Positions 1 through 64,000 of a stretch of 64,000 bases of DNA are shown here, in pieces. Numbering within the stretch: the first letter of the stretch is position 1; the number at the start of each line of letters is the position of its first letter. Source of the DNA: Calditrichales bacterium MX18-03. Its GTDB lineage: Bacteria; Bacillota; Clostridia; Lutisporales; Lutisporaceae. Where the stretch lies: positions 1,488,001-1,552,000 of the forward strand of contig JAJGRE010000001.1 in assembly GCA_021083345.1 (NCBI GenBank), given 5' to 3'. Position numbers and translations under genes: made by a program. The notes beneath the pieces are model-generated. The model was not told the DNA's origin, did no database searches, and saw only the letters and a program-made list of their open reading frames with translations.

Positions 1-1086
1 ACCCAATTGCCGGAAGCAACTGCAGGCCTCTTGAAAACCGGCGACACCGTCATTGATGAGGATGCCGAAATACCGGTTGATAACTTGGCTTCACTTATTT
101 TTGTACCTGTGACGGATTGGATCGGCGCCACAGCCTTTAAGTGGCAAGGCAGCGACGGCACCGATTACTCTGAGAATGAAGCAACGGTCAGCATTACCAT
201 AGAAGAACCAGCTGTGGTCAATCAACCGCCGACAGCAAGTGATCTCAGCATTTCGACACAAAAAAATACACCTGTAACAGGTAAGCTGCCGGCGACCGAC
301 CCTGAAGGGGATTCGCTGACTTTCATAGTCGTTGCCGAACCGCAGAAAGGAACTGTAACACTCACCGATGCTGCCACCGGTGATTTCACCTATACGCCGG
401 ACAACAACGCAACTGGGGTAGACAGCTTCCAATTCAAGGCAAATGACGGAAATGCAGATTCCAACATTGCAGATATCGTTGTCACCATTACCGTACCCGA
501 GCCACCGCCCTTTGTTTATGCAGACCTGGTAAACCATTGGGCCAACTTTTCTGCTGGCAAGCTGGCAGAAAGAGGCCTCATCGTCGGTGAGAAAATTGCC
601 GGCAAGTATTATTTCTATCCGGATAAGATCATGACCCGAGCAGAGTTCAACTTATTCCTCAATGCCGCACTGGAAATCGATAGCGATACTCTGGGCAGCG
701 AGCCGGTAGGCTATGCCGATGAGAACAAGATCCCGATATGGGTCTTGCATGAAGCCAGGGCAGCAAAACGGGAAAACCTGATCAATGGGGTAAAGGTCGG
801 CAACAAAGTATTCTATCGTGCCAATGATAAGCTTACCAGAATCGAAACCCTGGTAATCCTGCATAATGCATTGAAGCCTACCGCAAACAACAACGAGCCT
901 TTGACCTATGTCGATAAAGCCGCCATTCCCAAGTGGGCGGTGCAGCATGTCAAAAACATGCGGGGCTACGGCATTATAAAGGGTAATCCGGGCAACACCT
1001 TCAAGCCTTCCGATACGATCACCCGGGCGCAGGCTGCCGAATTGCTGTATCAACTGATCAAATACCTGGAAGCAAACCAGCAATAG
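1..1086 (+). CDS. SLH-domain cell-surface protein, 5' truncated
   Basis: The reading frame is open from base 1, so the true start lies upstream of the window. The first ~160 visible residues are Thr/Asp-rich Ig-like/cadherin-like repeats of the tandem-95 type (a PPTASDLSIS...TGDFTYTPDNNATGVDSF pattern). Three S-layer homology motifs follow, at roughly residues 165-225, 230-290 and 295-359, each with the typical F/Y-P-D...TRAE pattern and ending in hydrophobic helices. SLH domains bind pyruvylated secondary cell-wall polymer, so this is an exported surface protein anchored by its C-terminus. The specific function is unknown because the N-terminal part is missing. A hairpin follows the stop codon. 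Confidence 0.85.
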   Translation, partial: TQLPEATAGLLKTGDTVIDEDAEIPVDNLASLIFVPVTDWIGATAFKWQGSDGTDYSENEATVSITIEEPAVVNQPPTASDLSISTQKNTPVTGKLPATDPEGDSLTFIVVAEPQKGTVTLTDAATGDFTYTPDNNATGVDSFQFKANDGNADSNIADIVVTITVPEPPPFVYADLVNHWANFSAGKLAERGLIVGEKIAGKYYFYPDKIMTRAEFNLFLNAALEIDSDTLGSEPVGYADENKIPIWVLHEARAAKRENLINGVKVGNKVFYRANDKLTRIETLVILHNALKPTANNNEPLTYVDKAAIPKWAVQHVKNMRGYGIIKGNPGNTFKPSDTITRAQAAELLYQLIKYLEANQQ

Positions 1087-1100
1087 CGGTGAAGCCCCAT

Positions 1101-1138
1101 GTTCGGATGCAGGTGGAACTGCATCCGAACTCTATCAT
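1101..1138 (+). terminator. Intrinsic terminator-like hairpin after the SLH gene
   Basis: An 11-bp perfect stem (1101-1111 with 1120-1130) with an 8-nt loop lies 14 nt after the stop codon. Only a short T/A-rich tail follows, so termination may be weak. Confidence 0.6.
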
Positions 1139-1247
1139 ATTGAATATCTTGCCAAGTTTCCTTACTGATAAAGGATTTTATTCAATTAAGTAGAAATAGA
1201 TAATCATATGGAATTTATCAATTTGTAATAAAAGGCAGGGGAAGAAT

Positions 1248-2915
1248 ATGATGCGTTCTATCGTAGCCCGAATTGGCAGTTTTTTGCGGACAGATTGGAA
1301 AAATGATCTGAAAGCGGATCACGCTGTCTTTGCAAAGGAATGCCTCGAAAGCAATATACAGAGGCAAAGGGTCATATTCATACTGCTTTTTTACTGTAAC
1401 CTATTGCTATTGCTTTTCGACAGGGTCTACTATTTCCGTTTTTGGAATGTGGCTCCTGCTTATTTGAGATTGTTTTATTCACATTTATTCATGTTGGTGA
1501 TTCTCCCGATTTTCATCTACGCAGCTTCACCGAAAAGAGTGCAGGCAAGCCTGCACTCCTTATCCATCCGACGGTTTATTTTCCAGTCAGGCACCATGCT
1601 GATTTTATTTTGGTGCGTATTCCTTGCAGTTAATGCGCAGTACATTCATGGACAGATCTCAGCCTATATCATCTGTGCCTTCAGCATTTCCTCAATTTTT
1701 ATATTGACCCCCATTGAGAGCTTTGTCATATACGCTTCGTCCTTTATCACTTTTACTGTGGGATTATCCTTTGTACAGCATAATACTGCAAAACTAAGCG
1801 GTAACCTAATAAATGCTTCAATATTGATTATTCTTGCCTTTATCATTTCCAGAATCATGCTCTTTTATCACTTAAGGTATTTCATAGATAAAAAGATCAT
1901 CGAAAAAAAGACTGAGCAGCTGAACAGCTTTAATCATCAACTGGAGTCCATCATTTGGGAGCGTACCGATGAGCTGGTAACCGCCAATGAACGGCTTATT
2001 GACGAAATGGAGATCCGCCACCAGGCTGAGCTGGAAGCGGCTGCCGCCAGATACATTTACGATGAAAAGGAAAGGGAGCTGCATCGGCTCATGGAGCTGG
2101 AGAACCTGCGCACCAATTTTTTCTCCAATATTTCACACGAACTGAAGACGCCCATCAATGTCATCCTGTCCGCCGAGCAGCTTGTCAGCCTGAAGCTCAA
2201 GACGATGCTGGCCCCCCGGGACTACCACAACATTACAGGCCAAATAGGCATAATCCGTCAAAACTGCTACCGGCTCATAAGGCTTGTTTCCAACTTGATC
2301 GATATCACAAAGATTGATGCGGGTTACTTCCAGCTTCACCTGCATAACCATGACATAGTAAGTGTCGTAGAGGAAATTGTACAGTCAGTCGTGCCTTTTG
2401 TCGAAAGAAACAGAATCGGGATTGTTTTTGATACCGAGATTGAAGAGAAAATAATAGCATGTGATGCAGATAAAATAGAGAGGGTCATGCTGAATCTGCT
2501 TTCCAATGCCATAAAGTTTACACCAACCGACGGCACCATCACAGTCAGCATCATGGATGGCAGCGATTATATTGCAATCTCTGTCAAAGATACCGGTGCC
2601 GGTATCCCGGCTCACTTTCAGAGCAGCATATTCGACCGATTTGTTCAAGCCGACAACAGCTTATCCCGAAATGCCGAAGGAAGCGGCATAGGGCTATCCA
2701 TCGTGAAATCCATTGTAGAAATGCATCAAGGCAGCATTTCTGTGACAAGTACACCAGGCAGCGGAAGTGAATTTGTCATTCAGCTGCCTTATACTGTGCT
2801 GCCGGAAAATACGATGGAATGCCCGAAGGAAAGCTTATCTGCCGACAGGAGAGTGGAAAGAATCCAGGTTGAATTTTCCGACGTTTATCATAGCTCTGTA
2901 CACTCTTACAAATAA
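1248..2915 (+). CDS. Membrane sensor histidine kinase
   Basis: A 555-residue kinase. Residues ~40-215 form about six hydrophobic helices with short loops, i.e. an integral membrane sensor rather than a large extracellular domain. A coiled-coil linker (~215-285) leads to a HisKA domain with the H box NISHELKTP (phospho-acceptor His297). The HATPase domain follows, with N box LLSNAIKFT, G1 DTGAGIP and G2 GSGIGLSIV. The start is the first of two adjacent ATGs, preceded by an AGGGGAAG ribosome-binding site. No response regulator is adjacent on this strand, so it is an orphan kinase here. Its signal is unknown. Confidence 0.88.
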   Translation: MMRSIVARIGSFLRTDWKNDLKADHAVFAKECLESNIQRQRVIFILLFYCNLLLLLFDRVYYFRFWNVAPAYLRLFYSHLFMLVILPIFIYAASPKRVQASLHSLSIRRFIFQSGTMLILFWCVFLAVNAQYIHGQISAYIICAFSISSIFILTPIESFVIYASSFITFTVGLSFVQHNTAKLSGNLINASILIILAFIISRIMLFYHLRYFIDKKIIEKKTEQLNSFNHQLESIIWERTDELVTANERLIDEMEIRHQAELEAAAARYIYDEKERELHRLMELENLRTNFFSNISHELKTPINVILSAEQLVSLKLKTMLAPRDYHNITGQIGIIRQNCYRLIRLVSNLIDITKIDAGYFQLHLHNHDIVSVVEEIVQSVVPFVERNRIGIVFDTEIEEKIIACDADKIERVMLNLLSNAIKFTPTDGTITVSIMDGSDYIAISVKDTGAGIPAHFQSSIFDRFVQADNSLSRNAEGSGIGLSIVKSIVEMHQGSISVTSTPGSGSEFVIQLPYTVLPENTMECPKESLSADRRVERIQVEFSDVYHSSVHSYK

Positions 2916-2930
2916 TGGTGTGCAGCCAAA

Positions 2931-2970
2931 ACAGAAGTCAGCCGGCCAATAGCCGGCTGACTTCTGTTTT
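2931..2970. terminator. Bidirectional terminator between convergent genes
   Basis: A perfect 16-bp stem (2931-2946 with 2952-2967) with a 5-nt loop is flanked by AAAA on the left and TTTT on the right. It can stop both the plus-strand kinase transcript and the minus-strand chemoreceptor transcript. It touches the chemoreceptor stop codon. Confidence 0.9.
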
Positions 2971-4657
2971 ATACTCTAAACTTCACTACAGCATTTTGCA
3001 TATCAACCGCTATCTGTGCAAGGTTTTGAGCAGCGTTTGCCACTTCCTGCATAGATGCATTTTGCTCCTCGGAAGCTGCTGATATCTCTTCCGAAGATGC
3101 TGCCGTTTCCTCCGACACTGCGGCAATATTGCTGATATTTCTGACAGCGTCATTGCTTTGGACTGAGATTTGCTTTGAAAGTGTGTTGACGTCACCGATT
3201 TGGTCAACTACCTTCATTATTTCAGAAACAATCGATTTAAACGCGTCTCCCGTTTTGTCAACCGCTATTACCCCCTCGCCAACTTCTCTGGTACCTTCTT
3301 CTATAGAAGCCACAGCCACTTGTATTTGCTTTCTGATTTCACTGATGAGCTGTGCAATTTGCTGTGCGGATACGGAGGATTGCTCTGCCAGCTTCCGGAC
3401 TTCATCTGCAACGACCGCAAAGCCTCTACCCTGTTCACCTGCTCTTGCCGCCTCGATGGCTGCATTTAGTGCCAGCAGGTTGGTTTGATCCGAAATGGCT
3501 TTTATGGTGTCTACTATAGAACCGATTTTCTCAGACTCATGTCCCAACACGTTGATTGCATTGGCATTCTCTTCGATTACCTTTTTAATCTCTTTTATTT
3601 TTGATACTGCATTATCCGATTCGTTATTCCCGGCTTGTGCTGCTATTAGTGTATTCTCGCTGGATTTTGAAATTGCACTGATCTTATCAGAAGCGACATC
3701 CATATTTTTAGAGATATTGTTGACTGACTGGCTGGCACTTTCAGATTCACTGGCTTGATTGGATGCACCTGCAGCCAGCTCATTAATGGTTCTGGTGACT
3801 TCCTCAGCTGCCGATGCAGACTCCTGAGACGATGCTGACAGCTGCTGGCTTGCGGACGCAAGCTGTTCTGCCGTCTCGCTTACTTGCCGGATAATCATGC
3901 TGAGATTGCTTACCATCGCTGTAAAAGCCTTTGCCAGGTCCTCTACCTCATCATTGGATTTAAGCTTGGGTACTTCCTGAGTCAGGTCTCCTTCGGACAC
4001 TTTCTGCGCAATGGCAGTTAGCTTTCTTACCGGTCTGGATATCATCACGGTAAGAGAAATACCGGTAGTAAGACCGACAATTAGAGCTAATGCAATGATG
4101 ACAAAGGTAATTAACTTCTTTTGGGATATATTCTCTTCTACTTTGTCAATGATCCCGGTATTTACTTTGTCAACCCATTCAATCCATTCTGATGTTACTT
4201 TCTTCATTTCGTCAACCATCGCTTTTGCTTCTGTTGCCTTTTTCATGGCACCTTCCGCATCTCCTGAGCCGGCTAATCCGAAAATCACTTTTACATCACC
4301 GTCATATTTGCTATCCAGCTCCCTTACCTTTTTCAGATATTCTTTGGATTCCTGCGTCGTAATCAGTTTGCCTACCTCTGAAAATATTTCTTCCTTTTGC
4401 AGTTTTATATCATCAAACAGTTTAATATAATTTTCATTTTTGTAAAGCAAATAGCCCCTGACAGCAGCCACCTGCTCAAGGCTTAATGACCGGATCTCCC
4501 AAACATAGGCTTCTACAGGGATATTCCCTTTAACCATTGTGCCGTACTCAGTACGTGCCGTATTCATTCCGGAAATACCTAGATATGCGACAACTAGAAT
4601 GAGTAAAGTAACAAGTATAAAGCCACCCAGAATCTTTTTTCCTATGCTGATTCTCAT
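2969..4657 (-). CDS. Methyl-accepting chemotaxis protein
   Basis: A 562-residue chemoreceptor of standard layout: an N-terminal membrane helix (~10-31); an extracytoplasmic four-helix-bundle-type ligand region (~32-185) without obvious Cys or heme motifs; a second membrane helix (~187-210); a HAMP domain; and a long cytoplasmic coiled coil containing the conserved signalling tip (around [19 protein letters not shown]) that binds CheA/CheW. No CheR-docking pentapeptide is visible at the C-terminus (it ends VVKFRV). The start has a strong AAGGGGG site. The ligand is unknown. No che genes are in the window, so it presumably joins arrays encoded elsewhere. Confidence 0.93.
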
Positions 4658-4824
4658 TTCATATCCCCCTTAACCATTATACTGTATAAGACAAACATGC
4701 CTGCCCATTACTTATCCTGAAGTTGCAGCTGTCTCCGTTAATATTACAAAATATAATGCATTTCAATCCAATTCTATTGTATACGACACCAATGAAAGAA
4801 TAATGAAAAAAAGCCCGATAAACA

Positions 4825-4843
4825 TAAAAAAACCCGCAGGGCT
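4825..4843 (-). terminator. Weak terminator after the response-regulator gene
   Basis: On the minus strand a short stem (AGCCC-TGC-GGGTT, with one G-U pair) runs directly into a T7 tract about 60 nt beyond the response-regulator stop codon. The stem is short, so this is a tentative call. Confidence 0.45.
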
Positions 4844-4905
4844 CAACCCTTACAGGCATATGACAGCAGTAAATAAAATTTACTGCAATTCAAACAATAT
4901 TATGA

Positions 4906-6039
4906 TCAGTCCAAACCGATTCTTAATTCCGCATACAGGTTAACCAAATTACGGCTAGGTTTTACACCAAATTCCCTGTGGATTGACTTGACGTATCGTT
5001 CATAATGCTTCGCCAATGCCGACTTATCCTTCTGAGCCGCATAATACCGCATCAGAAGAATATTGGCCGCTTCATCATGCTCATCCAAATCAATCAGCTT
5101 TTTAAACAACCTGAATGCGTTTTCTTTTTTATTACATTCGATGAGCAGCATTCCTAGCTCTTTTATAAAAGTAGCGTATATTTCAAATAGTCTCTGTCTT
5201 TCTGATATTGCCCACAGATAAGATCTATCGCCAAAAATATCACCAGCATACATCCTCTCTGCTTCCAATGCTTCATTGATGTTATGCATGCCTATAGCGC
5301 CAATATCCTTGATCCTTTTTTCAAAGTCGATATAATCGATATAAACCCCTTCCAACTCCAATCCATAGCTTTCCATACCGGATATGATCATGAACTTCAG
5401 GCTGTGCTGTTCCAATGATTTACGCATTTGATAGATTGATGTATTGAGATAGGCCTCCGCATTTTTCTTGGTCATCCCGTAAAAAACCTCATCCAGTATG
5501 ACACGTCTGGAGGTTAGCCTTCCTTTATTCAACAAAAGGTATGAAAACAGTTCAATACTTTTGGAGGAAATCCATTTGACGGCTTTATCCTTATCTGATC
5601 GAACATCCAAGCCACCAAGGCAATAAATTGCCGCTTTGTTATTGGTCCGGGGCATGGCGTTTGCGTCTCTATATTTATTCATTCTCTTCCTGCGAATTTT
5701 GGATACTGTGCTTTCCAGCCTTTGCTGGGAGACAGGCTTTATTATATAATCAAAGGCACTGACCTCAAATGCTTCCAGTGTATATTCCCTAAATGCCGTC
5801 AGGAAAACAATCTCCATATTCAAGCCGGCTGACTGCATTTTTCTTGCCAGCTCCATACCGCTTTCGCCCGCCAGATTTATATCAATAAAAACTATATCCG
5901 TCTCATGCTCGTATAAAAATCCGTACGCGTCCACCGCTTTCTGAAACATACCGACAACCTCAATATCCGGAATTCCGGAAAGCATTTTTTTGATAACAAG
6001 CAATACTGATTCTTCATCTTCTACTAATACAGCTTTCAT
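4906..6039 (-). CDS. Response regulator with OmpR-type wing helix and BTAD (SARP-like) domain
   Basis: 377 residues. Residues 1-~118 are a receiver domain: acidic pocket E7-D8-E9, phospho-acceptor Asp53 in DIVFIDINLAG, and Lys101 in YIIKPVS. After a basic linker, residues ~135-235 resemble an OmpR/SARP winged-helix DNA-binding domain. Residues ~240-377 are an all-helical, TPR-like bacterial transcriptional activator domain (BTAD). It is therefore most likely a DNA-binding output regulator. It is the last gene of the cluster with the kinase (29 bp upstream) and the cobalamin-binding sensor, and is inferred to be that kinase's partner. SARP-type regulators often act on secondary metabolism in actinobacteria, but nothing like that is visible here. 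Confidence 0.88.
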   Translation of the reverse strand: MKAVLVEDEESVLLVIKKMLSGIPDIEVVGMFQKAVDAYGFLYEHETDIVFIDINLAGESGMELARKMQSAGLNMEIVFLTAFREYTLEAFEVSAFDYIIKPVSQQRLESTVSKIRRKRMNKYRDANAMPRTNNKAAIYCLGGLDVRSDKDKAVKWISSKSIELFSYLLLNKGRLTSRRVILDEVFYGMTKKNAEAYLNTSIYQMRKSLEQHSLKFMIISGMESYGLELEGVYIDYIDFEKRIKDIGAIGMHNINEALEAERMYAGDIFGDRSYLWAISERQRLFEIYATFIKELGMLLIECNKKENAFRLFKKLIDLDEHDEAANILLMRYYAAQKDKSALAKHYERYVKSIHREFGVKPSRNLVNLYAELRIGLD

Positions 6040-6068
6040 TTCGTCTCCTTCAGCCTCACATCAATAGT

Positions 6069-6899
6069 CTATGCAACGCCAACCGGCAGGTGAACCGTAA
6101 ACTCGGAACCAAATCCAAAACTGCTGTTGGCCTTTAATTCTCCTTTATGGGCTTCAACGATTGCTTTTGAAATAGCCAGTCCCAAGCCTGTGCTTTTTTC
6201 TCCTCCGGTCCCTTTTATACTTGTTTTCCCGAAGGGTTTAAAAAGCTTGTCCATTTCGTGCTCCGGGATTCCAACGCCATAATCGATAACAGCTATTACT
6301 ATTTCCTCATTCTCTCTGAAGGTGTGTACTTCTATTTCACTGTCAGGGTGTGAAAATTTAATTGCATTGCTGACAAGGTTGTTCAAAACCTGCTCGAACT
6401 TGTGTTTGTCAATCATTAATTCAGGAAGCCGCGCTTCATAACTAAACTTGATGCCAATCCGCTTTTTATCTGCAAGGACTCGATTGACGGCTATGTTTCT
6501 TTCAATAAGCGCAACTACGTCCAAGCTTTCTTTATCAAGCTTCATCTCTCCAGACTCAATTTCCAGTATTTCAACCAATTCATGTAGCATTTCAAGCATA
6601 AATTCCGATGATGTATTCATATGCTTCAGATAACTGTATTGCTCATCGCTGGTCGTCTCTGAAAGATCATTCATAAGCAGTCGGCTGAGAGCCAGCATAG
6701 CACTAGCCGGATTGCGTAAATCATGCACCATCATGCTGAGAAACTGATTCTTAAACTGATTTGCTTTTTCCAGCTCGCTGTTTTTCTTAGCCAATTCTCT
6801 CTGCATGTTCACCAATTGGCTGTTCAGTGCGCTGATCTCATCGAAGTATCTACTGTAGTAAAGTTTTTCCATGTCATTATCCACTTCAGGGTGCATCAT
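6069..6899 (-). CDS. Soluble histidine kinase without its own sensor domain
   Basis: 276 residues from the ATG at 6899. That ATG shares one base with the stop codon of the upstream B12-protein gene (TAATG), which is why I reject the longer upstream reading that would overlap that gene by about 70 bp. Residues ~15-50 are a coiled coil. Then come HisKA with His59 (MVHDLRNPAS), the N box LVSNAIKFS, G1 DYGVGIP and G2 GLGLAIS. No membrane helix, PAS or GAF domain is present. The kinase thus has no visible input module. Translational coupling to the cobalamin-binding protein suggests that protein supplies the signal (inference). Confidence 0.87.
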   Translation of the reverse strand: MMHPEVDNDMEKLYYSRYFDEISALNSQLVNMQRELAKKNSELEKANQFKNQFLSMMVHDLRNPASAMLALSRLLMNDLSETTSDEQYSYLKHMNTSSEFMLEMLHELVEILEIESGEMKLDKESLDVVALIERNIAVNRVLADKKRIGIKFSYEARLPELMIDKHKFEQVLNNLVSNAIKFSHPDSEIEVHTFRENEEIVIAVIDYGVGIPEHEMDKLFKPFGKTSIKGTGGEKSTGLGLAISKAIVEAHKGELKANSSFGFGSEFTVHLPVGVA

Positions 6900-7981
6900 T
6901 ATAAAGCACCATCCTTCTGCATGAGCTGCTGGCAAAGAGCAACAGCTTCTTTCGCATCGATGGAGCATCCATCTGCCTCAATATTACGCCATAGGTTAGG
7001 AGCAAAATTGAACGGGTAACCGCCCACGATGATTTTGGGCTTGTCCAGCCCGGACGCTTTCTTAATCCTGTAAATCAGATTCTCCGCTTTGCTTATGTTT
7101 ACTGTCAGTGTCGTAGAAATGGCTATCACATCCGGGTTAATCCGAAGTGCAGCTTTCACGATCCCTTCTTCTGGCATATTTGCGCCCAAGTAATGCGTAT
7201 CCCAGCCTTCCTGTTCCAAAAAATCTGCAACCATACGTATACCCATCTCATGTAGCTCATCCTGCACACAAGTTGCTAAAAACCTCAATCCATTTGCTTT
7301 CCTATTCTTAAGAAATAGTTGCGGGTATAGTTGTGACATGATGACTTGAGAAATAGCCGAGACGTAGTGTTCCTCTGCCACGCTGACTCGGTTCAATTGC
7401 CATAGCCGGCCTATCTCATACTGAGTTGGCTGGAGTATATTCAAATAAACATCATTGATGCTTGTACCATTTTCTACCGCACCGAAAACTAGTTCCATGG
7501 CCTTTTGCTTCTCTCCGCGCAGTATGCAGCCTAAATATGCTTCGGCAAGCTTTGCATAAGGATTCGCATCGATTATGAAAGAAGGGATATCCACAAGATC
7601 ATTTTTAGTTTCCAGTAACGCTGCGTCAATAAAGCTCTCTATAATTACATGTTCCGATGCCGGAAGCATCTGCCCTGCAACAATCTTCGTGCACAAAAGG
7701 TTTGTTTCCAAAGCCTTTACATCAAATCCAATGCTTTTCAGCATTACCTTGGCCCATTCGACACTTTTTATAAACAGTATCGGCTCATCTTGTGCAATAG
7801 CCTCCGCTAGATGGGAAATGAGGTGATATGTACCCAGTTTGTACTTTTCATAGGCTGAGATCCCACCCAACCTGGCAAATTGCGGTTGAAGTTCAAAAAG
7901 CTTATTTATAATCGATTCTGCTATGGATCCTTTGTTTTCACACAAATATCGATGTATCTTTTTATTTACCTCCAGCATCAT
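6899..7981 (-). CDS. Cobalamin-binding sensor protein with CarH-like cap motif
   Basis: 360 residues in three parts. Residues 1-~110 are helical and unassigned. Residues ~140-225 are a four-helix B12 cap domain. Residues ~232-355 are a Rossmann-like B12-binding domain. The lower-axial ligand motif E-x-H-x-x-G is present (Glu242, His244, Gly247), as is a later GG near 320. The cap carries W194-x9-E204-H205, the exact W-x9-EH spacing known from adenosylcobalamin photoreceptors of the CarH/LitR type, where these residues shield the upper ligand. Unlike CarH there is no MerR DNA-binding domain. Gene overlap with a kinase suggests protein-protein signalling. Methyltransferase corrinoid proteins share the B12 fold but not the W-x9-EH motif, and no methyltransferase gene is adjacent. 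The start has a GAGGAGAT site. Confidence 0.85.
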   Translation of the reverse strand: MMLEVNKKIHRYLCENKGSIAESIINKLFELQPQFARLGGISAYEKYKLGTYHLISHLAEAIAQDEPILFIKSVEWAKVMLKSIGFDVKALETNLLCTKIVAGQMLPASEHVIIESFIDAALLETKNDLVDIPSFIIDANPYAKLAEAYLGCILRGEKQKAMELVFGAVENGTSINDVYLNILQPTQYEIGRLWQLNRVSVAEEHYVSAISQVIMSQLYPQLFLKNRKANGLRFLATCVQDELHEMGIRMVADFLEQEGWDTHYLGANMPEEGIVKAALRINPDVIAISTTLTVNISKAENLIYRIKKASGLDKPKIIVGGYPFNFAPNLWRNIEADGCSIDAKEAVALCQQLMQKDGAL

Positions 7982-8046
7982 CTTATCTCCTCATCAATAT
8001 CGCACCTGTGACTATCCGTAACTAAAAAGTGTATGACGTCCTACCT

Positions 8047-8084
8047 GATCTCAGTGACCATTATAGGACCTATCGTGTGAGATC
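8047..8084 (-). promoter_or_regulatory. Promoter with flanking inverted repeat upstream of the B12-sensor gene
   Basis: On the minus strand a perfect TATAAT (8060-8065) lies about 80 bp upstream of the cobalamin-sensor start. It has no good -35 hexamer at 17 bp. Perfect 7-bp inverted arms (8047-8053 and 8078-8084, GATCTCA/TGAGATC), 31 bp apart start to start, bracket the -10 box. A weak -35 plus a dyad suggests a regulated promoter. The binding protein is unknown; the cluster's own response regulator is a candidate. Confidence 0.45.
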
Positions 8085-8482
8085 GTTGGCAAGTAAATCA
8101 ATTAATAGTTTCAATTATCTTATACAAATAAATTGTAAAAGAAATCGCATATGTTGTCAATTTTTCTCAAGCAACTTCCTTCAGAAAGGCGCTATCTATT
8201 TGACTGCCTTCACACACCAATAGTTTTTCTCTTTCACGACTTCCAAGATGTTGTCGCTCGGCTCCGCCGGTCCAGCGGAAATCGTCCAGTAAAGCTTTAT
8301 TGTGAATTCATATCTTCTCTTTAAGCTCCTTGCATGCGACGTCATATTGATAAACCCCATTCCGCTTATGCTTGAATAGATAAAGCCTGGATATGCTGAT
8401 GCATTGTTTTTGCATCGCTCTTATTCACAATGTTGCATTAATACTTTGTTGAATTGGATTGAATTAACTTTTAAATACTCTT
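8085..8482. other. Non-coding stretch between the two sensor loci
   Basis: I see no convincing gene. A 6-bp hairpin (8398-8416) is present without a following T tract. No cobalamin-riboswitch B12-box or other recognisable riboswitch core was found on either strand. Confidence 0.5.
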
Positions 8483-10210
8483 TTATAGATGTCTGTTGAT
8501 GATATTGAAGAGCAAATTTATGTTAATTGGTTTACTGATATAATCATCCATCCCTGCTTCAAAGCATTTTTCCTTGTCACTGGCTAATGCATATGCAGTT
8601 AAAGCCACTATGGGCGTATATATACCCTTCGATCTTCCAATCTTCCTAATTGCCTTTGCTGACGAAAGACCGTCAAGGACTGGCATTTGAACATCCAAAA
8701 ATACCATATCAAAGTCTCTGCTTCTATAAGCCTCGATAGCTTTCTCTCCATTATCAACTGCAACTGTATCAATATTTATTTTCTTAAGCATTGCGGTAAT
8801 TAACTTTCTGCTTATTTCATCATCTTCGGCAACAAGGACTAATCTTCTGCCTTCTTTATTCTGTAATCCGAGATATACATCCTGCTTAACCATCTCAACT
8901 TTATCCTGCTTATTAATTCCGGAATCTTTTTCAAATACGGCTGTAAAAAAGAACGAGCTCCCGCAGCCTTCATCGCTTTCTACCCATATATTCCCACCCA
9001 TCAGTTCTACCAGTGCCTTTGAAATTGCGAGCCCCAGGCCCGTTCCTTCGTAATGTTTTGTATAGGAACTATCTAACTGTTGAAAACGTTCAAACAGTAA
9101 CCCTTGCTTATCCTTTGAGATCCCTATGCCTGTATCTTTTATCGCAAACAGCAACTTGACATTGTCCGCACCATTGGTAATCTGCGTAATAGAAAGCTTT
9201 ACCTCCCCTGCTGAAGTGAATTTCACTGCATTGCCGAACAAATTGGATAACACCTGCCTTAACCTTACCGAATCACCATAAATGATCTCCGGGACATCAC
9301 ACCTAATGTCTAATGATATACTTAAGCCTTTCGAATTTGCATTAATTTCAAACAATGCGACCACTTCATTTATGATTGCATATAAGTTGAACGGCTTGTT
9401 CTCTAAATGTGCTTTTCCAGCTTCGATTTTTGTATAATCCAAAATATCATTTATGATTCTTAGCAATGAATTTGATGATTTTTTGATAAGTCTCAGATAC
9501 TCCTTTTGTTCATCCGTCAGATCAGTCATTAACGTCAAATCGGTCATTCCAATTATCCCATTCATAGGCGTCCTGATTTCATGGCTCATATTTGCAAGAA
9601 AGTTGCTCTTTGCAGCATTGGCGCGCTCAGCTTCTTCCTTGGCATCCCGAAGGTTTTTTTCATTCATGACAAGGTTGTCCTTTATTTCAATTTCTTTTAA
9701 TCTCTTTAAACCCATTTGAGCAAGAATTTCTGTCAGGCTCTTGACAAATCTGATATTCTTTTGAAGCTGTTCCTCTGCCAGAACCGGTACCTTTGATACA
9801 GCTTCCAGGTATTCTGTTTCCTCAAAACCATATATTACAGCCTGTTGCCTAAAAAAATCTATGTTCGGTTTATCCAGGAACAACTGCCCAACAAAAAAAT
9901 TTGCCAGATGATTTCCTTCTATGACAATTGGGACAGCATTATCCGTCATGCCATGTGGGCATGTGTATGAAACTGCCGGATTAGCTTCATGGATATGATC
10001 TACTATATATTGGTCGCTTTTCTTGCACTCCAGCTCAGAGATTATGTTGACACGGTGGAATTTTGTGCATATGTCTTGCCAGCCCGAAGCTATAATCACA
10101 TTGCTGTCATTATCAATGATGGCTGTGGCAAAATTGAAAGCTTGGTTCAGATGATCGAGCAACTCCTGAAACAAATTGATATCTATCAAATCTTGTAATT
10201 TATACGCCAT
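8483..10210 (-). CDS. PocR-domain hybrid sensor histidine kinase
   Basis: 575 residues from the ATG at 10210, chosen because GGAGG sits 5-6 nt upstream; a longer reading to 10300 lacks such a site. Residues ~5-165 match the PocR sensory domain, with conserved cysteines (Cys48, Cys62, Cys84 in YTCPHG) and a PIVIEGN...GQLFLD core. A coiled coil leads to HisKA (His210 in [11 protein letters not shown]), then HATPase (N box FGNAVKFT, G1 DTGIGIS, G2 GTGLGLAIS). A C-terminal receiver domain follows, with VLVAEDDE, Asp in MVFLDVQMP and Lys in YISKP. PocR domains are proposed to bind small organic compounds. No membrane helix is seen, so it is cytoplasmic. No output regulator is adjacent. Confidence 0.9.
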
Positions 10211-10419
10211 GTTTTCCTCCCTCACACTAAGCATGTTTTCATGAATTTGCATCGGATAAATCCGTATTCTGTTACCAATAAGATACGACCCATTGTACAT
10301 TACATAAAAACCTTACCATTATCTGATGACAGAATTATGACAAGTTGCCTTCGTTAATCACAAGACCATCATGCTCAATGCTTTGAACGCGTGAGGATTT
10401 CTTCTATTGGCCTAGCAGC

Positions 10420-11148
10420 TCATCCCCTTCTTGCTTCCTCCAAATACCTAATAATCCCACAAAAGATGCTCCAGGCGATTTTTTCCTGATAATGGTCCTC
10501 CCGCAAAAGCTGCTCCTCCTCATAGTTTGAGAGAAAGCCGCATTCTACCAGGGCACCCGGTATCGTGTTGTTTTTCAGGATATAAACGCTGTCAGTGGGC
10601 TTTGTTACCCTATCGTTGCCCCTGTTCAGCACCTTGATCAGCTCAGCCTGGATAAGATCCGCCAGCCGTCTGCCCTTTTCATCGCCGGTCTGGTAGAAGG
10701 TCTGAGCTCCATAGTACTGAGACTGCGGAAAGCTGTTGAGATGGATACTGATGAACAAGTCTGCACTGCTTTCGTTAATGAGCTGATGCCTGTTATTGAG
10801 GTCTTCGCTCTTTCTCGTGCCGGTCCTGCCTTCTCCCTCCGTATAAAGACCGCTGTGATCTTCCCGGGTCATGATGGCCAGGCCGCCGCCCTGCTCGATT
10901 AGCCGCCTCAGCTTCAGCGCCACCTTCAGATTGATTTCCTCCTCCGTTACACCGGTAGCCCCTGACGCGCCCGGGTCACGCCCCCCATGCCCTGCGTCGA
11001 TGACGATGACTGCCCCGTTTATCGGAAGGGAATAAGTCGCCATAGCCGTTTTCGATGCGTATTCCACGCTCACAATAAGCAGCAGGATCCACAAAAGCCT
11101 GATGAAAAGCTTATAAACATATCTTCCTTCTATCAGATAAACTTTCAA
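10420..11148 (-). CDS. cwlD: N-acetylmuramoyl-L-alanine amidase CwlD
   Basis: 242 residues with an N-terminal membrane/signal helix (~12-32) and an Amidase_3 domain. Zinc ligands are visible: His in VIDAGHGG, Glu in EEEINL and His in SIHLNSF. A late Glu in VECGFLSN matches the catalytic glutamate. Length and the single catalytic domain fit CwlD, which with PdaA makes muramic-delta-lactam in spore cortex, implying endospore formation. The start is a TTG with GGAGGTGA 6-7 nt upstream. Downstream is a short gap to the hybrid kinase. An alternative is a general cell-wall amidase of the same fold. Confidence 0.82.
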   Translation of the reverse strand: MKVYLIEGRYVYKLFIRLLWILLLIVSVEYASKTAMATYSLPINGAVIVIDAGHGGRDPGASGATGVTEEEINLKVALKLRRLIEQGGGLAIMTREDHSGLYTEGEGRTGTRKSEDLNNRHQLINESSADLFISIHLNSFPQSQYYGAQTFYQTGDEKGRRLADLIQAELIKVLNRGNDRVTKPTDSVYILKNNTIPGALVECGFLSNYEEEQLLREDHYQEKIAWSIFCGIIRYLEEARRG

Positions 11149-11313
11149 AATGTCACCTCCAAGAATCGTTCTGTGCTAATTCATGATATTCAGGGGACAA
11201 TAGCATCAGAACTGGTTCAGTGTTTTTTCAACGAGGTAAGATTCCAAAAATTGTTTATTATATGCCATAGTATGCTATAATGTTAGGAGATGCATTGGGG
11301 AGGTAGAGAAGAA

Positions 11314-12417
11314 TTGATCGATGAAAGACTATGTAAAATGGCCAGGGCTTTAGTGGATTATTCTTTGGGGATCAAGGAAGGCGATGTGTTCCTGATTCAG
11401 GGCTATGAACCGTCCATTCCCCTTATAAAGGAAGTATACAAGGAAGCCCTGAAGAGAGGCGCCCACCCGGAAGTACGGGTGCAAGTGGAAGAGTTGACTG
11501 AAATCATGATGAAATATGGAAATGAGGATCAGTTGAAGTTTATATCCCCGGTTATCCAATGCAGTACGGAAAAGTATACTGCACTGCTGAAAATTGGTGG
11601 GACCTATCACACCAAATCTCTTTTGAACATCAAACCGGAAAAGATAAGCCATTACGAGTCGGCGCATAGAAAAGCAGGCGCAACAGTACAGAGAAGAGCT
11701 TTGGAAGGCAGCATGCGCTGGAGCCTGACCCATTATCCAACCTTGTCCGGTGCCATGGATGCCGGAATGTCCGTTTCCGAGTATGAGGACTTTGTGTTTT
11801 CCGCTTGCTTTGTAGACAGAGAGGACCCCATAGCTGAATGGAAGAAGCTGAAGGAGGACCAGCAGAAGATTATTGATTACGTCAGTACGAAGGATCATTT
11901 CCGTGTCGTTGCAAAAGACACCGACCTCACGCTTCAAGCAGGCGGCCGCACCTGGGTCAACAGCTGCGGTACCACCAACTTCCCCAGTGGTGAGGTCTAT
12001 ACCGGTCCTATCGAGGATTCCTTGAACGGCACGATCCGTTTCACCTATCCGGCGATCAAATCCGGCAGACCTGTGGAGGATGTTCAGCTGACCTTTGAGA
12101 ACGGCAAGGTGGCCAAGGCCACTGCCAAAACCGGTGAGGATTTCCTGCATGCCATGATCAATATGGATGCCGGCGCCTGCTATGCCGGAGAGTTCGCAAT
12201 CGGTACCAATTACGGGATCAAGCAGTTCACAAACAACCTTCTGTTTGACGAGAAAATAGGCGGAACGATGCATATCGCTTTGGGCGCTGCTTATCCCATT
12301 ACCGGCTCGAAAAATGAGTCAGGGCTGCATTGGGATATGATCTGCGACATGCGGCAGGGTGGGGAAATCTACGCCGATGGGGAACTGTTCTATAAGGATG
12401 GAAAATTCCTGATATAA
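11314..12417 (+). CDS. M29-family aminopeptidase (AmpS-like)
   Basis: 367 residues if begun at the TTG at 11314, which has GGGGAGGT nine bases upstream. An in-frame ATG at 11290 abuts its only AGGAG and is less likely. The protein matches thermophilic-type metallo-aminopeptidases: N-terminal domain with DYSLGIKEGD; then the C-terminal metal site with Glu in YAGEFAIGTNYG, His in MHIALGAAYP and the SGLHWDMICDM segment. It releases N-terminal amino acids in the cytoplasm using two divalent metals. It is transcribed alone, divergently from cwlD. Confidence 0.9.
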   Translation: MIDERLCKMARALVDYSLGIKEGDVFLIQGYEPSIPLIKEVYKEALKRGAHPEVRVQVEELTEIMMKYGNEDQLKFISPVIQCSTEKYTALLKIGGTYHTKSLLNIKPEKISHYESAHRKAGATVQRRALEGSMRWSLTHYPTLSGAMDAGMSVSEYEDFVFSACFVDREDPIAEWKKLKEDQQKIIDYVSTKDHFRVVAKDTDLTLQAGGRTWVNSCGTTNFPSGEVYTGPIEDSLNGTIRFTYPAIKSGRPVEDVQLTFENGKVAKATAKTGEDFLHAMINMDAGACYAGEFAIGTNYGIKQFTNNLLFDEKIGGTMHIALGAAYPITGSKNESGLHWDMICDMRQGGEIYADGELFYKDGKFLI

Positions 12418-12423
12418 ATAATA

Positions 12424-12470
12424 AGAGAATGCTTCGTTCAAACTGAACAGGCATTCTCTACTCTTTTCTG
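12424..12470. terminator. Terminator between convergent aminopeptidase and acetyltransferase genes
   Basis: A 9-bp stem (12424-12432 with 12451-12459) encloses a second small stem (GTTCA/TGAAC) and is followed by a T-rich tail (CTCTTTTCTG). It can end the plus-strand transcript. Confidence 0.75.
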
Positions 12471-13031
12471 TTATTCTTCCATTCTGCATTCCCTGAGGAG
12501 CTTTGGCAAGTCAGAGCATTCCTCCCGCATCAGTGAGAAGAGCTCAAGATCATAGTACTTACCTCTGCAAAACACGGTTTGACGCATCGTACCCTCATGG
12601 GTGTATCCGCACTTTTCTGCTATCCTGCGGCTTGCTATGTTCTCAGAGAACATATTGACCTGCAGACGACGGATGGGTTTTATGGAAAAGAGGAAAGCTG
12701 AAAACAGCTTCAGGGCTTCTGTCATATAACCTTTCCCCCGGTCCGCCCTTCGATACAGCCTGTAGCCGATTTCATACCCATCGGCATATTTCAGGCCTTT
12801 AAAATATGTAATGTCACCGATGAGCCGGTCCTGTTTGTCGGTAATCAGCAGTGTGCCGAAATCCTCCTCCCACATCCCGTTCTCTTTGATCCTTTTCTTT
12901 AGGTTGAATTCTGAAGGCAAATTGAAGGCATCAAAATCCCCTCTGTCCTCCACCAATGAAAAAAGCTCAAAAAGCTCATCCACATCGCGCTCCCGCACGG
13001 TCCTCAGGTTTATTTCCTTCCCCACAATCAT
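12471..13031 (-). CDS. GNAT N-acetyltransferase, RimJ/RimL type
   Basis: 186 residues with a single GNAT fold. The acetyl-CoA pyrophosphate loop is visible as RRADRGKGYMTEA (R-x-x-R-G-K-G). The downstream IASRRIAEKCGYTHEGTMR block is typical of RimJ/RimL-like ribosomal-protein or amino-group acetyltransferases. The substrate cannot be read from sequence. It is the last gene of a minus-strand run with the flavoprotein gene 24 bp upstream. RimL-like enzymes can also give antibiotic or toxin resistance. Confidence 0.85.
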   Translation of the reverse strand: MIVGKEINLRTVRERDVDELFELFSLVEDRGDFDAFNLPSEFNLKKRIKENGMWEEDFGTLLITDKQDRLIGDITYFKGLKYADGYEIGYRLYRRADRGKGYMTEALKLFSAFLFSIKPIRRLQVNMFSENIASRRIAEKCGYTHEGTMRQTVFCRGKYYDLELFSLMREECSDLPKLLRECRMEE

Positions 13032-13055
13032 TTAGGTGACCCCCGTTGAATTCTT

Positions 13056-13646
13056 TTATTTTTCTTCTCTATAATAGTCGTTTTTTAAGGCTGAGCCCAC
13101 AGCGTAAGCTTGCTCCATCAGTTCCTTCCGGTTCCAGGTAGGGATCTGATCCACATCCGGCGCTGTAAGGGCGCCCTTCCACGTGGTATTGATACACTTG
13201 TAAAACAAATCCAGTACCTTAATGGTGCAGTCAAAGTAAGCCTCTTTCTCCGGTGCACCGGCAGTGCAGAAAACATACCCCATGCGCAGCTTCCTTGATA
13301 TAAGCTCTGTTCTGCTCATGTATTTGCTGGACCATACAGCCTGACAGCGGTCAATCAGCCTTTTCAGGTCCGACGTGACGGTGTAGAAATATACCGGTGT
13401 CGCTGTAAGCACAATATCAGCTTGATCAATTTGGGTATACACCTGCTGCATCTGATCTTTTATGACGCAGCGTCCTGTCTTGTAGCAGCCTTCACAGCCT
13501 GTGCAATGCCCGATGTCTGAATTGGCTGCATAAATCTTTACAACCGCTGCCTCTTCAGTGCTGAATGCTTCCAAAGCCTTTTCCAGCAGCATATCGCTGT
13601 TATGCTTCCTGCGGGGACTGCCGTAAATCGCAAGTATGTTCAACAT
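13056..13646 (-). CDS. NAD(P)H-dependent flavodoxin-like oxidoreductase
   Basis: 196 residues, FMN_red/flavodoxin-like fold. The N-terminal FMN phosphate loop (YGSPRRKHNSD) is followed by a cysteine cluster C-x2-C-x2-C-x5-C (CTGCEGCYKTGRC) and the ATPVYFYTVTSDLKRLIDR segment typical of this family. Related proteins are NAD(P)H:FMN oxidoreductases or iron-sulfur flavoproteins. The cysteine spacing leaves open whether a cluster is bound. It lies 6 bp after the MazG-like gene, so co-transcription is likely. The physiological substrate is unknown. Confidence 0.85.
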   Translation of the reverse strand: MLNILAIYGSPRRKHNSDMLLEKALEAFSTEEAAVVKIYAANSDIGHCTGCEGCYKTGRCVIKDQMQQVYTQIDQADIVLTATPVYFYTVTSDLKRLIDRCQAVWSSKYMSRTELISRKLRMGYVFCTAGAPEKEAYFDCTIKVLDLFYKCINTTWKGALTAPDVDQIPTWNRKELMEQAYAVGSALKNDYYREEK

Positions 13647-13652
13647 CCAATC

Positions 13653-14003
13653 TTACCTTCCATCCTCTGTGTTATAGCTCTTGATATAGCCTTTGCCGAT
13701 CAGCTTCTCAATATGATGGTTCACTTTCTCCTGGATATCGATATTGTAGCTCTCTTCCAGCACAAACATCATGGATACCGCAACCTGAGCCACATCCAGC
13801 AGCTCGTCGGCTATTTTATCCACCACTGTCTTTTCTTCCATCTTGCAGTCTTCCCCGTTCAAGCCCCTATACTTGCCGATCAGCTGGGCCAGTTCTCCGG
13901 CCTCCTCCATCAGCTTCAATGCGGTGGACTCAATGTTGGGTTTAAGATTGTTCAGCCTGGGCAGACTGATGCTTTTGAACTCCGTGTTTCCGTATTTCTC
14001 CAT
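13653..14003 (-). CDS. MazG-like nucleotide pyrophosphohydrolase
   Basis: 116 residues, all-alpha MazG/NTP-PPase fold. Metal-binding signatures E-x-x-E in MEEAGELAQLIGK and E-x-x-D in ADELLDVAQV are visible. Enzymes of this short class hydrolyse (d)NTPs to NMP and pyrophosphate, as house-cleaning of damaged nucleotides or in stress responses. It sits between the PilZ and flavoprotein genes, with a 25-bp gap upstream and 6 bp downstream, consistent with one operon. Substrate preference is unknown. Confidence 0.85.
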   Translation of the reverse strand: MEKYGNTEFKSISLPRLNNLKPNIESTALKLMEEAGELAQLIGKYRGLNGEDCKMEEKTVVDKIADELLDVAQVAVSMMFVLEESYNIDIQEKVNHHIEKLIGKGYIKSYNTEDGR

Positions 14004-14028
14004 GCTTCTGCCTCCCTTCGGTCGTGTT

Positions 14029-14667
14029 CTATTTAAAAATACTGTTATATAATTCCTGCCTTTTCTTTTTCAACTGCTCCTTGAAGGTATAGAGGGAAAT
14101 GGCTTTTACGTTCTCGATGTTCATATTCATAAACTCACAGCCCAGCTGAAAGCAGCCCCCGTCTTTATTCGCGGATGCACGCCTGACGACTGCAAGGCAG
14201 TCTATAAAATAATTGACCTTCAGCTTGAAGCTGAATACGGCTTGCAGCGGGATTTCCATGCCGGTTTCGACCAATACGCCTCCGGCACTCAGGTTCCTGA
14301 TTTTCCCGGAAAACGCTTTGGCTGTTTTGGCAACAGATACATTGTCGATCAGCATTGGTCTGCCGACAAACCCTATTTCGCAATCCACCCTGTTGAACTT
14401 TCTTTTTTCTACAGCACTCAACCCCGCTTTCTCAGGGCATGTGATGATAATGCTATAGCCTTCCATTTCAACGATCTTGCTATAGAATTCATAAATCTCG
14501 GTGTCATCAATAACAAGGCATAAGATATCCCATCCTGATTTCAGATGGCCTGCTGTTTTAATGGTTACAGTCAACAGCTCACTGAGTGCAAAGGACACAT
14601 TTCCATAGATTTCTGTCTCGGTAAAAGGTGACAACATGACAATCAGTTGTCCTCGTTTGAACTCCAT
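14029..14667 (-). CDS. PilZ-domain cyclic-di-GMP receptor (YcgR-like)
   Basis: 212 residues. The N-terminal ~90 resemble the YcgR N-terminal beta-barrel (flagellar-brake type). The PilZ domain starts at ~105 with the R-x-x-x-R motif (EKRKFNRVDC) and the N-x-S-x-x-G motif (RNLSAGGVLVET), the two elements that bind c-di-GMP. A basic helix closes the protein. It likely links c-di-GMP levels to motility or surface traits; the window has a chemoreceptor but no flagellar genes. First gene of the GNAT-flavoprotein-MazG-PilZ run. A TATAAT-like box is at 14781-14786 on the minus strand, without a clear -35. Confidence 0.87.
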   Translation of the reverse strand: MEFKRGQLIVMLSPFTETEIYGNVSFALSELLTVTIKTAGHLKSGWDILCLVIDDTEIYEFYSKIVEMEGYSIIITCPEKAGLSAVEKRKFNRVDCEIGFVGRPMLIDNVSVAKTAKAFSGKIRNLSAGGVLVETGMEIPLQAVFSFKLKVNYFIDCLAVVRRASANKDGGCFQLGCEFMNMNIENVKAISLYTFKEQLKKKRQELYNSIFK

Positions 14668-14867
14668 TCGGTCTCCCCCTATTCAGCGCAGTTGGTTGGT
14701 AGCTTGCTGTGAAAATGCTGTGATTACTACAATAATTAAGTGTGCCTCAGGATAAACCGCTTGCCGTAAGTGTTAAAATCATTATAGCAGATTTGTTTGC
14801 GGTAATATAGAACAATTTGATCATCCTGACAATTCTTTGATGCACAATAATACATGTAAAAAAATAG

Positions 14868-14896
14868 AAAAGAGAGAATATGCTTCTCTCTTTTTT
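14868..14896 (-). terminator. Terminator of the rplM-rpsI operon
   Basis: An 11-bp stem AAAAGAGAGAA/TTCTCTCTTTT (14868-14878 with 14884-14894) lies 13 bp after the rpsI stop codon, with T-rich sequence following on the minus strand. It closes the long ribosomal block. Confidence 0.85.
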
Positions 14897-14906
14897 CCAT
14901 ATAATC

Positions 14907-15299
14907 TTATCTCTTTGAGAACTGTGGTGCTCTTCTTGCTTTCTTCAAGCCGTACTTCTTTCTTTCCTTCATCCTCGGATCTCTTGTCAAGAAGCCAGCT
15001 CTCTTCAGAACCGGTCTCAACTCTCTGTCAGCCTCCAGAAGTGCTCTGGAAACGCCGTGACGGATTGCGCCGGCCTGACCGGTGTAACCTCCGCCGAGAA
15101 CGTTGACGAGAACATCATACTTGGAAAGTGTATCTGTCAGAACGAGGGGCTGTCTAACGATCAGCTTCAGGGTCTCCAATCCGAAATAATCATCGATGTC
15201 TCTATTATTAATCTTTATTTTACCTTCACCGGGAACCAATCTGACTCTAGCAATAGAGCACTTTCTTCTTCCTGTACCGAAATACTGAACCTTTGCCAC
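14907..15299 (-). CDS. rpsI: 30S ribosomal protein S9
   Basis: 130 residues starting at a GTG (15299) with AAAGGAGG eight bases upstream. The longer ATG reading adds a non-homologous N-terminus and overlaps rplM, so I rejected it. The protein reads [19 protein letters not shown] at the N-terminus and ends with the basic [12 protein letters not shown] tail that reaches the decoding-site tRNA. It is 19 bp downstream of rplM, the standard pair, and is the last gene before the operon terminator. Confidence 0.97.
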
Positions 15300-15318
15300 T
15301 AGAACTTCCTCCTTTCCA

Positions 15319-15753
15319 TTATATGTTGAGCTCGAGGGCTTCAGGCATCTGAGCCTGATGCTCGTGCTCAGCACCTTTGTATACTCTCAGTTTCTTAAGC
15401 ATTTTTCTACCTAAGCTATTGTGAGGAAGCATGCCTTTTACTGCTTCATAAACCGCTTTATCGGAATTCTCAGCCATAAGCTTTCTATATGGGGTTTCCT
15501 TCATACCGCCGGGATATAAGGAATGCCGTCTGAAAAGCTTCTGATCAAGCTTCTTGCCTGTCAAAACAACCTTATCCGTATTGATGATGATGACATGGTC
15601 ACCGGTATCAACATGGGGTGTGAAAATCGGCTTGTTTTTTCCTCTTAAAATACTCGCTACTTCACTTGCAAGTCTACCCAGAACCTTGTCTGTGCCATCT
15701 ACGATGTACCATTTTCTCTGTACTTCTTCTGCCTTTGGCATGTAAGACTTCAT
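15319..15753 (-). CDS. rplM: 50S ribosomal protein L13
   Basis: 144 residues. The start is the ATG at 15753 with AAGGAGTG six bases upstream; a GTG nine bases earlier lies inside that site. Family landmarks: [19 protein letters not shown] at the N-terminus, [28 protein letters not shown], and the [12 protein letters not shown] block near the end. First gene of its own transcription unit, with a strong promoter about 210 bp upstream and a structured leader. Confidence 0.97.
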
Positions 15754-15762
15754 TGTTTTCAC

Positions 15763-15960
15763 TCCTTGTTCCGTTCTATCTGAATTCTTTAGAATGCCTC
15801 AGTCTGCTTTTTGACCTTTCTTTGGTCAGAGCTTGACATCCCACATGCCTCACTCCGTCTCGGAAAAGCCTGCCGCAAACCTGTCTAAACCATGCTGTCT
15901 CTTCGTTTTCTATTTAACGCTGCATAGAGCCGAGGGGCTAAGTCGACATTATGCAACATT
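15763..15960 (-). promoter_or_regulatory. Leader of the rplM-rpsI transcript, candidate L13-type autoregulatory leader
   Basis: About 200 nt of untranslated leader lie between the promoter and rplM. On the minus strand I see a hairpin GCATA...AGCC-CCTC-GGCT...TATGC near the 5' end and a second, TGACC-AAAGAAA-GGTCA, nearer the gene. Bacillus rplM has a known L13 leader. I cannot confirm membership by eye. Confidence 0.4.
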
Positions 15961-15964
15961 TAAT

Positions 15965-15993
15965 ATTTTAAACCATTGAACCACGCGTGTCAA
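15965..15993 (-). promoter_or_regulatory. Sigma-A promoter for rplM-rpsI
   Basis: On the minus strand, TTGACA (15988-15993), a 17-bp spacer, and TAAAAT (15965-15970). Confidence 0.85.
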
Positions 15994-16023
15994 GACAAAA
16001 ATTTCAAGCGCAGTTGACGTCAG

Positions 16024-16764
16024 TCAATAGTAAACCTCATCCAGGTACAGGCCATGTGCCGGGGCAGTGCTGCCTGCCCTTCGCCTGTCCTTGGATGCGA
16101 TGATTCCCGGCATTGCTGCAGCCTGGATTTTTCCGATTCCGGCATCCAGCAGCGTACCGGTCATGATCCTTACCATATTATAAAGGAAGCCGTTGCCTCT
16201 GAAGACCAGTTTCACTTGATCCGCTTCTTTTGCAATTTGTATGTCATAAATCGTCCTTACGGTATCTGTGACTTTGCTTCCGGCAGACATAAAACCGTAA
16301 AAATCATGGGGCCCGATGAAGCAGGCAGCTGCCTGACGCATACTCTCAATATCTAATTTTTCACAATACGTGATGTGATATGCATAATGCCTCAATAGCG
16401 GTGAAGGGAAGCGGCTGTTCAGAAGGATATAACTGTATTTCTTCCCCACGGCACTATAACGGGCATGGAAGCCGGAGTCAACTTCGCGGGAATCCTTGAT
16501 GACAATGTCTTGCGGCAGAACACTGTTCATCGCATATGCAAACCTGTCCTCCGGTATCCTGCTGTTTGTCATGAAGCTGGCAACCTGTCCACGGGCGTGC
16601 ACGCCTGCATCAGTCCTTCCTGATCCGGCAACTTTGCAATTCTCCTTGGTTATGAGCAATAGTGCCTTTTCCAGCTCTGCCTGAATAGAAGGTCCGTTTT
16701 CCTGGATCTGCCATCCGCTGTAGTTTGTTCCATCGTATTCGATTGTCAATTTGATATTTCGCAT
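16024..16764 (-). CDS. truA: tRNA pseudouridine synthase A
   Basis: 246 residues. TruA converts U38-U40 of the tRNA anticodon arm to pseudouridine. The catalytic Asp is in GSGRTDAGVHARGQ. N-terminal KLTIEYDGTNYSGWQIQ, NSVLPQDIVIKD and FHARYSAVGKKYSY are all typical, as is the C-terminal FLYNMVRIMTGTLLDAG. It follows ecfT by 4 bp, so it is the last gene of the alpha-operon/ECF transcription unit. The 260-bp gap after it contains the rplM promoter. Confidence 0.97.
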   Translation of the reverse strand: MRNIKLTIEYDGTNYSGWQIQENGPSIQAELEKALLLITKENCKVAGSGRTDAGVHARGQVASFMTNSRIPEDRFAYAMNSVLPQDIVIKDSREVDSGFHARYSAVGKKYSYILLNSRFPSPLLRHYAYHITYCEKLDIESMRQAAACFIGPHDFYGFMSAGSKVTDTVRTIYDIQIAKEADQVKLVFRGNGFLYNMVRIMTGTLLDAGIGKIQAAAMPGIIASKDRRRAGSTAPAHGLYLDEVYY

Positions 16765-16768
16765 AGCG

Positions 16769-17563
16769 CTACCTGCTTACAATAATCAGTCCGCAGAACA
16801 ATAAGAGTACCCCAAATGCAATATAATCCCTGCCTTCCAGCTTCAGCTGCTTCATCCGGGTGCGGTAATCACCGCCGCGGTAGCAGCGGGCTTCCATAGC
16901 CAAAGCCAGCTCGTCCGCACGCCTGAAGGCACTGATGAAAAGCGGCACCAGAAGCGGTACCATGGCTTTTGCCCTGGCCATCAGATTCCCGGTCTCAAAA
17001 TCAGCGCCCCGTGCCATTTGAGCTTTCATGATCTTATCCGTCTCTTCCAGCAAGGTCGGTATGAACCTTAGCGCTATGGTCATCATCATGGCCAGCTCAT
17101 GGGCAGGCACACCGATCCTCTTGAATGGATTCAACAGCTTTTCAATTCCATCGGTCAATGCGATGGGCGAGGTGGTCAAGGTCAGAAGCGAGGCACCTGC
17201 GATTAGGAAGATCAGCCTCAAACCCATAAAACCTGCTTGATAAATACCCTCTTTGGATACAACAAGCCAGTTAAAAATCTTGAACAGCGGTTCTCCCGGC
17301 GTCATAAATACATTCAGAAGCACCGTAAGGGTGATGATCACGATAAGAGGTTTCAACCCCCGCAGCAAGTATTTCACTGAGATTCTTGACAAGCCCAGTA
17401 TGATGGCGATAAATGCCGCGACATAGAGATACGACGGAAAGTTGCCCACCAGGAACAGGATGGTGATAAAAGTAAAAGTTCCGATGATTTTGACTCTGGG
17501 GTCCAGATGGTGAACCGGTGTCTCAGCAGGTATGTACTGTCCTATTGTAATATCTTTTATCAT
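16769..17563 (-). CDS. ecfT: Energy-coupling factor transporter transmembrane protein EcfT
   Basis: 264 residues with about six hydrophobic helices. The cytoplasmic coupling helices carry the Ala-Arg-Gly-type motifs ([10 protein letters not shown] and MEARCYRGG) that dock on the two ATPase subunits. EcfT pairs with EcfA1/EcfA2 to form the shared energising module that partners different S-components for vitamin and metal uptake. The start overlaps the end of ecfA2 by 4 bp. No S-component gene is in the window, consistent with group II ECF systems whose S-components are scattered. Confidence 0.95.
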
Positions 17564-18414
17564 ATTGAGCCCCTCAATAGCTTCATTATCTCATTCTTGG
17601 CCTCTTCCACATTGATGCAGCTCCCTATATCCAACCCTCTGCTTCTTAATTCCCTGGAAAGCTGCGTCACCTGGGGTACGCCCAGCCCTATTTTCTCCAA
17701 GGTCTCCATTTCTGTAAAAATCTTTCTGGGTGTATCATAAAAGACGATTTTCCCTTTGCTCATGACGATAACGCGGTCTACCAGCTTGGCGATATCCTCC
17801 ATACTGTGGGAAACCAGTAAAATGGTAATATTCCGCTTTGAGTGGAGCAGCTTGATTTCCTTCAGGATGTCGTCACGTCCTTTGGGGTCCAGTCCTGCCG
17901 TCGGTTCATCCAGGATCAGAACCTTGGGCTCCATCGCCAGTACGCCGGCTATTGCCACTCTTCTTTTTTGCCCGCCGCTTAGTTCAAAGGGTGAAATATC
18001 TTTGATACTATCGTAATCCAAGCCTACCATCCGAATGGCATCCTCCACACGTCTTTGCACCTCCGGCTCGGGCAAGCCCAGATTCTGCGGCCCGTAAGCC
18101 ACATCCTTGAAGACCGTTTCCTCAAACAGTTGGTACTCCGGATATTGAAAGACCAGCCCCACCTTCTGCCGGATGGTCTTCATGGCAACACTTTTAGAAT
18201 GCAGCTCATCCCCGTCTATGAGGATACGTCCTTCGGAGGGCTTCAGAAGACCGTTCAGATGCTGGATCAGTGTAGACTTGCCCGACCCGGTATGCCCGAT
18301 CAGTCCGACGAAGTCACCGTCTCCTATTTCAAAGCCGATTTTGTCAATCGCTCTATGTTCAAATACCGTATCCCGCATATAAATATGGGATAAACTTTCT
18401 ACTTTAATCGGCAT
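17560..18414 (-). CDS. ecfA2: Energy-coupling factor transporter ATPase EcfA2
   Basis: 284 residues from the ATG at 18414, where [13 protein letters not shown] begins; the upstream in-frame extension is non-homologous. The start overlaps the end of ecfA1 by 16 bp. Walker [11 protein letters not shown]-loop [10 protein letters not shown], signature [13 protein letters not shown], Walker [13 protein letters not shown] and the switch His in LLVSHSMED are intact. The C-terminal extension is characteristic of EcfA subunits. Forms a heterodimer with EcfA1 on EcfT at the membrane. Confidence 0.95.
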
Positions 18415-19235
18415 AGCGCCACCACCATTTCTTCTACCGACAGGATGTCCGGCGGCAGATTGATTCCTTCCTTCCGCAGCTGGTGACACAGCTCGGTAAC
18501 CTGTGGGACGTCAAGACCGATTTGCTTGATTTTCTCGACTTCCTTGAAGACATCCTTGGGCTTCCCTTCCATATAGATCTGCCCTTTTTGCATAACATAT
18601 ATCCGATCGGCATGGATGGCCTCATCCATATAATGCGTTATGAGTATGATGGTTATGCCTTCTTCCTTGTTCAGCTTGAGTATGGTATTCATAACCTCTT
18701 TTCTTCCCGAAGGATCCAAAAGAGCGGTAGGCTCGTCCAGTATAATGCACTCAGGCCGCATGGCAATAATGCCTGCGATGGCTATACGCTGTTTTTGCCC
18801 GCCTGATAGCAAATGAGGGCTGTGCTTGCTGTACTCAGACATTTCCACTGTCTCCAATGCCTGATCCACCCGCCTGCGAATGTCCTGAGGCGGTATCCCC
18901 AGGTTCTCAGGGCCGAAAGCCACATCCTCTTCCACGATGGTAGCAACGATCTGGTTATCCGGGTTCTGGAACACCATACCGGCTGTTTGCCGGATACGCC
19001 AGGTCTCTTTTTCATCCTGCGTATCCATGCCCTTGATAAAAACCTTTCCACCGCTAGGTAGCAAAAGCGCATTCAAGTGCTTCGCAAGGGTGGACTTGCC
19101 GGAACCGTTGTGACCCAAAACTGCCACAAACTCACCCTTTTGTACATGTATATCCACACCATCCAATGCCAGGGTCGTATGGCCATGTCCGGTGTATGCA
19201 TGGTGTAAATTCTGAGTAATGACCATTTCTGTCAT
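18399..19235 (-). CDS. ecfA1: Energy-coupling factor transporter ATPase EcfA1
   Basis: 278 residues starting at the ATG at 19235 (AAGAAGG upstream). Upstream in-frame sequence belongs to a repetitive spacer and is unlikely to be coding. Walker [11 protein letters not shown]-loop [11 protein letters not shown], signature [13 protein letters not shown], Walker [14 protein letters not shown] and His in LITHYMDEA are present. First gene of the ecfA1-ecfA2-ecfT-truA group, which follows rplQ after a 188-bp spacer, the usual Firmicutes arrangement. Confidence 0.95.
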
Positions 19236-19257
19236 GATAAAACCTTCTTTTTTAATA

Positions 19258-19372
19258 ATGTTACGTGTTACGCGTTTCGTGTTTCGTGTTTTCAGGCAAT
19301 GCATAGGAAACAGTCAGCGTGACATGCGCTGCCCGGAACCCGTAACTCGAAACCCGCAACAATCAGTAACTC
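19258..19372. repeat. Degenerate short-repeat spacer between rplQ and ecfA1
   Basis: Two clusters of a ~9-base degenerate unit face each other. At 19260-19294 units read like GTTACGTGT / TTACGCGT / TTCGTGT / TTCGTGT. At 19338-19361 related units (CCCGTAACTCGAAACCCGC) appear in the opposite sense, so the two ends can form an imperfect long stem. The spacer is unusually long for this operon. I see no ORF or transposase remnant. Confidence 0.5.
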
Positions 19373-19423
19373 GCCCTAACAAAATGGGACTAAGCATCTA
19401 CTTAATCCCCTGTCAGTACTTTT

Positions 19424-19765
19424 TTAAACTAACTCCAGTATAACAACTTCCGCAGCATCTCCGCGTCTTGGCGCAACCTTCATGATTCTGGTGTAGCCGC
19501 CGTTTCTCTCTGTGTATTTGGGCGCTATTTCGTCAAACAAGCGCTTTACAACATCTTCTTTTGTAATATATGCTAAGGCTTGGCGTCTTGCATGTAGATC
19601 GCCTCTCTTGCCGAGCGTGACCATTTTTTCAGCAATGCTCTGTGTCTCTTTTGCCCTTGTCTCCGTTGTCATAATTTTTCCATGCTCAAGGAAAGAGGTC
19701 ACGAGGTTTCGAAGCATTGCTCTTCTCTGATCGCTGGGTCGTCTCAGCTTTCTGTATCCAGCCAT
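19424..19765 (-). CDS. rplQ: 50S ribosomal protein L17
   Basis: 113 residues. The conserved N-terminus [18 protein letters not shown] and the C-terminal [22 protein letters not shown] identify L17. The start has GGAGG seven bases upstream. It lies 55 bp after rpoA, the normal end of the alpha operon. L17 sits near the peptide exit tunnel. Confidence 0.97.
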
Positions 19766-19820
19766 GACTATACCTCCTTTTTTTACCTACTGGTATATAA
19801 TAACCTTGTATCTGCTATGT

Positions 19821-20768
19821 TTAGTCCTCGTTCTGCTTTAAATTGAGGCCAAGGGCAGCAAGCTTCTGCTGTACTTCCTCCAGAGACTTCTTTCCGAGGT
19901 TCCTGACTTTCATCATATCGTCCTCGGTTCTCTGGGTCAATTCCTCAACGGTATTGATGCCTGCTCTCTTCAAGCAGTTGAAGGACCTTACCGAAAGATC
20001 CAGTTCTTCAATTGTCATTTCAAGAACCTTTTCCTTCTTGTCTTCTTCCTTCTCGACCATGATTTCAACACTTCCGACATGCTCGGTCAACGTGATGAAC
20101 AGCTTCAAGTGCTCGCTCAATATCTTGGCGCCGAAGCTGATGGCTTCATCCGGCTTAATGGTGCCGTTGGTCCAAACCTCCATCGTCAGCTTGTCATAAT
20201 CCGTAACCTGTCCCACACGGGTGTTTTCCACGATATAATTTACCTTCCTAACAGGCGTGTAAATCGAATCGATGGGAATAATCCCAATGGGCTGACCCGG
20301 CTGCTTGTTCCTTTCGGATGTCGCATATCCTCTGCCCTTTTCAACCGTCATCTCCATGTAGAACCGGTGTCCATCTCCCAAGGAGCAAATATGCAGCTCC
20401 GGGTTGATGATCTCGATATCCGAATCACAGATAATGTCCCTTGCGGTAATCGTCTTTTCTCCGTGAGTGTCAATCTTGATAATCTTGGTATTATCTCCGT
20501 ACATCTTGAGTGCCAGGTTCTTAATGTTCAGAATGATTTCCGTAACATCCTCGGCCACGCCGGGAATTGTTGAAAACTCATGCAATACACCGTCAATCTT
20601 AATGGATGTGACGGCCGCGCCCGGAAGTGAAGATAGAAGTATGCGCCTTAATGAATTTCCCAATGTTGTACCGTAGCCTCTTTCCAGGGGCTCCACCACA
20701 AACTTGCCAAATGTATAGTCTTCCGACATCTCGATACATTCAATTTTGGGCTTTTCTATTTCAATCAT
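19821..20768 (-). CDS. rpoA: RNA polymerase alpha subunit
   Basis: 315 residues. The N-terminal assembly domain contains [25 protein letters not shown], the dimerisation and beta/beta' contact segment (here split: [11 protein letters not shown], then TTLGNSLRR). A flexible acidic linker (~230-248) leads to the C-terminal domain with [17 protein letters not shown] and [15 protein letters not shown], which binds UP elements and activators. Preceded by rpsD and a 106-bp spacer with a strong hairpin. Confidence 0.98.
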
Positions 20769-20850
20769 CCGTTACAAACCCTCCCTATTTTTTATCTCTT
20801 TGTGGTTATGAGGGCAACTGATTCTTCTTTTTAACCTTGAAATCCTGACT

Positions 20851-20882
20851 CAAGATAATTCTAGTACACTAGAATTATCTTG
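20851..20882. repeat. Perfect 15-bp inverted repeat spanning the rpsD stop codon
   Basis: CAAGATAATTCTAGT (20851-20865) and its exact reverse complement (20868-20882) are separated by 2 nt. The rpsD TAA (20875-20877) lies inside the stem. No T tract follows on the minus strand, so it is an RNA hairpin between rpsD and rpoA rather than an ordinary terminator. Confidence 0.85.
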
Positions 20883-21501
20883 AGTACAGTTCTACGATCA
20901 AGTGCTCTTCGATCGGAATATCAATGTCTTCTCTTACCGGCAATGCGATGACTCTTGCTTCCATCATTTCCGCATTGACCGACAACCACTGAGGTGCTGT
21001 TCTGCCAGCAGCATTTTCAGCCAGCGCCTTGAAGGCTTCTGAATTCTTGCTGCCTGCCTTAACAGCCACCAGGTCGTTAAGCTTCACCTGGTAGGAAGGG
21101 ATGTTGACCTTCTTGCCGTTTACTGTGAAGTGACCGTGTCTGACCAGCTGTCTTGCCTGGGCTCTGGATTCGCCGAAGCCCATTCTGTAGGCAACGTTGT
21201 CCAGTCTGAGTTCCAGTAATCTTAACAGGTTTTCGCCTGTAACACCCTTCAGTCTGTCAGCTTCTACAAAGTAGGATCTGAACTGCTTTTCAAGTATGCC
21301 ATATATTCTTCTGACCTTCTGCTTTTCTCTAAGCTGTACGCCGTAGCCGGACATTTTCTTTTTACTCTGTCCATGCTGCCCCGGCGCATAAGTTCTACGT
21401 GCTACAGCGCATTTATCCGTATAGCAGCGGTCGCCTTTCAGGTAAAGCTTTGAGCCTTCTCTTCTGCAGAGCTTGCACACAGCGCCTGTATATCTTGCCA
21501 T
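20875..21501 (-). CDS. rpsD: 30S ribosomal protein S4, zinc-binding form
   Basis: 208 residues. Cys9, Cys12, Cys26 and Cys31 form the C-x2-C...C-x4-C zinc site of the C+ form. The S4 RNA-binding domain is seen at [26 protein letters not shown]4 nucleates 30S assembly on 16S rRNA; in Bacillus it also represses its own synthesis. The stop codon sits inside a strong hairpin. Downstream is rpoA. Confidence 0.97.
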
Positions 21502-21524
21502 TTACTACACCTCCTATAAAAAAA

Positions 21525-21923
21525 CTATACTCTTCTACGTTTCGGCGGTCTGCAGCCGTTGTGGGGAATGGGTGTAACATCTTTAATCAAGCTGACTTCC
21601 AGACCTGCAGCCTGTAAGGATCGGATTGCGGCTTCGCGGCCTGCGCCCGGTCCCTTTACGAATACTTCGATTATTTTCAAGCCATGCTCCATTGCACCTT
21701 TGGCAGCAACTTCAGCAGCCATCTGAGCAGCAAAAGGTGTGCTCTTTTTTGAGCCCCTGAAGCCCAATGATCCTGCACTGGACCATGACAAAGCATTTCC
21801 GTGGCTATCCGTTAAAGTAACCAAGGTATTGTTGAAAGTAGATTTGATGTGAGCAGCTCCTCTTTCAACATTCTTTCTCTCTTTTCTTTTTCTGGTTTTC
21901 TTAGCCTTTGGCTTTGCTACCAT
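21525..21923 (-). CDS. rpsK: 30S ribosomal protein S11
   Basis: 132 residues. Landmarks: [35 protein letters not shown] and the C-terminal [19 protein letters not shown]11 lines the mRNA exit channel of the 30S platform. The gene is 18 bp from rpsM and 23 bp from rpsD in the conserved alpha-operon order, with an AGGAGG-type site before the ATG. Confidence 0.98.
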
Positions 21924-21941
21924 TCAAGCAAACCTCCTTTT

Positions 21942-22310
21942 CTACTTTCTTCTTACGCCGACTGTCTTCTTGGGACCTTTTCTTGTCCTGGCGTTGGTCT
22001 TTGTCCTCTGTCCTCTGACAGGCAGGCCTCTTCTATGTCTGATGCCTCTGTAGCAGCCGATTTCCATCAACCGCTTGATGTTCAATGCGATATCTCTCTT
22101 AAGATCGCCTTCCACCCTGAGAGTACCGTCAATAACCTGTTTGATCTTGCCAACTTCTGCTTCTGTCAGGTCCTTGACTCTTGTGTCAGGGTTTACACCT
22201 GCTTCTGACAATATCTTGTTGGATGTTGGTCTGCCAATTCCGAATATATACGTGAGACCAATTTCTACTCTCTTATCTCTCGGTAAGTCTACACCGGCTA
22301 TACGCGCCAT
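21942..22310 (-). CDS. rpsM: 30S ribosomal protein S13
   Basis: 122 residues starting at the ATG at 22310, where [21 protein letters not shown]... begins; a GTG four codons earlier is part of the AGGAGGTG site. [14 protein letters not shown] and the basic C-terminus [18 protein letters not shown] are diagnostic. S13 forms intersubunit bridges in the 30S head. A 143-bp spacer separates it from rpmJ upstream. Confidence 0.97.
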
Positions 22311-22453
22311 TCGTTTTTGCACCTCCTGTTTGGTTTCGTTTACTATTGCATTAAAAATTAACTGGGGATCCCCTTACGGGCAGCCGCAATCCCCTAGGTA
22401 TTCGTCTTAAAGATAGGATCGTTTTCGGCTTGAAGGCCGATAGCGAGACTTTC

Positions 22454-22579
<126 letters not shown>

Positions 22580-22584
22580 CTATA

Positions 22585-22803
22585 TCATTTACCGCGCCAT
22601 GTGATTCGGCCTCTGGTCAAATCATAGGGCGACAGCTCGATTGTGACTTTGTCTCCAGGCAGGATTCGGATAAAATTCATCCTGAGCTTGCCTGATATAT
22701 GTGCCAGGATTCTATGCCCGTTTTCAAGCTCCACCTGGAACATCGCATTAGGTAATGCTTCTATTACTTTTCCTTCTACTTCAATAACATCCTGTTTTGA
22801 CAT
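22585..22803 (-). CDS. infA: Translation initiation factor IF-1
   Basis: 72 residues beginning [19 protein letters not shown], the standard length and OB-fold pattern ([46 protein letters not shown]). The longer in-frame reading overlaps the upstream gene and is non-homologous. IF-1 occupies the 30S A site during initiation. AGGAGG lies 12 bases upstream, a rather long spacing. Confidence 0.96.
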
Positions 22804-22810
22804 TAGGTAA

Positions 22811-23095
22811 TCAAACCTCCTGTTCCCGATATCCATCCATCGATTTTAATGCTTTCCTTAACTCGCTGTTGGTTATCTCTTGGTTTGTTTCGACTTTTCT
22901 TTTGATGTCCTGTGATATATAACGTGTGCCTACAAGGTGTATACCCTTTTTCTTTTTCGGATCCTCCATCGGTCTGATGTCCCCATCTGAAATATAGACA
23001 TATTGGCTATCAATTATACATATAACGATAAACTTGCTGCCTTTATCTCTTCCTGCTGACGACACCACGATCTGTCCGAGGCTGAATTGCTGCAT
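22811..23095 (-). CDS. KOW-domain RNA-binding protein, L14e-like
   Basis: 94 residues from the ATG at 23095. The first ~50 residues form a KOW/L14e-like barrel ([20 protein letters not shown]...[21 protein letters not shown]). A short basic helical tail follows. This small protein is a common resident between map and infA in Clostridia and is usually annotated as a ribosomal-protein-L14e/L6e/L27e-like RNA-binding protein. Its role, probably ribosome-associated, is not established. Gaps are 32 bp to map and 7 bp to infA. Confidence 0.8.
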
Positions 23096-23127
23096 ATGGT
23101 TACCTCTTCGTTCAACCCGTGACACTG

Positions 23128-23874
23128 TTACAACAGCGTCAATATTTCAGGTGCGCCGCCGGTCACGGCGATGGTGTTCTCGTAATGGGCCGACGGCTTG
23201 CCGTCCAGCGTCACGACAGTCCACCCGTCGCTCAGTACCTTTACTGCATAGCGTCCAAGGTTTATCATCGGCTCAATCGCCAGAGTCATTCCCGGAACCA
23301 GCCTTGGTCCCTTGCGTGGCGGGCCGTAATTGGGTATCTGAGGCTCCTCGTGCATGCTTTTTCCGATGCCGTGGCCAACGAATTCTCTGACAACAGAGAA
23401 CCCATGGGCCTCCACATGCTTCTGCACGGCATGGGAGATATCCGATAGCCTGTTACCCGGTATGGCCTGCTCCATACCCTTAAAGAAACTTTCTTCGGTC
23501 ACAGTGATCAGCTTTCTTAGCGCATCACTGATTTCACCGATTCCGTAGGTACGTGCCGCATCTCCGTAATACCCGCTGTAGATTGCACCGATGTCGATTC
23601 CGACGATGTCGCCATCCTTCAGTTCGATAGGACCCGGTATGCCATGTACAACCTGTTCATTGATTGAAGTGCATATGCTGGCAGGGAATCCGCTGTAGCC
23701 TTTGAATGCAGGTATTCCACCACTTTTTCTTATATATCCCTCTGCTATGCGGTCCAGTTCCAATGTCGTTATTCCGGGTTCAATTACCTCTTTAAGCTTT
23801 TCGTGGGTCTCGGCGACGATTTTACCCGCCGCTCTCATGAGTTCCAATTCTCTGGGAGACTTTATGCTAATCAT
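23128..23874 (-). CDS. map: Methionine aminopeptidase type I
   Basis: 248 residues. Removes initiator methionine after deformylation. The five metal ligands are readable: Asp in [10 protein letters not shown], Asp in YYGDAARTY, His in [13 protein letters not shown], Glu in [10 protein letters not shown] and Glu in [10 protein letters not shown]. No N-terminal zinc-finger or SH3-binding extension. Its ATG overlaps the adk stop codon by 4 bp (ATGA), so translation is coupled. Confidence 0.97.
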
Positions 23875-24521
23875 TTGACCTTCTCCAATGCTTCAATAAT
23901 GGCTATAAACACATCATCAGCAGCTTGCTCTCCATTGATGGTAGCGAGAAGACCTTTTTTCCCGTAGAAATCGATAAGCGGAAAGGTTTGATCCTTGTAT
24001 ACCTTAAGCCTGTTTGTCACAGTCTCTACATTGTCGTCTGCCCTGGTATACAGGGTGCCGCCGCACTTATCGCAGGTGCTTTCGACCCGAGATTTATTGA
24101 AATACAGGTTGAAATTCTCCCCGCAGCTGCCGCAAACCCGTCTTCCGGTCATCCTCTTGATAATGGTGTCATCTTTAACCGTCAGGTTGATGACTGCATT
24201 CAGACTTTTGCCGATCTTCTCCAGCTCCTTATCCAATGCTTCCGCCTGCACAAGGGTTCTCGGGAAGCCGTCCAGCAGAAAGCCTCCTTTGCAGTCATCC
24301 TCTAGAAAACGGCTTTCAACAATTTTCAGGGTCAGCTCATCCGGTACCAATAGACCTTGATCGATATATTTTTTCGCTTCGATTCCAATTTCTGTCTGCT
24401 TGCTTATATTGCTTCTGAAGATATCCCCGGTTGATATGTGGGGAATATCATATTTCTTTTCGATCCTAGTGGCCTGTGTGCCCTTCCCTGATCCAGGTGA
24501 GCCTAACAAAATAATTCTCAT
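23871..24521 (-). CDS. adk: Adenylate kinase, zinc-LID type
   Basis: 216 residues starting [17 protein letters not shown]; upstream in-frame codons are rejected as non-homologous. P-loop [12 protein letters not shown]-binding HISTGDIFR and [15 protein letters not shown] are present. The LID carries C-x2-C...C-x2-C (CGSCGENFN and CDKCGG), the structural zinc site of Gram-positive enzymes. It balances ATP+AMP and 2 ADP. Follows secY after a 113-bp spacer holding small hairpins. Confidence 0.97.
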
Positions 24522-24634
24522 TTCTGCCTCTCCATTCCTATTCGACAAGAAACTCACGAAATGGCTTGCTTCCCGCAAGTCAAGAGCTTCCGATCGCTTC
24601 CGGATAACGTCGGCCAGTTACCTGAACGTTCATC

Positions 24635-25891
24635 CTACTTTAAGAAGCCCTGGTAGTTTCTCATAACCATCTGGGATTCCACTTGTTTGACAAAATCCAT
24701 CGCAACACCGACTACGATCAGCAGCGAGGTGCTTCCGAAGTAAACTTTTATTCCTGTATAGTTCATCAGGAATATCGGCACGATGGCGATAAACGCTAGG
24801 AAAAATGCACCGACCAGTGTGATTCTGTTTAAGGATTTCTGTATGAAGTCGGAGGTCGGTTTTCCCGGTCTGATGCCGGGTATGAATCCGCCGTATTTCT
24901 TTATATTATTTGCGACTTCCACAGGGTTAAATGTGACCGCTGTATAGAAGTATGTAAATCCGACTATAAGCAGCGCATAGAGCAAGCCATGTCCGAAGGT
25001 CCCCCAGTCAAAATACTTGGTCAGGAATTGATAGACCGCTGAATTCGGGAAGAAGGCAGCTATCTGATTGGGGAATGCAATGAGTGACATTGCAAAGATA
25101 ACCGGAATAACGCCCGCCTGATTAACTCTGAGCGGAATGTGGGTGCTCTGTCCGCCGTATACCTTTCGGCCTACAACTCTTTTTGCATACTGTACCGGTA
25201 TTCTTCTCTGTCCTTCCTGAATCAATACAACACCCATGATAATGAGGATTGCAAAAGCAAGGAACAGAATGATTTCAATGAAGTTTGTCGTTTTTGCCGT
25301 GTACAGATCGTATAATTTCTTAATGCCCAGCGGTATTCTTGAAACAATACCTGCAAAGATGATCAAGGAGATACCGTTTCCGATGCCTTTATCGTTGATC
25401 AGTTCTCCCAACCACATCAGGAAAGCAGTACCTGCTGTCAGTGATAATGCAACGAGTATAATAGATGTAGCACTTCTGTCGATCAAGTAGCTTCTAAGTC
25501 CATAGCTTAATGCAACTGCCTGGATCAGGGCAAGAACAACCGTACCGTATCTTGTGTACTGTGCGATCTTCTTCCTGCCTTCTTCACCTTCTTTTGCAAG
25601 GGCTTCAAGACTTGGGATGGCTATCGTCAAAAGCTGCATGATGATTGTAGCGTTGATATAAGGTGTTATGTTCATTGCAAATACTGCAAAGTTTTTAAAT
25701 GCTCCACCTGAAATTACATCAAAGAATCCCAATAATCCACCACTTTCAACCAGCTGCTGCAGGGCTGCAGTGTTCATGTTCGGAACCGGTATGAAGCTTC
25801 CCAGTCTGTAAACCACCAGCATTGCGAGGGTGAATAGCATTTTGCTACGCAAATCAGGAATTTTCCAAGCATTTCGTAATGTGTTAAACAC
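24635..25891 (-). CDS. secY: Protein translocase subunit SecY
   Basis: 418 residues with ten membrane helices. The plug/ring region GGAFKNFAVFAMNITPYINA and the cytoplasmic loop RRIPVQYAKRVVGRKVYGGQ, which contacts ribosome and SecA, are intact. The start is a GTG one base after the rplO stop, with AGAGGTGA upstream, so translation is likely coupled. SecE is encoded at 58172-58375; SecG is not in the window. Confidence 0.97.
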   Translation of the reverse strand: MFNTLRNAWKIPDLRSKMLFTLAMLVVYRLGSFIPVPNMNTAALQQLVESGGLLGFFDVISGGAFKNFAVFAMNITPYINATIIMQLLTIAIPSLEALAKEGEEGRKKIAQYTRYGTVVLALIQAVALSYGLRSYLIDRSATSIILVALSLTAGTAFLMWLGELINDKGIGNGISLIIFAGIVSRIPLGIKKLYDLYTAKTTNFIEIILFLAFAILIIMGVVLIQEGQRRIPVQYAKRVVGRKVYGGQSTHIPLRVNQAGVIPVIFAMSLIAFPNQIAAFFPNSAVYQFLTKYFDWGTFGHGLLYALLIVGFTYFYTAVTFNPVEVANNIKKYGGFIPGIRPGKPTSDFIQKSLNRITLVGAFFLAFIAIVPIFLMNYTGIKVYFGSTSLLIVVGVAMDFVKQVESQMVMRNYQGFLK

Positions 25892-25892
25892 C

Positions 25893-26333
25893 TTAAATCA
25901 CCTCTACCTTTCCTCCTGCTGCTGCAATCTTTTCTGCAGCTGTCTTGCTGAATTTATGAGCCTGTACGGTGAGATTTTTTGTAAAATCACCGGTACCGAG
26001 TACTTTTATGCCGTTCTTCATTGCCTTAACCAATCCCGCTTCCTTCAGAAGCTCAGGCGTAACCACGGTACCGTTCTCGAATCCTTCCAGATCCATGAGA
26101 TTGATAACAGCGTATTCTTTTCTGAATATATTCGTAAAACCAATTTTAGGTAACCTTCTGTAAAGAGGCATCTGTCCGCCTTCAAATCCCAATCTGACAC
26201 CACCGCCGGAACGGGATTTTTGTCCCTTCTGTCCCTTACCTGCGGACTTGCCCTGACCGGAAGCTGTACCTCTGCCCAGTCTCTTCTTGGCTTTAGTTGA
26301 CCCTTCCGCAGGTCTAAGTTCGTGTAACTTCAT
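25893..26333 (-). CDS. rplO: 50S ribosomal protein L15
   Basis: 146 residues. The Gly/Lys-rich N-terminus [21 protein letters not shown] and [20 protein letters not shown] is diagnostic; the C-terminus [19 protein letters not shown] completes the fold. L15 organises 23S rRNA late in 50S assembly. Gap to rpmD is 16 bp, to secY 1 bp. Confidence 0.97.
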
Positions 26334-26349
26334 ATTTACACCTCCTTGT

Positions 26350-26529
26350 TTACATTTCTTTCACTTCAACTAAGTGCAGCACTTTTTGGATCATACCTCT
26401 GATCTGAGGTGTATCTTCGTGCTCTACTTCGCTATTTATTTTCTTCAGGCCAAGGGCTTTAACCGTATCAATCTGATCCTTCTGTCTTCCGATTATGCTC
26501 TTAACCAGCTTTACATTTACTTTAGCCAT
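26350..26529 (-). CDS. rpmD: 50S ribosomal protein L30
   Basis: 59 residues read directly: [19 protein letters not shown] at the start and [15 protein letters not shown] at the end. The prokaryotic short L30 form has the conserved IGR..dq...lkaLGL pattern. It lies between rpsE (12 bp) and rplO (16 bp), the normal spc position. Confidence 0.96.
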
Positions 26530-26541
26530 GGTTTTTCCCTC

Positions 26542-27042
26542 CTAACCCAGTATCTCCTCAACTGTTTTACCTCTGAGTCTTGCAACATCCTCAACTGTTT
26601 TCAGTTCACTAAGGCCCTGGATAGTTGCATTAACCATGTTCCTCGGGTTGTTGGATCTCAAGGATTTTGTACGAATGTCCTTGATTCCGGCCAGCTCAAG
26701 TACGGCACGGGCAGGACCGCCTGCCAGAACGCCGGTACCTTCTGATGCCGGCATCAGAAGTACTGTGCCTGAACCGGATCTGCCGGTAATCTGATGCGGG
26801 ATTGTGGTACCAACAATGGGAACCTTTATGAGGTTCTTCTTGGCATCTTCTATACCTTTACGGATTGCCTCAGGAATTTCTACAGATTTACCTGTACCAA
26901 CGCCGACATAACCGTTCAGGTCTCCAACGACGACGATGGCACTGAATCTGAAGTTTCTACCACCCTTAACAACCTTCGCAACTCTGTTTATGGCAACGAC
27001 CTTTTCTTTAAGGTCCAATTTGCTTGCATCGATTGGCTGCAT
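26542..27042 (-). CDS. rpsE: 30S ribosomal protein S5
   Basis: 166 residues. The double-stranded RNA-binding domain at the N-terminus ([34 protein letters not shown]) and the [18 protein letters not shown] motif are typical. S5 controls translational fidelity and mRNA helicase action at the entry channel. The gene follows rplR after an 80-bp spacer holding a stem-loop repeated elsewhere (see repeat at 27074). Confidence 0.97.
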
Positions 27043-27073
27043 TTATTTCCCTCCTTTTTTACCAATAACTATT

Positions 27074-27125
27074 AGAGACTCTTGACCTTCAAGTGATACT
27101 CCATATTTAGAGTCTCTTATCGTTA
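27074..27125 (-). repeat. Intercistronic stem-loop element E1 (rplR-rpsE spacer)
   Basis: 9-bp perfect arms AGAGACTCT (27074-27082) and AGAGTCTCT (27109-27117) enclose 26 nt. On the transcript the element starts exactly 5 nt after the rplR TAA. A sister copy with the same arms, the same 5-nt distance (CGAYA) and the same flanking TTGAC lies between rplJ and rplL (55572-55624). Confidence 0.85.
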
Positions 27126-27491
27126 GAATTCCAATCCAGCTTCTCTTGCTGCATCTGCAAGTTCCAATACTCTTCCATGATAAAGATATCCGCCTCTATC
27201 GAAGACCACTTGCTTGATTCCGGCTTCAATTGCTTTCTTTGCAACCAAGGCGCCAACCATTTTTGCCGAAGCCTTGTTTCCGCCGTGACCAAGCTGTTCC
27301 TTCAAATCTTTATCTAAAGTTGAGGCTGATACTAAAGTAACGCCTTTTACGTCATCAACAATCTGTGCGTATATGTTATTGAGGCTCCTGTAGACACAGA
27401 GTCTCGGTCTTTCCGTTGTTCCGGTAACCTTTTTCCTGATTCTCAAATGCCTTTTCAGCCTTGCATCGTTCTTACTCTCTTTAGTTATCAC
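27123..27491 (-). CDS. rplR: 50S ribosomal protein L18
   Basis: 122 residues if begun at the GTG at 27491, which aligns with the usual L18 N-terminus ([20 protein letters not shown]) and has AAGGGGTGA eight bases upstream; a GTG at 27500 is an alternative. [22 protein letters not shown] and the [21 protein letters not shown]-terminus are typical. L18 brings 5S rRNA into the 50S together with L5. Confidence 0.95.
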
Positions 27492-27511
27492 CCTTATCAC
27501 CCCTTTTTTAT

Positions 27512-28054
27512 TTATTTCTTACCTGTTTTGCCTTCCTTGCGTCTGATCACTTCATCAGAGTACTTGATCCCCTTGCCAAGGTATGGCTCCGGCGGTCTTA
27601 CCATTCTGATGTTCGCTGCATGGATGCCCACTTTTTCCTTATCCGCACCCTTTACGATGATCTTGTTGGGAGCAGGTACTTCTACCGTAACACCTTCAGG
27701 ATCCATCATTTCTACCGGATGGGAATAGCCCATGGTCAGTGTCAGCTTGCTGCCGGCCTTTGCCGCTCTATATCCGACACCGTTTATATCCAGTGTTCTT
27801 TCAAAGCCCTTGGAAACGCCTTCAACCATATTGTTCAAAAGCGCTCTTGTCAAGCCGTGCAATGATCTGTGCATCTTTTCGTCGCTGGGTCTTGTAACGA
27901 CAACCTGGCCGTCTTCCCTGACGATTTTGATATCCTGATGCATCTGTCTCACCAACTGGCCCTTAGGACCTTTTACGGAAATTGTATTGTCATCCGCAAT
28001 GATTACTTCTACGCCTTGCGGAATTGTGATCGGTAACTTTCCTATACGTGACAT
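27512..28054 (-). CDS. rplF: 50S ribosomal protein L6
   Basis: 180 residues, two repeated alpha/beta domains. [17 protein letters not shown] at the start, and the C-terminal [21 protein letters not shown] near the GTPase-associated centre. Gap to rpsH 25 bp, to rplR 20 bp. Nothing unusual in length or composition. Confidence 0.97.
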
Positions 28055-28079
28055 TCTTGCACCTCCTCTTTACACAAGA

Positions 28080-28478
28080 CTACCAGATGTAGCAAAGAAC
28101 TTCTCCGCCGACACCCTTGTTTCTTGCCATCTTATCGGTCATAATACCAGTGGAAGTGGAAATAATTGCTATTCCCAAACCTCCAAGCACCTTCGGGATA
28201 TCTTCCTTCTTGGCATATACCTTCAGGCCCGGCTTGCTGATTCTCTTCAGGCCGGTGATAACCTTCTGTTTGTTCATACCGTATTTCAGGCTGATTCTTA
28301 TTGTGTTCTGCACGCCATCCTCAATGATCTCAAAACCTCTGATATATCCTTCATCAAGCAGGATCTGAGCGATGGACTTCTTTATATTTGAAGCAGGAAC
28401 ATCAACCACTTCATGTTTTACCATGTTGGCATTCCTGATACGGGTAAGCATATCAGCAATTGGATCGCTTATTACCAT
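28080..28478 (-). CDS. rpsH: 30S ribosomal protein S8
   Basis: 132 residues. [24 protein letters not shown] at the N-terminus (here [15 protein letters not shown], then [11 protein letters not shown]) and the C-terminal [20 protein letters not shown], which holds the 16S helix-21 binding loop. The preceding spacer to rpsN is long (176 bp) and structured, unlike most junctions of this operon. Confidence 0.97.
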
Positions 28479-28637
28479 ATAAACTAACCTCCCTTTTACG
28501 ATAGTTAACGCGTATACCGTTACGGTATATCCGTGTATACGGCTGTCCTTGCATTAATACACACAGCCGAGTGTTTCTTGTTTCTTAAACAGACTCCGCG
28601 TACTGAACCAAGGTCCAGTGAAGCAATCGGATGGCTG

Positions 28638-28653
28638 GCGATTCGTGAATCGC
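28638..28653 (-). repeat. Post-stop hairpin after rpsN
   Basis: A 7-bp perfect stem GCGATTC/GAATCGC with a 2-nt spacer begins one or two bases after the rpsN stop codon on the transcript. No T tract follows. The rest of the 176-bp gap to rpsH has another short dyad (ATACCG/CGGTAT near 28515) but no ORF. Confidence 0.6.
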
Positions 28654-28654
28654 T

Positions 28655-28840
28655 CTACCAGCTTGCCTTCTTAACGCCGGGTATCTGTCCCTTGTAAGCC
28701 AATTCCCTGAAGCAAATACGGCAGATACCGAACTTCCTTAAGTAAGCATGGGGTCTTCCGCATATTCTGCATCTTGTATAAGCCTGAGTCTTATATTTGG
28801 GAGTTGCTTGCTGCTTTAATATCATTGACTTTTTAGCCAC
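28655..28840 (-). CDS. rpsN: 30S ribosomal protein S14, type Z (zinc-binding)
   Basis: 61 residues, the short zinc-binding form: C-x2-C ([10 protein letters not shown]) and C-x2-C ([10 protein letters not shown]). Ends [10 protein letters not shown] as usual. Zinc-independent S14 paralogues are about 90-100 residues. Located between rplE (55 bp) and rpsH. Confidence 0.97.
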
Positions 28841-28895
28841 AACCTTACCTCCTTCTCGTCATTTTCCGGTATTTTCCTTGTGACTCTAACATCAA

Positions 28896-29435
28896 TTAGC
28901 TTGAGTAAGGCATTCCGAGAAGCCTCAAAAGCTCTCTTGCTTCCTCGTCTGTCTGTGCAGTTGTTACAAATATGATGTCCATCCCTCTGATTTTGTCTAC
29001 TTTATCGTACTCTATTTCAGGGAAAATCAACTGCTCTTTGATGCCCATTGCATAGTTGCCTCTTCCGTCGAAGGACTTTGAGGATACGCCTCTGAAGTCT
29101 CTAACTCTCGGAAGTGCCACATTCAGAAGCTTATCCATGAATTCATACATTTTCTCGCCTCTTAATGTTACCTTTGCACCGATGTTCATGCCCTTTCTAA
29201 CTTTGAAGGCCGCCACGGAATTTTTGGCCTTCGTTACCACCGGCTTCTGTCCGGAGATTGTTGCAAGCTCTGCTACAGCTGCATCCAAACCCTTCGCATT
29301 GTCCTTGGTATCGCCTAAGCCCATGTTGATAACGACCTTTTCCAGCTTGGGTATCTGCATGACACTTTTATATTGAAATTTCTCCATCATTGCCGGAGCT
29401 ACATCATTCTTATATTTCTCTTTGAGTCTGGCCAT
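28896..29435 (-). CDS. rplE: 50S ribosomal protein L5
   Basis: 179 residues. [32 protein letters not shown] and the [19 protein letters not shown] block are diagnostic. L5 binds 5S rRNA and contacts P-site tRNA and S13. Gap to rplX 22 bp. Confidence 0.98.
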
Positions 29436-29457
29436 TTCTTTTACCTCCCTTCAGAGC

Positions 29458-29796
29458 CTATTTATCCAGGACTTCACCGCAGTCCTTGCAGTATCTAACC
29501 TTTGATTTGTCATCCAACAGTTTATGTCCCACTCTTACGCCCTTTTTGCACTTTTCGCACCAGAGCATAACCTTTGATCCGAAGATCGGAGACTCCTGGT
29601 GGATAATACCGCCCTGCTGCATGTTCTTGCCCGGTTTCTTATGTTTAACGCTCATGTTTACGCCTTCAACGATAACCTTCTGATCTTGAGGCATAGCGAC
29701 CAAAACCTTTGCTTTTTTGCCTTTATCCTTGCCGGAGATTACAACGACTGTATCTCCTTTCTTAACATGAAGCTTTTTTGCTTCCAAAGCTGCCAT
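29458..29796 (-). CDS. rplX: 50S ribosomal protein L24
   Basis: 112 residues. The KOW motif ([22 protein letters not shown]) is N-terminal. The C-terminus carries two C-x2-C pairs (CEKCKKG and CKDCGE), a possible zinc ribbon seen in many Clostridia. L24 initiates 50S assembly and sits at the tunnel exit. Confidence 0.97.
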
Positions 29797-29811
29797 TCAC
29801 TACACCTCCTC

Positions 29812-30180
29812 TTAAAGTACTTCGGGTGCGAGGGATACGATCTTCATAAAGTCCTTATCTCTAAGCTCTCTCGCAACGGGTCCGAAGATTCTCGTGCCCT
29901 TCGGCTGCTTATCATCTTTAATGATGACCGCTGCATTGTCGTCAAACCTTATGTAGCTTCCATCCGGTCTCCGAAGCCCCTTTACAGATCGAACGATAAC
30001 GGCTTTTACAACGTCACCTTTTTTAACAACACCGCCTGGTGTTGCATCTTTGACAGAAGCTATGATGATATCACCTATATTGCCATACTTTCTCATTGAA
30101 CCGCCCATTACGCGGATGCACAGAAGTTCCTTTGCACCGGAATTATCTGCTACACTTAATCGTGTTTCCTGCTGAATCAT
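29812..30180 (-). CDS. rplN: 50S ribosomal protein L14
   Basis: 122 residues, full-length. [20 protein letters not shown] and [21 protein letters not shown] are highly conserved. L14 forms intersubunit bridges and is the docking site of RsfS. Gap of 21 bp to rpsQ and 15 bp to rplX. Confidence 0.98.
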
Positions 30181-30201
30181 TCAAAACCCTCCTTTCGGAT
30201 T

Positions 30202-30456
30202 TTACTTGGCCTTCTCAATTATTTCAACAAGCCGCCATCTCTTATCCTTGCTGAGAGGTCTTGTTTCCATAATTTTTACTCTATCGCCAATATTACATTC
30301 GTTATTTTCATCATGTGCCTTGAACTTTGTCGTTCTCTTTACAGACTTGCCGTACAGCGGGTGTCTTACCAGCGTCTCTATGGCTACTACGATTGTCTTA
30401 TCCATTTTGTCGCTGACGACTCTGCCGACCCTTGTCTTTCTATTACTTCTTTCCAC
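30202..30456 (-). CDS. rpsQ: 30S ribosomal protein S17
   Basis: 84 residues with the S17 OB-fold: [40 protein letters not shown], and the C-terminal [20 protein letters not shown]. Early 16S rRNA binder. Gap of 21 bp to rpmC. Confidence 0.97.
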
Positions 30457-30477
30457 AGTTCAAACCTCCTTCTACTC

Positions 30478-30684
30478 CTACTTCGCCTCAACTGCTTTGA
30501 GTTCTTTCTCTCTAAGGATGGTTTTTATTCTTGCTATTGATTTCTTAACGTCTCTGACCCTCATGGGGTTCTCGAGCTGGCCTGTTGCCATCTGAAATCT
30601 AAGATTAAAGAGCTCGCCCTTTAACTCTACAAGCTTCTGTTCTAATTCAACAACGGATAAATCTCTAATCTTGTTAGCTTTCAT
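30478..30684 (-). CDS. rpmC: 50S ribosomal protein L29
   Basis: 68 residues beginning [18 protein letters not shown]. The ATG at 30684 is chosen (GGTGA six bases upstream); TTG and GTG codons slightly upstream would add four residues. It overlaps the end of rplP by 11 bp. Ends with a long helix, [20 protein letters not shown]29 lies at the tunnel exit and contacts trigger factor and SRP. Confidence 0.96.
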
Positions 30685-31117
30685 TTGCTTCACCAACCAT
30701 TTCCTCAGTTTCCTGGCGGGTTACAAACTTGGTCTTCAGCGGAAGCTTATGCATAGCAAGTCTCAACGCTTCTCTAGCAACTTCCTCCGTTACGCCTGCA
30801 ACCTCGAACAATACTCTGCCCGGCTTCACAACTGCTACCCAGTACTCAGGAGCCCCTTTACCGGAACCCATACGTGTTTCGGCAGGTTTCTGTGTAACCG
30901 GCTTATCCGGGAATATCTTGATCCAAATCTGACCGCCTCTTTTTGTGTATCTTGTCATTGCCTGTCTGGCTGCCTCAATCTGGTTGCTTGTGATCCAACC
31001 TGGCTCTGTAGCCTGAAGTCCAAACTCACCGTAAGCTACAACGTTGCCGCGTGTCGCTTTTCCCCGCATGTTGCCTCTCATCTGCTTACGATGCTTTACT
31101 CTTTTTGGCATTAACAT
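30674..31117 (-). CDS. rplP: 50S ribosomal protein L16
   Basis: 147 residues. [40 protein letters not shown] and the [20 protein letters not shown] loop (near the PTC and A-site tRNA) are intact. The ATG directly follows the rpsC stop with no gap, and GGAGGAG lies inside the end of rpsC, so translation is coupled. Confidence 0.98.
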
Positions 31118-31822
31118 TTATGCTTCTCCTCCTTCCGCAACTACTGGAGCGGCGTTCTGCTTTGCCTTCTCGTTTGCACGAACCTTCACTCCCGGAAGTA
31201 CCTCCCCTTTGTAAATCCACACTTTAACGCCGATTCTGCCGTAGGTTGTGTGTGCTTCAGCAAAACCGTAGTCAATATCTGCTCTCAAAGTGTGTAGAGG
31301 AATAGTTCCTTCACGATACCATTCGCTTCTTGCGATTTCTGCGCCGCCGAGTCTGCCTGCACACATGGATTTGATTCCCTTTGCGCCGGCTCTCATTGTA
31401 CGCTGCATGGACTGCTTCATCGCTCTTCTGAAGGATATTCTCTTCTCCAGCTGAGCTGCGATATTCTCAGCAACAAGCTGCGCGTCCATTTCAGGCACCT
31501 TGATCTCGGTAATATTGATTGCAACGCTCTTGTTGCTTGTCAGCTTCTCCAGAGCCTTCCTCAGCTCTTCGATTCCGGCACCGCCTCTTCCGATAACCAT
31601 ACCGGGCTTTGCAACATGAATGTTTATCTTGATCTTTCCAGCCGTTCTTTCGATCTCTATCTTGGAAATGCCAGCTGCGAAAAGTCTTGGCTTCAAGAAT
31701 TCTCTGATTTTGTTGTCTTCAACTAAGAAGTCGGCAAAGTTTTTCTTGTTTGCATACCACTTGGTATCCCAGTCCTTTATGATACCAACTCTCAGTCCAT
31801 GTGGATTAACCTTTTGACCCAC
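31118..31822 (-). CDS. rpsC: 30S ribosomal protein S3
   Basis: 234 residues. [21 protein letters not shown] at the N-terminus ([14 protein letters not shown]...), KH domain with the [14 protein letters not shown] loop, and the C-terminal domain [19 protein letters not shown]3 forms part of the mRNA entry helicase. The last 20 residues are a variable Lys/Ala/Glu tail. Confidence 0.98.
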
Positions 31823-31840
31823 TAAAATCCCTCCTTCTTT

Positions 31841-32173
31841 CTATTTTTCCTTTACAACCAGTGTAATGTGGCTTGTTCTCTTCAGGATTCTGACACCGCG
31901 TCCCATAGCTCTTGCCATAAAGCGCTTCAGTGTGGGTCCCTGAGTTGCATAAGCCTCGGAGATATATAATTTATCGATGTTCATGTTGAAGTTATTTTCA
32001 GCGTTAGCCACTGCTGATTTTAAAAGCTTTTCAAGTACAGCGGATGCTGCCTTGGGTGTATGCTTCAATACTGCAAAGGCATCTGCCACTTTCTTTCCTC
32101 TGATTAAGTCATTCACAACGTTAACTTTCCGTGAAGACATTCTAACATACTTAACCATTGCTTTTGCTTCCAC
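31841..32173 (-). CDS. rplV: 50S ribosomal protein L22
   Basis: 110 residues from the GTG at 32173: GGAAGGAGG sits eight bases upstream and [18 protein letters not shown] is the usual L22 start. The ATG at 32221 gives an 16-residue non-homologous extension that runs into the rpsS end. The beta-hairpin that lines the exit tunnel is present ([19 protein letters not shown]). Macrolide-resistance-type changes are not obvious by eye. Confidence 0.94.
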
Positions 32174-32227
32174 AGGATGTACCTCCTTCCATAATTCAGC
32201 TTCTTGTTCTTTTACCGGCATGATCGG

Positions 32228-32512
32228 TTATTTAAGTGAAGTTGATCTTTCAGTATGGTTGCCATGGCCTCTGAAGGTTCTGGTGGGAGAAAACTCGCCC
32301 AGCTTGTGGCCTACCATATCCTCCGTTACATATACCGGAACATGCTTTCTTCCGTCATGAACGGCGATCGTATGACCAACCATTTCCGGGAAGATCGTTG
32401 AGCTTCTGGACCAGGTCTTCAGCACAACCTTCTTATTGGACTTGTTCATATCTATAATTCGCTTTAAAAGCTTTTCATCAACATAAGGACCTTTCTTTGT
32501 CGAGCGGCTCAT
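32228..32512 (-). CDS. rpsS: 30S ribosomal protein S19
   Basis: 94 residues. [19 protein letters not shown] and [20 protein letters not shown] are diagnostic; ends [18 protein letters not shown]19 contacts S13 in the 30S head. Upstream 65-bp gap contains a 10-bp hairpin. Confidence 0.98.
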
Positions 32513-32535
32513 TCATTTGCCTCCTTTCAATATAG

Positions 32536-32557
32536 TGGAGTTTGCTTGCAAACTCCA
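32536..32557 (-). repeat. Post-stop hairpin H1 (rplB-rpsS spacer)
   Basis: A perfect 10-bp stem TGGAGTTTGC/GCAAACTCCA with 2 nt between the arms lies 20 nt after the rplB stop. It resembles hairpin H2 at 40176-40195 in both stem (GGAGTTT) and flank (AAG...TTGCGG). Confidence 0.75.
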
Positions 32558-32577
32558 AGCGTTGCGGCTGCATAAGC

Positions 32578-33411
32578 CTACTTCGTGCCTCTTCTCTTCA
32601 CGATAAACTTACTGGATGCCTTCTTGGTATTTCTTGTCTTGTAACCCAGCGTCGGTTTGCCCCACGGTGTAACAGGACCCGGTCTTCCGATCGGTGATCT
32701 GCCTTCGCCGCCGCCGTGCGGATGGTCGCATGGGTTCATGACGGAACCTCTGACTGTCGGCCGTATGCCCATGTGTCTCTTTCTGCCGGCACTGCCGAGG
32801 GTTATATTCTCATGCTCCAGGTTGCCTACCTGACCGATGGTTGCTTTGCACTCCACCCTGATCATTCTTACTTCTGTGGAAGGAAGTCTGACCTGTGCAT
32901 AATCGCCTTCTTTTGCCATCAGCTGTGCTGAGTTTCCTGCGGATCTCACCAGCTGTCCGCCTTTGCCGGCCTTCAGTTCGATGTTGTGGATGATGGTACC
33001 TACCGGTATGTTCTTAAGCGGCAGTGTATTACCCACTTTGATATCCGCGCTTTGGGATGAGATGACCGTATCCCCGACTTTTAAGCCGTTGGGAGCAATG
33101 ATGTATCTCTTTTCTCCGTCTGCGTAATTCAGCAATGCGATGTTGGCAGATCTGTTCGGATCGTATTCGATAGCTGATACCTTTGCAGGAACATCCATCT
33201 TATCTCTCTTGAAATCTATGATTCTGTATTTTCTCTTGTGTCCGCCGCCCTGATGTCTTACAGTGATCTTACCGTAGTTGTTTCTTCCAGCTTTGCTCTT
33301 TAATATTTCAACCAGAGACTTTTCCGGTTCAATTTTTGTAATTTCTTCAAAGGTTGAAACCGTCATGTTACGCCTAGCTGGAGAAGTTGGATTATACTTT
33401 TTTACTGCCAT
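32578..33411 (-). CDS. rplB: 50S ribosomal protein L2
   Basis: 277 residues, full-length. N-terminal [39 protein letters not shown] and the C-terminal [20 protein letters not shown], whose histidine lies at the subunit interface near the peptidyl-transferase centre. L2 is essential for subunit association. Gap of 21 bp to rplW. Confidence 0.98.
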
Positions 33412-33432
33412 TTTTTCTCCTCCTCTTTGCCA

Positions 33433-33720
33433 TTATAGTCCTTCGAAGAATTCAATACCCTTGCTATCCTGAGTCAGCTTTACGATTGCTTTTTTGTAGC
33501 TCGGTCTTCTTCCTTCAAATCGGCCCTGTCTCTTCATTTTGCCCATGGTTCTGATGGTGTTGACCTTGTCAACCTTAACCTTGAAAATCTCTTCCACTGC
33601 GGCTTTGATTTCGGTTTTGTTGGCATTGATGTCGACGACGAAGGTGTATTTCTTGTCAGCCATTTCACTCATGCTTTTCTCAGTGATAATCGGCCTTCTG
33701 ATGATATCATATGCATTCAT
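33433..33720 (-). CDS. rplW: 50S ribosomal protein L23
   Basis: 95 residues. [20 protein letters not shown] and [20 protein letters not shown], then [22 protein letters not shown]23 is the exit-tunnel docking site for trigger factor and SRP. Its ATG shares one base with the rplD stop (TAATG). Confidence 0.97.
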
Positions 33721-34343
33721 TATACGTACACCTCCTCAACTTTCTGAACGGCTTCCTTTGTTATGATGAACTTGTCGTAGTTCAGTATGTCATAGACGTT
33801 CAATGTGTTAACCAAGGAAGTTTTTACACCCTTTATGTTTCTTGCAGACTTTATGATGTTCTCGTTGTTGTCAGCCAGAACGATTAGTGTCTTGCTGTCA
33901 ACCTTGAGGTTGTCAAGCAACTCTGCGAACTGCTTTGTCTTCGGAGCATCAAAGCTCAGCTCATCCAGAACGATGATGTTATTTGCCTGAACCTTTGAGC
34001 TCAGTGCCGACTTCATCGCAAGCCTCTTGATCTTCTTGGGAACAGTGTATCTGTAGGATCTTGGCTTCGGAGCAAATACGATACCTCCATGTGTCCATTG
34101 AGGTGACCGGATACTTCCGTGTCTAGCCCTACCGGTGCCCTTCTGTCTCCAGGGCTTGATACCGCCGCCGCGTACTTCTGCACGGGTCAGTGCGGACTGT
34201 GTGCCCTGTCTCTGGTTTGCCAGATACATTTTAACAACCTGGTGCATTGCTTCAACATTGACATTTGCACCGAATATATCATCGCTTAACGCGATTTCAC
34301 CAACTTGGTTTCCGCTTTTATTAAAAAGTGCTACATTAGGCAT
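33720..34343 (-). CDS. rplD: 50S ribosomal protein L4
   Basis: 207 residues. The extended loop reaching the tunnel ([20 protein letters not shown], then [15 protein letters not shown]) is intact. In gammaproteobacteria L4 represses the S10 operon; whether it does so here is unknown. Gap of 27 bp to rplC. Confidence 0.98.
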
Positions 34344-34370
34344 GTTACATCCTCCTTTCCTTCCCGTATA

Positions 34371-35000
34371 TTAAGCCTTGACTGTATCTTTGATCATGAC
34401 CAGCGAGCCTCTTATTCCGGGTACGCCGCCCTTTACGAGCAGAATGTTCTTTTCCGGATCAACCTTGATGACTTCAAGATTCACCACGGTTGTGTTCACC
34501 GAGCCCATATGTCCCGGAAGCTTTTTGCCCTTGAAGGTTCTTGACGGATCTGACGATGCGCCCATTGAACCGGCTGCTCTGTGATACTTGGAACCGTGCT
34601 TCATGGGTCCTCTGTGGAAGTTGTGCCGTTTGATTGCGCCGGCAAATCCCTTACCTTTGGAAACACCGCTTACGTCAACTTTGTCGCCTTCCTTGAACAC
34701 ATCCGCTCTGATCTCTTGTCCGACTTCGTAAGAAGCAGCGTCTTCAATTCTGAGCTCTCTCAGATATCGCTTTACGGCTACCTTCGCTTTTGCGAAGTGT
34801 CCCTTTAACGGCTTGGTTACACGCTTTTCGGCAACATCGTTGAAACCGACCTGAATCGCCGAATAGCCTTCGTTTTCAACTGTCTTTTTCTGTACAACCA
34901 CGTTGGGGCCTGCTTCGATAACAGTTACAGGCACTGCCTTGCCCTGCTTGTCGAATACCTGGGTCATACCGACCTTCTTGCCCACAATTGCTTTTTTCAT
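34371..35000 (-). CDS. rplC: 50S ribosomal protein L3
   Basis: 209 residues. [40 protein letters not shown] and the GSIG-like [20 protein letters not shown] loop near the peptidyl-transferase centre. First large-subunit gene of the S10 operon, 86 bp after rpsJ. Confidence 0.98.
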
Positions 35001-35025
35001 TGTTACACCTCCATAATTTACAGCG

Positions 35026-35044
35026 GACCGCAGCTTGTGCGGTC
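35026..35044 (-). repeat. Hairpin in the rpsJ-rplC spacer
   Basis: A perfect 7-bp stem GACCGCA/TGCGGTC with a 5-nt loop lies 42 nt after the rpsJ stop codon. No T tract follows on the minus strand. Confidence 0.65.
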
Positions 35045-35086
35045 ATACTAAATTCATTTCCCGTCTGTTACTCAGCTTTATTAAAA

Positions 35087-35395
35087 CTATAATTTGATTT
35101 CGATATCAACACCGGCCGGTAAATCCAGTCTCATCAGTGAATCAACCGTCTTGGGAGTCGGATTCAGGATGTCGATCAGTCTCTTATGGGTTCTCATTTC
35201 GAACTGTTCTCTTGAATCCTTGTACTTGTGAACTGCTCTGAGGATCGTGATTATCTCCTTGTCTGTCGGGAGCGGCACCGGACCGGATACCTTCGCACCT
35301 GTTCTCTTTGCAGTTTCAACTATCTTCTCCGCTGATTGGTCGATCAGATTGTGATCAAATGCCTTCAATCGAATTCTGATTTTCTGTTTTGCCAT
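35087..35395 (-). CDS. rpsJ: 30S ribosomal protein S10 (NusE)
   Basis: 102 residues. [37 protein letters not shown] and [21 protein letters not shown]10 is a 30S head protein and also NusE, binding NusB and NusG in transcription-translation coupling (nusG is at 57597). First gene of the S10 cluster, with a leader of more than 400 nt. Confidence 0.98.
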
Positions 35396-35831
35396 TTTTA
35401 ATTTCCCTCCTTTTCATCGCACGCTTGAATTACTTACGTGCAACCGCATACTGCTATACACTTACCCGTGTGTGTTGCATTTTTTTATTATAGTGTCTCG
35501 CAAAACGCAGGGACACTACAACTTACAGCCGCACACACAGTCTGATCATGAATTTTCAATGTGCATAGTCCAGTAGAGTCGCCCGAATTCTAGAAACGGA
35601 CAATACTCAGTAAGAATTAGGCTTTGCAGTTTCAGACCTTCAAAGCTCTGAAAACACAAAACGCCCAGAATACATCCTTTGTTCCCACAACAAAAGACTT
35701 AATCTGCAACCTCTTACGTCATCGCATGCTGACTATAAGAGATTCTAAGCAAGTAGCCTACCTTCGAGCTCAAGAATCTCTAATGGTCTTTTACCCGTTG
35801 CAATATCAATAAATATTACGCAACCTTATAT

Positions 35832-35860
35832 ATTTTATAACATTTTAGGACATTTTTCAA
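35832..35860 (-). promoter_or_regulatory. Sigma-A promoter for the S10-spc-alpha operon
   Basis: On the minus strand TTGAAA (35855-35860), a 17-bp A/T-rich spacer, TAAAAT (35832-35837). Confidence 0.8.
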
Positions 35861-35919
35861 TAGATTTTAGCAGTTACGCCAAAATAATTTGAGTTATTAT
35901 CATGCTGAATACAGCCCCA

Positions 35920-35949
35920 AAGGACTAGAGGCTGACGCCCCTAGTCCTT
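35920..35949 (-). terminator. Hairpin after tuf copy 1
   Basis: 9-bp stem AAGGACTAG/CTAGTCCTT plus three further inner pairs with one G-U. It begins 87 nt past the tuf stop. The T tract is short (TTT), so termination may be partial. A closely related hairpin follows the other tuf copy. Confidence 0.6.
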
Positions 35950-36035
35950 GAAGCTATTTCATTTATGGATTACAAGTTCGAGAAGTTTGTTATCAAACTT
36001 CACAAATAAAATCACGACAGGTTTTCTGGCTGATT

Positions 36036-37238
36036 TTATTCGACTACGGATGCAACCGCGCCTGCGCCTACTGTTCTGCCGCCTTCACGGATTGCGAATC
36101 TCAAGCCTTCTTCGATAGCGATGGGTGTGATCAGCTTGATTGTCATTTCGATGTTGTCACCAGGCATGCACATTTCTACGCCTGCCGGCAGATCGATTAC
36201 GCCTGTTACGTCTGTTGTCCTGAAGTAGAACTGCGGTCTGTAGCCGTTGAAGAACGGTGTGTGTCTTCCGCCTTCTTCCTTAGTCAGTACGTATACCTGC
36301 GCCTTGTAGTGTGTATGCGGTTTGATGGATCCCGGCTTTGCAAGTACCTGGCCTCTTTCAATGTCTGTTCTCTGCACGCCGCGGAGCAGTACGCCGATGT
36401 TGTCCCCGGCCTGTGCCTGATCCAGAAGCTTTCTGAACATTTCTACGCCTGTTACCACTGTTGATCTTGGTGCTTCTGCCAAGCCTACGATTTCTACCGT
36501 ATCCTGTACCTTGACAACGCCTCTTTCAACTCTGCCTGTTGCAACTGTTCCTCTGCCAGTGATGGAGAATACGTCTTCCACAGGCATCAGGAACGGCTTA
36601 TCTGTCTGTCTTTCCGGTGTCGGAATGTAGCTGTCTACTGCTGCCATCAGGTTGTGGATGGCCTTGCAGGCATCGCAGTCTTCCTTGCCGCAGCCGCACT
36701 CAAGGGCTTTCAATGCCGAACCCGCAATGATCGGGGTGTCGTCGCCCGGGAAGTCGTACTTCGACAGCAGCTCGCGCACTTCCATCTCGACCAGCTCGAG
36801 CAGCTCGGCGTCGTCCACCATGTCGGCCTTGTTCAGGAACACGACGATGTACGGCACGCCCACCTGGCGCGACAGCAGGATGTGCTCGCGGGTCTGCGGC
36901 ATCGGGCCGTCAGCCGCCGAGCACACCAGGATCGCGCCGTCCATCTGCGCCGCACCCGTGATCATGTTCTTCACGTAGTCGGCGTGCCCCGGGCAGTCGA
37001 CGTGCGCGTAGTGACGGTTCGGGCTTTCGTACTCGACGTGCGCCGTCGAGATCGTGATGCCGCGCGCCTTCTCTTCCGGCGCCGCGTCGATCGCGTCATA
37101 GCCCTTGAACTCACCGCCGAAACGCTCCGCGCCCACCTTCGTCAGCGCCGCCGTCAGCGTCGTCTTGCCGTGGTCAACGTGACCGATCGTGCCCACGTTC
37201 ACGTGGGGCTTGTTACGTTCAAATTTTGCTTTTCCCAT
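36036..37238 (-). CDS. tuf: Elongation factor Tu, copy 1, mosaic gene
   Basis: 400 residues: G domain with [18 protein letters not shown] and NKADM motifs; domains 2 and 3 complete. Delivers aminoacyl-tRNA to the ribosome. Bases 36036-36716 match copy 2 (58782-59984) except one base in the penultimate codon (Val versus Ile), and 37201-37238 are also identical. The middle 36717-37200 is very different: GC is 62-67% in two 60-base lines I counted, and the protein reads like proteobacterial EF-Tu ([48 protein letters not shown]). No frameshift occurs, so the product should be functional if the sequence is real. A Cys-rich loop ([12 protein letters not shown]) follows the G domain, shared with copy 2. 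Follows fusA by 43 bp. Confidence 0.96.
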
Positions 37239-37281
37239 TTACTATTTCCTCCTTTTAAAACTGCCTATTAAATCTTAAAAG

Positions 37282-39351
37282 CTATTTGCCGCCAAGAACT
37301 TTCTCGGCAATGCTCTTCGGTACTTCTTCAAAATGATCCATTTCCATCGCATATACGCCACGGCCCTGAGTTCTTGACCTCAAATCCGTTGCATAGCCGA
37401 ACATATCCGACAAAGGTACGAAGCCTCTGATGACCTGTGCACCGCTTCGAGCTTCCATGCCTTCGATCCGGCCTCTTCTGGAGTTGATATCACCAATAAC
37501 GTCTCCCATATACTGCTCCGGTACCGTTACTTCAACCTTCATTATCGGTTCAAGAAGCACCGGGTCTGCTTTCCTCATACCATCCTTGAAGGCCATTGAA
37601 CCGGCAATCTTGAACGCCATTTCGGATGAGTCGACTTCATGATAGGAACCGTCAAAGAGTGTGACCTTCAGGTCAAGCACCGGGTAGCCTCCGAGTACGC
37701 CGTTTGAAAGCGCCTCTTCCACACCACGCTGAACAGCGGGTATGTATTCTCTCGGAATGACACCGCCGACGATCTTGTTGACAAATTCAAAGCCTTCACC
37801 GGGCTGCTTGGGCTCCAGCTCCAGCCATACATGACCATACTGTCCCTTACCGCCTGACTGTCTGACGAATTTGCCTTCGATCTGGACCTTCCTCTTGATG
37901 GTTTCCTTATAAGCAACCTGTGGTTTGCCTACATTTGCCTCCACCTTGTATTCTCTCATCATTCTGTCAACAATGATTTCAAGGTGCAGCTCACCCATAC
38001 CGGCAATAATGGTCTGACCTGTATCGACATTGGTATAGGTTCTAAAGGTTGGGTCTTCTTCAGCCAGCTTCGACAGTGCAATTCCCATCTTATCCTGGCC
38101 GGCTTTTGTCTTCGGCTCTATGGCAACATTGATAACCGGTTCCGGAAATTGCATGGATTCAAGAATGACCGGATGATCCTCATCACTGAGGGTATCCCCT
38201 GTTGTCGTGTCCTTGAGACCAACAGCTGCAGCGATATCGCCGGTATAAACCTCTTCGATTTCTTCCCTGTGATTTGCATGCATCTGAACAATACGGCCGA
38301 TTCTTTCACGTTTGCCTTTAGTCGAATTATATACGTAGGATCCGGATTTGATTACTCCGGAATAAACTCTGAAGAATGCCAGCTTCCCTACATAAGGATC
38401 TACCATGATCTTGAATGCAAGGGCAGAAAAAGGTTCTTTGTCATCGGATTGCCTTATAATCTTTTCTTCTCCGTCGGCTGTAACACCTTCGATAGGCGGA
38501 ATGTCAAGCGGTGACGGCATGTAGTCCACAACTGCATCCAGCATGAGCTGTACCCCTTTGTTCTTATAAGAAGAACCACAGATAACAGGTGTCATTTTTG
38601 TTGCAATGGTTCCTATCCGAATACCGTTCTTGATTTCCTCCAAGGTGAGCTGCTCACCCTCCAGGTATTTCATCGTCAGCTCTTCGTCCAATTCGGATAC
38701 GGCTTCGATGAGTTTCTCTCGGTATTCCTTGGCCTTGTCAAGCATATCGGCCGGAATATCCGTCACTTCCATCTCCTTACCCAAATCGTCCTTATAAATA
38801 TAGGCTTTCATGATGACCAAATCCACTATCCCAGTAAAATGATCCTCGCATCCTATAGGAAGCTGGATCGGAACAGTGTTTGCCCCTAATCTATCTCTCA
38901 TCATTTCCACAACTCTGTAGAAATCCGCTCCCATAATGTCCATCTTATTGATATAAGCCATCCTGGGAACATTGTACTTGTCAGCCTGACGCCACACCGT
39001 TTCCGATTGCGGCTCAACACCGCCCTTTGCACAAAATACCGCTACAGAGCCATCGAGAACGCGCAGTGACCTTTCAACTTCAACAGTAAAGTCCACGTGC
39101 CCCGGCGTGTCGATTATGTTTATTTTGTGGTCCTTCCATTCGGCAGTCGTAGCAGCGGAAGTAATTGTGATACCTCTCTCCTGCTCCTGCTCCATCCAGT
39201 CCATGGTAGCAGTTCCTTCGTGAACTTCACCTATTTTGTAGGTCTTTCCTGTATAGAACAGGACGCGCTCCGTTGTCGTCGTTTTTCCGGCATCAATATG
39301 TGCCATGATTCCTATGTTTCTTGTCTTTTCCAATGGATATTGCCTAGGCAC
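37282..39351 (-). CDS. fusA: Elongation factor G
   Basis: 689 residues from a GTG at 39351 with AAAGGAGG six bases upstream, giving the normal [20 protein letters not shown] start. A longer ATG reading adds 15 non-homologous residues. G motifs: [34 protein letters not shown]. Domains II-V are complete, including [11 protein letters not shown] and the C-terminal [20 protein letters not shown]. Catalyses translocation and, with RRF, ribosome recycling. Lies 283 bp after rpsG. Confidence 0.97.
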
Positions 39352-39611
39352 AGTATTCCTCCTTTCTGTTGCAAGATTCACTGTTATATTCCCCAAAATT
39401 CCGTGTATTACACATTGTATTCTCTCTATATCTATTATTCACAATTAACCTCAACTTGTTTTTACCATCGTTTTACCTGAAAAACTTCCTGAAAACGGCT
39501 TTTCAGGTCGGCCATGGGCCGAGGCTATGGCGCCGGATAATCCTATTGCCAATCGCCTGCCGCCTATTGCCTGAGTCATATACTAGTCTACAACTACCAT
39601 CTGTAATGGGC

Positions 39612-39648
39612 ATTACCACGCGGTAGTGCTCACACTACCAGCGGTAAT
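39612..39648 (-). repeat. Two-part hairpin spanning the rpsG stop codon
   Basis: Outer 6 bp (39612-39617 with 39643-39648) and inner 7 bp (39622-39628 with 39633-39639) are joined by a 4/3-nt internal loop and capped by 4 nt. The rpsG TAG (39635-39637) lies in the inner stem. A competing 6-bp hairpin GTAATG/CATTAC (39603-39616) overlaps it. No T tract. Confidence 0.7.
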
Positions 39649-40105
39649 GGGCGAACGCCTTGTTGGCCTCAGCCATCTTGTGCGTATCTTCCCTCTTCTT
39701 GACGCTGGAGCCTACATTGTTGGATGCATCCAGCAGCTCACCTGCCAGTCTCTCCCTCATTGTCTTCTCGCCGCGCTTTCTGGAATAATCGATAAGCCAT
39801 CTCATACCCAGTGCCTGTCTCCTGTCAGCTCTGACTTCTACAGGTACCTGGTAGGTAGCGCCCCCGATTCTTCTGGCCTTTACTTCAAGAACAGGCATGA
39901 TGTTGTTCATGGCTGCCTCGAATAGCTCAACCGGGTCCTTACCTGTCTTTTCTCTCATGATTTCGAAAGCACCGTATACGATCTTCTGTCCGGCACTCTT
40001 CTTGCCGTCGTACATGATGTTGTTGATCAGCTTTGTAACGATCTTGTCATTGTACAACGGATCCGGTAAAACATCTCTTTTGGGAATATGTCCTTTTCTT
40101 GGCAC
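39635..40105 (-). CDS. rpsG: 30S ribosomal protein S7
   Basis: 156 residues. [40 protein letters not shown] and [20 protein letters not shown]; ends [12 protein letters not shown]. Primary 16S binder of the 30S head; in E. coli it also represses the str operon. The stop codon sits within an RNA hairpin and fusA follows after 283 bp, a long gap for this pair. Confidence 0.98.
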
Positions 40106-40175
40106 TTTACTTCCCTCCTTAACATAAAATTTAAGTTCATCGGTACTCGGTCGAACTCATTTGACAATAAGTTTC

Positions 40176-40195
40176 GGAGTTTTCGTGAAAACTCC
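40176..40195 (-). repeat. Hairpin H2 (rpsL-rpsG spacer)
   Basis: A perfect 9-bp stem GGAGTTTTC/GAAAACTCC with 2 nt between arms, in the 212-bp rpsL-rpsG gap. Resembles H1 at 32536-32557 in stem and flanks. Confidence 0.7.
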
Positions 40196-40317
40196 AAGAC
40201 TATTGCGGATGAAGTCGCCCGTTGTGCGCAAATATATTATACATCAATACTTACAGCTGCCTATTATGTTCATATTAAGCTTCTGTAAAATATCAATGTC
40301 TATAATCATTGCACAAT

Positions 40318-40692
40318 TTATTTCTTGGGTCTCTTTGCGCCGTACTTGGAACGGCTCTGCTTTCTGTTAGCGACACCTGCAGCGTCAAGTGTTCCCCTGA
40401 CGATGTGGTACCTTACGCCAGGAAGGTCCTTAACCCTGCCGCCTCTGATGAGGACAACGGAGTGTTCCTGGAGATTGTGACCGACACCGGGAATGTAGCC
40501 TGTTACTTCGATTTGGTTTGTCAGTCTGACTCTGGCAATTTTTCTCAATGCAGAGTTAGGCTTCTTCGGTGTTGTTGTCTTGACGACTGTACAAACTCCT
40601 CTTTTCTGCGGGCATTCCTTCAGTGCGGGTGCTGTTGATTTGTATTCAACTCTCTCCCGGCCTTTTCTAACTAACTGGCTGATGGTTGGCAT
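40318..40692 (-). CDS. rpsL: 30S ribosomal protein S12
   Basis: 124 residues from the ATG at 40692 ([18 protein letters not shown]). The decoding loops [13 protein letters not shown] and [13 protein letters not shown] carry the lysines whose mutation gives streptomycin resistance, here in the wild-type state. Ends [13 protein letters not shown]. Follows the L7Ae-like gene by 76 bp. Confidence 0.98.
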
Positions 40693-40768
40693 TAAATGCA
40701 CCTCCTTGTTAATATGATGTTATATAACAGCCTTAATATTGAATTAAGGACGGTATAACGAAAACCTG

Positions 40769-41014
40769 CTAGTCTTTCAACACTGCAGCCGTTGAAGCCC
40801 CAATGTCGATACCGCATGCTTCCCCAAGCTCCTTCATCGTATTCAGATATACGATCTGAACATTCTTATTCTTACAGGCGTCCAAAACGGAATCCTTTAC
40901 AAAGTCGTCCGCATTTTCAGCGATATAAACCTTTTCTGTCTTATCGCCCTTTATGGCCTTGACGGTCTGCTTCAACCCCACTATTCTTCTGTTTGCTGCC
41001 TTCAGCTCATGCAT
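40769..41014 (-). CDS. L7Ae-family ribosomal protein (YbxF-like)
   Basis: 81 residues from the ATG at 41014 with AAGAGGTGAG seven bases upstream; a longer reading to 41071 is non-homologous. The L7Ae/L30e/S12e fold is visible: NRRIVGLKQTVKAIKGDKTE, VYIAENADDFV, CKNKNVQIVYLNTMKELGEA and CGIDIGASTAAVL. In Bacillus the equivalent (YbxF) binds kink-turn RNA. It sits between rpoC and rpsL as in other Firmicutes. Kink-turn target unknown. Confidence 0.9.
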   Translation of the reverse strand: MHELKAANRRIVGLKQTVKAIKGDKTEKVYIAENADDFVKDSVLDACKNKNVQIVYLNTMKELGEACGIDIGASTAAVLKD

Positions 41015-41140
41015 TTTCTCACCTCTTGAAAGAATTGTGGCTGCCATATGTCCAAGTGCTTTTTGGTACAAGCATGCTTAAAGAGAACCATATGGTTGAT
41101 TGTCTCTTCCTTAAAATGGTCCTCCTTAACGCACTAAATT

Positions 41141-41169
41141 ATTTTAGCACTTGTTCTATTTTGTGTCAA
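41141..41169 (-). promoter_or_regulatory. Sigma-A promoter for the str operon
   Basis: On the minus strand TTGACA (41164-41169), 17-bp spacer, TAAAAT (41141-41146), 23 bp beyond the rpoC stop. It allows rpsL-rpsG-fusA-tuf expression independent of rpoBC. The 5' leader (~120 nt) contains an AAGGAGG that is not followed by a usable start codon. Confidence 0.85.
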
Positions 41170-41191
41170 GTCATATTTAAAATACATCCAG

Positions 41192-44716
<3,525 letters not shown>

Positions 44717-44787
44717 GGAGGTATCTCTCCCTTCTTTTTTAATTGACCATCTTAAATCGTCAATTCAAGTTATATTTTTTGACGGAA

Positions 44788-44814
44788 GGATTGCAGGCCT
44801 AAGCACCTGCATCC
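44788..44814 (-). repeat. Post-stop hairpin in the rpoB-rpoC spacer
   Basis: GGAT-T-GCAGG pairs with CCTGC-ATCC (9 bp with one bulged base, 8-nt loop), 17 nt past the rpoB stop codon. No T tract follows, so it is not an ordinary terminator. Confidence 0.55.
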
Positions 44815-44830
44815 CCCCGAACCATACCTA

Positions 44831-47800
44831 TTAGAACTCTTCCTCTTCTTCGCCTTCCTCTTCCATCAAAAGGTCATCGAATTCGATTTCGGCTTCAAAG
44901 TCTTCTACGCCTTCGGCATCCTCATCATAGTCGTCGTAAAGGTCTTCTTCAGGCTGCTGAGCATTGCCTTTATACGGCAGACTTGCGAAGTCCATATCTT
45001 CTCTGGTTTCCATATCCACGCTGAGGTCCTCAACATCGTCCTCAACCGATTCCTTGATGGCGATTTCTTCGTTTTCCTCGGTGAGCACCTTGACATCCAA
45101 CGCAAGGCTCTGCAGCTCCTTGATCAATACCTTGAAGGATTCCGGCACGCCAGGCTCCGGTATGTTTTCGCCCTTGACGATGGACTCGTAAGTCTTGACA
45201 CGGCCTACCACGTCGTCGGACTTTACTGTCAGGATCTCCTGCAGCGTATGTGATGCACCATAAGCCTCCAGGGCCCAAACTTCCATTTCCCCGAAACGCT
45301 GGCCGCCGAACTGAGCTTTTCCGCCCAACGGCTGCTGTGTTACCAGAGAGTATGGTCCTGTGGACCGCGCATGGATCTTGTCATCTACCAGATGCAGCAG
45401 CTTCAGGATATACATGTAGCCAACCGTTACGTCGTTGTCGAAGTACTCCCCTGATCTGCCGTCCCTTAGCTGTATCTTGCCTGAGGGGTTCAGTTCAACA
45501 CCGTCAATGGGCGTCTCGCCGAACACCTTGATAATGCTGTCCAGGGCTCTCATGCTCATCAAATCTGATGATTTGATCATTTCCTTGATGGCAGCTAGCC
45601 TGCTGTCTATATCAAATACGTCCTGCTCTATATACTCATGAATGACCGCAAGGTTTTCCTTGACTTCCTCACGGATATCCGGCAGTTCTGCAGGTTGAAG
45701 CTCGTCTTCCAGCTCATGCTCCTGCTGGAGAAGCTTTTCCCGTTGCAGGATCTTTTCCTTGATGGTCCGGAGGTTTTTCTTTACCTGAATCACCTTGTTG
45801 GCCGTCTCGATGGTTTCCATGATGGTATCTTCATTGGCACCGTCAAAAACCGGTGTGGCGATCTTCCAGCCCAAAGCCTTGGCAGCCAGCCCCAGATGAA
45901 CCTCCAGCACCTGGCCGATGTTCATACGTGACGGAACGCCCAATGGGTTCAGCACGATTTCAAGGGGTGTACCGTTGGGCATGAAGGGCATATCCTCTTC
46001 AGGCAGAACTCTTGATATAACACCCTTGTTTCCATGCCGGCCCGCCATCTTGTCACCGACTGAAATCTTTCTTTTCTGGGCAATATAGCATCGAACCAGT
46101 TGATTGACGCCAGGGGGCAGCTCATCGCCGTTTTCCCTTGTGAATACTTTGACGTCAACAATAATTCCGGCCTCTCCGTGGGGTACTCTCAGGGATGTGT
46201 CCCTGACTTCCCGCGCCTTTTCACCGAATATGGCCCTTAAAAGTCTTTCTTCGGCTGTCAGCTCGGTCTCTCCTTTGGGTGTGACCTTGCCGACCAGGAT
46301 ATCACCGGAGCGTACTTCGGCACCGATGCGGATGATGCCTCTTTCATCCAGATCCTTTAAGGCCTCTTCCCCTACATTGGGGATATCCCGAGTGATCTCT
46401 TCCGGTCCCAGCTTGGTGTCCCGCGCTTCCGCCTCATACTCTTCTATATGAATGGAGGTAAATACATCTTCTTTTACCAGTTTCTCGCTGATCAGGATGG
46501 CATCCTCGTAGTTGTAGCCTTCCCAAGTCATGAAACCGATCAGGATATTTCTGCCCAATGCGGTCTCGCCTCTGTCGGTGGAAGGTCCGTCTGCAATAAT
46601 ATCGCCTTTCTTGACGATTTCTCCTTTTCTCGCTACCGGTCTCTGGTTGATGCAGGTTCCCTGGTTGGACCGGAGGAATTTCAGAAGCTTATACCGCTCG
46701 CGTTCCCCTGTGTTCGTTCTGATAACGACCTCATTGGCCGCCGCTTTCTCAACGATACCGTCGTTCTTTGCCAGGCCTATGACGCCGGAATCCCTTGCAG
46801 ACTTATATTCCATACCGGTGCCAACGATGGGCGAATCCGGCTTGATCAGCGGAACTGCCTGACGCTGCATGTTGGAACCCATCAGCGCTCTGTTTGCGTC
46901 ATCGTTTTCCAGGAATGGGATCATGGCCGTAGCAACAGAAACAACCTGCTTCGGCGATACATCCATGAATTCCACTTCGGTATTGGGCACGATAACGATC
47001 TCATGCCGCGCTCTGGCGGTAACCCTTTTATCGATAAACCGTCCTTCTTCATCCAATGGCTCGTTGGCCTGGGCGATAACAAACTCGTCCTCGATATCTG
47101 CAGTCAGATAGATGATTTCTTCGGTAACAAACTTCTCACCGTTTTCATCGGTTATGACAACCCGGTACGGTGCTTCGATAAAGCCGTATTCATCAATACG
47201 TGCATATGTACTTAATGACCCGATCAAGCCGATGTTGGGACCTTCCGGGGTCTCGATGGGGCACATTCTGCCGTAGTGGGAATGGTGCACGTCTCTGACC
47301 TCGAAGCCTGCTCTTTCTCTTGAAAGGCCGCCAGGTCCCAGTGCTGACAGCCTGCGCTTGTGCGTCAGCTCTGCCAGGGGATTTGTCTGGTCCATGAACT
47401 GGGACAGCTGCGAGCTTCCAAAGAACTCCTTGATGGCTGCTGCCACAGGTCTTATGTTAACAAGCTGCTGCGGTGTGACAACATCGATATCCTGAATGGT
47501 CATTCTTTCCTTGACAACCCTTTCCATTCTGGACAATCCGATCCTGAACTGGTTCTGAAGGAGTTCCCCCACAGAACGGAGCCTTCTGTTGCCCAGGTGA
47601 TCGATGTCGTCCACATGTCCGATGCCGTTGGATAGGTTGATATTGTGGTTTATGGAAGCCAGTATGTCGTCAACCAGGATATGCTTGGGAATCAGATCCT
47701 TCAATCGGTTTCTGATTTCATCCTTTATTTCATCCTCACCCTTGAACTTGCTGAGGATATCCTTCAGCACGCCCAGGTTTACATATTCCTTTATATTCAG

Positions 47801-48865
47801 ATCCGAAACATCAAAGGTCATATACTTGTTGATGTCGACGATATTGTTGCCAAGTATTTTGACCGGCCGGCCGTCAACGATGACAAAGGCTTCGTTGATA
47901 CCCGCATTCATGATTCTGGCCGCTTTGTCCCGGCTGATCTTCTCTCCTGCTTCTGCCAGGATTTCACCGGTTCTCGGATCGGTAATCTGCTTCTCTACCT
48001 TCTGGCCTGCCAGCCTTGCACTAAGTGCAAGCTTCTTGTTGAACTTGTAGCGTCCGAATTTGGCAAGGTCATACCTTTTTGCATCAAAGAACAAAACATC
48101 AATAAGGGATTTTGCACTTTCGACGGTAGGGGGCTCTCCCGGCCTCAGCCTTTTGTAGACCTCGATCAGTCCTTCCTCCTCCGATTTGGTTCCGTCCTTC
48201 TGAAGTGTCGCTTTGATTCTTTCGTCTTCACCCAGGATCCTTTCAATCTGCTCGTCTGTACCAAAACCCAATGCTCTAAGCAGTACGGTTATGGGTATCT
48301 TTCTCGTCCTGTCGATCCTGACCCACAAAACATCATTTGAGTCGGTTTCATACTCCAGCCATGCACCCCTGTTAGGAATAACCGTTGCTGAATGCAGCCG
48401 TTTCCCCGATTTGTCGATGCTTTCAACGTAGTAAACACCGGGAGATCTGACCAGCTGACTGACGATAACCCGCTCAGCGCCGTTGATAATAAAGGTTCCT
48501 TGATCCGTCATGAGAGGGAAATCCCCCATGAACACTTCCTGTTCCTTGACTTCGTTGGTTTCTTTGTTGATCAAGCGGATTTTGACCTTCAGCGGAGCAG
48601 AAAAGGTCACGTCTCTTTCCTTGCATTCCTCGACGGAATACTTGGGCTTGCCGTCCAGCGAGTAATCGACAAACTCAAGAATCAGGTTTCCCGTGTAGTC
48701 CTGAATGGGGGATACATCGAAGAAAACTTCTCTGAGTCCTTCCTCCAGGAACCAGTTGTACGAGTTCTTCTGTACCTCGATCAGGTTCGGCATATCCATT
48801 ACTTCGTCAATCTTTGAGTAGCTCATTCTGTAATTCTTCCCAGCAGAGACCGGATGTACCATCAT
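44831..48865 (-). CDS. rpoB: RNA polymerase beta subunit
   Basis: 1344 residues if begun at the ATG at 48865, with AAGGGGTGA about eight bases upstream; a GTG four codons earlier overlaps that site. The rifampicin-binding region reads [20 protein letters not shown] and [10 protein letters not shown], wild type at the usual resistance positions. The catalytic-region [13 protein letters not shown] and C-terminal clamp [20 protein letters not shown] are intact. The last ~75 residues are a strongly acidic tail ([15 protein letters not shown]...[10 protein letters not shown]). Confidence 0.97.
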
Positions 48866-48877
48866 AAAGTCACTCAC

Positions 48878-49050
48878 CCCTTAGTTTGAAATAAGATAAA
48901 TTAAAATAGCCAAAAGCAAAAAAATACCAATCACGTCGCTTTTGGTTGGACTATAAAATTGAAGCATACCTATTTTAATATAACCGGTATTAGCTATTTA
49001 TATACAGTTTGCATAATAAACCCATATTAACTTTACCACAATGCAATATA
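48878..49050 (-). promoter_or_regulatory. rpoB leader
   Basis: About 180 nt of A/T-rich leader between the promoter and rpoB. One hairpin CCAAAAGC/GCTTTTGG (8 bp, 20-nt loop, ~48911-48946) is visible. No clear attenuator tail. Confidence 0.4.
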
Positions 49051-49052
49051 TA

Positions 49053-49081
49053 ATGTTAACACACCACTTTTAGCCTGTCAA
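49053..49081 (-). promoter_or_regulatory. Promoter for rpoB-rpoC
   Basis: On the minus strand TTGACA (49076-49081), 17-bp spacer, TAACAT (49053-49058). It makes rpoBC independent of rplJL, from which it is separated by the efflux and kinase genes. Confidence 0.75.
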
Positions 49082-49113
49082 GTATAATTTGTACAATTTT
49101 GCTTTTATTAAAT

Positions 49114-49138
49114 GAAAAACGGGTCCTGCGGACCCGTT
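49114..49138 (-). terminator. Terminator of the RND efflux operon
   Basis: Perfect 9-bp stem AACGGGTCC/GGACCCGTT with a 3-nt loop (49118-49138) followed on the minus strand by T5. It lies 5 bp after the adaptor-gene stop and just upstream of the rpoB promoter. Confidence 0.92.
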
Positions 49139-49142
49139 TGAT

Positions 49143-50381
49143 CTATTTTTCTACTACTTTGTCTCCGTCCTTCAAACTGTTGGCACCAGTCACGACGACC
49201 TTCTCGCCGGCAACCACGCCCTCCAGGATTTCATAATGACTGTCACTGGAATAACCAAGCTTCACTGCTTTTTTTGCTGCTTTCTGATCCTTTACCACAA
49301 ATACATGATGACTGCCGCTTTCGTTTATAACAGCTTCCTTTGGCACGGCTGCCACATTCTCATGTGTCGCCAGCACGATTCTCATCATACCGAACATGCC
49401 TGCTTTGATTTCATCACCGCTGTTCTTCAATTCTACTTTGACAGGGTAGGTTTTGCTTTGCATATCCAGCGCCGGGCTGATTGCTGTCACTGTACCTGTA
49501 AAGCTCTGTCCCGGCAGCACATCAATAGTGACTTCCACCGCCTGACCGGCCTTTACATAGCCAATATCCTTCTCGGAAATGCCCGATTCCAGATACAAGC
49601 TGTCGATATTCACCACCGAGAAGAGCATTACGCCTGGTGCCACATTTTCACCCACTGAAATGTTCTTTGCGCTGACAATACCGTCTATCGGAGACATCAC
49701 ATTGCTGTACTGAAGGTTTTCCTTTACCATCTTATAGTCGTTTTCTGCCACTGCCAAACCGATTTCTGCGCCTTTGACATCATAGCCCCAGCCCCTTTCG
49801 GCCTGCTTGAAGCTAGCCATTGCACTCTCATACTGTTCCTTTACCAGGTTGTAAGAGGTCTCAGCTGCTTCATATTCCGCTTTGGAGGCCGAGCCGCTGT
49901 TATAGAGCTCCTTTGTCCGGTTATAGCTTTTTTCCACGTTTTCCAGATTCAGCTTTGCCGAATTATATGCTGTCCTTGCCATTTCAATTTGCTGCGGCTT
50001 CAGTCCGGGATCGGAGCCAAAGTCCTGCAGCCTTTCCAGCATCAGTGTGGCACTGCGGACCGCTGCCTCCGCCTTTTCAAACTGCAGCTTCAATATGGTA
50101 TCGTCTATTTTGCAAAGGGATGCACCCTTTTTGACAGGTGTGCCGATATCTGCCTTGATGTTGCTTACCGTACCACTGACCTTTGCAGTGATGACCGCAC
50201 TTTCCTTAGGGTGTACCGTTCCGGGAAGGTTCAGTGTCTTTTGGAAATCCATCCGCTGCACGGCAGCTGTTTTTACATAGACCAGCTTCTCTTCCGGCTG
50301 AGCCGCCACAGGTGCCTCTTTCTTCCCGCAGCCCGAAAGCAACAATGCCGGAATGAGTATTAACACCGCAAGCTTTCTCAT
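49143..50381 (-). CDS. RND efflux periplasmic-adaptor-like lipoprotein (HlyD/MFP family)
   Basis: 412 residues. Lipoprotein signal with lipobox LLLSGC. Then a biotinyl-lipoyl half-motif (VSGTVSNIKADIGTPVKKGA), a coiled-coil hairpin (~95-200, EKAEAAVRSATLMLERLQD onwards), the second lipoyl half (SPIDGIVSAKNISVGENVAPG) and a beta-barrel domain. It is the membrane-fusion subunit of the adjacent RND pump, with a 4-bp ATGA overlap. In monoderm Firmicutes such adaptors work without an outer-membrane channel. Substrate unknown (drug, lipid or metal). Confidence 0.92.
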   Translation of the reverse strand: MRKLAVLILIPALLLSGCGKKEAPVAAQPEEKLVYVKTAAVQRMDFQKTLNLPGTVHPKESAVITAKVSGTVSNIKADIGTPVKKGASLCKIDDTILKLQFEKAEAAVRSATLMLERLQDFGSDPGLKPQQIEMARTAYNSAKLNLENVEKSYNRTKELYNSGSASKAEYEAAETSYNLVKEQYESAMASFKQAERGWGYDVKGAEIGLAVAENDYKMVKENLQYSNVMSPIDGIVSAKNISVGENVAPGVMLFSVVNIDSLYLESGISEKDIGYVKAGQAVEVTIDVLPGQSFTGTVTAISPALDMQSKTYPVKVELKNSGDEIKAGMFGMMRIVLATHENVAAVPKEAVINESGSHHVFVVKDQKAAKKAVKLGYSSDSHYEILEGVVAGEKVVVTGANSLKDGDKVVEK

Positions 50382-53300
50382 ATATTCATCTCCTTTTTCG
50401 TGAATAACCCGTTTCCTATTTGTTTAGCCCTTTCGGTAAAGGTGTAAATAATCGGTATGACCACCAGGGTCAGGATGGTGGATATAGTCAGGCCGAATAT
50501 CAGCGTATAGCCCATTGAGCCGAAGAACGCTTGCTTCAAGGTCATCGGTAATATTCCCCCTGCCGTGGTTATTGTTGTAGCCATTACCGGCGTAAAACGC
50601 GTAACACCGGTTCTTATAATTGCATCGTTTATACTGTAACCGTTCTTTCTTAAATAATTGATATAGTCTACCAGCACAATGGCGTTATTAACTGCTATCC
50701 CTACAAGTGCAACAACACCGATAAAAGCAAAGAAGTCAAAGCGGTTTCCTGTAATAACCAATCCCGGCATGACACCGATAAGGGCCAGCGGTATCGTAAG
50801 CAGGATGATCACCGGCTGGGACAGCGAATTGAACTGGGTAGCCAGGATCAAGTAAACCAGAATGGCTGCGATGATCATGTTCTTGAACATATCCCCGAAG
50901 CTTTCCTGCATATCTTCCATTTCGCCGCCATACTCAATGGTAATATCTTCCGGCAACGGATAATCTGCAATTTGCGCTCGGAATTCGTTCAATACATCCT
51001 GCGCAAGAATACCGTTGTTGATCTGGGAAGAGACAACCAGAAGGCGCTTCATATCTTCATGGCCGATGCTGTTTAAGCTTTCCGCTTCTGCAATCTCCGC
51101 CACCTGCGAGAAGGGAATCGCCTGCCCGCTTCGCGAATAGAAGTATAGTCCGTTGATATCTTCGATGGTCTTAAGCTTGTTCTTGGAGGTTCTTATAATC
51201 ACATCGATCTCATCCTGATTGTCCCTGAAGGTTGTGGCTGTCATCCCGTATACGGCATTTCTGATGCCCAACGCTACAGTCATGTCGTCCAGGCCGTAAG
51301 CCGCAGCTTTTTCCTTATCCACTCTGATCTGCAGCTCGGGCGCACCAATGGTTATACCGTCTTCAACGTCACGGGTGCCCTGTATATTCTCCAGCTTTTT
51401 TGCAAAATCTTTTGCTATCAAACGGATTTCATCCAGGTTATCGCCCTTTATTCTGACCACAATGGGATTATCCGTAGGTGGACCGCTTTCCACTTCCCGT
51501 ACATTTATTTCCGCGCCCGGTATGGTTTTCAATTGCTCACGTAAAGCTGCCGCGACCTCCATACTGCTGCGTTCCCTGTCTTCTTCTTCAACCAAATCTA
51601 TCGTCACCCTTGCAATATTGGGTGTGCTTCCGGCATTTGCCGAAAAATCGGACAAGCTGTCTGCTCCGGTAATACCGATATTGGATACGAAGCTCTTGAT
51701 TTCCGGCACTTCAAAAAGCTTCTTTTCTACTTCCTCTGCAATCTGAGCTGTCTCGCCCAGTGTCGTCCCCTTTGGTGCATCTATATCGACATACATTCTT
51801 GTAAAATCAGTTGTGGTAAACATCTCTACCTTCAAGACGCCCAAAGGAATCAGAGAGATACTCAGCACAAAGGCCAGAACAGCGACGCCTATGACAGCAA
51901 GCTTTCTTCTTCTTTTCTCAAGTATCCACGCCAGCTTGTTTGCATACCATTCAACAATGGGGTGATTCCCGTCATGACGACTGCGGAAGAGCTTCAGATA
52001 CATCATAGCCGCAAAACCCAGGCCGAAAAGCCATGACATGATACCGAACTCGAAGATGGCTGTTTCATCGGCTTTAAATGCATACATACCTAAAACGAAA
52101 ACCAAAACAATGGATATGCTCTTCCCGAATTTCTCAACAAGCGGGTGCTTCTTTCCATTATCATTTCTGTGTCCCTTAAGAAGCCTTGCACTAAGTATCG
52201 GAGTTACGACGATTGCAACAAGCAGTGAAGCAGAAAGTGCAAAGATGACGGTCTTCGGAATATCCTTTATGAATTCTCCCATGATACCCGGTGTCAGCAG
52301 TATTGGAAAAAAGGCAGCCAAGGTCGTTAGTGTAGAGGCCGCTACTGCCGGAGCTATCTGATTGGTCCCAGCCTCTGCTGCTATTTCTGAACTTAAACCT
52401 TTTCCTCGCAGCCTGTCGATATTTTCCATGATGACGATGCCGTTGTCAACCAGCATACCAACAGATAAAACAAGTGAAAACAGCGATATCGTATTGAAGG
52501 TTACATCATAAACGTTCATCAGACCCAGCGTTATAAAAATAGCTAGCGGAATGACAATGGATACGATGATGGATTCCATCAGGCCGATAAAAAGGAATAA
52601 GACCATGATAACCAGAAATAACCCGGATTTTGCATTATTCACAACCGTAAACAACGAGTCTTCAACATATATGGAAGTGTCTCCGCTGATTTCTACCTGA
52701 AGATCCTGCGGATAGCTGCGTCCTCTTTCGTTGACCAGCATTTCTTTGATCTGGCCGGCAATTTTGATGATATCGCCAGCATCCTTTTTCTTAACTGAAA
52801 TCGCAATGGTCTTCTTCATCTGGGGATTGTCGCTGCCGAGGCCATTGGCCATCCTGGAATAGGACTCCGCATCCTTATATCCGTCTTCTATATGGGCAAT
52901 ATCCCTCAAAAAAAGCGGGCTGTTGCCGATATATGTGACGACAACCTTTTCCAGTTCCTTCGGATCAGCATACTGACCTACCGTCCTGATGTTGTATTGT
53001 TTACTATCAAGTGTTATATCTCCGCCTGGAAAGTTGATATTGGATTGGGCTATCGCTCCACTGATCTGGTTGATTGACAGATTATAGGCAGCCAGCTTTT
53101 GAGGGTCAACGGTGATCTTGATTTCACGCTCCAGACCGCCCACAATATCAACATCGGATATATGATTGATCTTCTCGATCTGATCCTTTATCTTGTCAGC
53201 TATTTTCTTCAGCTCTACAAAATCATAATCTCCGGCAACATTAATAATCATGATCGGTGAATTGTTGGTCCTAAAATCCGAGACCTCCGGTATATCTGCC

Positions 53301-53731
53301 CCATCCGGCAATCTGGGCTGTACCGCAGCAACCTTGTCTCTCATTTTCTGCAGCATTTCGTCCATGTCAACGCCGGTCTCGAATTCGGCAAATACCATCG
53401 AATACCCCAGCCCGGAGTTGGAGCTGATCATCTTGACATGCTCCAATTCATCCAGCCTCTTCTCGATTTCATCGGTAATCAGGGCCTCTACCTCTTCGGG
53501 CGAAGCACCCGGATATGTCGTCATGACCATGCCGTAAGGAATGGTAACCTTGGGATTCAGCTCGCGGGGCAGCTCGGTATAGGCGATACCTCCCCAGATC
53601 ACCATGATCATGATCAAAAGATAGGTCAGCCTGTGCCGCTTGATAAAAAAAGATGCACATCTGCCCAGGAGGTTATTCTTGTCCTGTAGTTCCAAAATGG
53701 TACTATTCAGGTTTTTTTCATCTTGCTCCAT
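50378..53731 (-). CDS. RND-family efflux permease (AcrB/HAE1-like)
   Basis: 1117 residues from the ATG at 53731 (GGAG eight bases upstream); the longer reading to 53794 has no site. Two homologous halves each begin with a membrane helix and a large extracytoplasmic porter domain. The proton-relay aspartate region in TM4 (SVGMLVDNGIVIMENIDRL) and the TM10-12 block (GIAVNNAIVLVDYINYL) are present. Odd: the linker between halves (~550-640) carries two extra hydrophobic stretches (ISIVLVFVLGMYAF and IMSWLFGLGFAAMMYL). First gene of the pump operon. Confidence 0.92.
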   Translation of the reverse strand: MEQDEKNLNSTILELQDKNNLLGRCASFFIKRHRLTYLLIMIMVIWGGIAYTELPRELNPKVTIPYGMVMTTYPGASPEEVEALITDEIEKRLDELEHVKMISSNSGLGYSMVFAEFETGVDMDEMLQKMRDKVAAVQPRLPDGADIPEVSDFRTNNSPIMIINVAGDYDFVELKKIADKIKDQIEKINHISDVDIVGGLEREIKITVDPQKLAAYNLSINQISGAIAQSNINFPGGDITLDSKQYNIRTVGQYADPKELEKVVVTYIGNSPLFLRDIAHIEDGYKDAESYSRMANGLGSDNPQMKKTIAISVKKKDAGDIIKIAGQIKEMLVNERGRSYPQDLQVEISGDTSIYVEDSLFTVVNNAKSGLFLVIMVLFLFIGLMESIIVSIVIPLAIFITLGLMNVYDVTFNTISLFSLVLSVGMLVDNGIVIMENIDRLRGKGLSSEIAAEAGTNQIAPAVAASTLTTLAAFFPILLTPGIMGEFIKDIPKTVIFALSASLLVAIVVTPILSARLLKGHRNDNGKKHPLVEKFGKSISIVLVFVLGMYAFKADETAIFEFGIMSWLFGLGFAAMMYLKLFRSRHDGNHPIVEWYANKLAWILEKRRRKLAVIGVAVLAFVLSISLIPLGVLKVEMFTTTDFTRMYVDIDAPKGTTLGETAQIAEEVEKKLFEVPEIKSFVSNIGITGADSLSDFSANAGSTPNIARVTIDLVEEEDRERSSMEVAAALREQLKTIPGAEINVREVESGPPTDNPIVVRIKGDNLDEIRLIAKDFAKKLENIQGTRDVEDGITIGAPELQIRVDKEKAAAYGLDDMTVALGIRNAVYGMTATTFRDNQDEIDVIIRTSKNKLKTIEDINGLYFYSRSGQAIPFSQVAEIAEAESLNSIGHEDMKRLLVVSSQINNGILAQDVLNEFRAQIADYPLPEDITIEYGGEMEDMQESFGDMFKNMIIAAILVYLILATQFNSLSQPVIILLTIPLALIGVMPGLVITGNRFDFFAFIGVVALVGIAVNNAIVLVDYINYLRKNGYSINDAIIRTGVTRFTPVMATTITTAGGILPMTLKQAFFGSMGYTLIFGLTISTILTLVVIPIIYTFTERAKQIGNGLFTKKEMNI

Positions 53732-53882
53732 CTGTCGAACTCCTTTCTTTGGAAACAATTGCATTGGGCCTTTCATCCATTCCCATAAACCCATATAAAT
53801 ATACGCAGGATTTCAGAATAGGTTTCAAGTTCTACAGATAAATATAAAATCTATTTTTATCGATAAGGAAAATCATACTTTT

Positions 53883-54770
53883 TTATCGATAAAATAAGCC
53901 TCGTATGACTGCTGCATAGGTGATAAGCGAAAGCAGCAGCGATATGCCAAGGCATACACCGATCCTGATCTGCTTCCTTGATGCACCGGCTGCCACGTCC
54001 AGCCGCAGCTGCTCCAGATCCTGCCTTAACCTCTTAACTGACGGATACCGCTCTTTTGCATCCAGTGCTGTACATTTTTTGATTATACTCTCCAGCTTGG
54101 CGTCCTCCCAGCCTCCCCTGCGGGGGCATGCGCTGGCGGGCTTCCCGCCGGCAGCGTCTCTGAATAGCTGCTGCAGCGTCATGCCAAGGCTGTAAATATC
54201 CGTTCGATGGTCAGTATGCCCTCCTTTTTCCAGCTGCTCCGGAGCGGCATAAAAAAAAGTGCCCGCTGCATAGGTATCATGCCGGTCATCTATACCAAAA
54301 GCCTTGCTGATGCCAAAGTCGACCAGCACGACCCTGCCGTCCGGTGTTACCATAATATTGGACGGCTTCAGATCGCGATAGATGATGGGATAAGGCTTCA
54401 AACGATGAAGGTAGATCAGAATATCGCAAAGCTCCAAAGCCCAATCCAATTTCGTGCTGAACGGGATGTTGCTGCATTGCAGCAGTTTCTTTTCCAAGGT
54501 CGTGCCTTCAATGTAGCTTTCAATGATATAAGTCCCTCCGGCATCCTGGAGGATATCGACTATCTTAGGCAGGTTGGTATGGTTCAGCCGTTTGAGTATG
54601 CCTGCCTCAGCCGCAATGGTCCTTTCACCTGCCGAGCCCCTCCGGATATGCTTGACAGCCCAGATGCTCCCTGTCTCCAGGCTGGTGCACAGATACACAT
54701 CACTCATTCCGCCGCTTCCCAGCTTCCGCATGATTTCATACCTGTTGAACAAAATATCGCCGCTATTCAT
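53883..54770 (-). CDS. Membrane-anchored Ser/Thr protein kinase
   Basis: 295 residues from the ATG at 54770 (GAGAGGGTAAAG upstream), which overlaps the end of the small membrane-protein gene by 8 bp. Kinase motifs: glycine loop LGSGGMSDVYL, ATP Lys in WAVKHI, catalytic YRDLKPSNIMV, DFG in VLVDFGISKA, APE-like YAAPEQLEKG. One C-terminal membrane helix (~270-291) ends the protein with only a few residues outside, so unlike PrkC there are no PASTA domains. Substrates unknown. Confidence 0.9.
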   Translation of the reverse strand: MNSGDILFNRYEIMRKLGSGGMSDVYLCTSLETGSIWAVKHIRRGSAGERTIAAEAGILKRLNHTNLPKIVDILQDAGGTYIIESYIEGTTLEKKLLQCSNIPFSTKLDWALELCDILIYLHRLKPYPIIYRDLKPSNIMVTPDGRVVLVDFGISKAFGIDDRHDTYAAGTFFYAAPEQLEKGGHTDHRTDIYSLGMTLQQLFRDAAGGKPASACPRRGGWEDAKLESIIKKCTALDAKERYPSVKRLRQDLEQLRLDVAAGASRKQIRIGVCLGISLLLSLITYAAVIRGLFYR

Positions 54771-55005
54771 CTTTACCCTCTCCGATGTCTGCTGCCCGTG
54801 AGAGAGCAGCCTCCTCAACCGACAGCGTGATCGTAGCAGCTTGCTTGTCTTCTCTTTTTCCTGCTATGCGAAATACACGTATCTGTTCCTGTCCTGCATC
54901 AGCAATTTTATCTTTGCCCAAATACGAAATCAGCTTAACAACTACAGCCGTGTTAAGCAGTAAAGTCACACTTGCAATCAATAAATAGATGTCCCGCAGC
55001 TTCAT
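54763..55005 (-). CDS. Small single-pass membrane protein of unknown function
   Basis: 80 residues from the ATG at 55005 with GGGAGGGAG five bases upstream. One N-terminal hydrophobic helix (DIYLLIASVTLLLNTAVVV), then a charged, Ala/Glu-rich tail without recognisable domain. It overlaps the Ser/Thr kinase start by 8 bp, so the two are probably translated together; it might anchor or regulate the kinase (inference). Confidence 0.7.
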   Translation of the reverse strand: MKLRDIYLLIASVTLLLNTAVVVKLISYLGKDKIADAGQEQIRVFRIAGKREDKQAATITLSVEEAALSRAADIGEGKDE

Positions 55006-55072
55006 ATTCTCCCTCCCAGACAGCAAGTACTCAGAGTTTTTGTTTGTTTTACATATTTTACCATATATAATA

Positions 55073-55109
55073 AAAAATAGCTATGAGGATCATCCTCATA
55101 GCTATTTTT
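55073..55109. terminator. Terminator after rplL
   Basis: A near-perfect palindrome with 18-bp arms (55073-55090, 55092-55109) and one central base; effective loop about 5 nt. T6 follows on the minus strand. It lies 13 bp after rplL and ends the rplK-rplL region ahead of the inserted kinase/efflux genes. Confidence 0.93.
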
Positions 55110-55122
55110 AAGGCTCTTAAAA

Positions 55123-55500
55123 CTACTTTATTTCGATTGTTGCGCCTGTTTCCTTGAACTTTGCTGCAACTTCTTCAGCTTCCTGCTTGCTGACGCCTTC
55201 CTTGATAGTCTTCGGAGCGCCGTCAACCAGATCCTTTGCTTCCTTCAGGCCGAGACCTGTGAGCTCTCTAACAACCTTGATAACCTTGATCTTTTCTGCG
55301 CCTGCACTTGCAAGGATTACGTTGAATTCAGTCTGCTCTTCTACAGGAGCTGCAGCTGCAGCTGCACCTGCGCCTGCTGCTACAGGAGCAGCTGCTGTTA
55401 CGCCGAATTCCTCTTCGATTGCCTTAACCAGTTCTGCCAATTCGAGAACGGTCATGCCCTTTATTTCTTCTATGAACTTTAAAGTCTTTTCACTTGCCAT
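55123..55500 (-). CDS. rplL: 50S ribosomal protein L7/L12
   Basis: 125 residues. The N-terminal dimerisation helix pair ([20 protein letters not shown]), Ala-rich hinge (~35-55) and C-terminal domain ([38 protein letters not shown]) that recruits EF-Tu and EF-G. Present in multiple copies on the stalk; the extra stem-loop before it may help raise its expression over rplJ (inference). Confidence 0.98.
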
Positions 55501-55571
55501 TTTTTTACTACCTCCTATTTATCTTTCATTATCGATTGGCTAACGCCATATAGCGTTAGCATAAAACTACT

Positions 55572-55624
55572 AGAGACTCTTGACTCCGAAGCTAAATCCG
55601 AAAGCTTAGAGTCTCTTGTCGTTA
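55572..55624 (-). repeat. Intercistronic stem-loop element E2 (rplJ-rplL spacer)
   Basis: 9-bp arms AGAGACTCT (55572-55580) and AGAGTCTCT (55608-55616) with a 27-nt loop. Starts 5 nt after the rplJ TAA. Sister of E1 at 27074-27125: same arms, spacing and CGAYA linker. Confidence 0.85.
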
Positions 55625-56125
55625 AGCTTCCGCTTCTTTCTTTTCTTTAATTGAGTTCAACATGTAAGCCAGGTTTCTGATAGATCCCTGTAATGCACCA
55701 AGCAGCATAGCGACGAGAACTTCCTTGGACGGTAAATCGCCAAGGGCCTTGACGTCCTTTGCATCGAACAATCTGCCTTCAACCAGGCCGGCTTTGATCG
55801 ATATCGGTGTCTTTGGGTGATCCTTTATGAACTGGTTCAAGGTCTTTGCAGGAGCAATGACGTCGTTGAAGCCGAAAGCGACTGCAACCGTACCCTGAAG
55901 ATGCTCGTGAAGCGCTTCATAGCCTAACTCCTGGGACGCCCTCTTGAAAAGCGTATTCTTATAAACCTTGTAGTCAACGCCTGCTTCCCTGAATCTCTTT
56001 CTGAGCTCAGTAACGTCTTCAACATTGATGCCCTTATAATCTACAAGAACAACCGAGCCAGCCTTGCTGAGCTTTTCCTTCACTTCTTTTACGACCAATT
56101 CTTTTGATTCAAGATTTTTTGCCAT
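55622..56125 (-). CDS. rplJ: 50S ribosomal protein L10
   Basis: 167 residues from the ATG at 56125 (AGGAGGTG upstream). N-terminal rRNA-binding domain (VKEVKEKLSKAGSVVLVDYK, GINVEDVTELRKRFREAGVD), FGFNDVIAPAKTLNQF, and a C-terminal helix for L7/L12 dimers. L10 binds its own leader in many bacteria, and an L10 leader lies directly upstream. Confidence 0.97.
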   Translation of the reverse strand: MAKNLESKELVVKEVKEKLSKAGSVVLVDYKGINVEDVTELRKRFREAGVDYKVYKNTLFKRASQELGYEALHEHLQGTVAVAFGFNDVIAPAKTLNQFIKDHPKTPISIKAGLVEGRLFDAKDVKALGDLPSKEVLVAMLLGALQGSIRNLAYMLNSIKEKKEAEA

Positions 56126-56189
56126 TTTCACACCTCCTCATGATGAAGACTTCATATCACAATATCCTGTCGGATCAGGCCTTTTGAAA

Positions 56190-56345
56190 ATACAAAAGAC
56201 CTCTCCGTAGACATAGAGAGGTCGTTTAATCATACATTCACATATATCATCAAACCTCGGCAGGATTTATGATAACCAGAGGTTATCAACCTACTGTCTA
56301 CGGTAAATATTCTTTTTCGGCAGTGACTGATCTTGGGTCCTTCAA
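56190..56345 (-). promoter_or_regulatory. L10 (rplJ) leader with attenuator
   Basis: On the transcript a terminator hairpin GACCTCTC/GAGAGGTC (56198-56223) is followed by TTTTG. Its loop sequence TGTCTACGG is perfectly complementary (9 bp) to an upstream CCGTAGACA (plus-strand 56295-56303), forming a mutually exclusive antiterminator. The intervening region holds hairpins including GATAACCTCTGGTTATC. Position and layout match the known L10 leader family: L10 or the L10-L12 complex is expected to favour termination. Confidence 0.85.
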
Positions 56346-56350
56346 ACAGC

Positions 56351-57046
56351 TTAGTCGGTTACCCTGGCCGGGTTGACCCTTATAGCCGGTCCCATAGTGC
56401 TAGTCACAACAACACTCTTCAGGTAAGTACCCTTGGCTGCTGACGGCTTCGCTTTTACAACGGCTTCCATCAAGGTCTTGAAATTGTCGGCCAGCTTTTC
56501 GGTTCCGAATGAAACCTTTCCGATGGCAACGTGTACAATCGCTGTTTTATCAACTCTGTACTCCACCTTACCGGCTTTGATCTCATTGATAGCCCTTGTG
56601 ATGTCAAATGTAACCGTTCCGGACTTCGGGTTCGGCATCAAGCCCTTAGGACCAAGTATCTTACCCAGACGTCCTACAACGCCCATCATGTCCGGTGTCG
56701 CAACAACCACATCATAATCAAACCAGTTCTCAGTCTGGATCTTTGTCACCAGTTCTTCCGCACCGACGAAATCAGCACCGGCAACTTCCGCTTCCTTCGC
56801 TTTTTCACCCTTTGCGAAAACCAATACTCTTAATGTTTTACCAGTTCCGTGTGGCAATACCACAACGCCTCTGACCTGCTGGTCAGCATGTCTCGGGTCA
56901 ACGCCCAGCTTTGCATGAACTTCAACGGATTCATCAAACTTTGCAGTTGCAATCTTCTGAACCAGTTCCAATGCTTCACTGGGATCATACAGCTTAGCTT
57001 TGTCAACTTGCTTGACACTTTCCTGATACTTTTTCCCTCTGAACAT
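56351..57046 (-). CDS. rplA: 50S ribosomal protein L1
   Basis: 231 residues from the ATG at 57046 (AAGGAGG upstream). [20 protein letters not shown], the RNA-contact segment [19 protein letters not shown], and [20 protein letters not shown] are highly conserved. L1 forms the mobile stalk at the E site and often represses the L11 operon. Gap of 77 bp to rplK with a small GCGCAC-type hairpin. Confidence 0.97.
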
Positions 57047-57123
57047 TCTAATTCCTCCTTGTGGTACAAACGGCCGCACTTTGTGCGATATCCTCCCACG
57101 AATTTTTGATCTTTTTGTTGCGC

Positions 57124-57549
57124 TTACTCTTCTACAACAACACCCATGCTTCTTGCAGTACCTGCTACCATGCTCATCGCTGTTTCAATGCTGCCAGCAT
57201 TCAAGTCAGGCATCTTAAGCTCTGCAATTTCTCTGATCTTCGCCTTATTGATCTTACCAACCTTTGTCTTGTTGGGAACGCCTGATCCGCTTTCAATACC
57301 GATTGCCTTTTTGATCAGTACGGATGCCGGCGGTGTCTTCAGGATGAATGTAAAGGATCTGTCCTGATATACAGTAATGACGACAGGTATAATAAGACCA
57401 ACCTGTTTGGCTGTCCTTTCATTGAATTCCTTGCAGAATCCCATGATGTTAACACCGTGCTGACCTAAAGCGGGACCGATTGGCGGTGCCGGAGTTGCTT
57501 TTCCTGCGTTTACCTGCAGCTTGACCATTGCGGTTACTTTCTTTGCCAT
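57124..57549 (-). CDS. rplK: 50S ribosomal protein L11
   Basis: 141 residues. [39 protein letters not shown] and the C-terminal [13 protein letters not shown]11 with 23S rRNA forms the GTPase-associated centre, needed for RelA activation and thiostrepton action. Gap of 47 bp to nusG. Confidence 0.98.
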
Positions 57550-57596
57550 TGTTACACCTCCTCCCAGTGAATAATGCTATTTGATTGTATAGCTTG

Positions 57597-58115
57597 CTAA
57601 ATCCTCTCCACCTGTACAAACTCCAATTCAACCGGAGTCTCTCTGCCGAACATGGAGATCAGCACTTTGATCTTGTGCTTTTCATGATTGATTTCCTGTA
57701 TGATGCCTACGAAATTTTCGAAAGGACCGGAAATAACCCTGACATGATCTCTGACATTGGCATCCAGTTTGACAGGGGTTTTTTCAACTCCCAACGCCTT
57801 AACTTCCGCATCAGTAAGAGGCACAGGCTTGGATCCAGGTCCTACAAAACCGGTAACCCCTCTCGTATTTCTGACTACGTACCAAGACTCATCCGTCATC
57901 TGCATCTTGACAAGCACATAGCCCGGAAACACTTTTTTCTGGGTAATCTTTTTCTTCCCGTTTTTGATTTCGACCTGTTCTTCAATCGGCACTTTTACTT
58001 CGAAGATCACATCCTGCATGTTTCTGTTTTCAACGATCTTCTCAATATTTGCCTTAACCTTGTTTTCATATCCAGAGTAGGTATGCACGACATACCATCT
58101 GCCTCTTTCTTCCAT
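57597..58115 (-). CDS. nusG: Transcription termination/antitermination factor NusG
   Basis: 172 residues: NGN domain (GRWYVVHTYSGYENKVKANI, VFPGYVLVKMQMTDESWYVV, RNTRGVTGFVGPGSKPVPL) and C-terminal KOW domain (SGPFENFVGIIQEINHEKHK) that contacts S10. Binds RNA polymerase clamp and modulates pausing. Gap of 56 bp to secE. Confidence 0.97.
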   Translation of the reverse strand: MEERGRWYVVHTYSGYENKVKANIEKIVENRNMQDVIFEVKVPIEEQVEIKNGKKKITQKKVFPGYVLVKMQMTDESWYVVRNTRGVTGFVGPGSKPVPLTDAEVKALGVEKTPVKLDANVRDHVRVISGPFENFVGIIQEINHEKHKIKVLISMFGRETPVELEFVQVERI

Positions 58116-58171
58116 AGATGTATAGCCTTAAACAGCGGTATAAGGCCTTACCTCCTTCTTAAATGCTGTCG

Positions 58172-58375
58172 TTATTTCGCCAGGAACAGCTGGACAACCT
58201 CACCGAATGCAAGGTCAACAACCCAAAGTGCCGCACCAACGAGAATAATCGCCGATACAACAACCTCAGTATGCTGGATCAGTTCTTTCCTGCTGGGCCA
58301 AGTTACTTTCTTGACTTCAGCCTTTGTTTCCCTGTAGGACTTCTTGATGTCAAACTTTTTTGCTGCACCAGTCAT
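58172..58375 (-). CDS. secE: Protein translocase subunit SecE
   Basis: 67 residues with one C-terminal membrane helix (VVVSAIILVGAALWVVDLAF) and the conserved amphipathic segment YRETKAEVKKVTWPSRKELI. Single-span SecE is typical of Firmicutes. Stabilises SecY. Located between rpmG (20 bp) and nusG. Confidence 0.96.
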   Translation of the reverse strand: MTGAAKKFDIKKSYRETKAEVKKVTWPSRKELIQHTEVVVSAIILVGAALWVVDLAFGEVVQLFLAK

Positions 58376-58395
58376 GTTTTCACTTCCTTTACTGG

Positions 58396-58545
58396 CTATT
58401 TAGTTTCCTTATGAGGAGTATGCTTTCTGCAGAACCTGCAGTACTTTGTCATTTCAAGCCTTTCCGGGTTGTTCTTCTTGTTCTTCATGCTGTCATAGTT
58501 TCTCTGCTTGCATTCTCCGCATGCTAAAGTAATCTTTACTCTCAC
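58396..58545 (-). CDS. rpmG: 50S ribosomal protein L33, zinc-binding form
   Basis: 49 residues from a GTG at 58545 with GGAGG nine bases upstream. Reads [19 protein letters not shown] at the start and [14 protein letters not shown] at the end; the CGEC and CRFC pairs are the zinc ligands of the C+ form. It precedes secE as in many Gram-positive bacteria. Confidence 0.95.
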
Positions 58546-58578
58546 TTACTACACCTCCCAAACCATGCCTGTGTATGG

Positions 58579-58609
58579 AAAAAAACCGCTCGCGCTGTTT
58601 TTTTTCGCT
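58579..58609 (-). terminator. Terminator-like hairpin in the rpmG leader
   Basis: On the minus strand A7-C-A-GC, a GCGA tetraloop, then GC-G-G-T8: the A and T runs pair around a short GC core. It lies between the rpmG promoter and rpmG, so it could attenuate the rpmG-secE-nusG transcript. Confidence 0.5.
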
Positions 58610-58645
58610 ATAGAGCCCAATTTAAATTTTGAGATAACCAAATAA

Positions 58646-58674
58646 AATCTATCATAATTTAACTGTGATGTCAA
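58646..58674 (-). promoter_or_regulatory. Sigma-A promoter for rpmG-secE-nusG
   Basis: On the minus strand TTGACA (58669-58674), 17-bp spacer, TAGATT (58646-58651), about 100 bp upstream of rpmG. Confidence 0.7.
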
Positions 58675-58722
58675 TACAGGTCGTTATATTATTACCGTTT
58701 CTTCCATATTTAATACTTTATA

Positions 58723-58755
58723 AAGGACTAGGGGCATAATTTCCCCCTAGTCCTT
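58723..58755 (-). terminator. Hairpin after tuf copy 2
   Basis: 12-bp perfect stem AAGGACTAGGGG/CCCCTAGTCCTT (58723-58734 with 58744-58755), 26 nt after the tuf stop. The same AAGGACTAG stem follows tuf copy 1, so it probably duplicated with the gene. T tract is short. Confidence 0.65.
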
Positions 58756-58781
58756 AAAGCACTGATGTTTTACAGAGGATC

Positions 58782-59984
58782 TTATTCGATTACGGATGCA
58801 ACCGCGCCTGCGCCTACTGTTCTGCCGCCTTCACGGATTGCGAATCTCAAGCCTTCTTCGATAGCGATGGGTGTGATCAGCTTGATTGTCATTTCGATGT
58901 TGTCACCAGGCATGCACATTTCTACGCCTGCCGGCAGATCGATTACGCCTGTTACGTCTGTTGTCCTGAAGTAGAACTGCGGTCTGTAGCCGTTGAAGAA
59001 CGGTGTGTGTCTTCCGCCTTCTTCCTTAGTCAGTACGTATACCTGCGCCTTGTAGTGTGTATGCGGTTTGATGGATCCCGGCTTTGCAAGTACCTGGCCT
59101 CTTTCAATGTCTGTTCTCTGCACGCCGCGGAGCAGTACGCCGATGTTGTCCCCGGCCTGTGCCTGATCCAGAAGCTTTCTGAACATTTCTACGCCTGTTA
59201 CCACTGTTGATCTTGGTGCTTCTGCCAAGCCTACGATTTCTACCGTATCCTGTACCTTGACAACGCCTCTTTCAACTCTGCCTGTTGCAACTGTTCCTCT
59301 GCCAGTGATGGAGAATACGTCTTCCACAGGCATCAGGAACGGCTTATCTGTCTGTCTTTCCGGTGTCGGAATGTAGCTGTCTACTGCTGCCATCAGGTTG
59401 TGGATGGCCTTGCAGGCATCGCAGTCTTCCTTGCCGCAGCCGCACTCAAGGGCTTTCAATGCGGAACCCGGTACGATCGGTGTGTCATCACCTGGGAACT
59501 CATATTCGCTAAGCAGTTCTCTGACTTCCATTTCTACCAGTTCGATCAGTTCTGCGTCATCTACCATGTCTACCTTGTTCAGGAATACAACTATGTATGG
59601 TACGCCAACCTGTCTGGAGAGAAGGATGTGCTCTCTTGTCTGGGGCATCGGGCCGTCTGCTGCCGATACGACCAGAATTGCGCCGTCCATCTGTGCTGCG
59701 CCGGTGATCATGTTCTTTACGTAGTCAGCGTGACCGGGGCAGTCAACGTGTGCATAGTGTCTGTTCTTTGTTTCGTACTCAACGTGAGCTGTATTGATCG
59801 TGATGCCTCTTTCCTTTTCTTCAGGCGCCTTGTCGATTTCGTCGTATCTTGTAGCTGTTGCGCCGCCGAACTTTGACAATACGGTTGTGATTGCCGCTGT
59901 CAACGTTGTCTTGCCGTGGTCAACGTGACCGATTGTTCCTATGTTTACGTGGGGCTTGTTACGTTCAAATTTTGCTTTTCCCAT
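58782..59984 (-). CDS. tuf: Elongation factor Tu, copy 2
   Basis: 400 residues, uniform composition throughout. G motifs [35 protein letters not shown] and SALKAL are intact. Clostridial-type G domain ([20 protein letters not shown]). Between domains 1 and 2 it has a Cys-rich loop C-x-C-x4-C-x2-C ([12 protein letters not shown]), which could bind metal. Located directly downstream of tRNA-Tyr, tRNA-Gly and tRNA-Thr genes. Serves as the reference for the mosaic copy at 36036. Confidence 0.98.
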
Positions 59985-60089
59985 TTACTGAATTCCTCCT
60001 TTAATTTTTAAAAATGGAGCTTTTGCTAAAAACAGAAACCGTCTTATGCAGTTGTCCCACATCTTGTCGTCAGCTTGTTGTTACACCGC

Positions 60090-60125
60090 AAAAAACAGCT
60101 CACTGCGAAATAGCAGTTCACTGTT
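60090..60125 (-). terminator. Terminator/attenuator between tRNA-Thr and tuf copy 2
   Basis: Two 5-bp stems AACAG/CTGTT and ACTGC/GCAGT separated by a 3x3 internal loop, 6-nt loop, then T6 on the minus strand. It sits in the 272-bp gap between the tRNA cluster and tuf. No clear promoter for tuf was found after it, so tuf may be reached by read-through. Confidence 0.7.
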
Positions 60126-60256
60126 TCCAACACCTAGCTCAATTTATGCTGCGGCGTGCACTTCCTCCGGACTGGGTCCTACCGGAATGCCGCCGTTTGT
60201 TTCTAGAAAACTCATCCGTGTGTGTCTCTATTTATTTGTAACCATAAAAAAATAAA

Positions 60257-60332
<76 letters not shown>

Positions 60333-60347
60333 GAGTTATTTGCTTTA

Positions 60348-60421
60348 TGGAGCGGGCAACGGGAATCGAACCCGCACGGCCAGCTTGGGAAGCTGGAATT
60401 CTGCCACTGAACTATGCCCGC
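60348..60421 (-). tRNA. tRNA-Gly (anticodon CCC)
   Basis: Acceptor stem GCGGGCA/TGCCCGC, anticodon stem CCAGC/GCTGG around TTCCCAA (anticodon CCC), T-arm GGTTCGATTCC, encoded CCA end. Confidence 0.94.
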
Positions 60422-60496
60422 ACATTATATATCAAAGAAACTGCATGCTATGAAAGCATTCTCCTGCGGGCATCAGTCTCTGTGATATTGAGAAAA

Positions 60497-60581
60497 TGGT
60501 GGAGAGAGATGGATTCGAACCATCGAAGTCTGTGACAACAGATTTACAGTCTGCCCCCTTTGGCCGCTCGGGAACCTCTCC
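60497..60581 (-). tRNA. tRNA-Tyr (anticodon GTA)
   Basis: Acceptor stem GGAGAGG with TCTCTCC, anticodon loop CTGTAAA, long class II variable arm, encoded CCA. First RNA of the tRNA-tuf transcript. Confidence 0.95.
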
Positions 60582-60593
60582 ATACAATATGCT

Positions 60594-60622
60594 ATTATAA
60601 TGCTAATTGGTTCTTTTGTCAA
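60594..60622 (-). promoter_or_regulatory. Consensus sigma-A promoter for the tRNA-tuf cluster
   Basis: On the minus strand a perfect TTGACA (60617-60622), 17-bp spacer and perfect TATAAT (60594-60599), 12 bp before tRNA-Tyr. Confidence 0.93.
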
Positions 60623-60846
60623 TACGTTTAAAACGGGATGACATAACCTATTTTATCTGATTGGCAATCAAGTTTCAATCGAATATTAATGGTACTTTTG
60701 GATAATCTCTCGACTGTTTTCGCTGTTTTTTTTAGCGTGCCATTGTTGGCTCATTTTTATTCTCCATTGTGCTTTAACCGCTATATGCCGCATTTCCATT
60801 TTGTTCTATTTTTTTCTGTTTCAACCTATATATATTGTCAAAACGG

Positions 60847-60875
60847 TTGACATCCTGCCGCTCATTGCATAGAAT
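60847..60875 (+). promoter_or_regulatory. Sigma-A promoter for the mutS2-like leader RNA
   Basis: TTGACA (60847-60852), 17-bp spacer, TAGAAT (60870-60875). Predicted start near 60882, giving a leader of about 318 nt before the MutS2-like start codon. Confidence 0.85.
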
Positions 60876-60907
60876 AAGACTGTACAATTGAAATAGGAGA
60901 ATGTAGT

Positions 60908-60934
60908 ATGTTGGAGCGTGTTCTTAGCGTATAA
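60908..60934 (+). CDS. Candidate 8-codon leader peptide
   Basis: ATG TTG GAG CGT GTT CTT AGC GTA TAA encodes M-L-E-R-V-L-S-V. AGGAG (60895-60899) sits eight bases upstream, an ideal spacing, about 26 nt from the predicted transcript start. The ORF covers the left arm of helix P1, and its stop codon lies in the left arm of P2, so a translating or stalled ribosome would block both helices. This is the layout of ribosome-sensing attenuators. No experimental support. Confidence 0.5.
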   Translation: MLERVLSV

Positions 60935-61086
60935 ACTGAATAGGATGTCTTAACCGCCGTTTTTTGATCAACTGCCTGCTGCCGCCGGTTTGCGGCAAAT
61001 GTTATCGTTTAGTAGGCTTGTTTTGTTGCGGTTAAGCTCAGTTTATGTTAAGAACACAGGCAACGATTACAGGGAACGCATATACT

Positions 61087-61110
61087 GCCGTGCTTTTTGC
61101 ACGGCTTTTC
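61087..61110 (+). terminator. First intrinsic terminator of the mutS2 leader
   Basis: Perfect 7-bp stem GCCGTGC/GCACGGC with T5 loop, followed by TTTTC. Confidence 0.88.
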
Positions 61111-61130
61111 TGATTATCCGTTCAATTGAA

Positions 61131-61168
61131 GCTGCGCTTGAATACCGTGTGTTCAGGCGCAGCTTTTT
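61131..61168 (+). terminator. Second intrinsic terminator of the mutS2 leader
   Basis: 12-bp stem (61131-61142 with 61152-61163, one T-G pair), 9-nt loop, then T5. It lies 31 bp upstream of the MutS2-like start, inside the leader, so reading the gene requires passing it. Confidence 0.88.
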
Positions 61169-61199
61169 GCATGATCACCAATTATGAGGAGGAACCAAA

Positions 61200-63152
61200 A
61201 TGAATCATCAAGCCATTAAACTTTTGGAATTTGATAAAATCAAGTCTCAACTCAAAGAATTTGCTTACTCAGCCCAAGGGAAAATCCTTGTTGAGAAACT
61301 GATGCCGTCAGTGGACATTCGTGTCATTGAAGCCTGGATGAAGGAGACGACTGAAGCGTGTGCCATACTGGAACGCAGTGCCAGCGTTCCGATACACAGC
61401 CTGACGGATATGGATACCGTTATTGGAAAGTTGGGTAAAGGGATCAGCCTGCAGCCCGACGATCTGACGGTTATCCTGGAGCTGCTCCGGGAAATCAGGA
61501 AGCTAAAGCGCTTCATGTCCGACAAGGAAGTCGTTGCCCCCACGGTCAGCAGCTATGCATTATCCCTTTTTGACTTGCAGGAGCTGTCTGAGGAAATAGA
61601 CCGCTGCATCCAGAACGGACGGGTGTCGGACAAGGCCAGCCCGCAGCTGGCGAAAACCCGAAAACAGCTGGCCATACTGGAGGATCGCATCAAGAGCAAG
61701 CTGGAAAACATGCTGCGTTCGGCTTCCTACAGCCGGTATCTGCAGGATTCCGTTATCAGCACGAGAAACGGCAGGTTCGTCATTCCCGTGAAAAAGGAGT
61801 ATCGGAAGCAGGTTGAAGGTACGGTCATGGACAGCTCGGCCAGCGGTTCCACCCTGTTTATCGAGCCGGCCGAAATATGCAGGCTGCAGGATGAATTGAA
61901 TCAGTGCAAAATAGCGGAAGAACAAGAAGAATACCGCATCCTGTCCCAGCTTACCGGGCTTGTGGAAGCCTCGCAAAGGGAGCTTTCCATTAATATGGAG
62001 GTCATGGCGCATTATGACTTCCTTTTTGCCAAAGCCAAATACAGCAGATCCATTGACGGCACTCCCGCGTTCTTTAATGACAGACAGCTTATCAGGCTCA
62101 CTGGGGCAAAGCATCCTTTGATCGGTAAGCAGGCCGTTCCACTGGACTTCCATATCGGTGATACGTACCGGACCCTGGTGATTACAGGTCCCAACACCGG
62201 CGGTAAGACAGTCTCCTTGAAGACTGTCGGATTATTGGCGCTGATGGCCCAGTGCGGGCTTCATATACCGGCTGCGCCTGGCAGTGAAATGACCGTCTTT
62301 ACGGATATTCTGGCAGACATCGGGGATGGGCAGAGCATAGAACAATCCCTCAGCACCTTTTCGTCCCACATTCGGAATATCATCAGCATTATGGCTTGTG
62401 CAGGCAGGAATACGCTGGTCATCATTGACGAGCTGGGTGCAGGGACGGACCCGGGTGAAGGCATGGGTCTGGCCATCTCCATTTTGGAAGCCATACACCG
62501 CAAGGGCGCAACATCCATCATTACGACACATTACAGCGAGATCAAATCGTATGCCTCACAGTGGGAAGGCTTTGCAAACGGCTGCATGGAATTTGATATC
62601 GATACTCTGCAGCCGCTTTACCGCCTGAAGATCGGTGCAGCCGGCGAAAGCAACGCTTTCCTCATTGCACTGAGGCTGGGCATGAGCAAAGCTGTCATTG
62701 AGCGGGCTCATGAGTATACCTACAAGGAAAAGAAGGATTATGACGTTTTTCATGGTATCGCTGTTTGCCGGCCAGAAAAGAATGATGCCGTTGCGATACA
62801 ACATGCCGAGCAGCTTATCAAAACAAAAAAAGCGGCAGAAGTCAGGAAAACCGTGGAGCAAGCGGCCAGAGAAAGCGCTTTCAAAGTGGGTGACTGCGTT
62901 TTTATCAGCAGTATGAACCGCACCGGAATCATCTGCGAGCCGGAAGACAGCAAGGGTGAAGTGGGCGTCATGGTGATGCGGAAAAAACTGAAAATCAACA
63001 GGAAGCGCCTTGCTCTCCATATTGAGGGAAAAGAGCTGTACCCGGAAAACTATGACTTTGATATCATTTTTGAATCCAAGGATAACCGGAAGAAGAGAAA
63101 AATCCTAAGCAAACGCCATGAGGAGGGTTTGACCATCGAACTGGAGAAGTGA
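61200..63152 (+). CDS. MutS2-family ATPase lacking the Smr nuclease domain
   Basis: 650 residues against about 780 for standard MutS2. The core (clamp/lever helices ~1-290, with SARNGRFVIPV-like STRNGRFVIPVKKEYR and SASGSTLFIEP) and ATPase are intact: Walker A TGPNTGGKTVSLKT, Walker B LVIIDELGAGTDPGEG, switch TTHYSEIKSYA. A coiled coil and a short KOW-like barrel (KVGDCVFISSMNRTGIICEP) follow; the chain then ends in a basic tail with no Smr domain. Bacillus MutS2 splits collided ribosomes, and Smr is the mRNA-cutting part; a splitting-only role is an inference. AGGAGG seven bases upstream. Confidence 0.87.
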   Translation: MNHQAIKLLEFDKIKSQLKEFAYSAQGKILVEKLMPSVDIRVIEAWMKETTEACAILERSASVPIHSLTDMDTVIGKLGKGISLQPDDLTVILELLREIRKLKRFMSDKEVVAPTVSSYALSLFDLQELSEEIDRCIQNGRVSDKASPQLAKTRKQLAILEDRIKSKLENMLRSASYSRYLQDSVISTRNGRFVIPVKKEYRKQVEGTVMDSSASGSTLFIEPAEICRLQDELNQCKIAEEQEEYRILSQLTGLVEASQRELSINMEVMAHYDFLFAKAKYSRSIDGTPAFFNDRQLIRLTGAKHPLIGKQAVPLDFHIGDTYRTLVITGPNTGGKTVSLKTVGLLALMAQCGLHIPAAPGSEMTVFTDILADIGDGQSIEQSLSTFSSHIRNIISIMACAGRNTLVIIDELGAGTDPGEGMGLAISILEAIHRKGATSIITTHYSEIKSYASQWEGFANGCMEFDIDTLQPLYRLKIGAAGESNAFLIALRLGMSKAVIERAHEYTYKEKKDYDVFHGIAVCRPEKNDAVAIQHAEQLIKTKKAAEVRKTVEQAARESAFKVGDCVFISSMNRTGIICEPEDSKGEVGVMVMRKKLKINRKRLALHIEGKELYPENYDFDIIFESKDNRKKRKILSKRHEEGLTIELEK

Positions 63153-63185
63153 TCGGCGGATGAAATGCAGGGAGGTTTTGCATGA

Positions 63186-63214
63186 TTGATGTATCCGCCG
63201 TATTCCCTTATAAT
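63186..63214 (+). promoter_or_regulatory. Sigma-A promoter for the LytS-like gene
   Basis: TTGATG (63186-63191), 17-bp spacer, perfect TATAAT (63209-63214), 65 bp before the start codon. Confidence 0.75.
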
Positions 63215-63278
63215 AGAAGCATATGACTAGATACCTTCGCTGCTTCAAAGTACGTTATCTATACTGGGAGGAATCGCT

Positions 63279-64000
63279 ATGATCGGTTATGTGCTCCGGA
63301 ATCTGATCAACAATATGGCGCTCTTGATCATTATCGCTTACCTGATTACTCGGGTGAAGATGTTCAAAGAGCTGCTGACGGAAAATAAGAATACCCTCTA
63401 TGATAAAATTCTGATGGCTGTGATCTTCGGCTTCATCGGCATCCTGGCCACCTATACCGGCACAAACGTCAACGGCGCCATTGCCAATTCCAGGATCATC
63501 GGCGTCCTGGTCGGCGGCATCTTCGGCGGCCCCATTGTCGGTGTAGGGGCCGGTTTGATTGCCGGACTCCACCGCTGGGCTATCGATATCGGCGGCTTTA
63601 CCGCTTTCGCATGCGCGCTGTCCACCATCCTGGAAGGGATAATCGGAGGACTGGCTTCCAAATATGTAAAGAACCTCAGGAGCAATTGGATTCATGCTCT
63701 TGTACTGGGTATCATCGCGGAGCTCCTGCAGATGGGTATTATCCTGCTGATTGCAAAACCCTATGCAGCTGCCCTGGAGCTGGTGCGGATCATCTTTATC
63801 CCCATGGTGCTTTTCAACCCCGTTGGCATTGCCCTTTTTGTGGGATTGATCAACGGCATTTTCAGGGAACAGGAAAAGGAAGCCGCCATCAAGACACAGC
63901 TGGCGCTGCAAATTGCCGAAAAATGCCTGCCCTTTCTGAGGAATGGGCTGGCATCCCAAAAAGACATTCTGGAGGTGGCAAAAACCATCTACAAAATGTC
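63279..64000 (+). CDS. LytS/YehU-type sensor histidine kinase, 3' truncated
   Basis: Open to the window end; 240 codons visible. ATG at 63279 with GGGAGG six bases upstream. The first ~185 residues are the 5TM-LYT membrane module: several Gly-rich hydrophobic helices with NSRIIGVLVGGIFGGPIVGV, GLIAGLHRWAIDIGGFTAFA and LQMGIILLIAKP. A cytoplasmic GAF-like segment starts at IAEKCLPFLRNGLASQKDIL. The kinase domain should lie beyond the window. LytS-type kinases sense membrane state or small molecules (pyruvate in YpdA/BtsS) and signal to LytTR regulators; here the ligand is unknown. Confidence 0.87.
   Translation, partial: MIGYVLRNLINNMALLIIIAYLITRVKMFKELLTENKNTLYDKILMAVIFGFIGILATYTGTNVNGAIANSRIIGVLVGGIFGGPIVGVGAGLIAGLHRWAIDIGGFTAFACALSTILEGIIGGLASKYVKNLRSNWIHALVLGIIAELLQMGIILLIAKPYAAALELVRIIFIPMVLFNPVGIALFVGLINGIFREQEKEAAIKTQLALQIAEKCLPFLRNGLASQKDILEVAKTIYKM

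Follow-up and report, generated by a model that had tools for sequence, protein, structure and literature searches.

The RNA leader ahead of a MutS2-like gene in the window, as we call the whole 64,000-nt stretch of DNA that was analyzed, is very probably a ribosome-mediated transcription attenuator; no expression, stalling, or antibiotic data are available for it. Most likely it responds to translation inhibition, the inducer being inferred. The first-pass annotation had proposed an RNA that, on sensing translation stress, allows polymerase to reach the gene. Comparative evidence, computational and without induction data, supports the proposal: a conserved upstream open reading frame (uORF) paired in helix P1, compensatory changes in P1, tandem terminators, an antiterminator released when the uORF is masked, its fit to its own terminator, and the presence of the same leader on other ribosome-protection and resistance genes. 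The leader is real, conserved, and of attenuator anatomy, and a member of an apparently broad leader class. The attenuator mechanism is of a known kind; the type of target gene is new.

The features of the locus are given below. Both Shine–Dalgarno sequences, the extension helix, and the TTGTTT motif were read from the sequence, P2 from sequence and fold, the apical stem from folds, and the AAUUUnAUA element from the alignment to covariance model R2.

60847-60875, plus strand: promoter TTGACA-N17-TAGAAT, 11/12 consensus positions matched
~60882, plus strand: expected transcription start, placed from the promoter
60895-60899, plus strand: Shine–Dalgarno sequence AGGAG of the uORF, 8 nt ahead of its ATG
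60908-60934, plus strand: uORF MLERVLSV*, 8 codons (ATG TTG GAG CGT GTT CTT AGC GTA TAA)
60918-60926, plus strand: 5′ strand of P1 (anti-antiterminator), GTGTTCTTA, GUGUUCUUA; pairs with 61049-61057
60931-60939, plus strand: 5′ strand of the window-specific extension helix, ATAAACTGA, AUAAACUGA
60934-60942, plus strand: AAUUUnAUA element just past the uORF, window copy AACUGAAUA
60949-60957, plus strand: 5′ strand of P2, CTTAACCGC, CUUAACCGC
60974-61017, plus strand: apical stem GCCUGCU/AGUAGGC with two hairpins (three-way junction)
61018-61023, plus strand: TTGTTT directly past the apical stem, matching the pause motif TTNTTT (PMC12288461)
61028-61036, plus strand: 3′ strand of P2, GCGGTTAAG, GCGGUUAAG
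61038-61046, plus strand: 3′ strand of the window-specific extension helix, TCAGTTTAT, UCAGUUUAU
61049-61057, plus strand: 3′ strand of P1, alternatively part of the antiterminator, TAAGAACAC, UAAGAACAC
61049-61061, plus strand: 5′ strand of the antiterminator, predicted to pair with 61087-61099 once the uORF strand is masked
61087-61109, plus strand: terminator 1, GCCGUGC-UUUUU-GCACGGC-UUUU (stem 61087-61105 plus U tract)
61128-61168, plus strand: terminator 2 (also delimited as 61128-61167)
61186-61192, plus strand: Shine–Dalgarno sequence GAGGAGG of the MutS2-like gene
61200-63152, plus strand: MutS2-like gene, 650 aa, with MutS core, Walker A GPNTGGKT, Walker B DELGAGTD, and KOW

The gene product, annotated earlier as MutS2-like, is a MutS2 relative by its match to TIGR01069 (660.6 bits against a curated cut-off of 400, positions 2-519 of 790) but not a canonical MutS2: the alignment stopped before the SMR domain, which is absent from this paralogue. 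Set against the canonical MutS2 encoded in this genome, the window protein lacked the coiled-coil insert and the entire SMR domain; the Walker A, Walker B, and KOW residues aligned, and the C-terminus carried a clade-specific tail, LYPENYDFDIIFxSKxNRKKR. In Bacillus subtilis MutS2, strong binding to collided ribosomes depends on the SMR domain, and uS10 is bound by KOW; in the absence of SMR, KOW may be enough for partial activity (PMC10897456). The window protein shares with it the MutS core, ATPase, and KOW and differs in lacking the coiled-coil insert and SMR. We infer that it may be an ATPase that acts on ribosomes with no need for collision recognition and is made only upon ribosome stalling, by analogy to HflXr. 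A gene for a 5TM-5TMR_LYT (LytS-type) membrane sensor was located at 63279-63998, ~130 nt past the MutS2-like gene.

The strong promoter and the two tandem terminators described in the first-pass annotation were present (the terminators starting at 61087 and 61128), the three co-linear perfect 9-bp helices were found in both sequence and folds, and the three-way junction was seen in the predicted minimum-energy fold. For the 5′ strand of the extension helix (60931-60939), an alternative register pairs 60927-60931. The folding energy of 60882-61199 was −114.5 kcal/mol versus −85.0 ± 4.75 for shuffled sequences (z = −6.2), and 0/100 shuffles equaled it, which bears out the claim that such stacked pairing is unlikely by chance. 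Chance or unselected stem-loops, for which nothing speaks beyond the general frequency of hairpins and terminators, are thus a practically negligible explanation: the z-score, the match to an independent model, and conservation over two bacterial classes stand against them, and this conservation already refutes them. Not all of the described structure is conserved. Conservation covers P1, the plan of a long helix, the pause-like hairpin, and both terminators, but the three-way junction and the exact form of the second and third helices are peculiar to this genome, where the apical stem (60974-61017) occupies the place of the hairpin that precedes the pause-like motif in homologues.

DNA similarity search over 61 genomes gave no match besides the window itself; homologues, in Clostridia and Bacilli, were therefore reached through the protein. 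The nearer group comprised 36 leaders including that of the window, with 43–68% protein identity to the window protein. All 36 share one plan—a short uORF, P1, AAUUUnAUA, and a hairpin with a T-rich, pause-like motif after it—and two terminators lie between P1 and the gene in nearly all of them. In the homologous leaders, GTTCTTAAC pairs with GTTAAGAAC ~90–120 nt downstream. All 36 precede a MutS2 paralogue without the coiled-coil insert and SMR but with ATPase and KOW kept; the leader was absent from 18 canonical MutS2 genes of related genomes and from the canonical MutS2 of this genome. A clade of SMR-less MutS2-like genes at a greater distance (L038-L041, 43% identity) shows the same logic in another sequence: its uORF is longer (M-S-x-S-V-x-V-I-F-N), the codons TCTGTAAnGG in it pair with downstream CCTTACAGA, and a TTTATTT-type motif is again present. 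Its P1 uses other codons; this clade went undetected by R2 and was left out of the analysis.

A covariance search had been suggested as a check, and absence of covariation across homologues or an Rfam match to an unrelated RNA had been named as refutation. Model R2, built from 28 leaders with the window left out, found the window leader as the sole match in 64 kb (60908-61069, in register, 39.7 bits, E = 1.2e-5), its first position aligning to the uORF ATG. P1 covaries by compensatory changes (detailed below), and no Rfam family matched the leader: in the window, the scan returned above the gathering score just three tRNAs and an L10 leader elsewhere, and scans of the homologous leaders gave no family for this type. 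The ribosomal protein L10 leader (RF00557; 56183-56321, minus strand) lies ahead of rplJ, as expected.

Two elements recur outside P1. AAUUUnAUA was found just past the uORF in 94/106 leaders (≤1 mismatch) versus 6.8 expected from shuffles, and G-n-TT[A/G]TTT past the inner hairpin in 48/106 versus 4.6 expected. This second element fits TTNTTT, a motif for NusG-dependent pausing that is also functional when an RNA hairpin lies upstream (PMC12288461). The host NusG (gene at 57597-58115) has N-T at positions 83-84 in a context matching N81/T82 of B. subtilis NusG, which are pro-pausing (PMC12288461). A NusG pause at the leader hairpin and TTGTTT is our inference.

Whole-genome searches with covariance models R1 and R2, followed by inspection of the loci, placed the leader ahead of a MutS2-like gene in 45 of the 78 classified matches and ahead of BpsA-like genes (PF01861) in 18. 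It was also found ahead of GNAT acetyltransferases, an APH-type kinase, MFS transporters, multidrug-type ABC exporters (L169, L171, L173), and ABC-F genes. Two of the ABC-F genes score above the cut-off that NCBIfam sets for ribosomal-protection ABC-F, and one ABC-F leader (L155) comes from the window's own bacterial family. R2 E-values were 5e-11 to 6e-9 for the GNAT, BpsA, and APH leaders, 1e-6 for L155, and 6e-6 and 7e-5 for the MFS leaders. The tet(M) leader scored weakly (27.5 bits, E = 0.0042). Matches at E above ~1e-3 are near chance level over 349 genomes; therefore, tet(M), THUMP L146, L140, and L149 were judged by register and anatomy. One match (L179, E = 1e-3) was false, having no uORF, and reverse-strand matches of up to 29 bits, arising from the palindromic P1, were rejected.

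Several of these loci deserve separate mention. At the BpsA-like (branched-chain polyamine synthase) loci of Bacilli (L088 1501-1634 and 17 others), the uORF is often MSVCVLN*; no link of polyamine synthesis to ribosome stalling is obvious there. The three ABC exporter loci, from one genus, have the uORF MIKGVLK* and the leader before the exporter. A weak match (L157, 1506-1604) has the uORF MMLPAICFVE* and carries AATTTAATA and GGCTTGTTTTGATG; its small downstream product resembles an S4-domain protein.

The breadth of downstream genes bears on whether the leader could be a riboswitch or protein-binding leader, in which a ligand or the MutS2-like protein binds AAUUUnAUA or the U-rich internal region and controls P1. 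Both motifs are conserved beyond pairing needs; however, the same elements precede unrelated MutS2-like, BpsA, GNAT, ABC-F, MFS, ABC exporter, and tet(M) proteins, which speaks against feedback from a single protein or metabolite; the uORF is retained in every case, and TTNTTT fits a NusG pause. We consider such a leader unlikely. It is a very slim chance that the RNA is instead a stand-alone non-coding RNA of ~230 nt with the gene partly insulated by the tandem terminators: a terminated transcript is expected as the main product, and Rfam lists the tet(M) leader as an sRNA (RF02864), but in 77/78 classified matches a gene on the same strand follows the leader, the uORF has been conserved, and the antiterminator is matched to the terminator of its own leader. 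This alternative is unneeded, though not excluded.

Attenuation by ribosomes requires a short uORF with a Shine–Dalgarno sequence, a uORF strand held in a helix to be broken for induction, mutually exclusive antiterminator and terminator, and readthrough induced by ribosome stalling or antibiotics, the last being inferred here. The first requirement was met by MLERVLSV*, not named in the first-pass annotation, whose 3′ codons form the 5′ strand of P1; that it is translated is inferred from the sequence alone. A uORF was present in 36/36 homologous leaders, mostly of seven codons (M-S/L-x-x-V-L-N-stop), again with a motif like the Shine–Dalgarno sequence ahead of it. The R-L-R or R-Y-R motif of macrolide leader peptides was absent from both the window uORF and the homologous consensus. 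Codons 2–4 vary widely among homologues and V-L-N tracks P1 pairing; a dedicated arrest peptide, judged from these sequences, therefore seems unlikely, and we infer that, more likely, general inhibitors or inhibitors of initiation or early elongation stall the ribosome early in the uORF.

The leaders of ilv, leu, and his operons are amino-acid attenuators, and scarcity of charged Val, Leu, or Asn/Ser tRNA could by the same logic of uORF, P1, and terminator stall the ribosome here, all the more since V-L-N codons are near-universal in the uORF. This is distinctly improbable. Runs of regulatory codons are absent, V-L-N is explained by P1 pairing and alters with P1 (VHN, VLI, VLK, FLA, FFN), and the downstream genes are of ribosome-protection and resistance types, not of Val, Leu, Asn, or Ser biosynthesis.

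The second requirement was met by P1 with its compensatory changes. RNAalifold on a MAFFT alignment of the leaders predicted zero pairs because the inner helices differ in length and sequence; P1 was therefore tested alone, and the inner region was analyzed by per-sequence folding. All 36 leaders folded better than their own shuffles (mean z −4.2; −2.9 with the P1 strands removed). In the family alignment, 84.5% of P1 cells were paired, six pairs showed double changes, and the covariation score exceeded all 500 shuffles and all slid controls. Across gene classes, 21 distinct P1 versions had 95.2% of cells paired and double changes in 6/10 pairs; 16 double-change cells were counted versus 2.9 in shuffles, a value reached by 0/500. 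In this latter test, the 3′ register was chosen to maximize pairing, which biases toward the result, and the P1 core is so highly conserved that covariation rests on few variants. Compensatory pairs read from the sequences were GTTCATAAC/TTATGAAC, GTTCTTATC/GATAA(A)GAAC, TTCTTAGCTT/AAGCTAAGAA, and GTGTTTTTAA/TTAAAAACAC.

The third requirement was met computationally. The 5′ arm and loop of terminator 1 form the 3′ strand of the antiterminator. When the nascent window RNA was folded to 61099, at the apex of terminator 1, the antiterminator had a probability of 0.00 with P1 free to form and of 0.95 with the uORF strand masked. Masking in silico switched on the terminator 1 antiterminator in 31/35 leaders (four homologues failed), raising the expected antiterminator pairs from 1.8 to 9.7 over the 35. 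Antiterminators fitted their own terminators better than foreign ones, both by duplex energies (p = 5e-5 for terminator 1 and terminator 2 alike when all sequences are used; p = 1.4e-4 and 7.6e-4 for 17 and 16 spread representatives; p = 0.012 and 0.003 for the flank alone) and in folded RNA (10.6 versus 6.5 pairs, p = 2e-5); these permutation p-values are optimistic because the homologues are related. A weak antiterminator against terminator 2 had been suggested earlier; the pairing exists (GUGUUC 61149-61154 with GAACAC 61052-61057) and is weak (−6.7), but the main partner is terminator 1. In the window, the antiterminator (−10.5 kcal/mol) is weaker than the finished terminator 1 (−14.4 kcal/mol), and the full-length RNA folds with the terminators on; therefore, the decision must be kinetic, as is typical of known attenuators.

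In the attenuation mechanism that we propose, a ribosome would normally finish the uORF and leave, the 3′ end of the uORF would then pair with 61049-61057 to form P1, and terminators 1 and 2 would form, stopping a transcript of ~230–290 nt ahead of the gene. If a ribosome slows down or stalls on the uORF, the inferred signal, it would cover the 5′ strand of P1. The freed 61049-61061 could then base-pair with terminator 1, in its emerging 5′ arm and loop, and more weakly with terminator 2, so that polymerase would read into the MutS2-like gene. The hairpin followed by TTGTTT probably pauses polymerase, which would let translation catch up. Translation inhibitors as the natural inducer are likewise inferred.

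Since similar switches precede antibiotic-resistance genes elsewhere, the window MutS2 relative is probably a stress- or antibiotic-induced factor for ribosome splitting or rescue, both inducer and function being inferred. MutS2 is a known collision-response factor; a paralogue without the collision-sensing SMR domain behind a stall sensor suggests that the RNA has taken over sensing from the protein, which would make the protein a ribosome rescuer that is inducible. Whether one RNA architecture (uORF–P1, AAUUUnAUA, a hairpin with a TTNTTT-type pause, and an antiterminator copying the terminator arm) serves as a widespread modular stall sensor of Bacillota over resistance and rescue genes, including a new SMR-less MutS2 class, is evenly balanced in our judgment. 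If it does, the sensor controls tet(M), ABC-F, and the SMR-less MutS2 family among others, and SMR-less MutS2 represents a new class of inducible antibiotic-tolerance factors, parallel to HflXr and ARE-ABCFs. It is possibly an unrecognized intrinsic antibiotic-tolerance gene in many relatives of Bacillus, Paenibacillus, and Clostridia. The shared leader is also a sequence handle for finding further genes of unknown role in translation stress that are induced by stalling (BpsA, GNATs, exporters). We failed to find the target gene, the RNA sequence elements, or this breadth in Rfam or open-access papers; neither this leader nor SMR-less MutS2 as a resistance factor is described in the latter.

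Among known systems, the leader of tet(M) (Tn916), a known transcription attenuator (PMC5418344), was compared in detail. It corresponds to Rfam RF02864, "Enterococcus sRNA 30" or "sRNA_0030" (L144 3127-3291, minus strand); the RF02864 model gave no match to 60700-61250 at E up to 10. In tet(M), the uORF tail GGTATTCTTAAATAA pairs with TTTAAGAATACC, CAATTTGATAG stands past the uORF, GGGCTTAGTTTTTTGTACC is present, and masking the uORF strand in silico frees GAATACCTTTATCA to pair with TGATAAAAGTATT of the terminator. It differs in its gene, its single terminator, and a uORF ending in RQGILK. Despite the weak R2 score, every element occurs in order and the same in-silico switch operates; hence, there is good support for the prediction that the window leader functions as the tet(M) attenuator does, and homology of the two is plausible but not proven. 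The ABC exporter leaders recall the regulation of B. subtilis bmrCD, which involves another RNA. The ABC-F genes vmlR and cplR likewise have a uORF in an anti-antiterminator, an antiterminator, and a terminator, and vmlR has a NusG TTNTTT pause (PMC9226507, PMC10201436); their uORFs are of three codons (MIN, MR[I/M]) versus 7–8 in the window-type leaders, and theirs also hide the main Shine–Dalgarno sequence (PMC9226507, PMC10201436). HflXr, a resistance paralogue of HflX, is inducible and has a uORF attenuator ahead of its gene (PMC6310831). Its leader rli80 (PMC6310831) and the uORFC-6-1 motif upstream of hflX (PMC8632094) differ in an RLR-type peptide, a GTPase (HflX) in place of the MutS2 ATPase, and a different RNA, but they provide the closest functional analogy: a factor that splits ribosomes has a resistance paralogue, and this paralogue is under a uORF attenuator.
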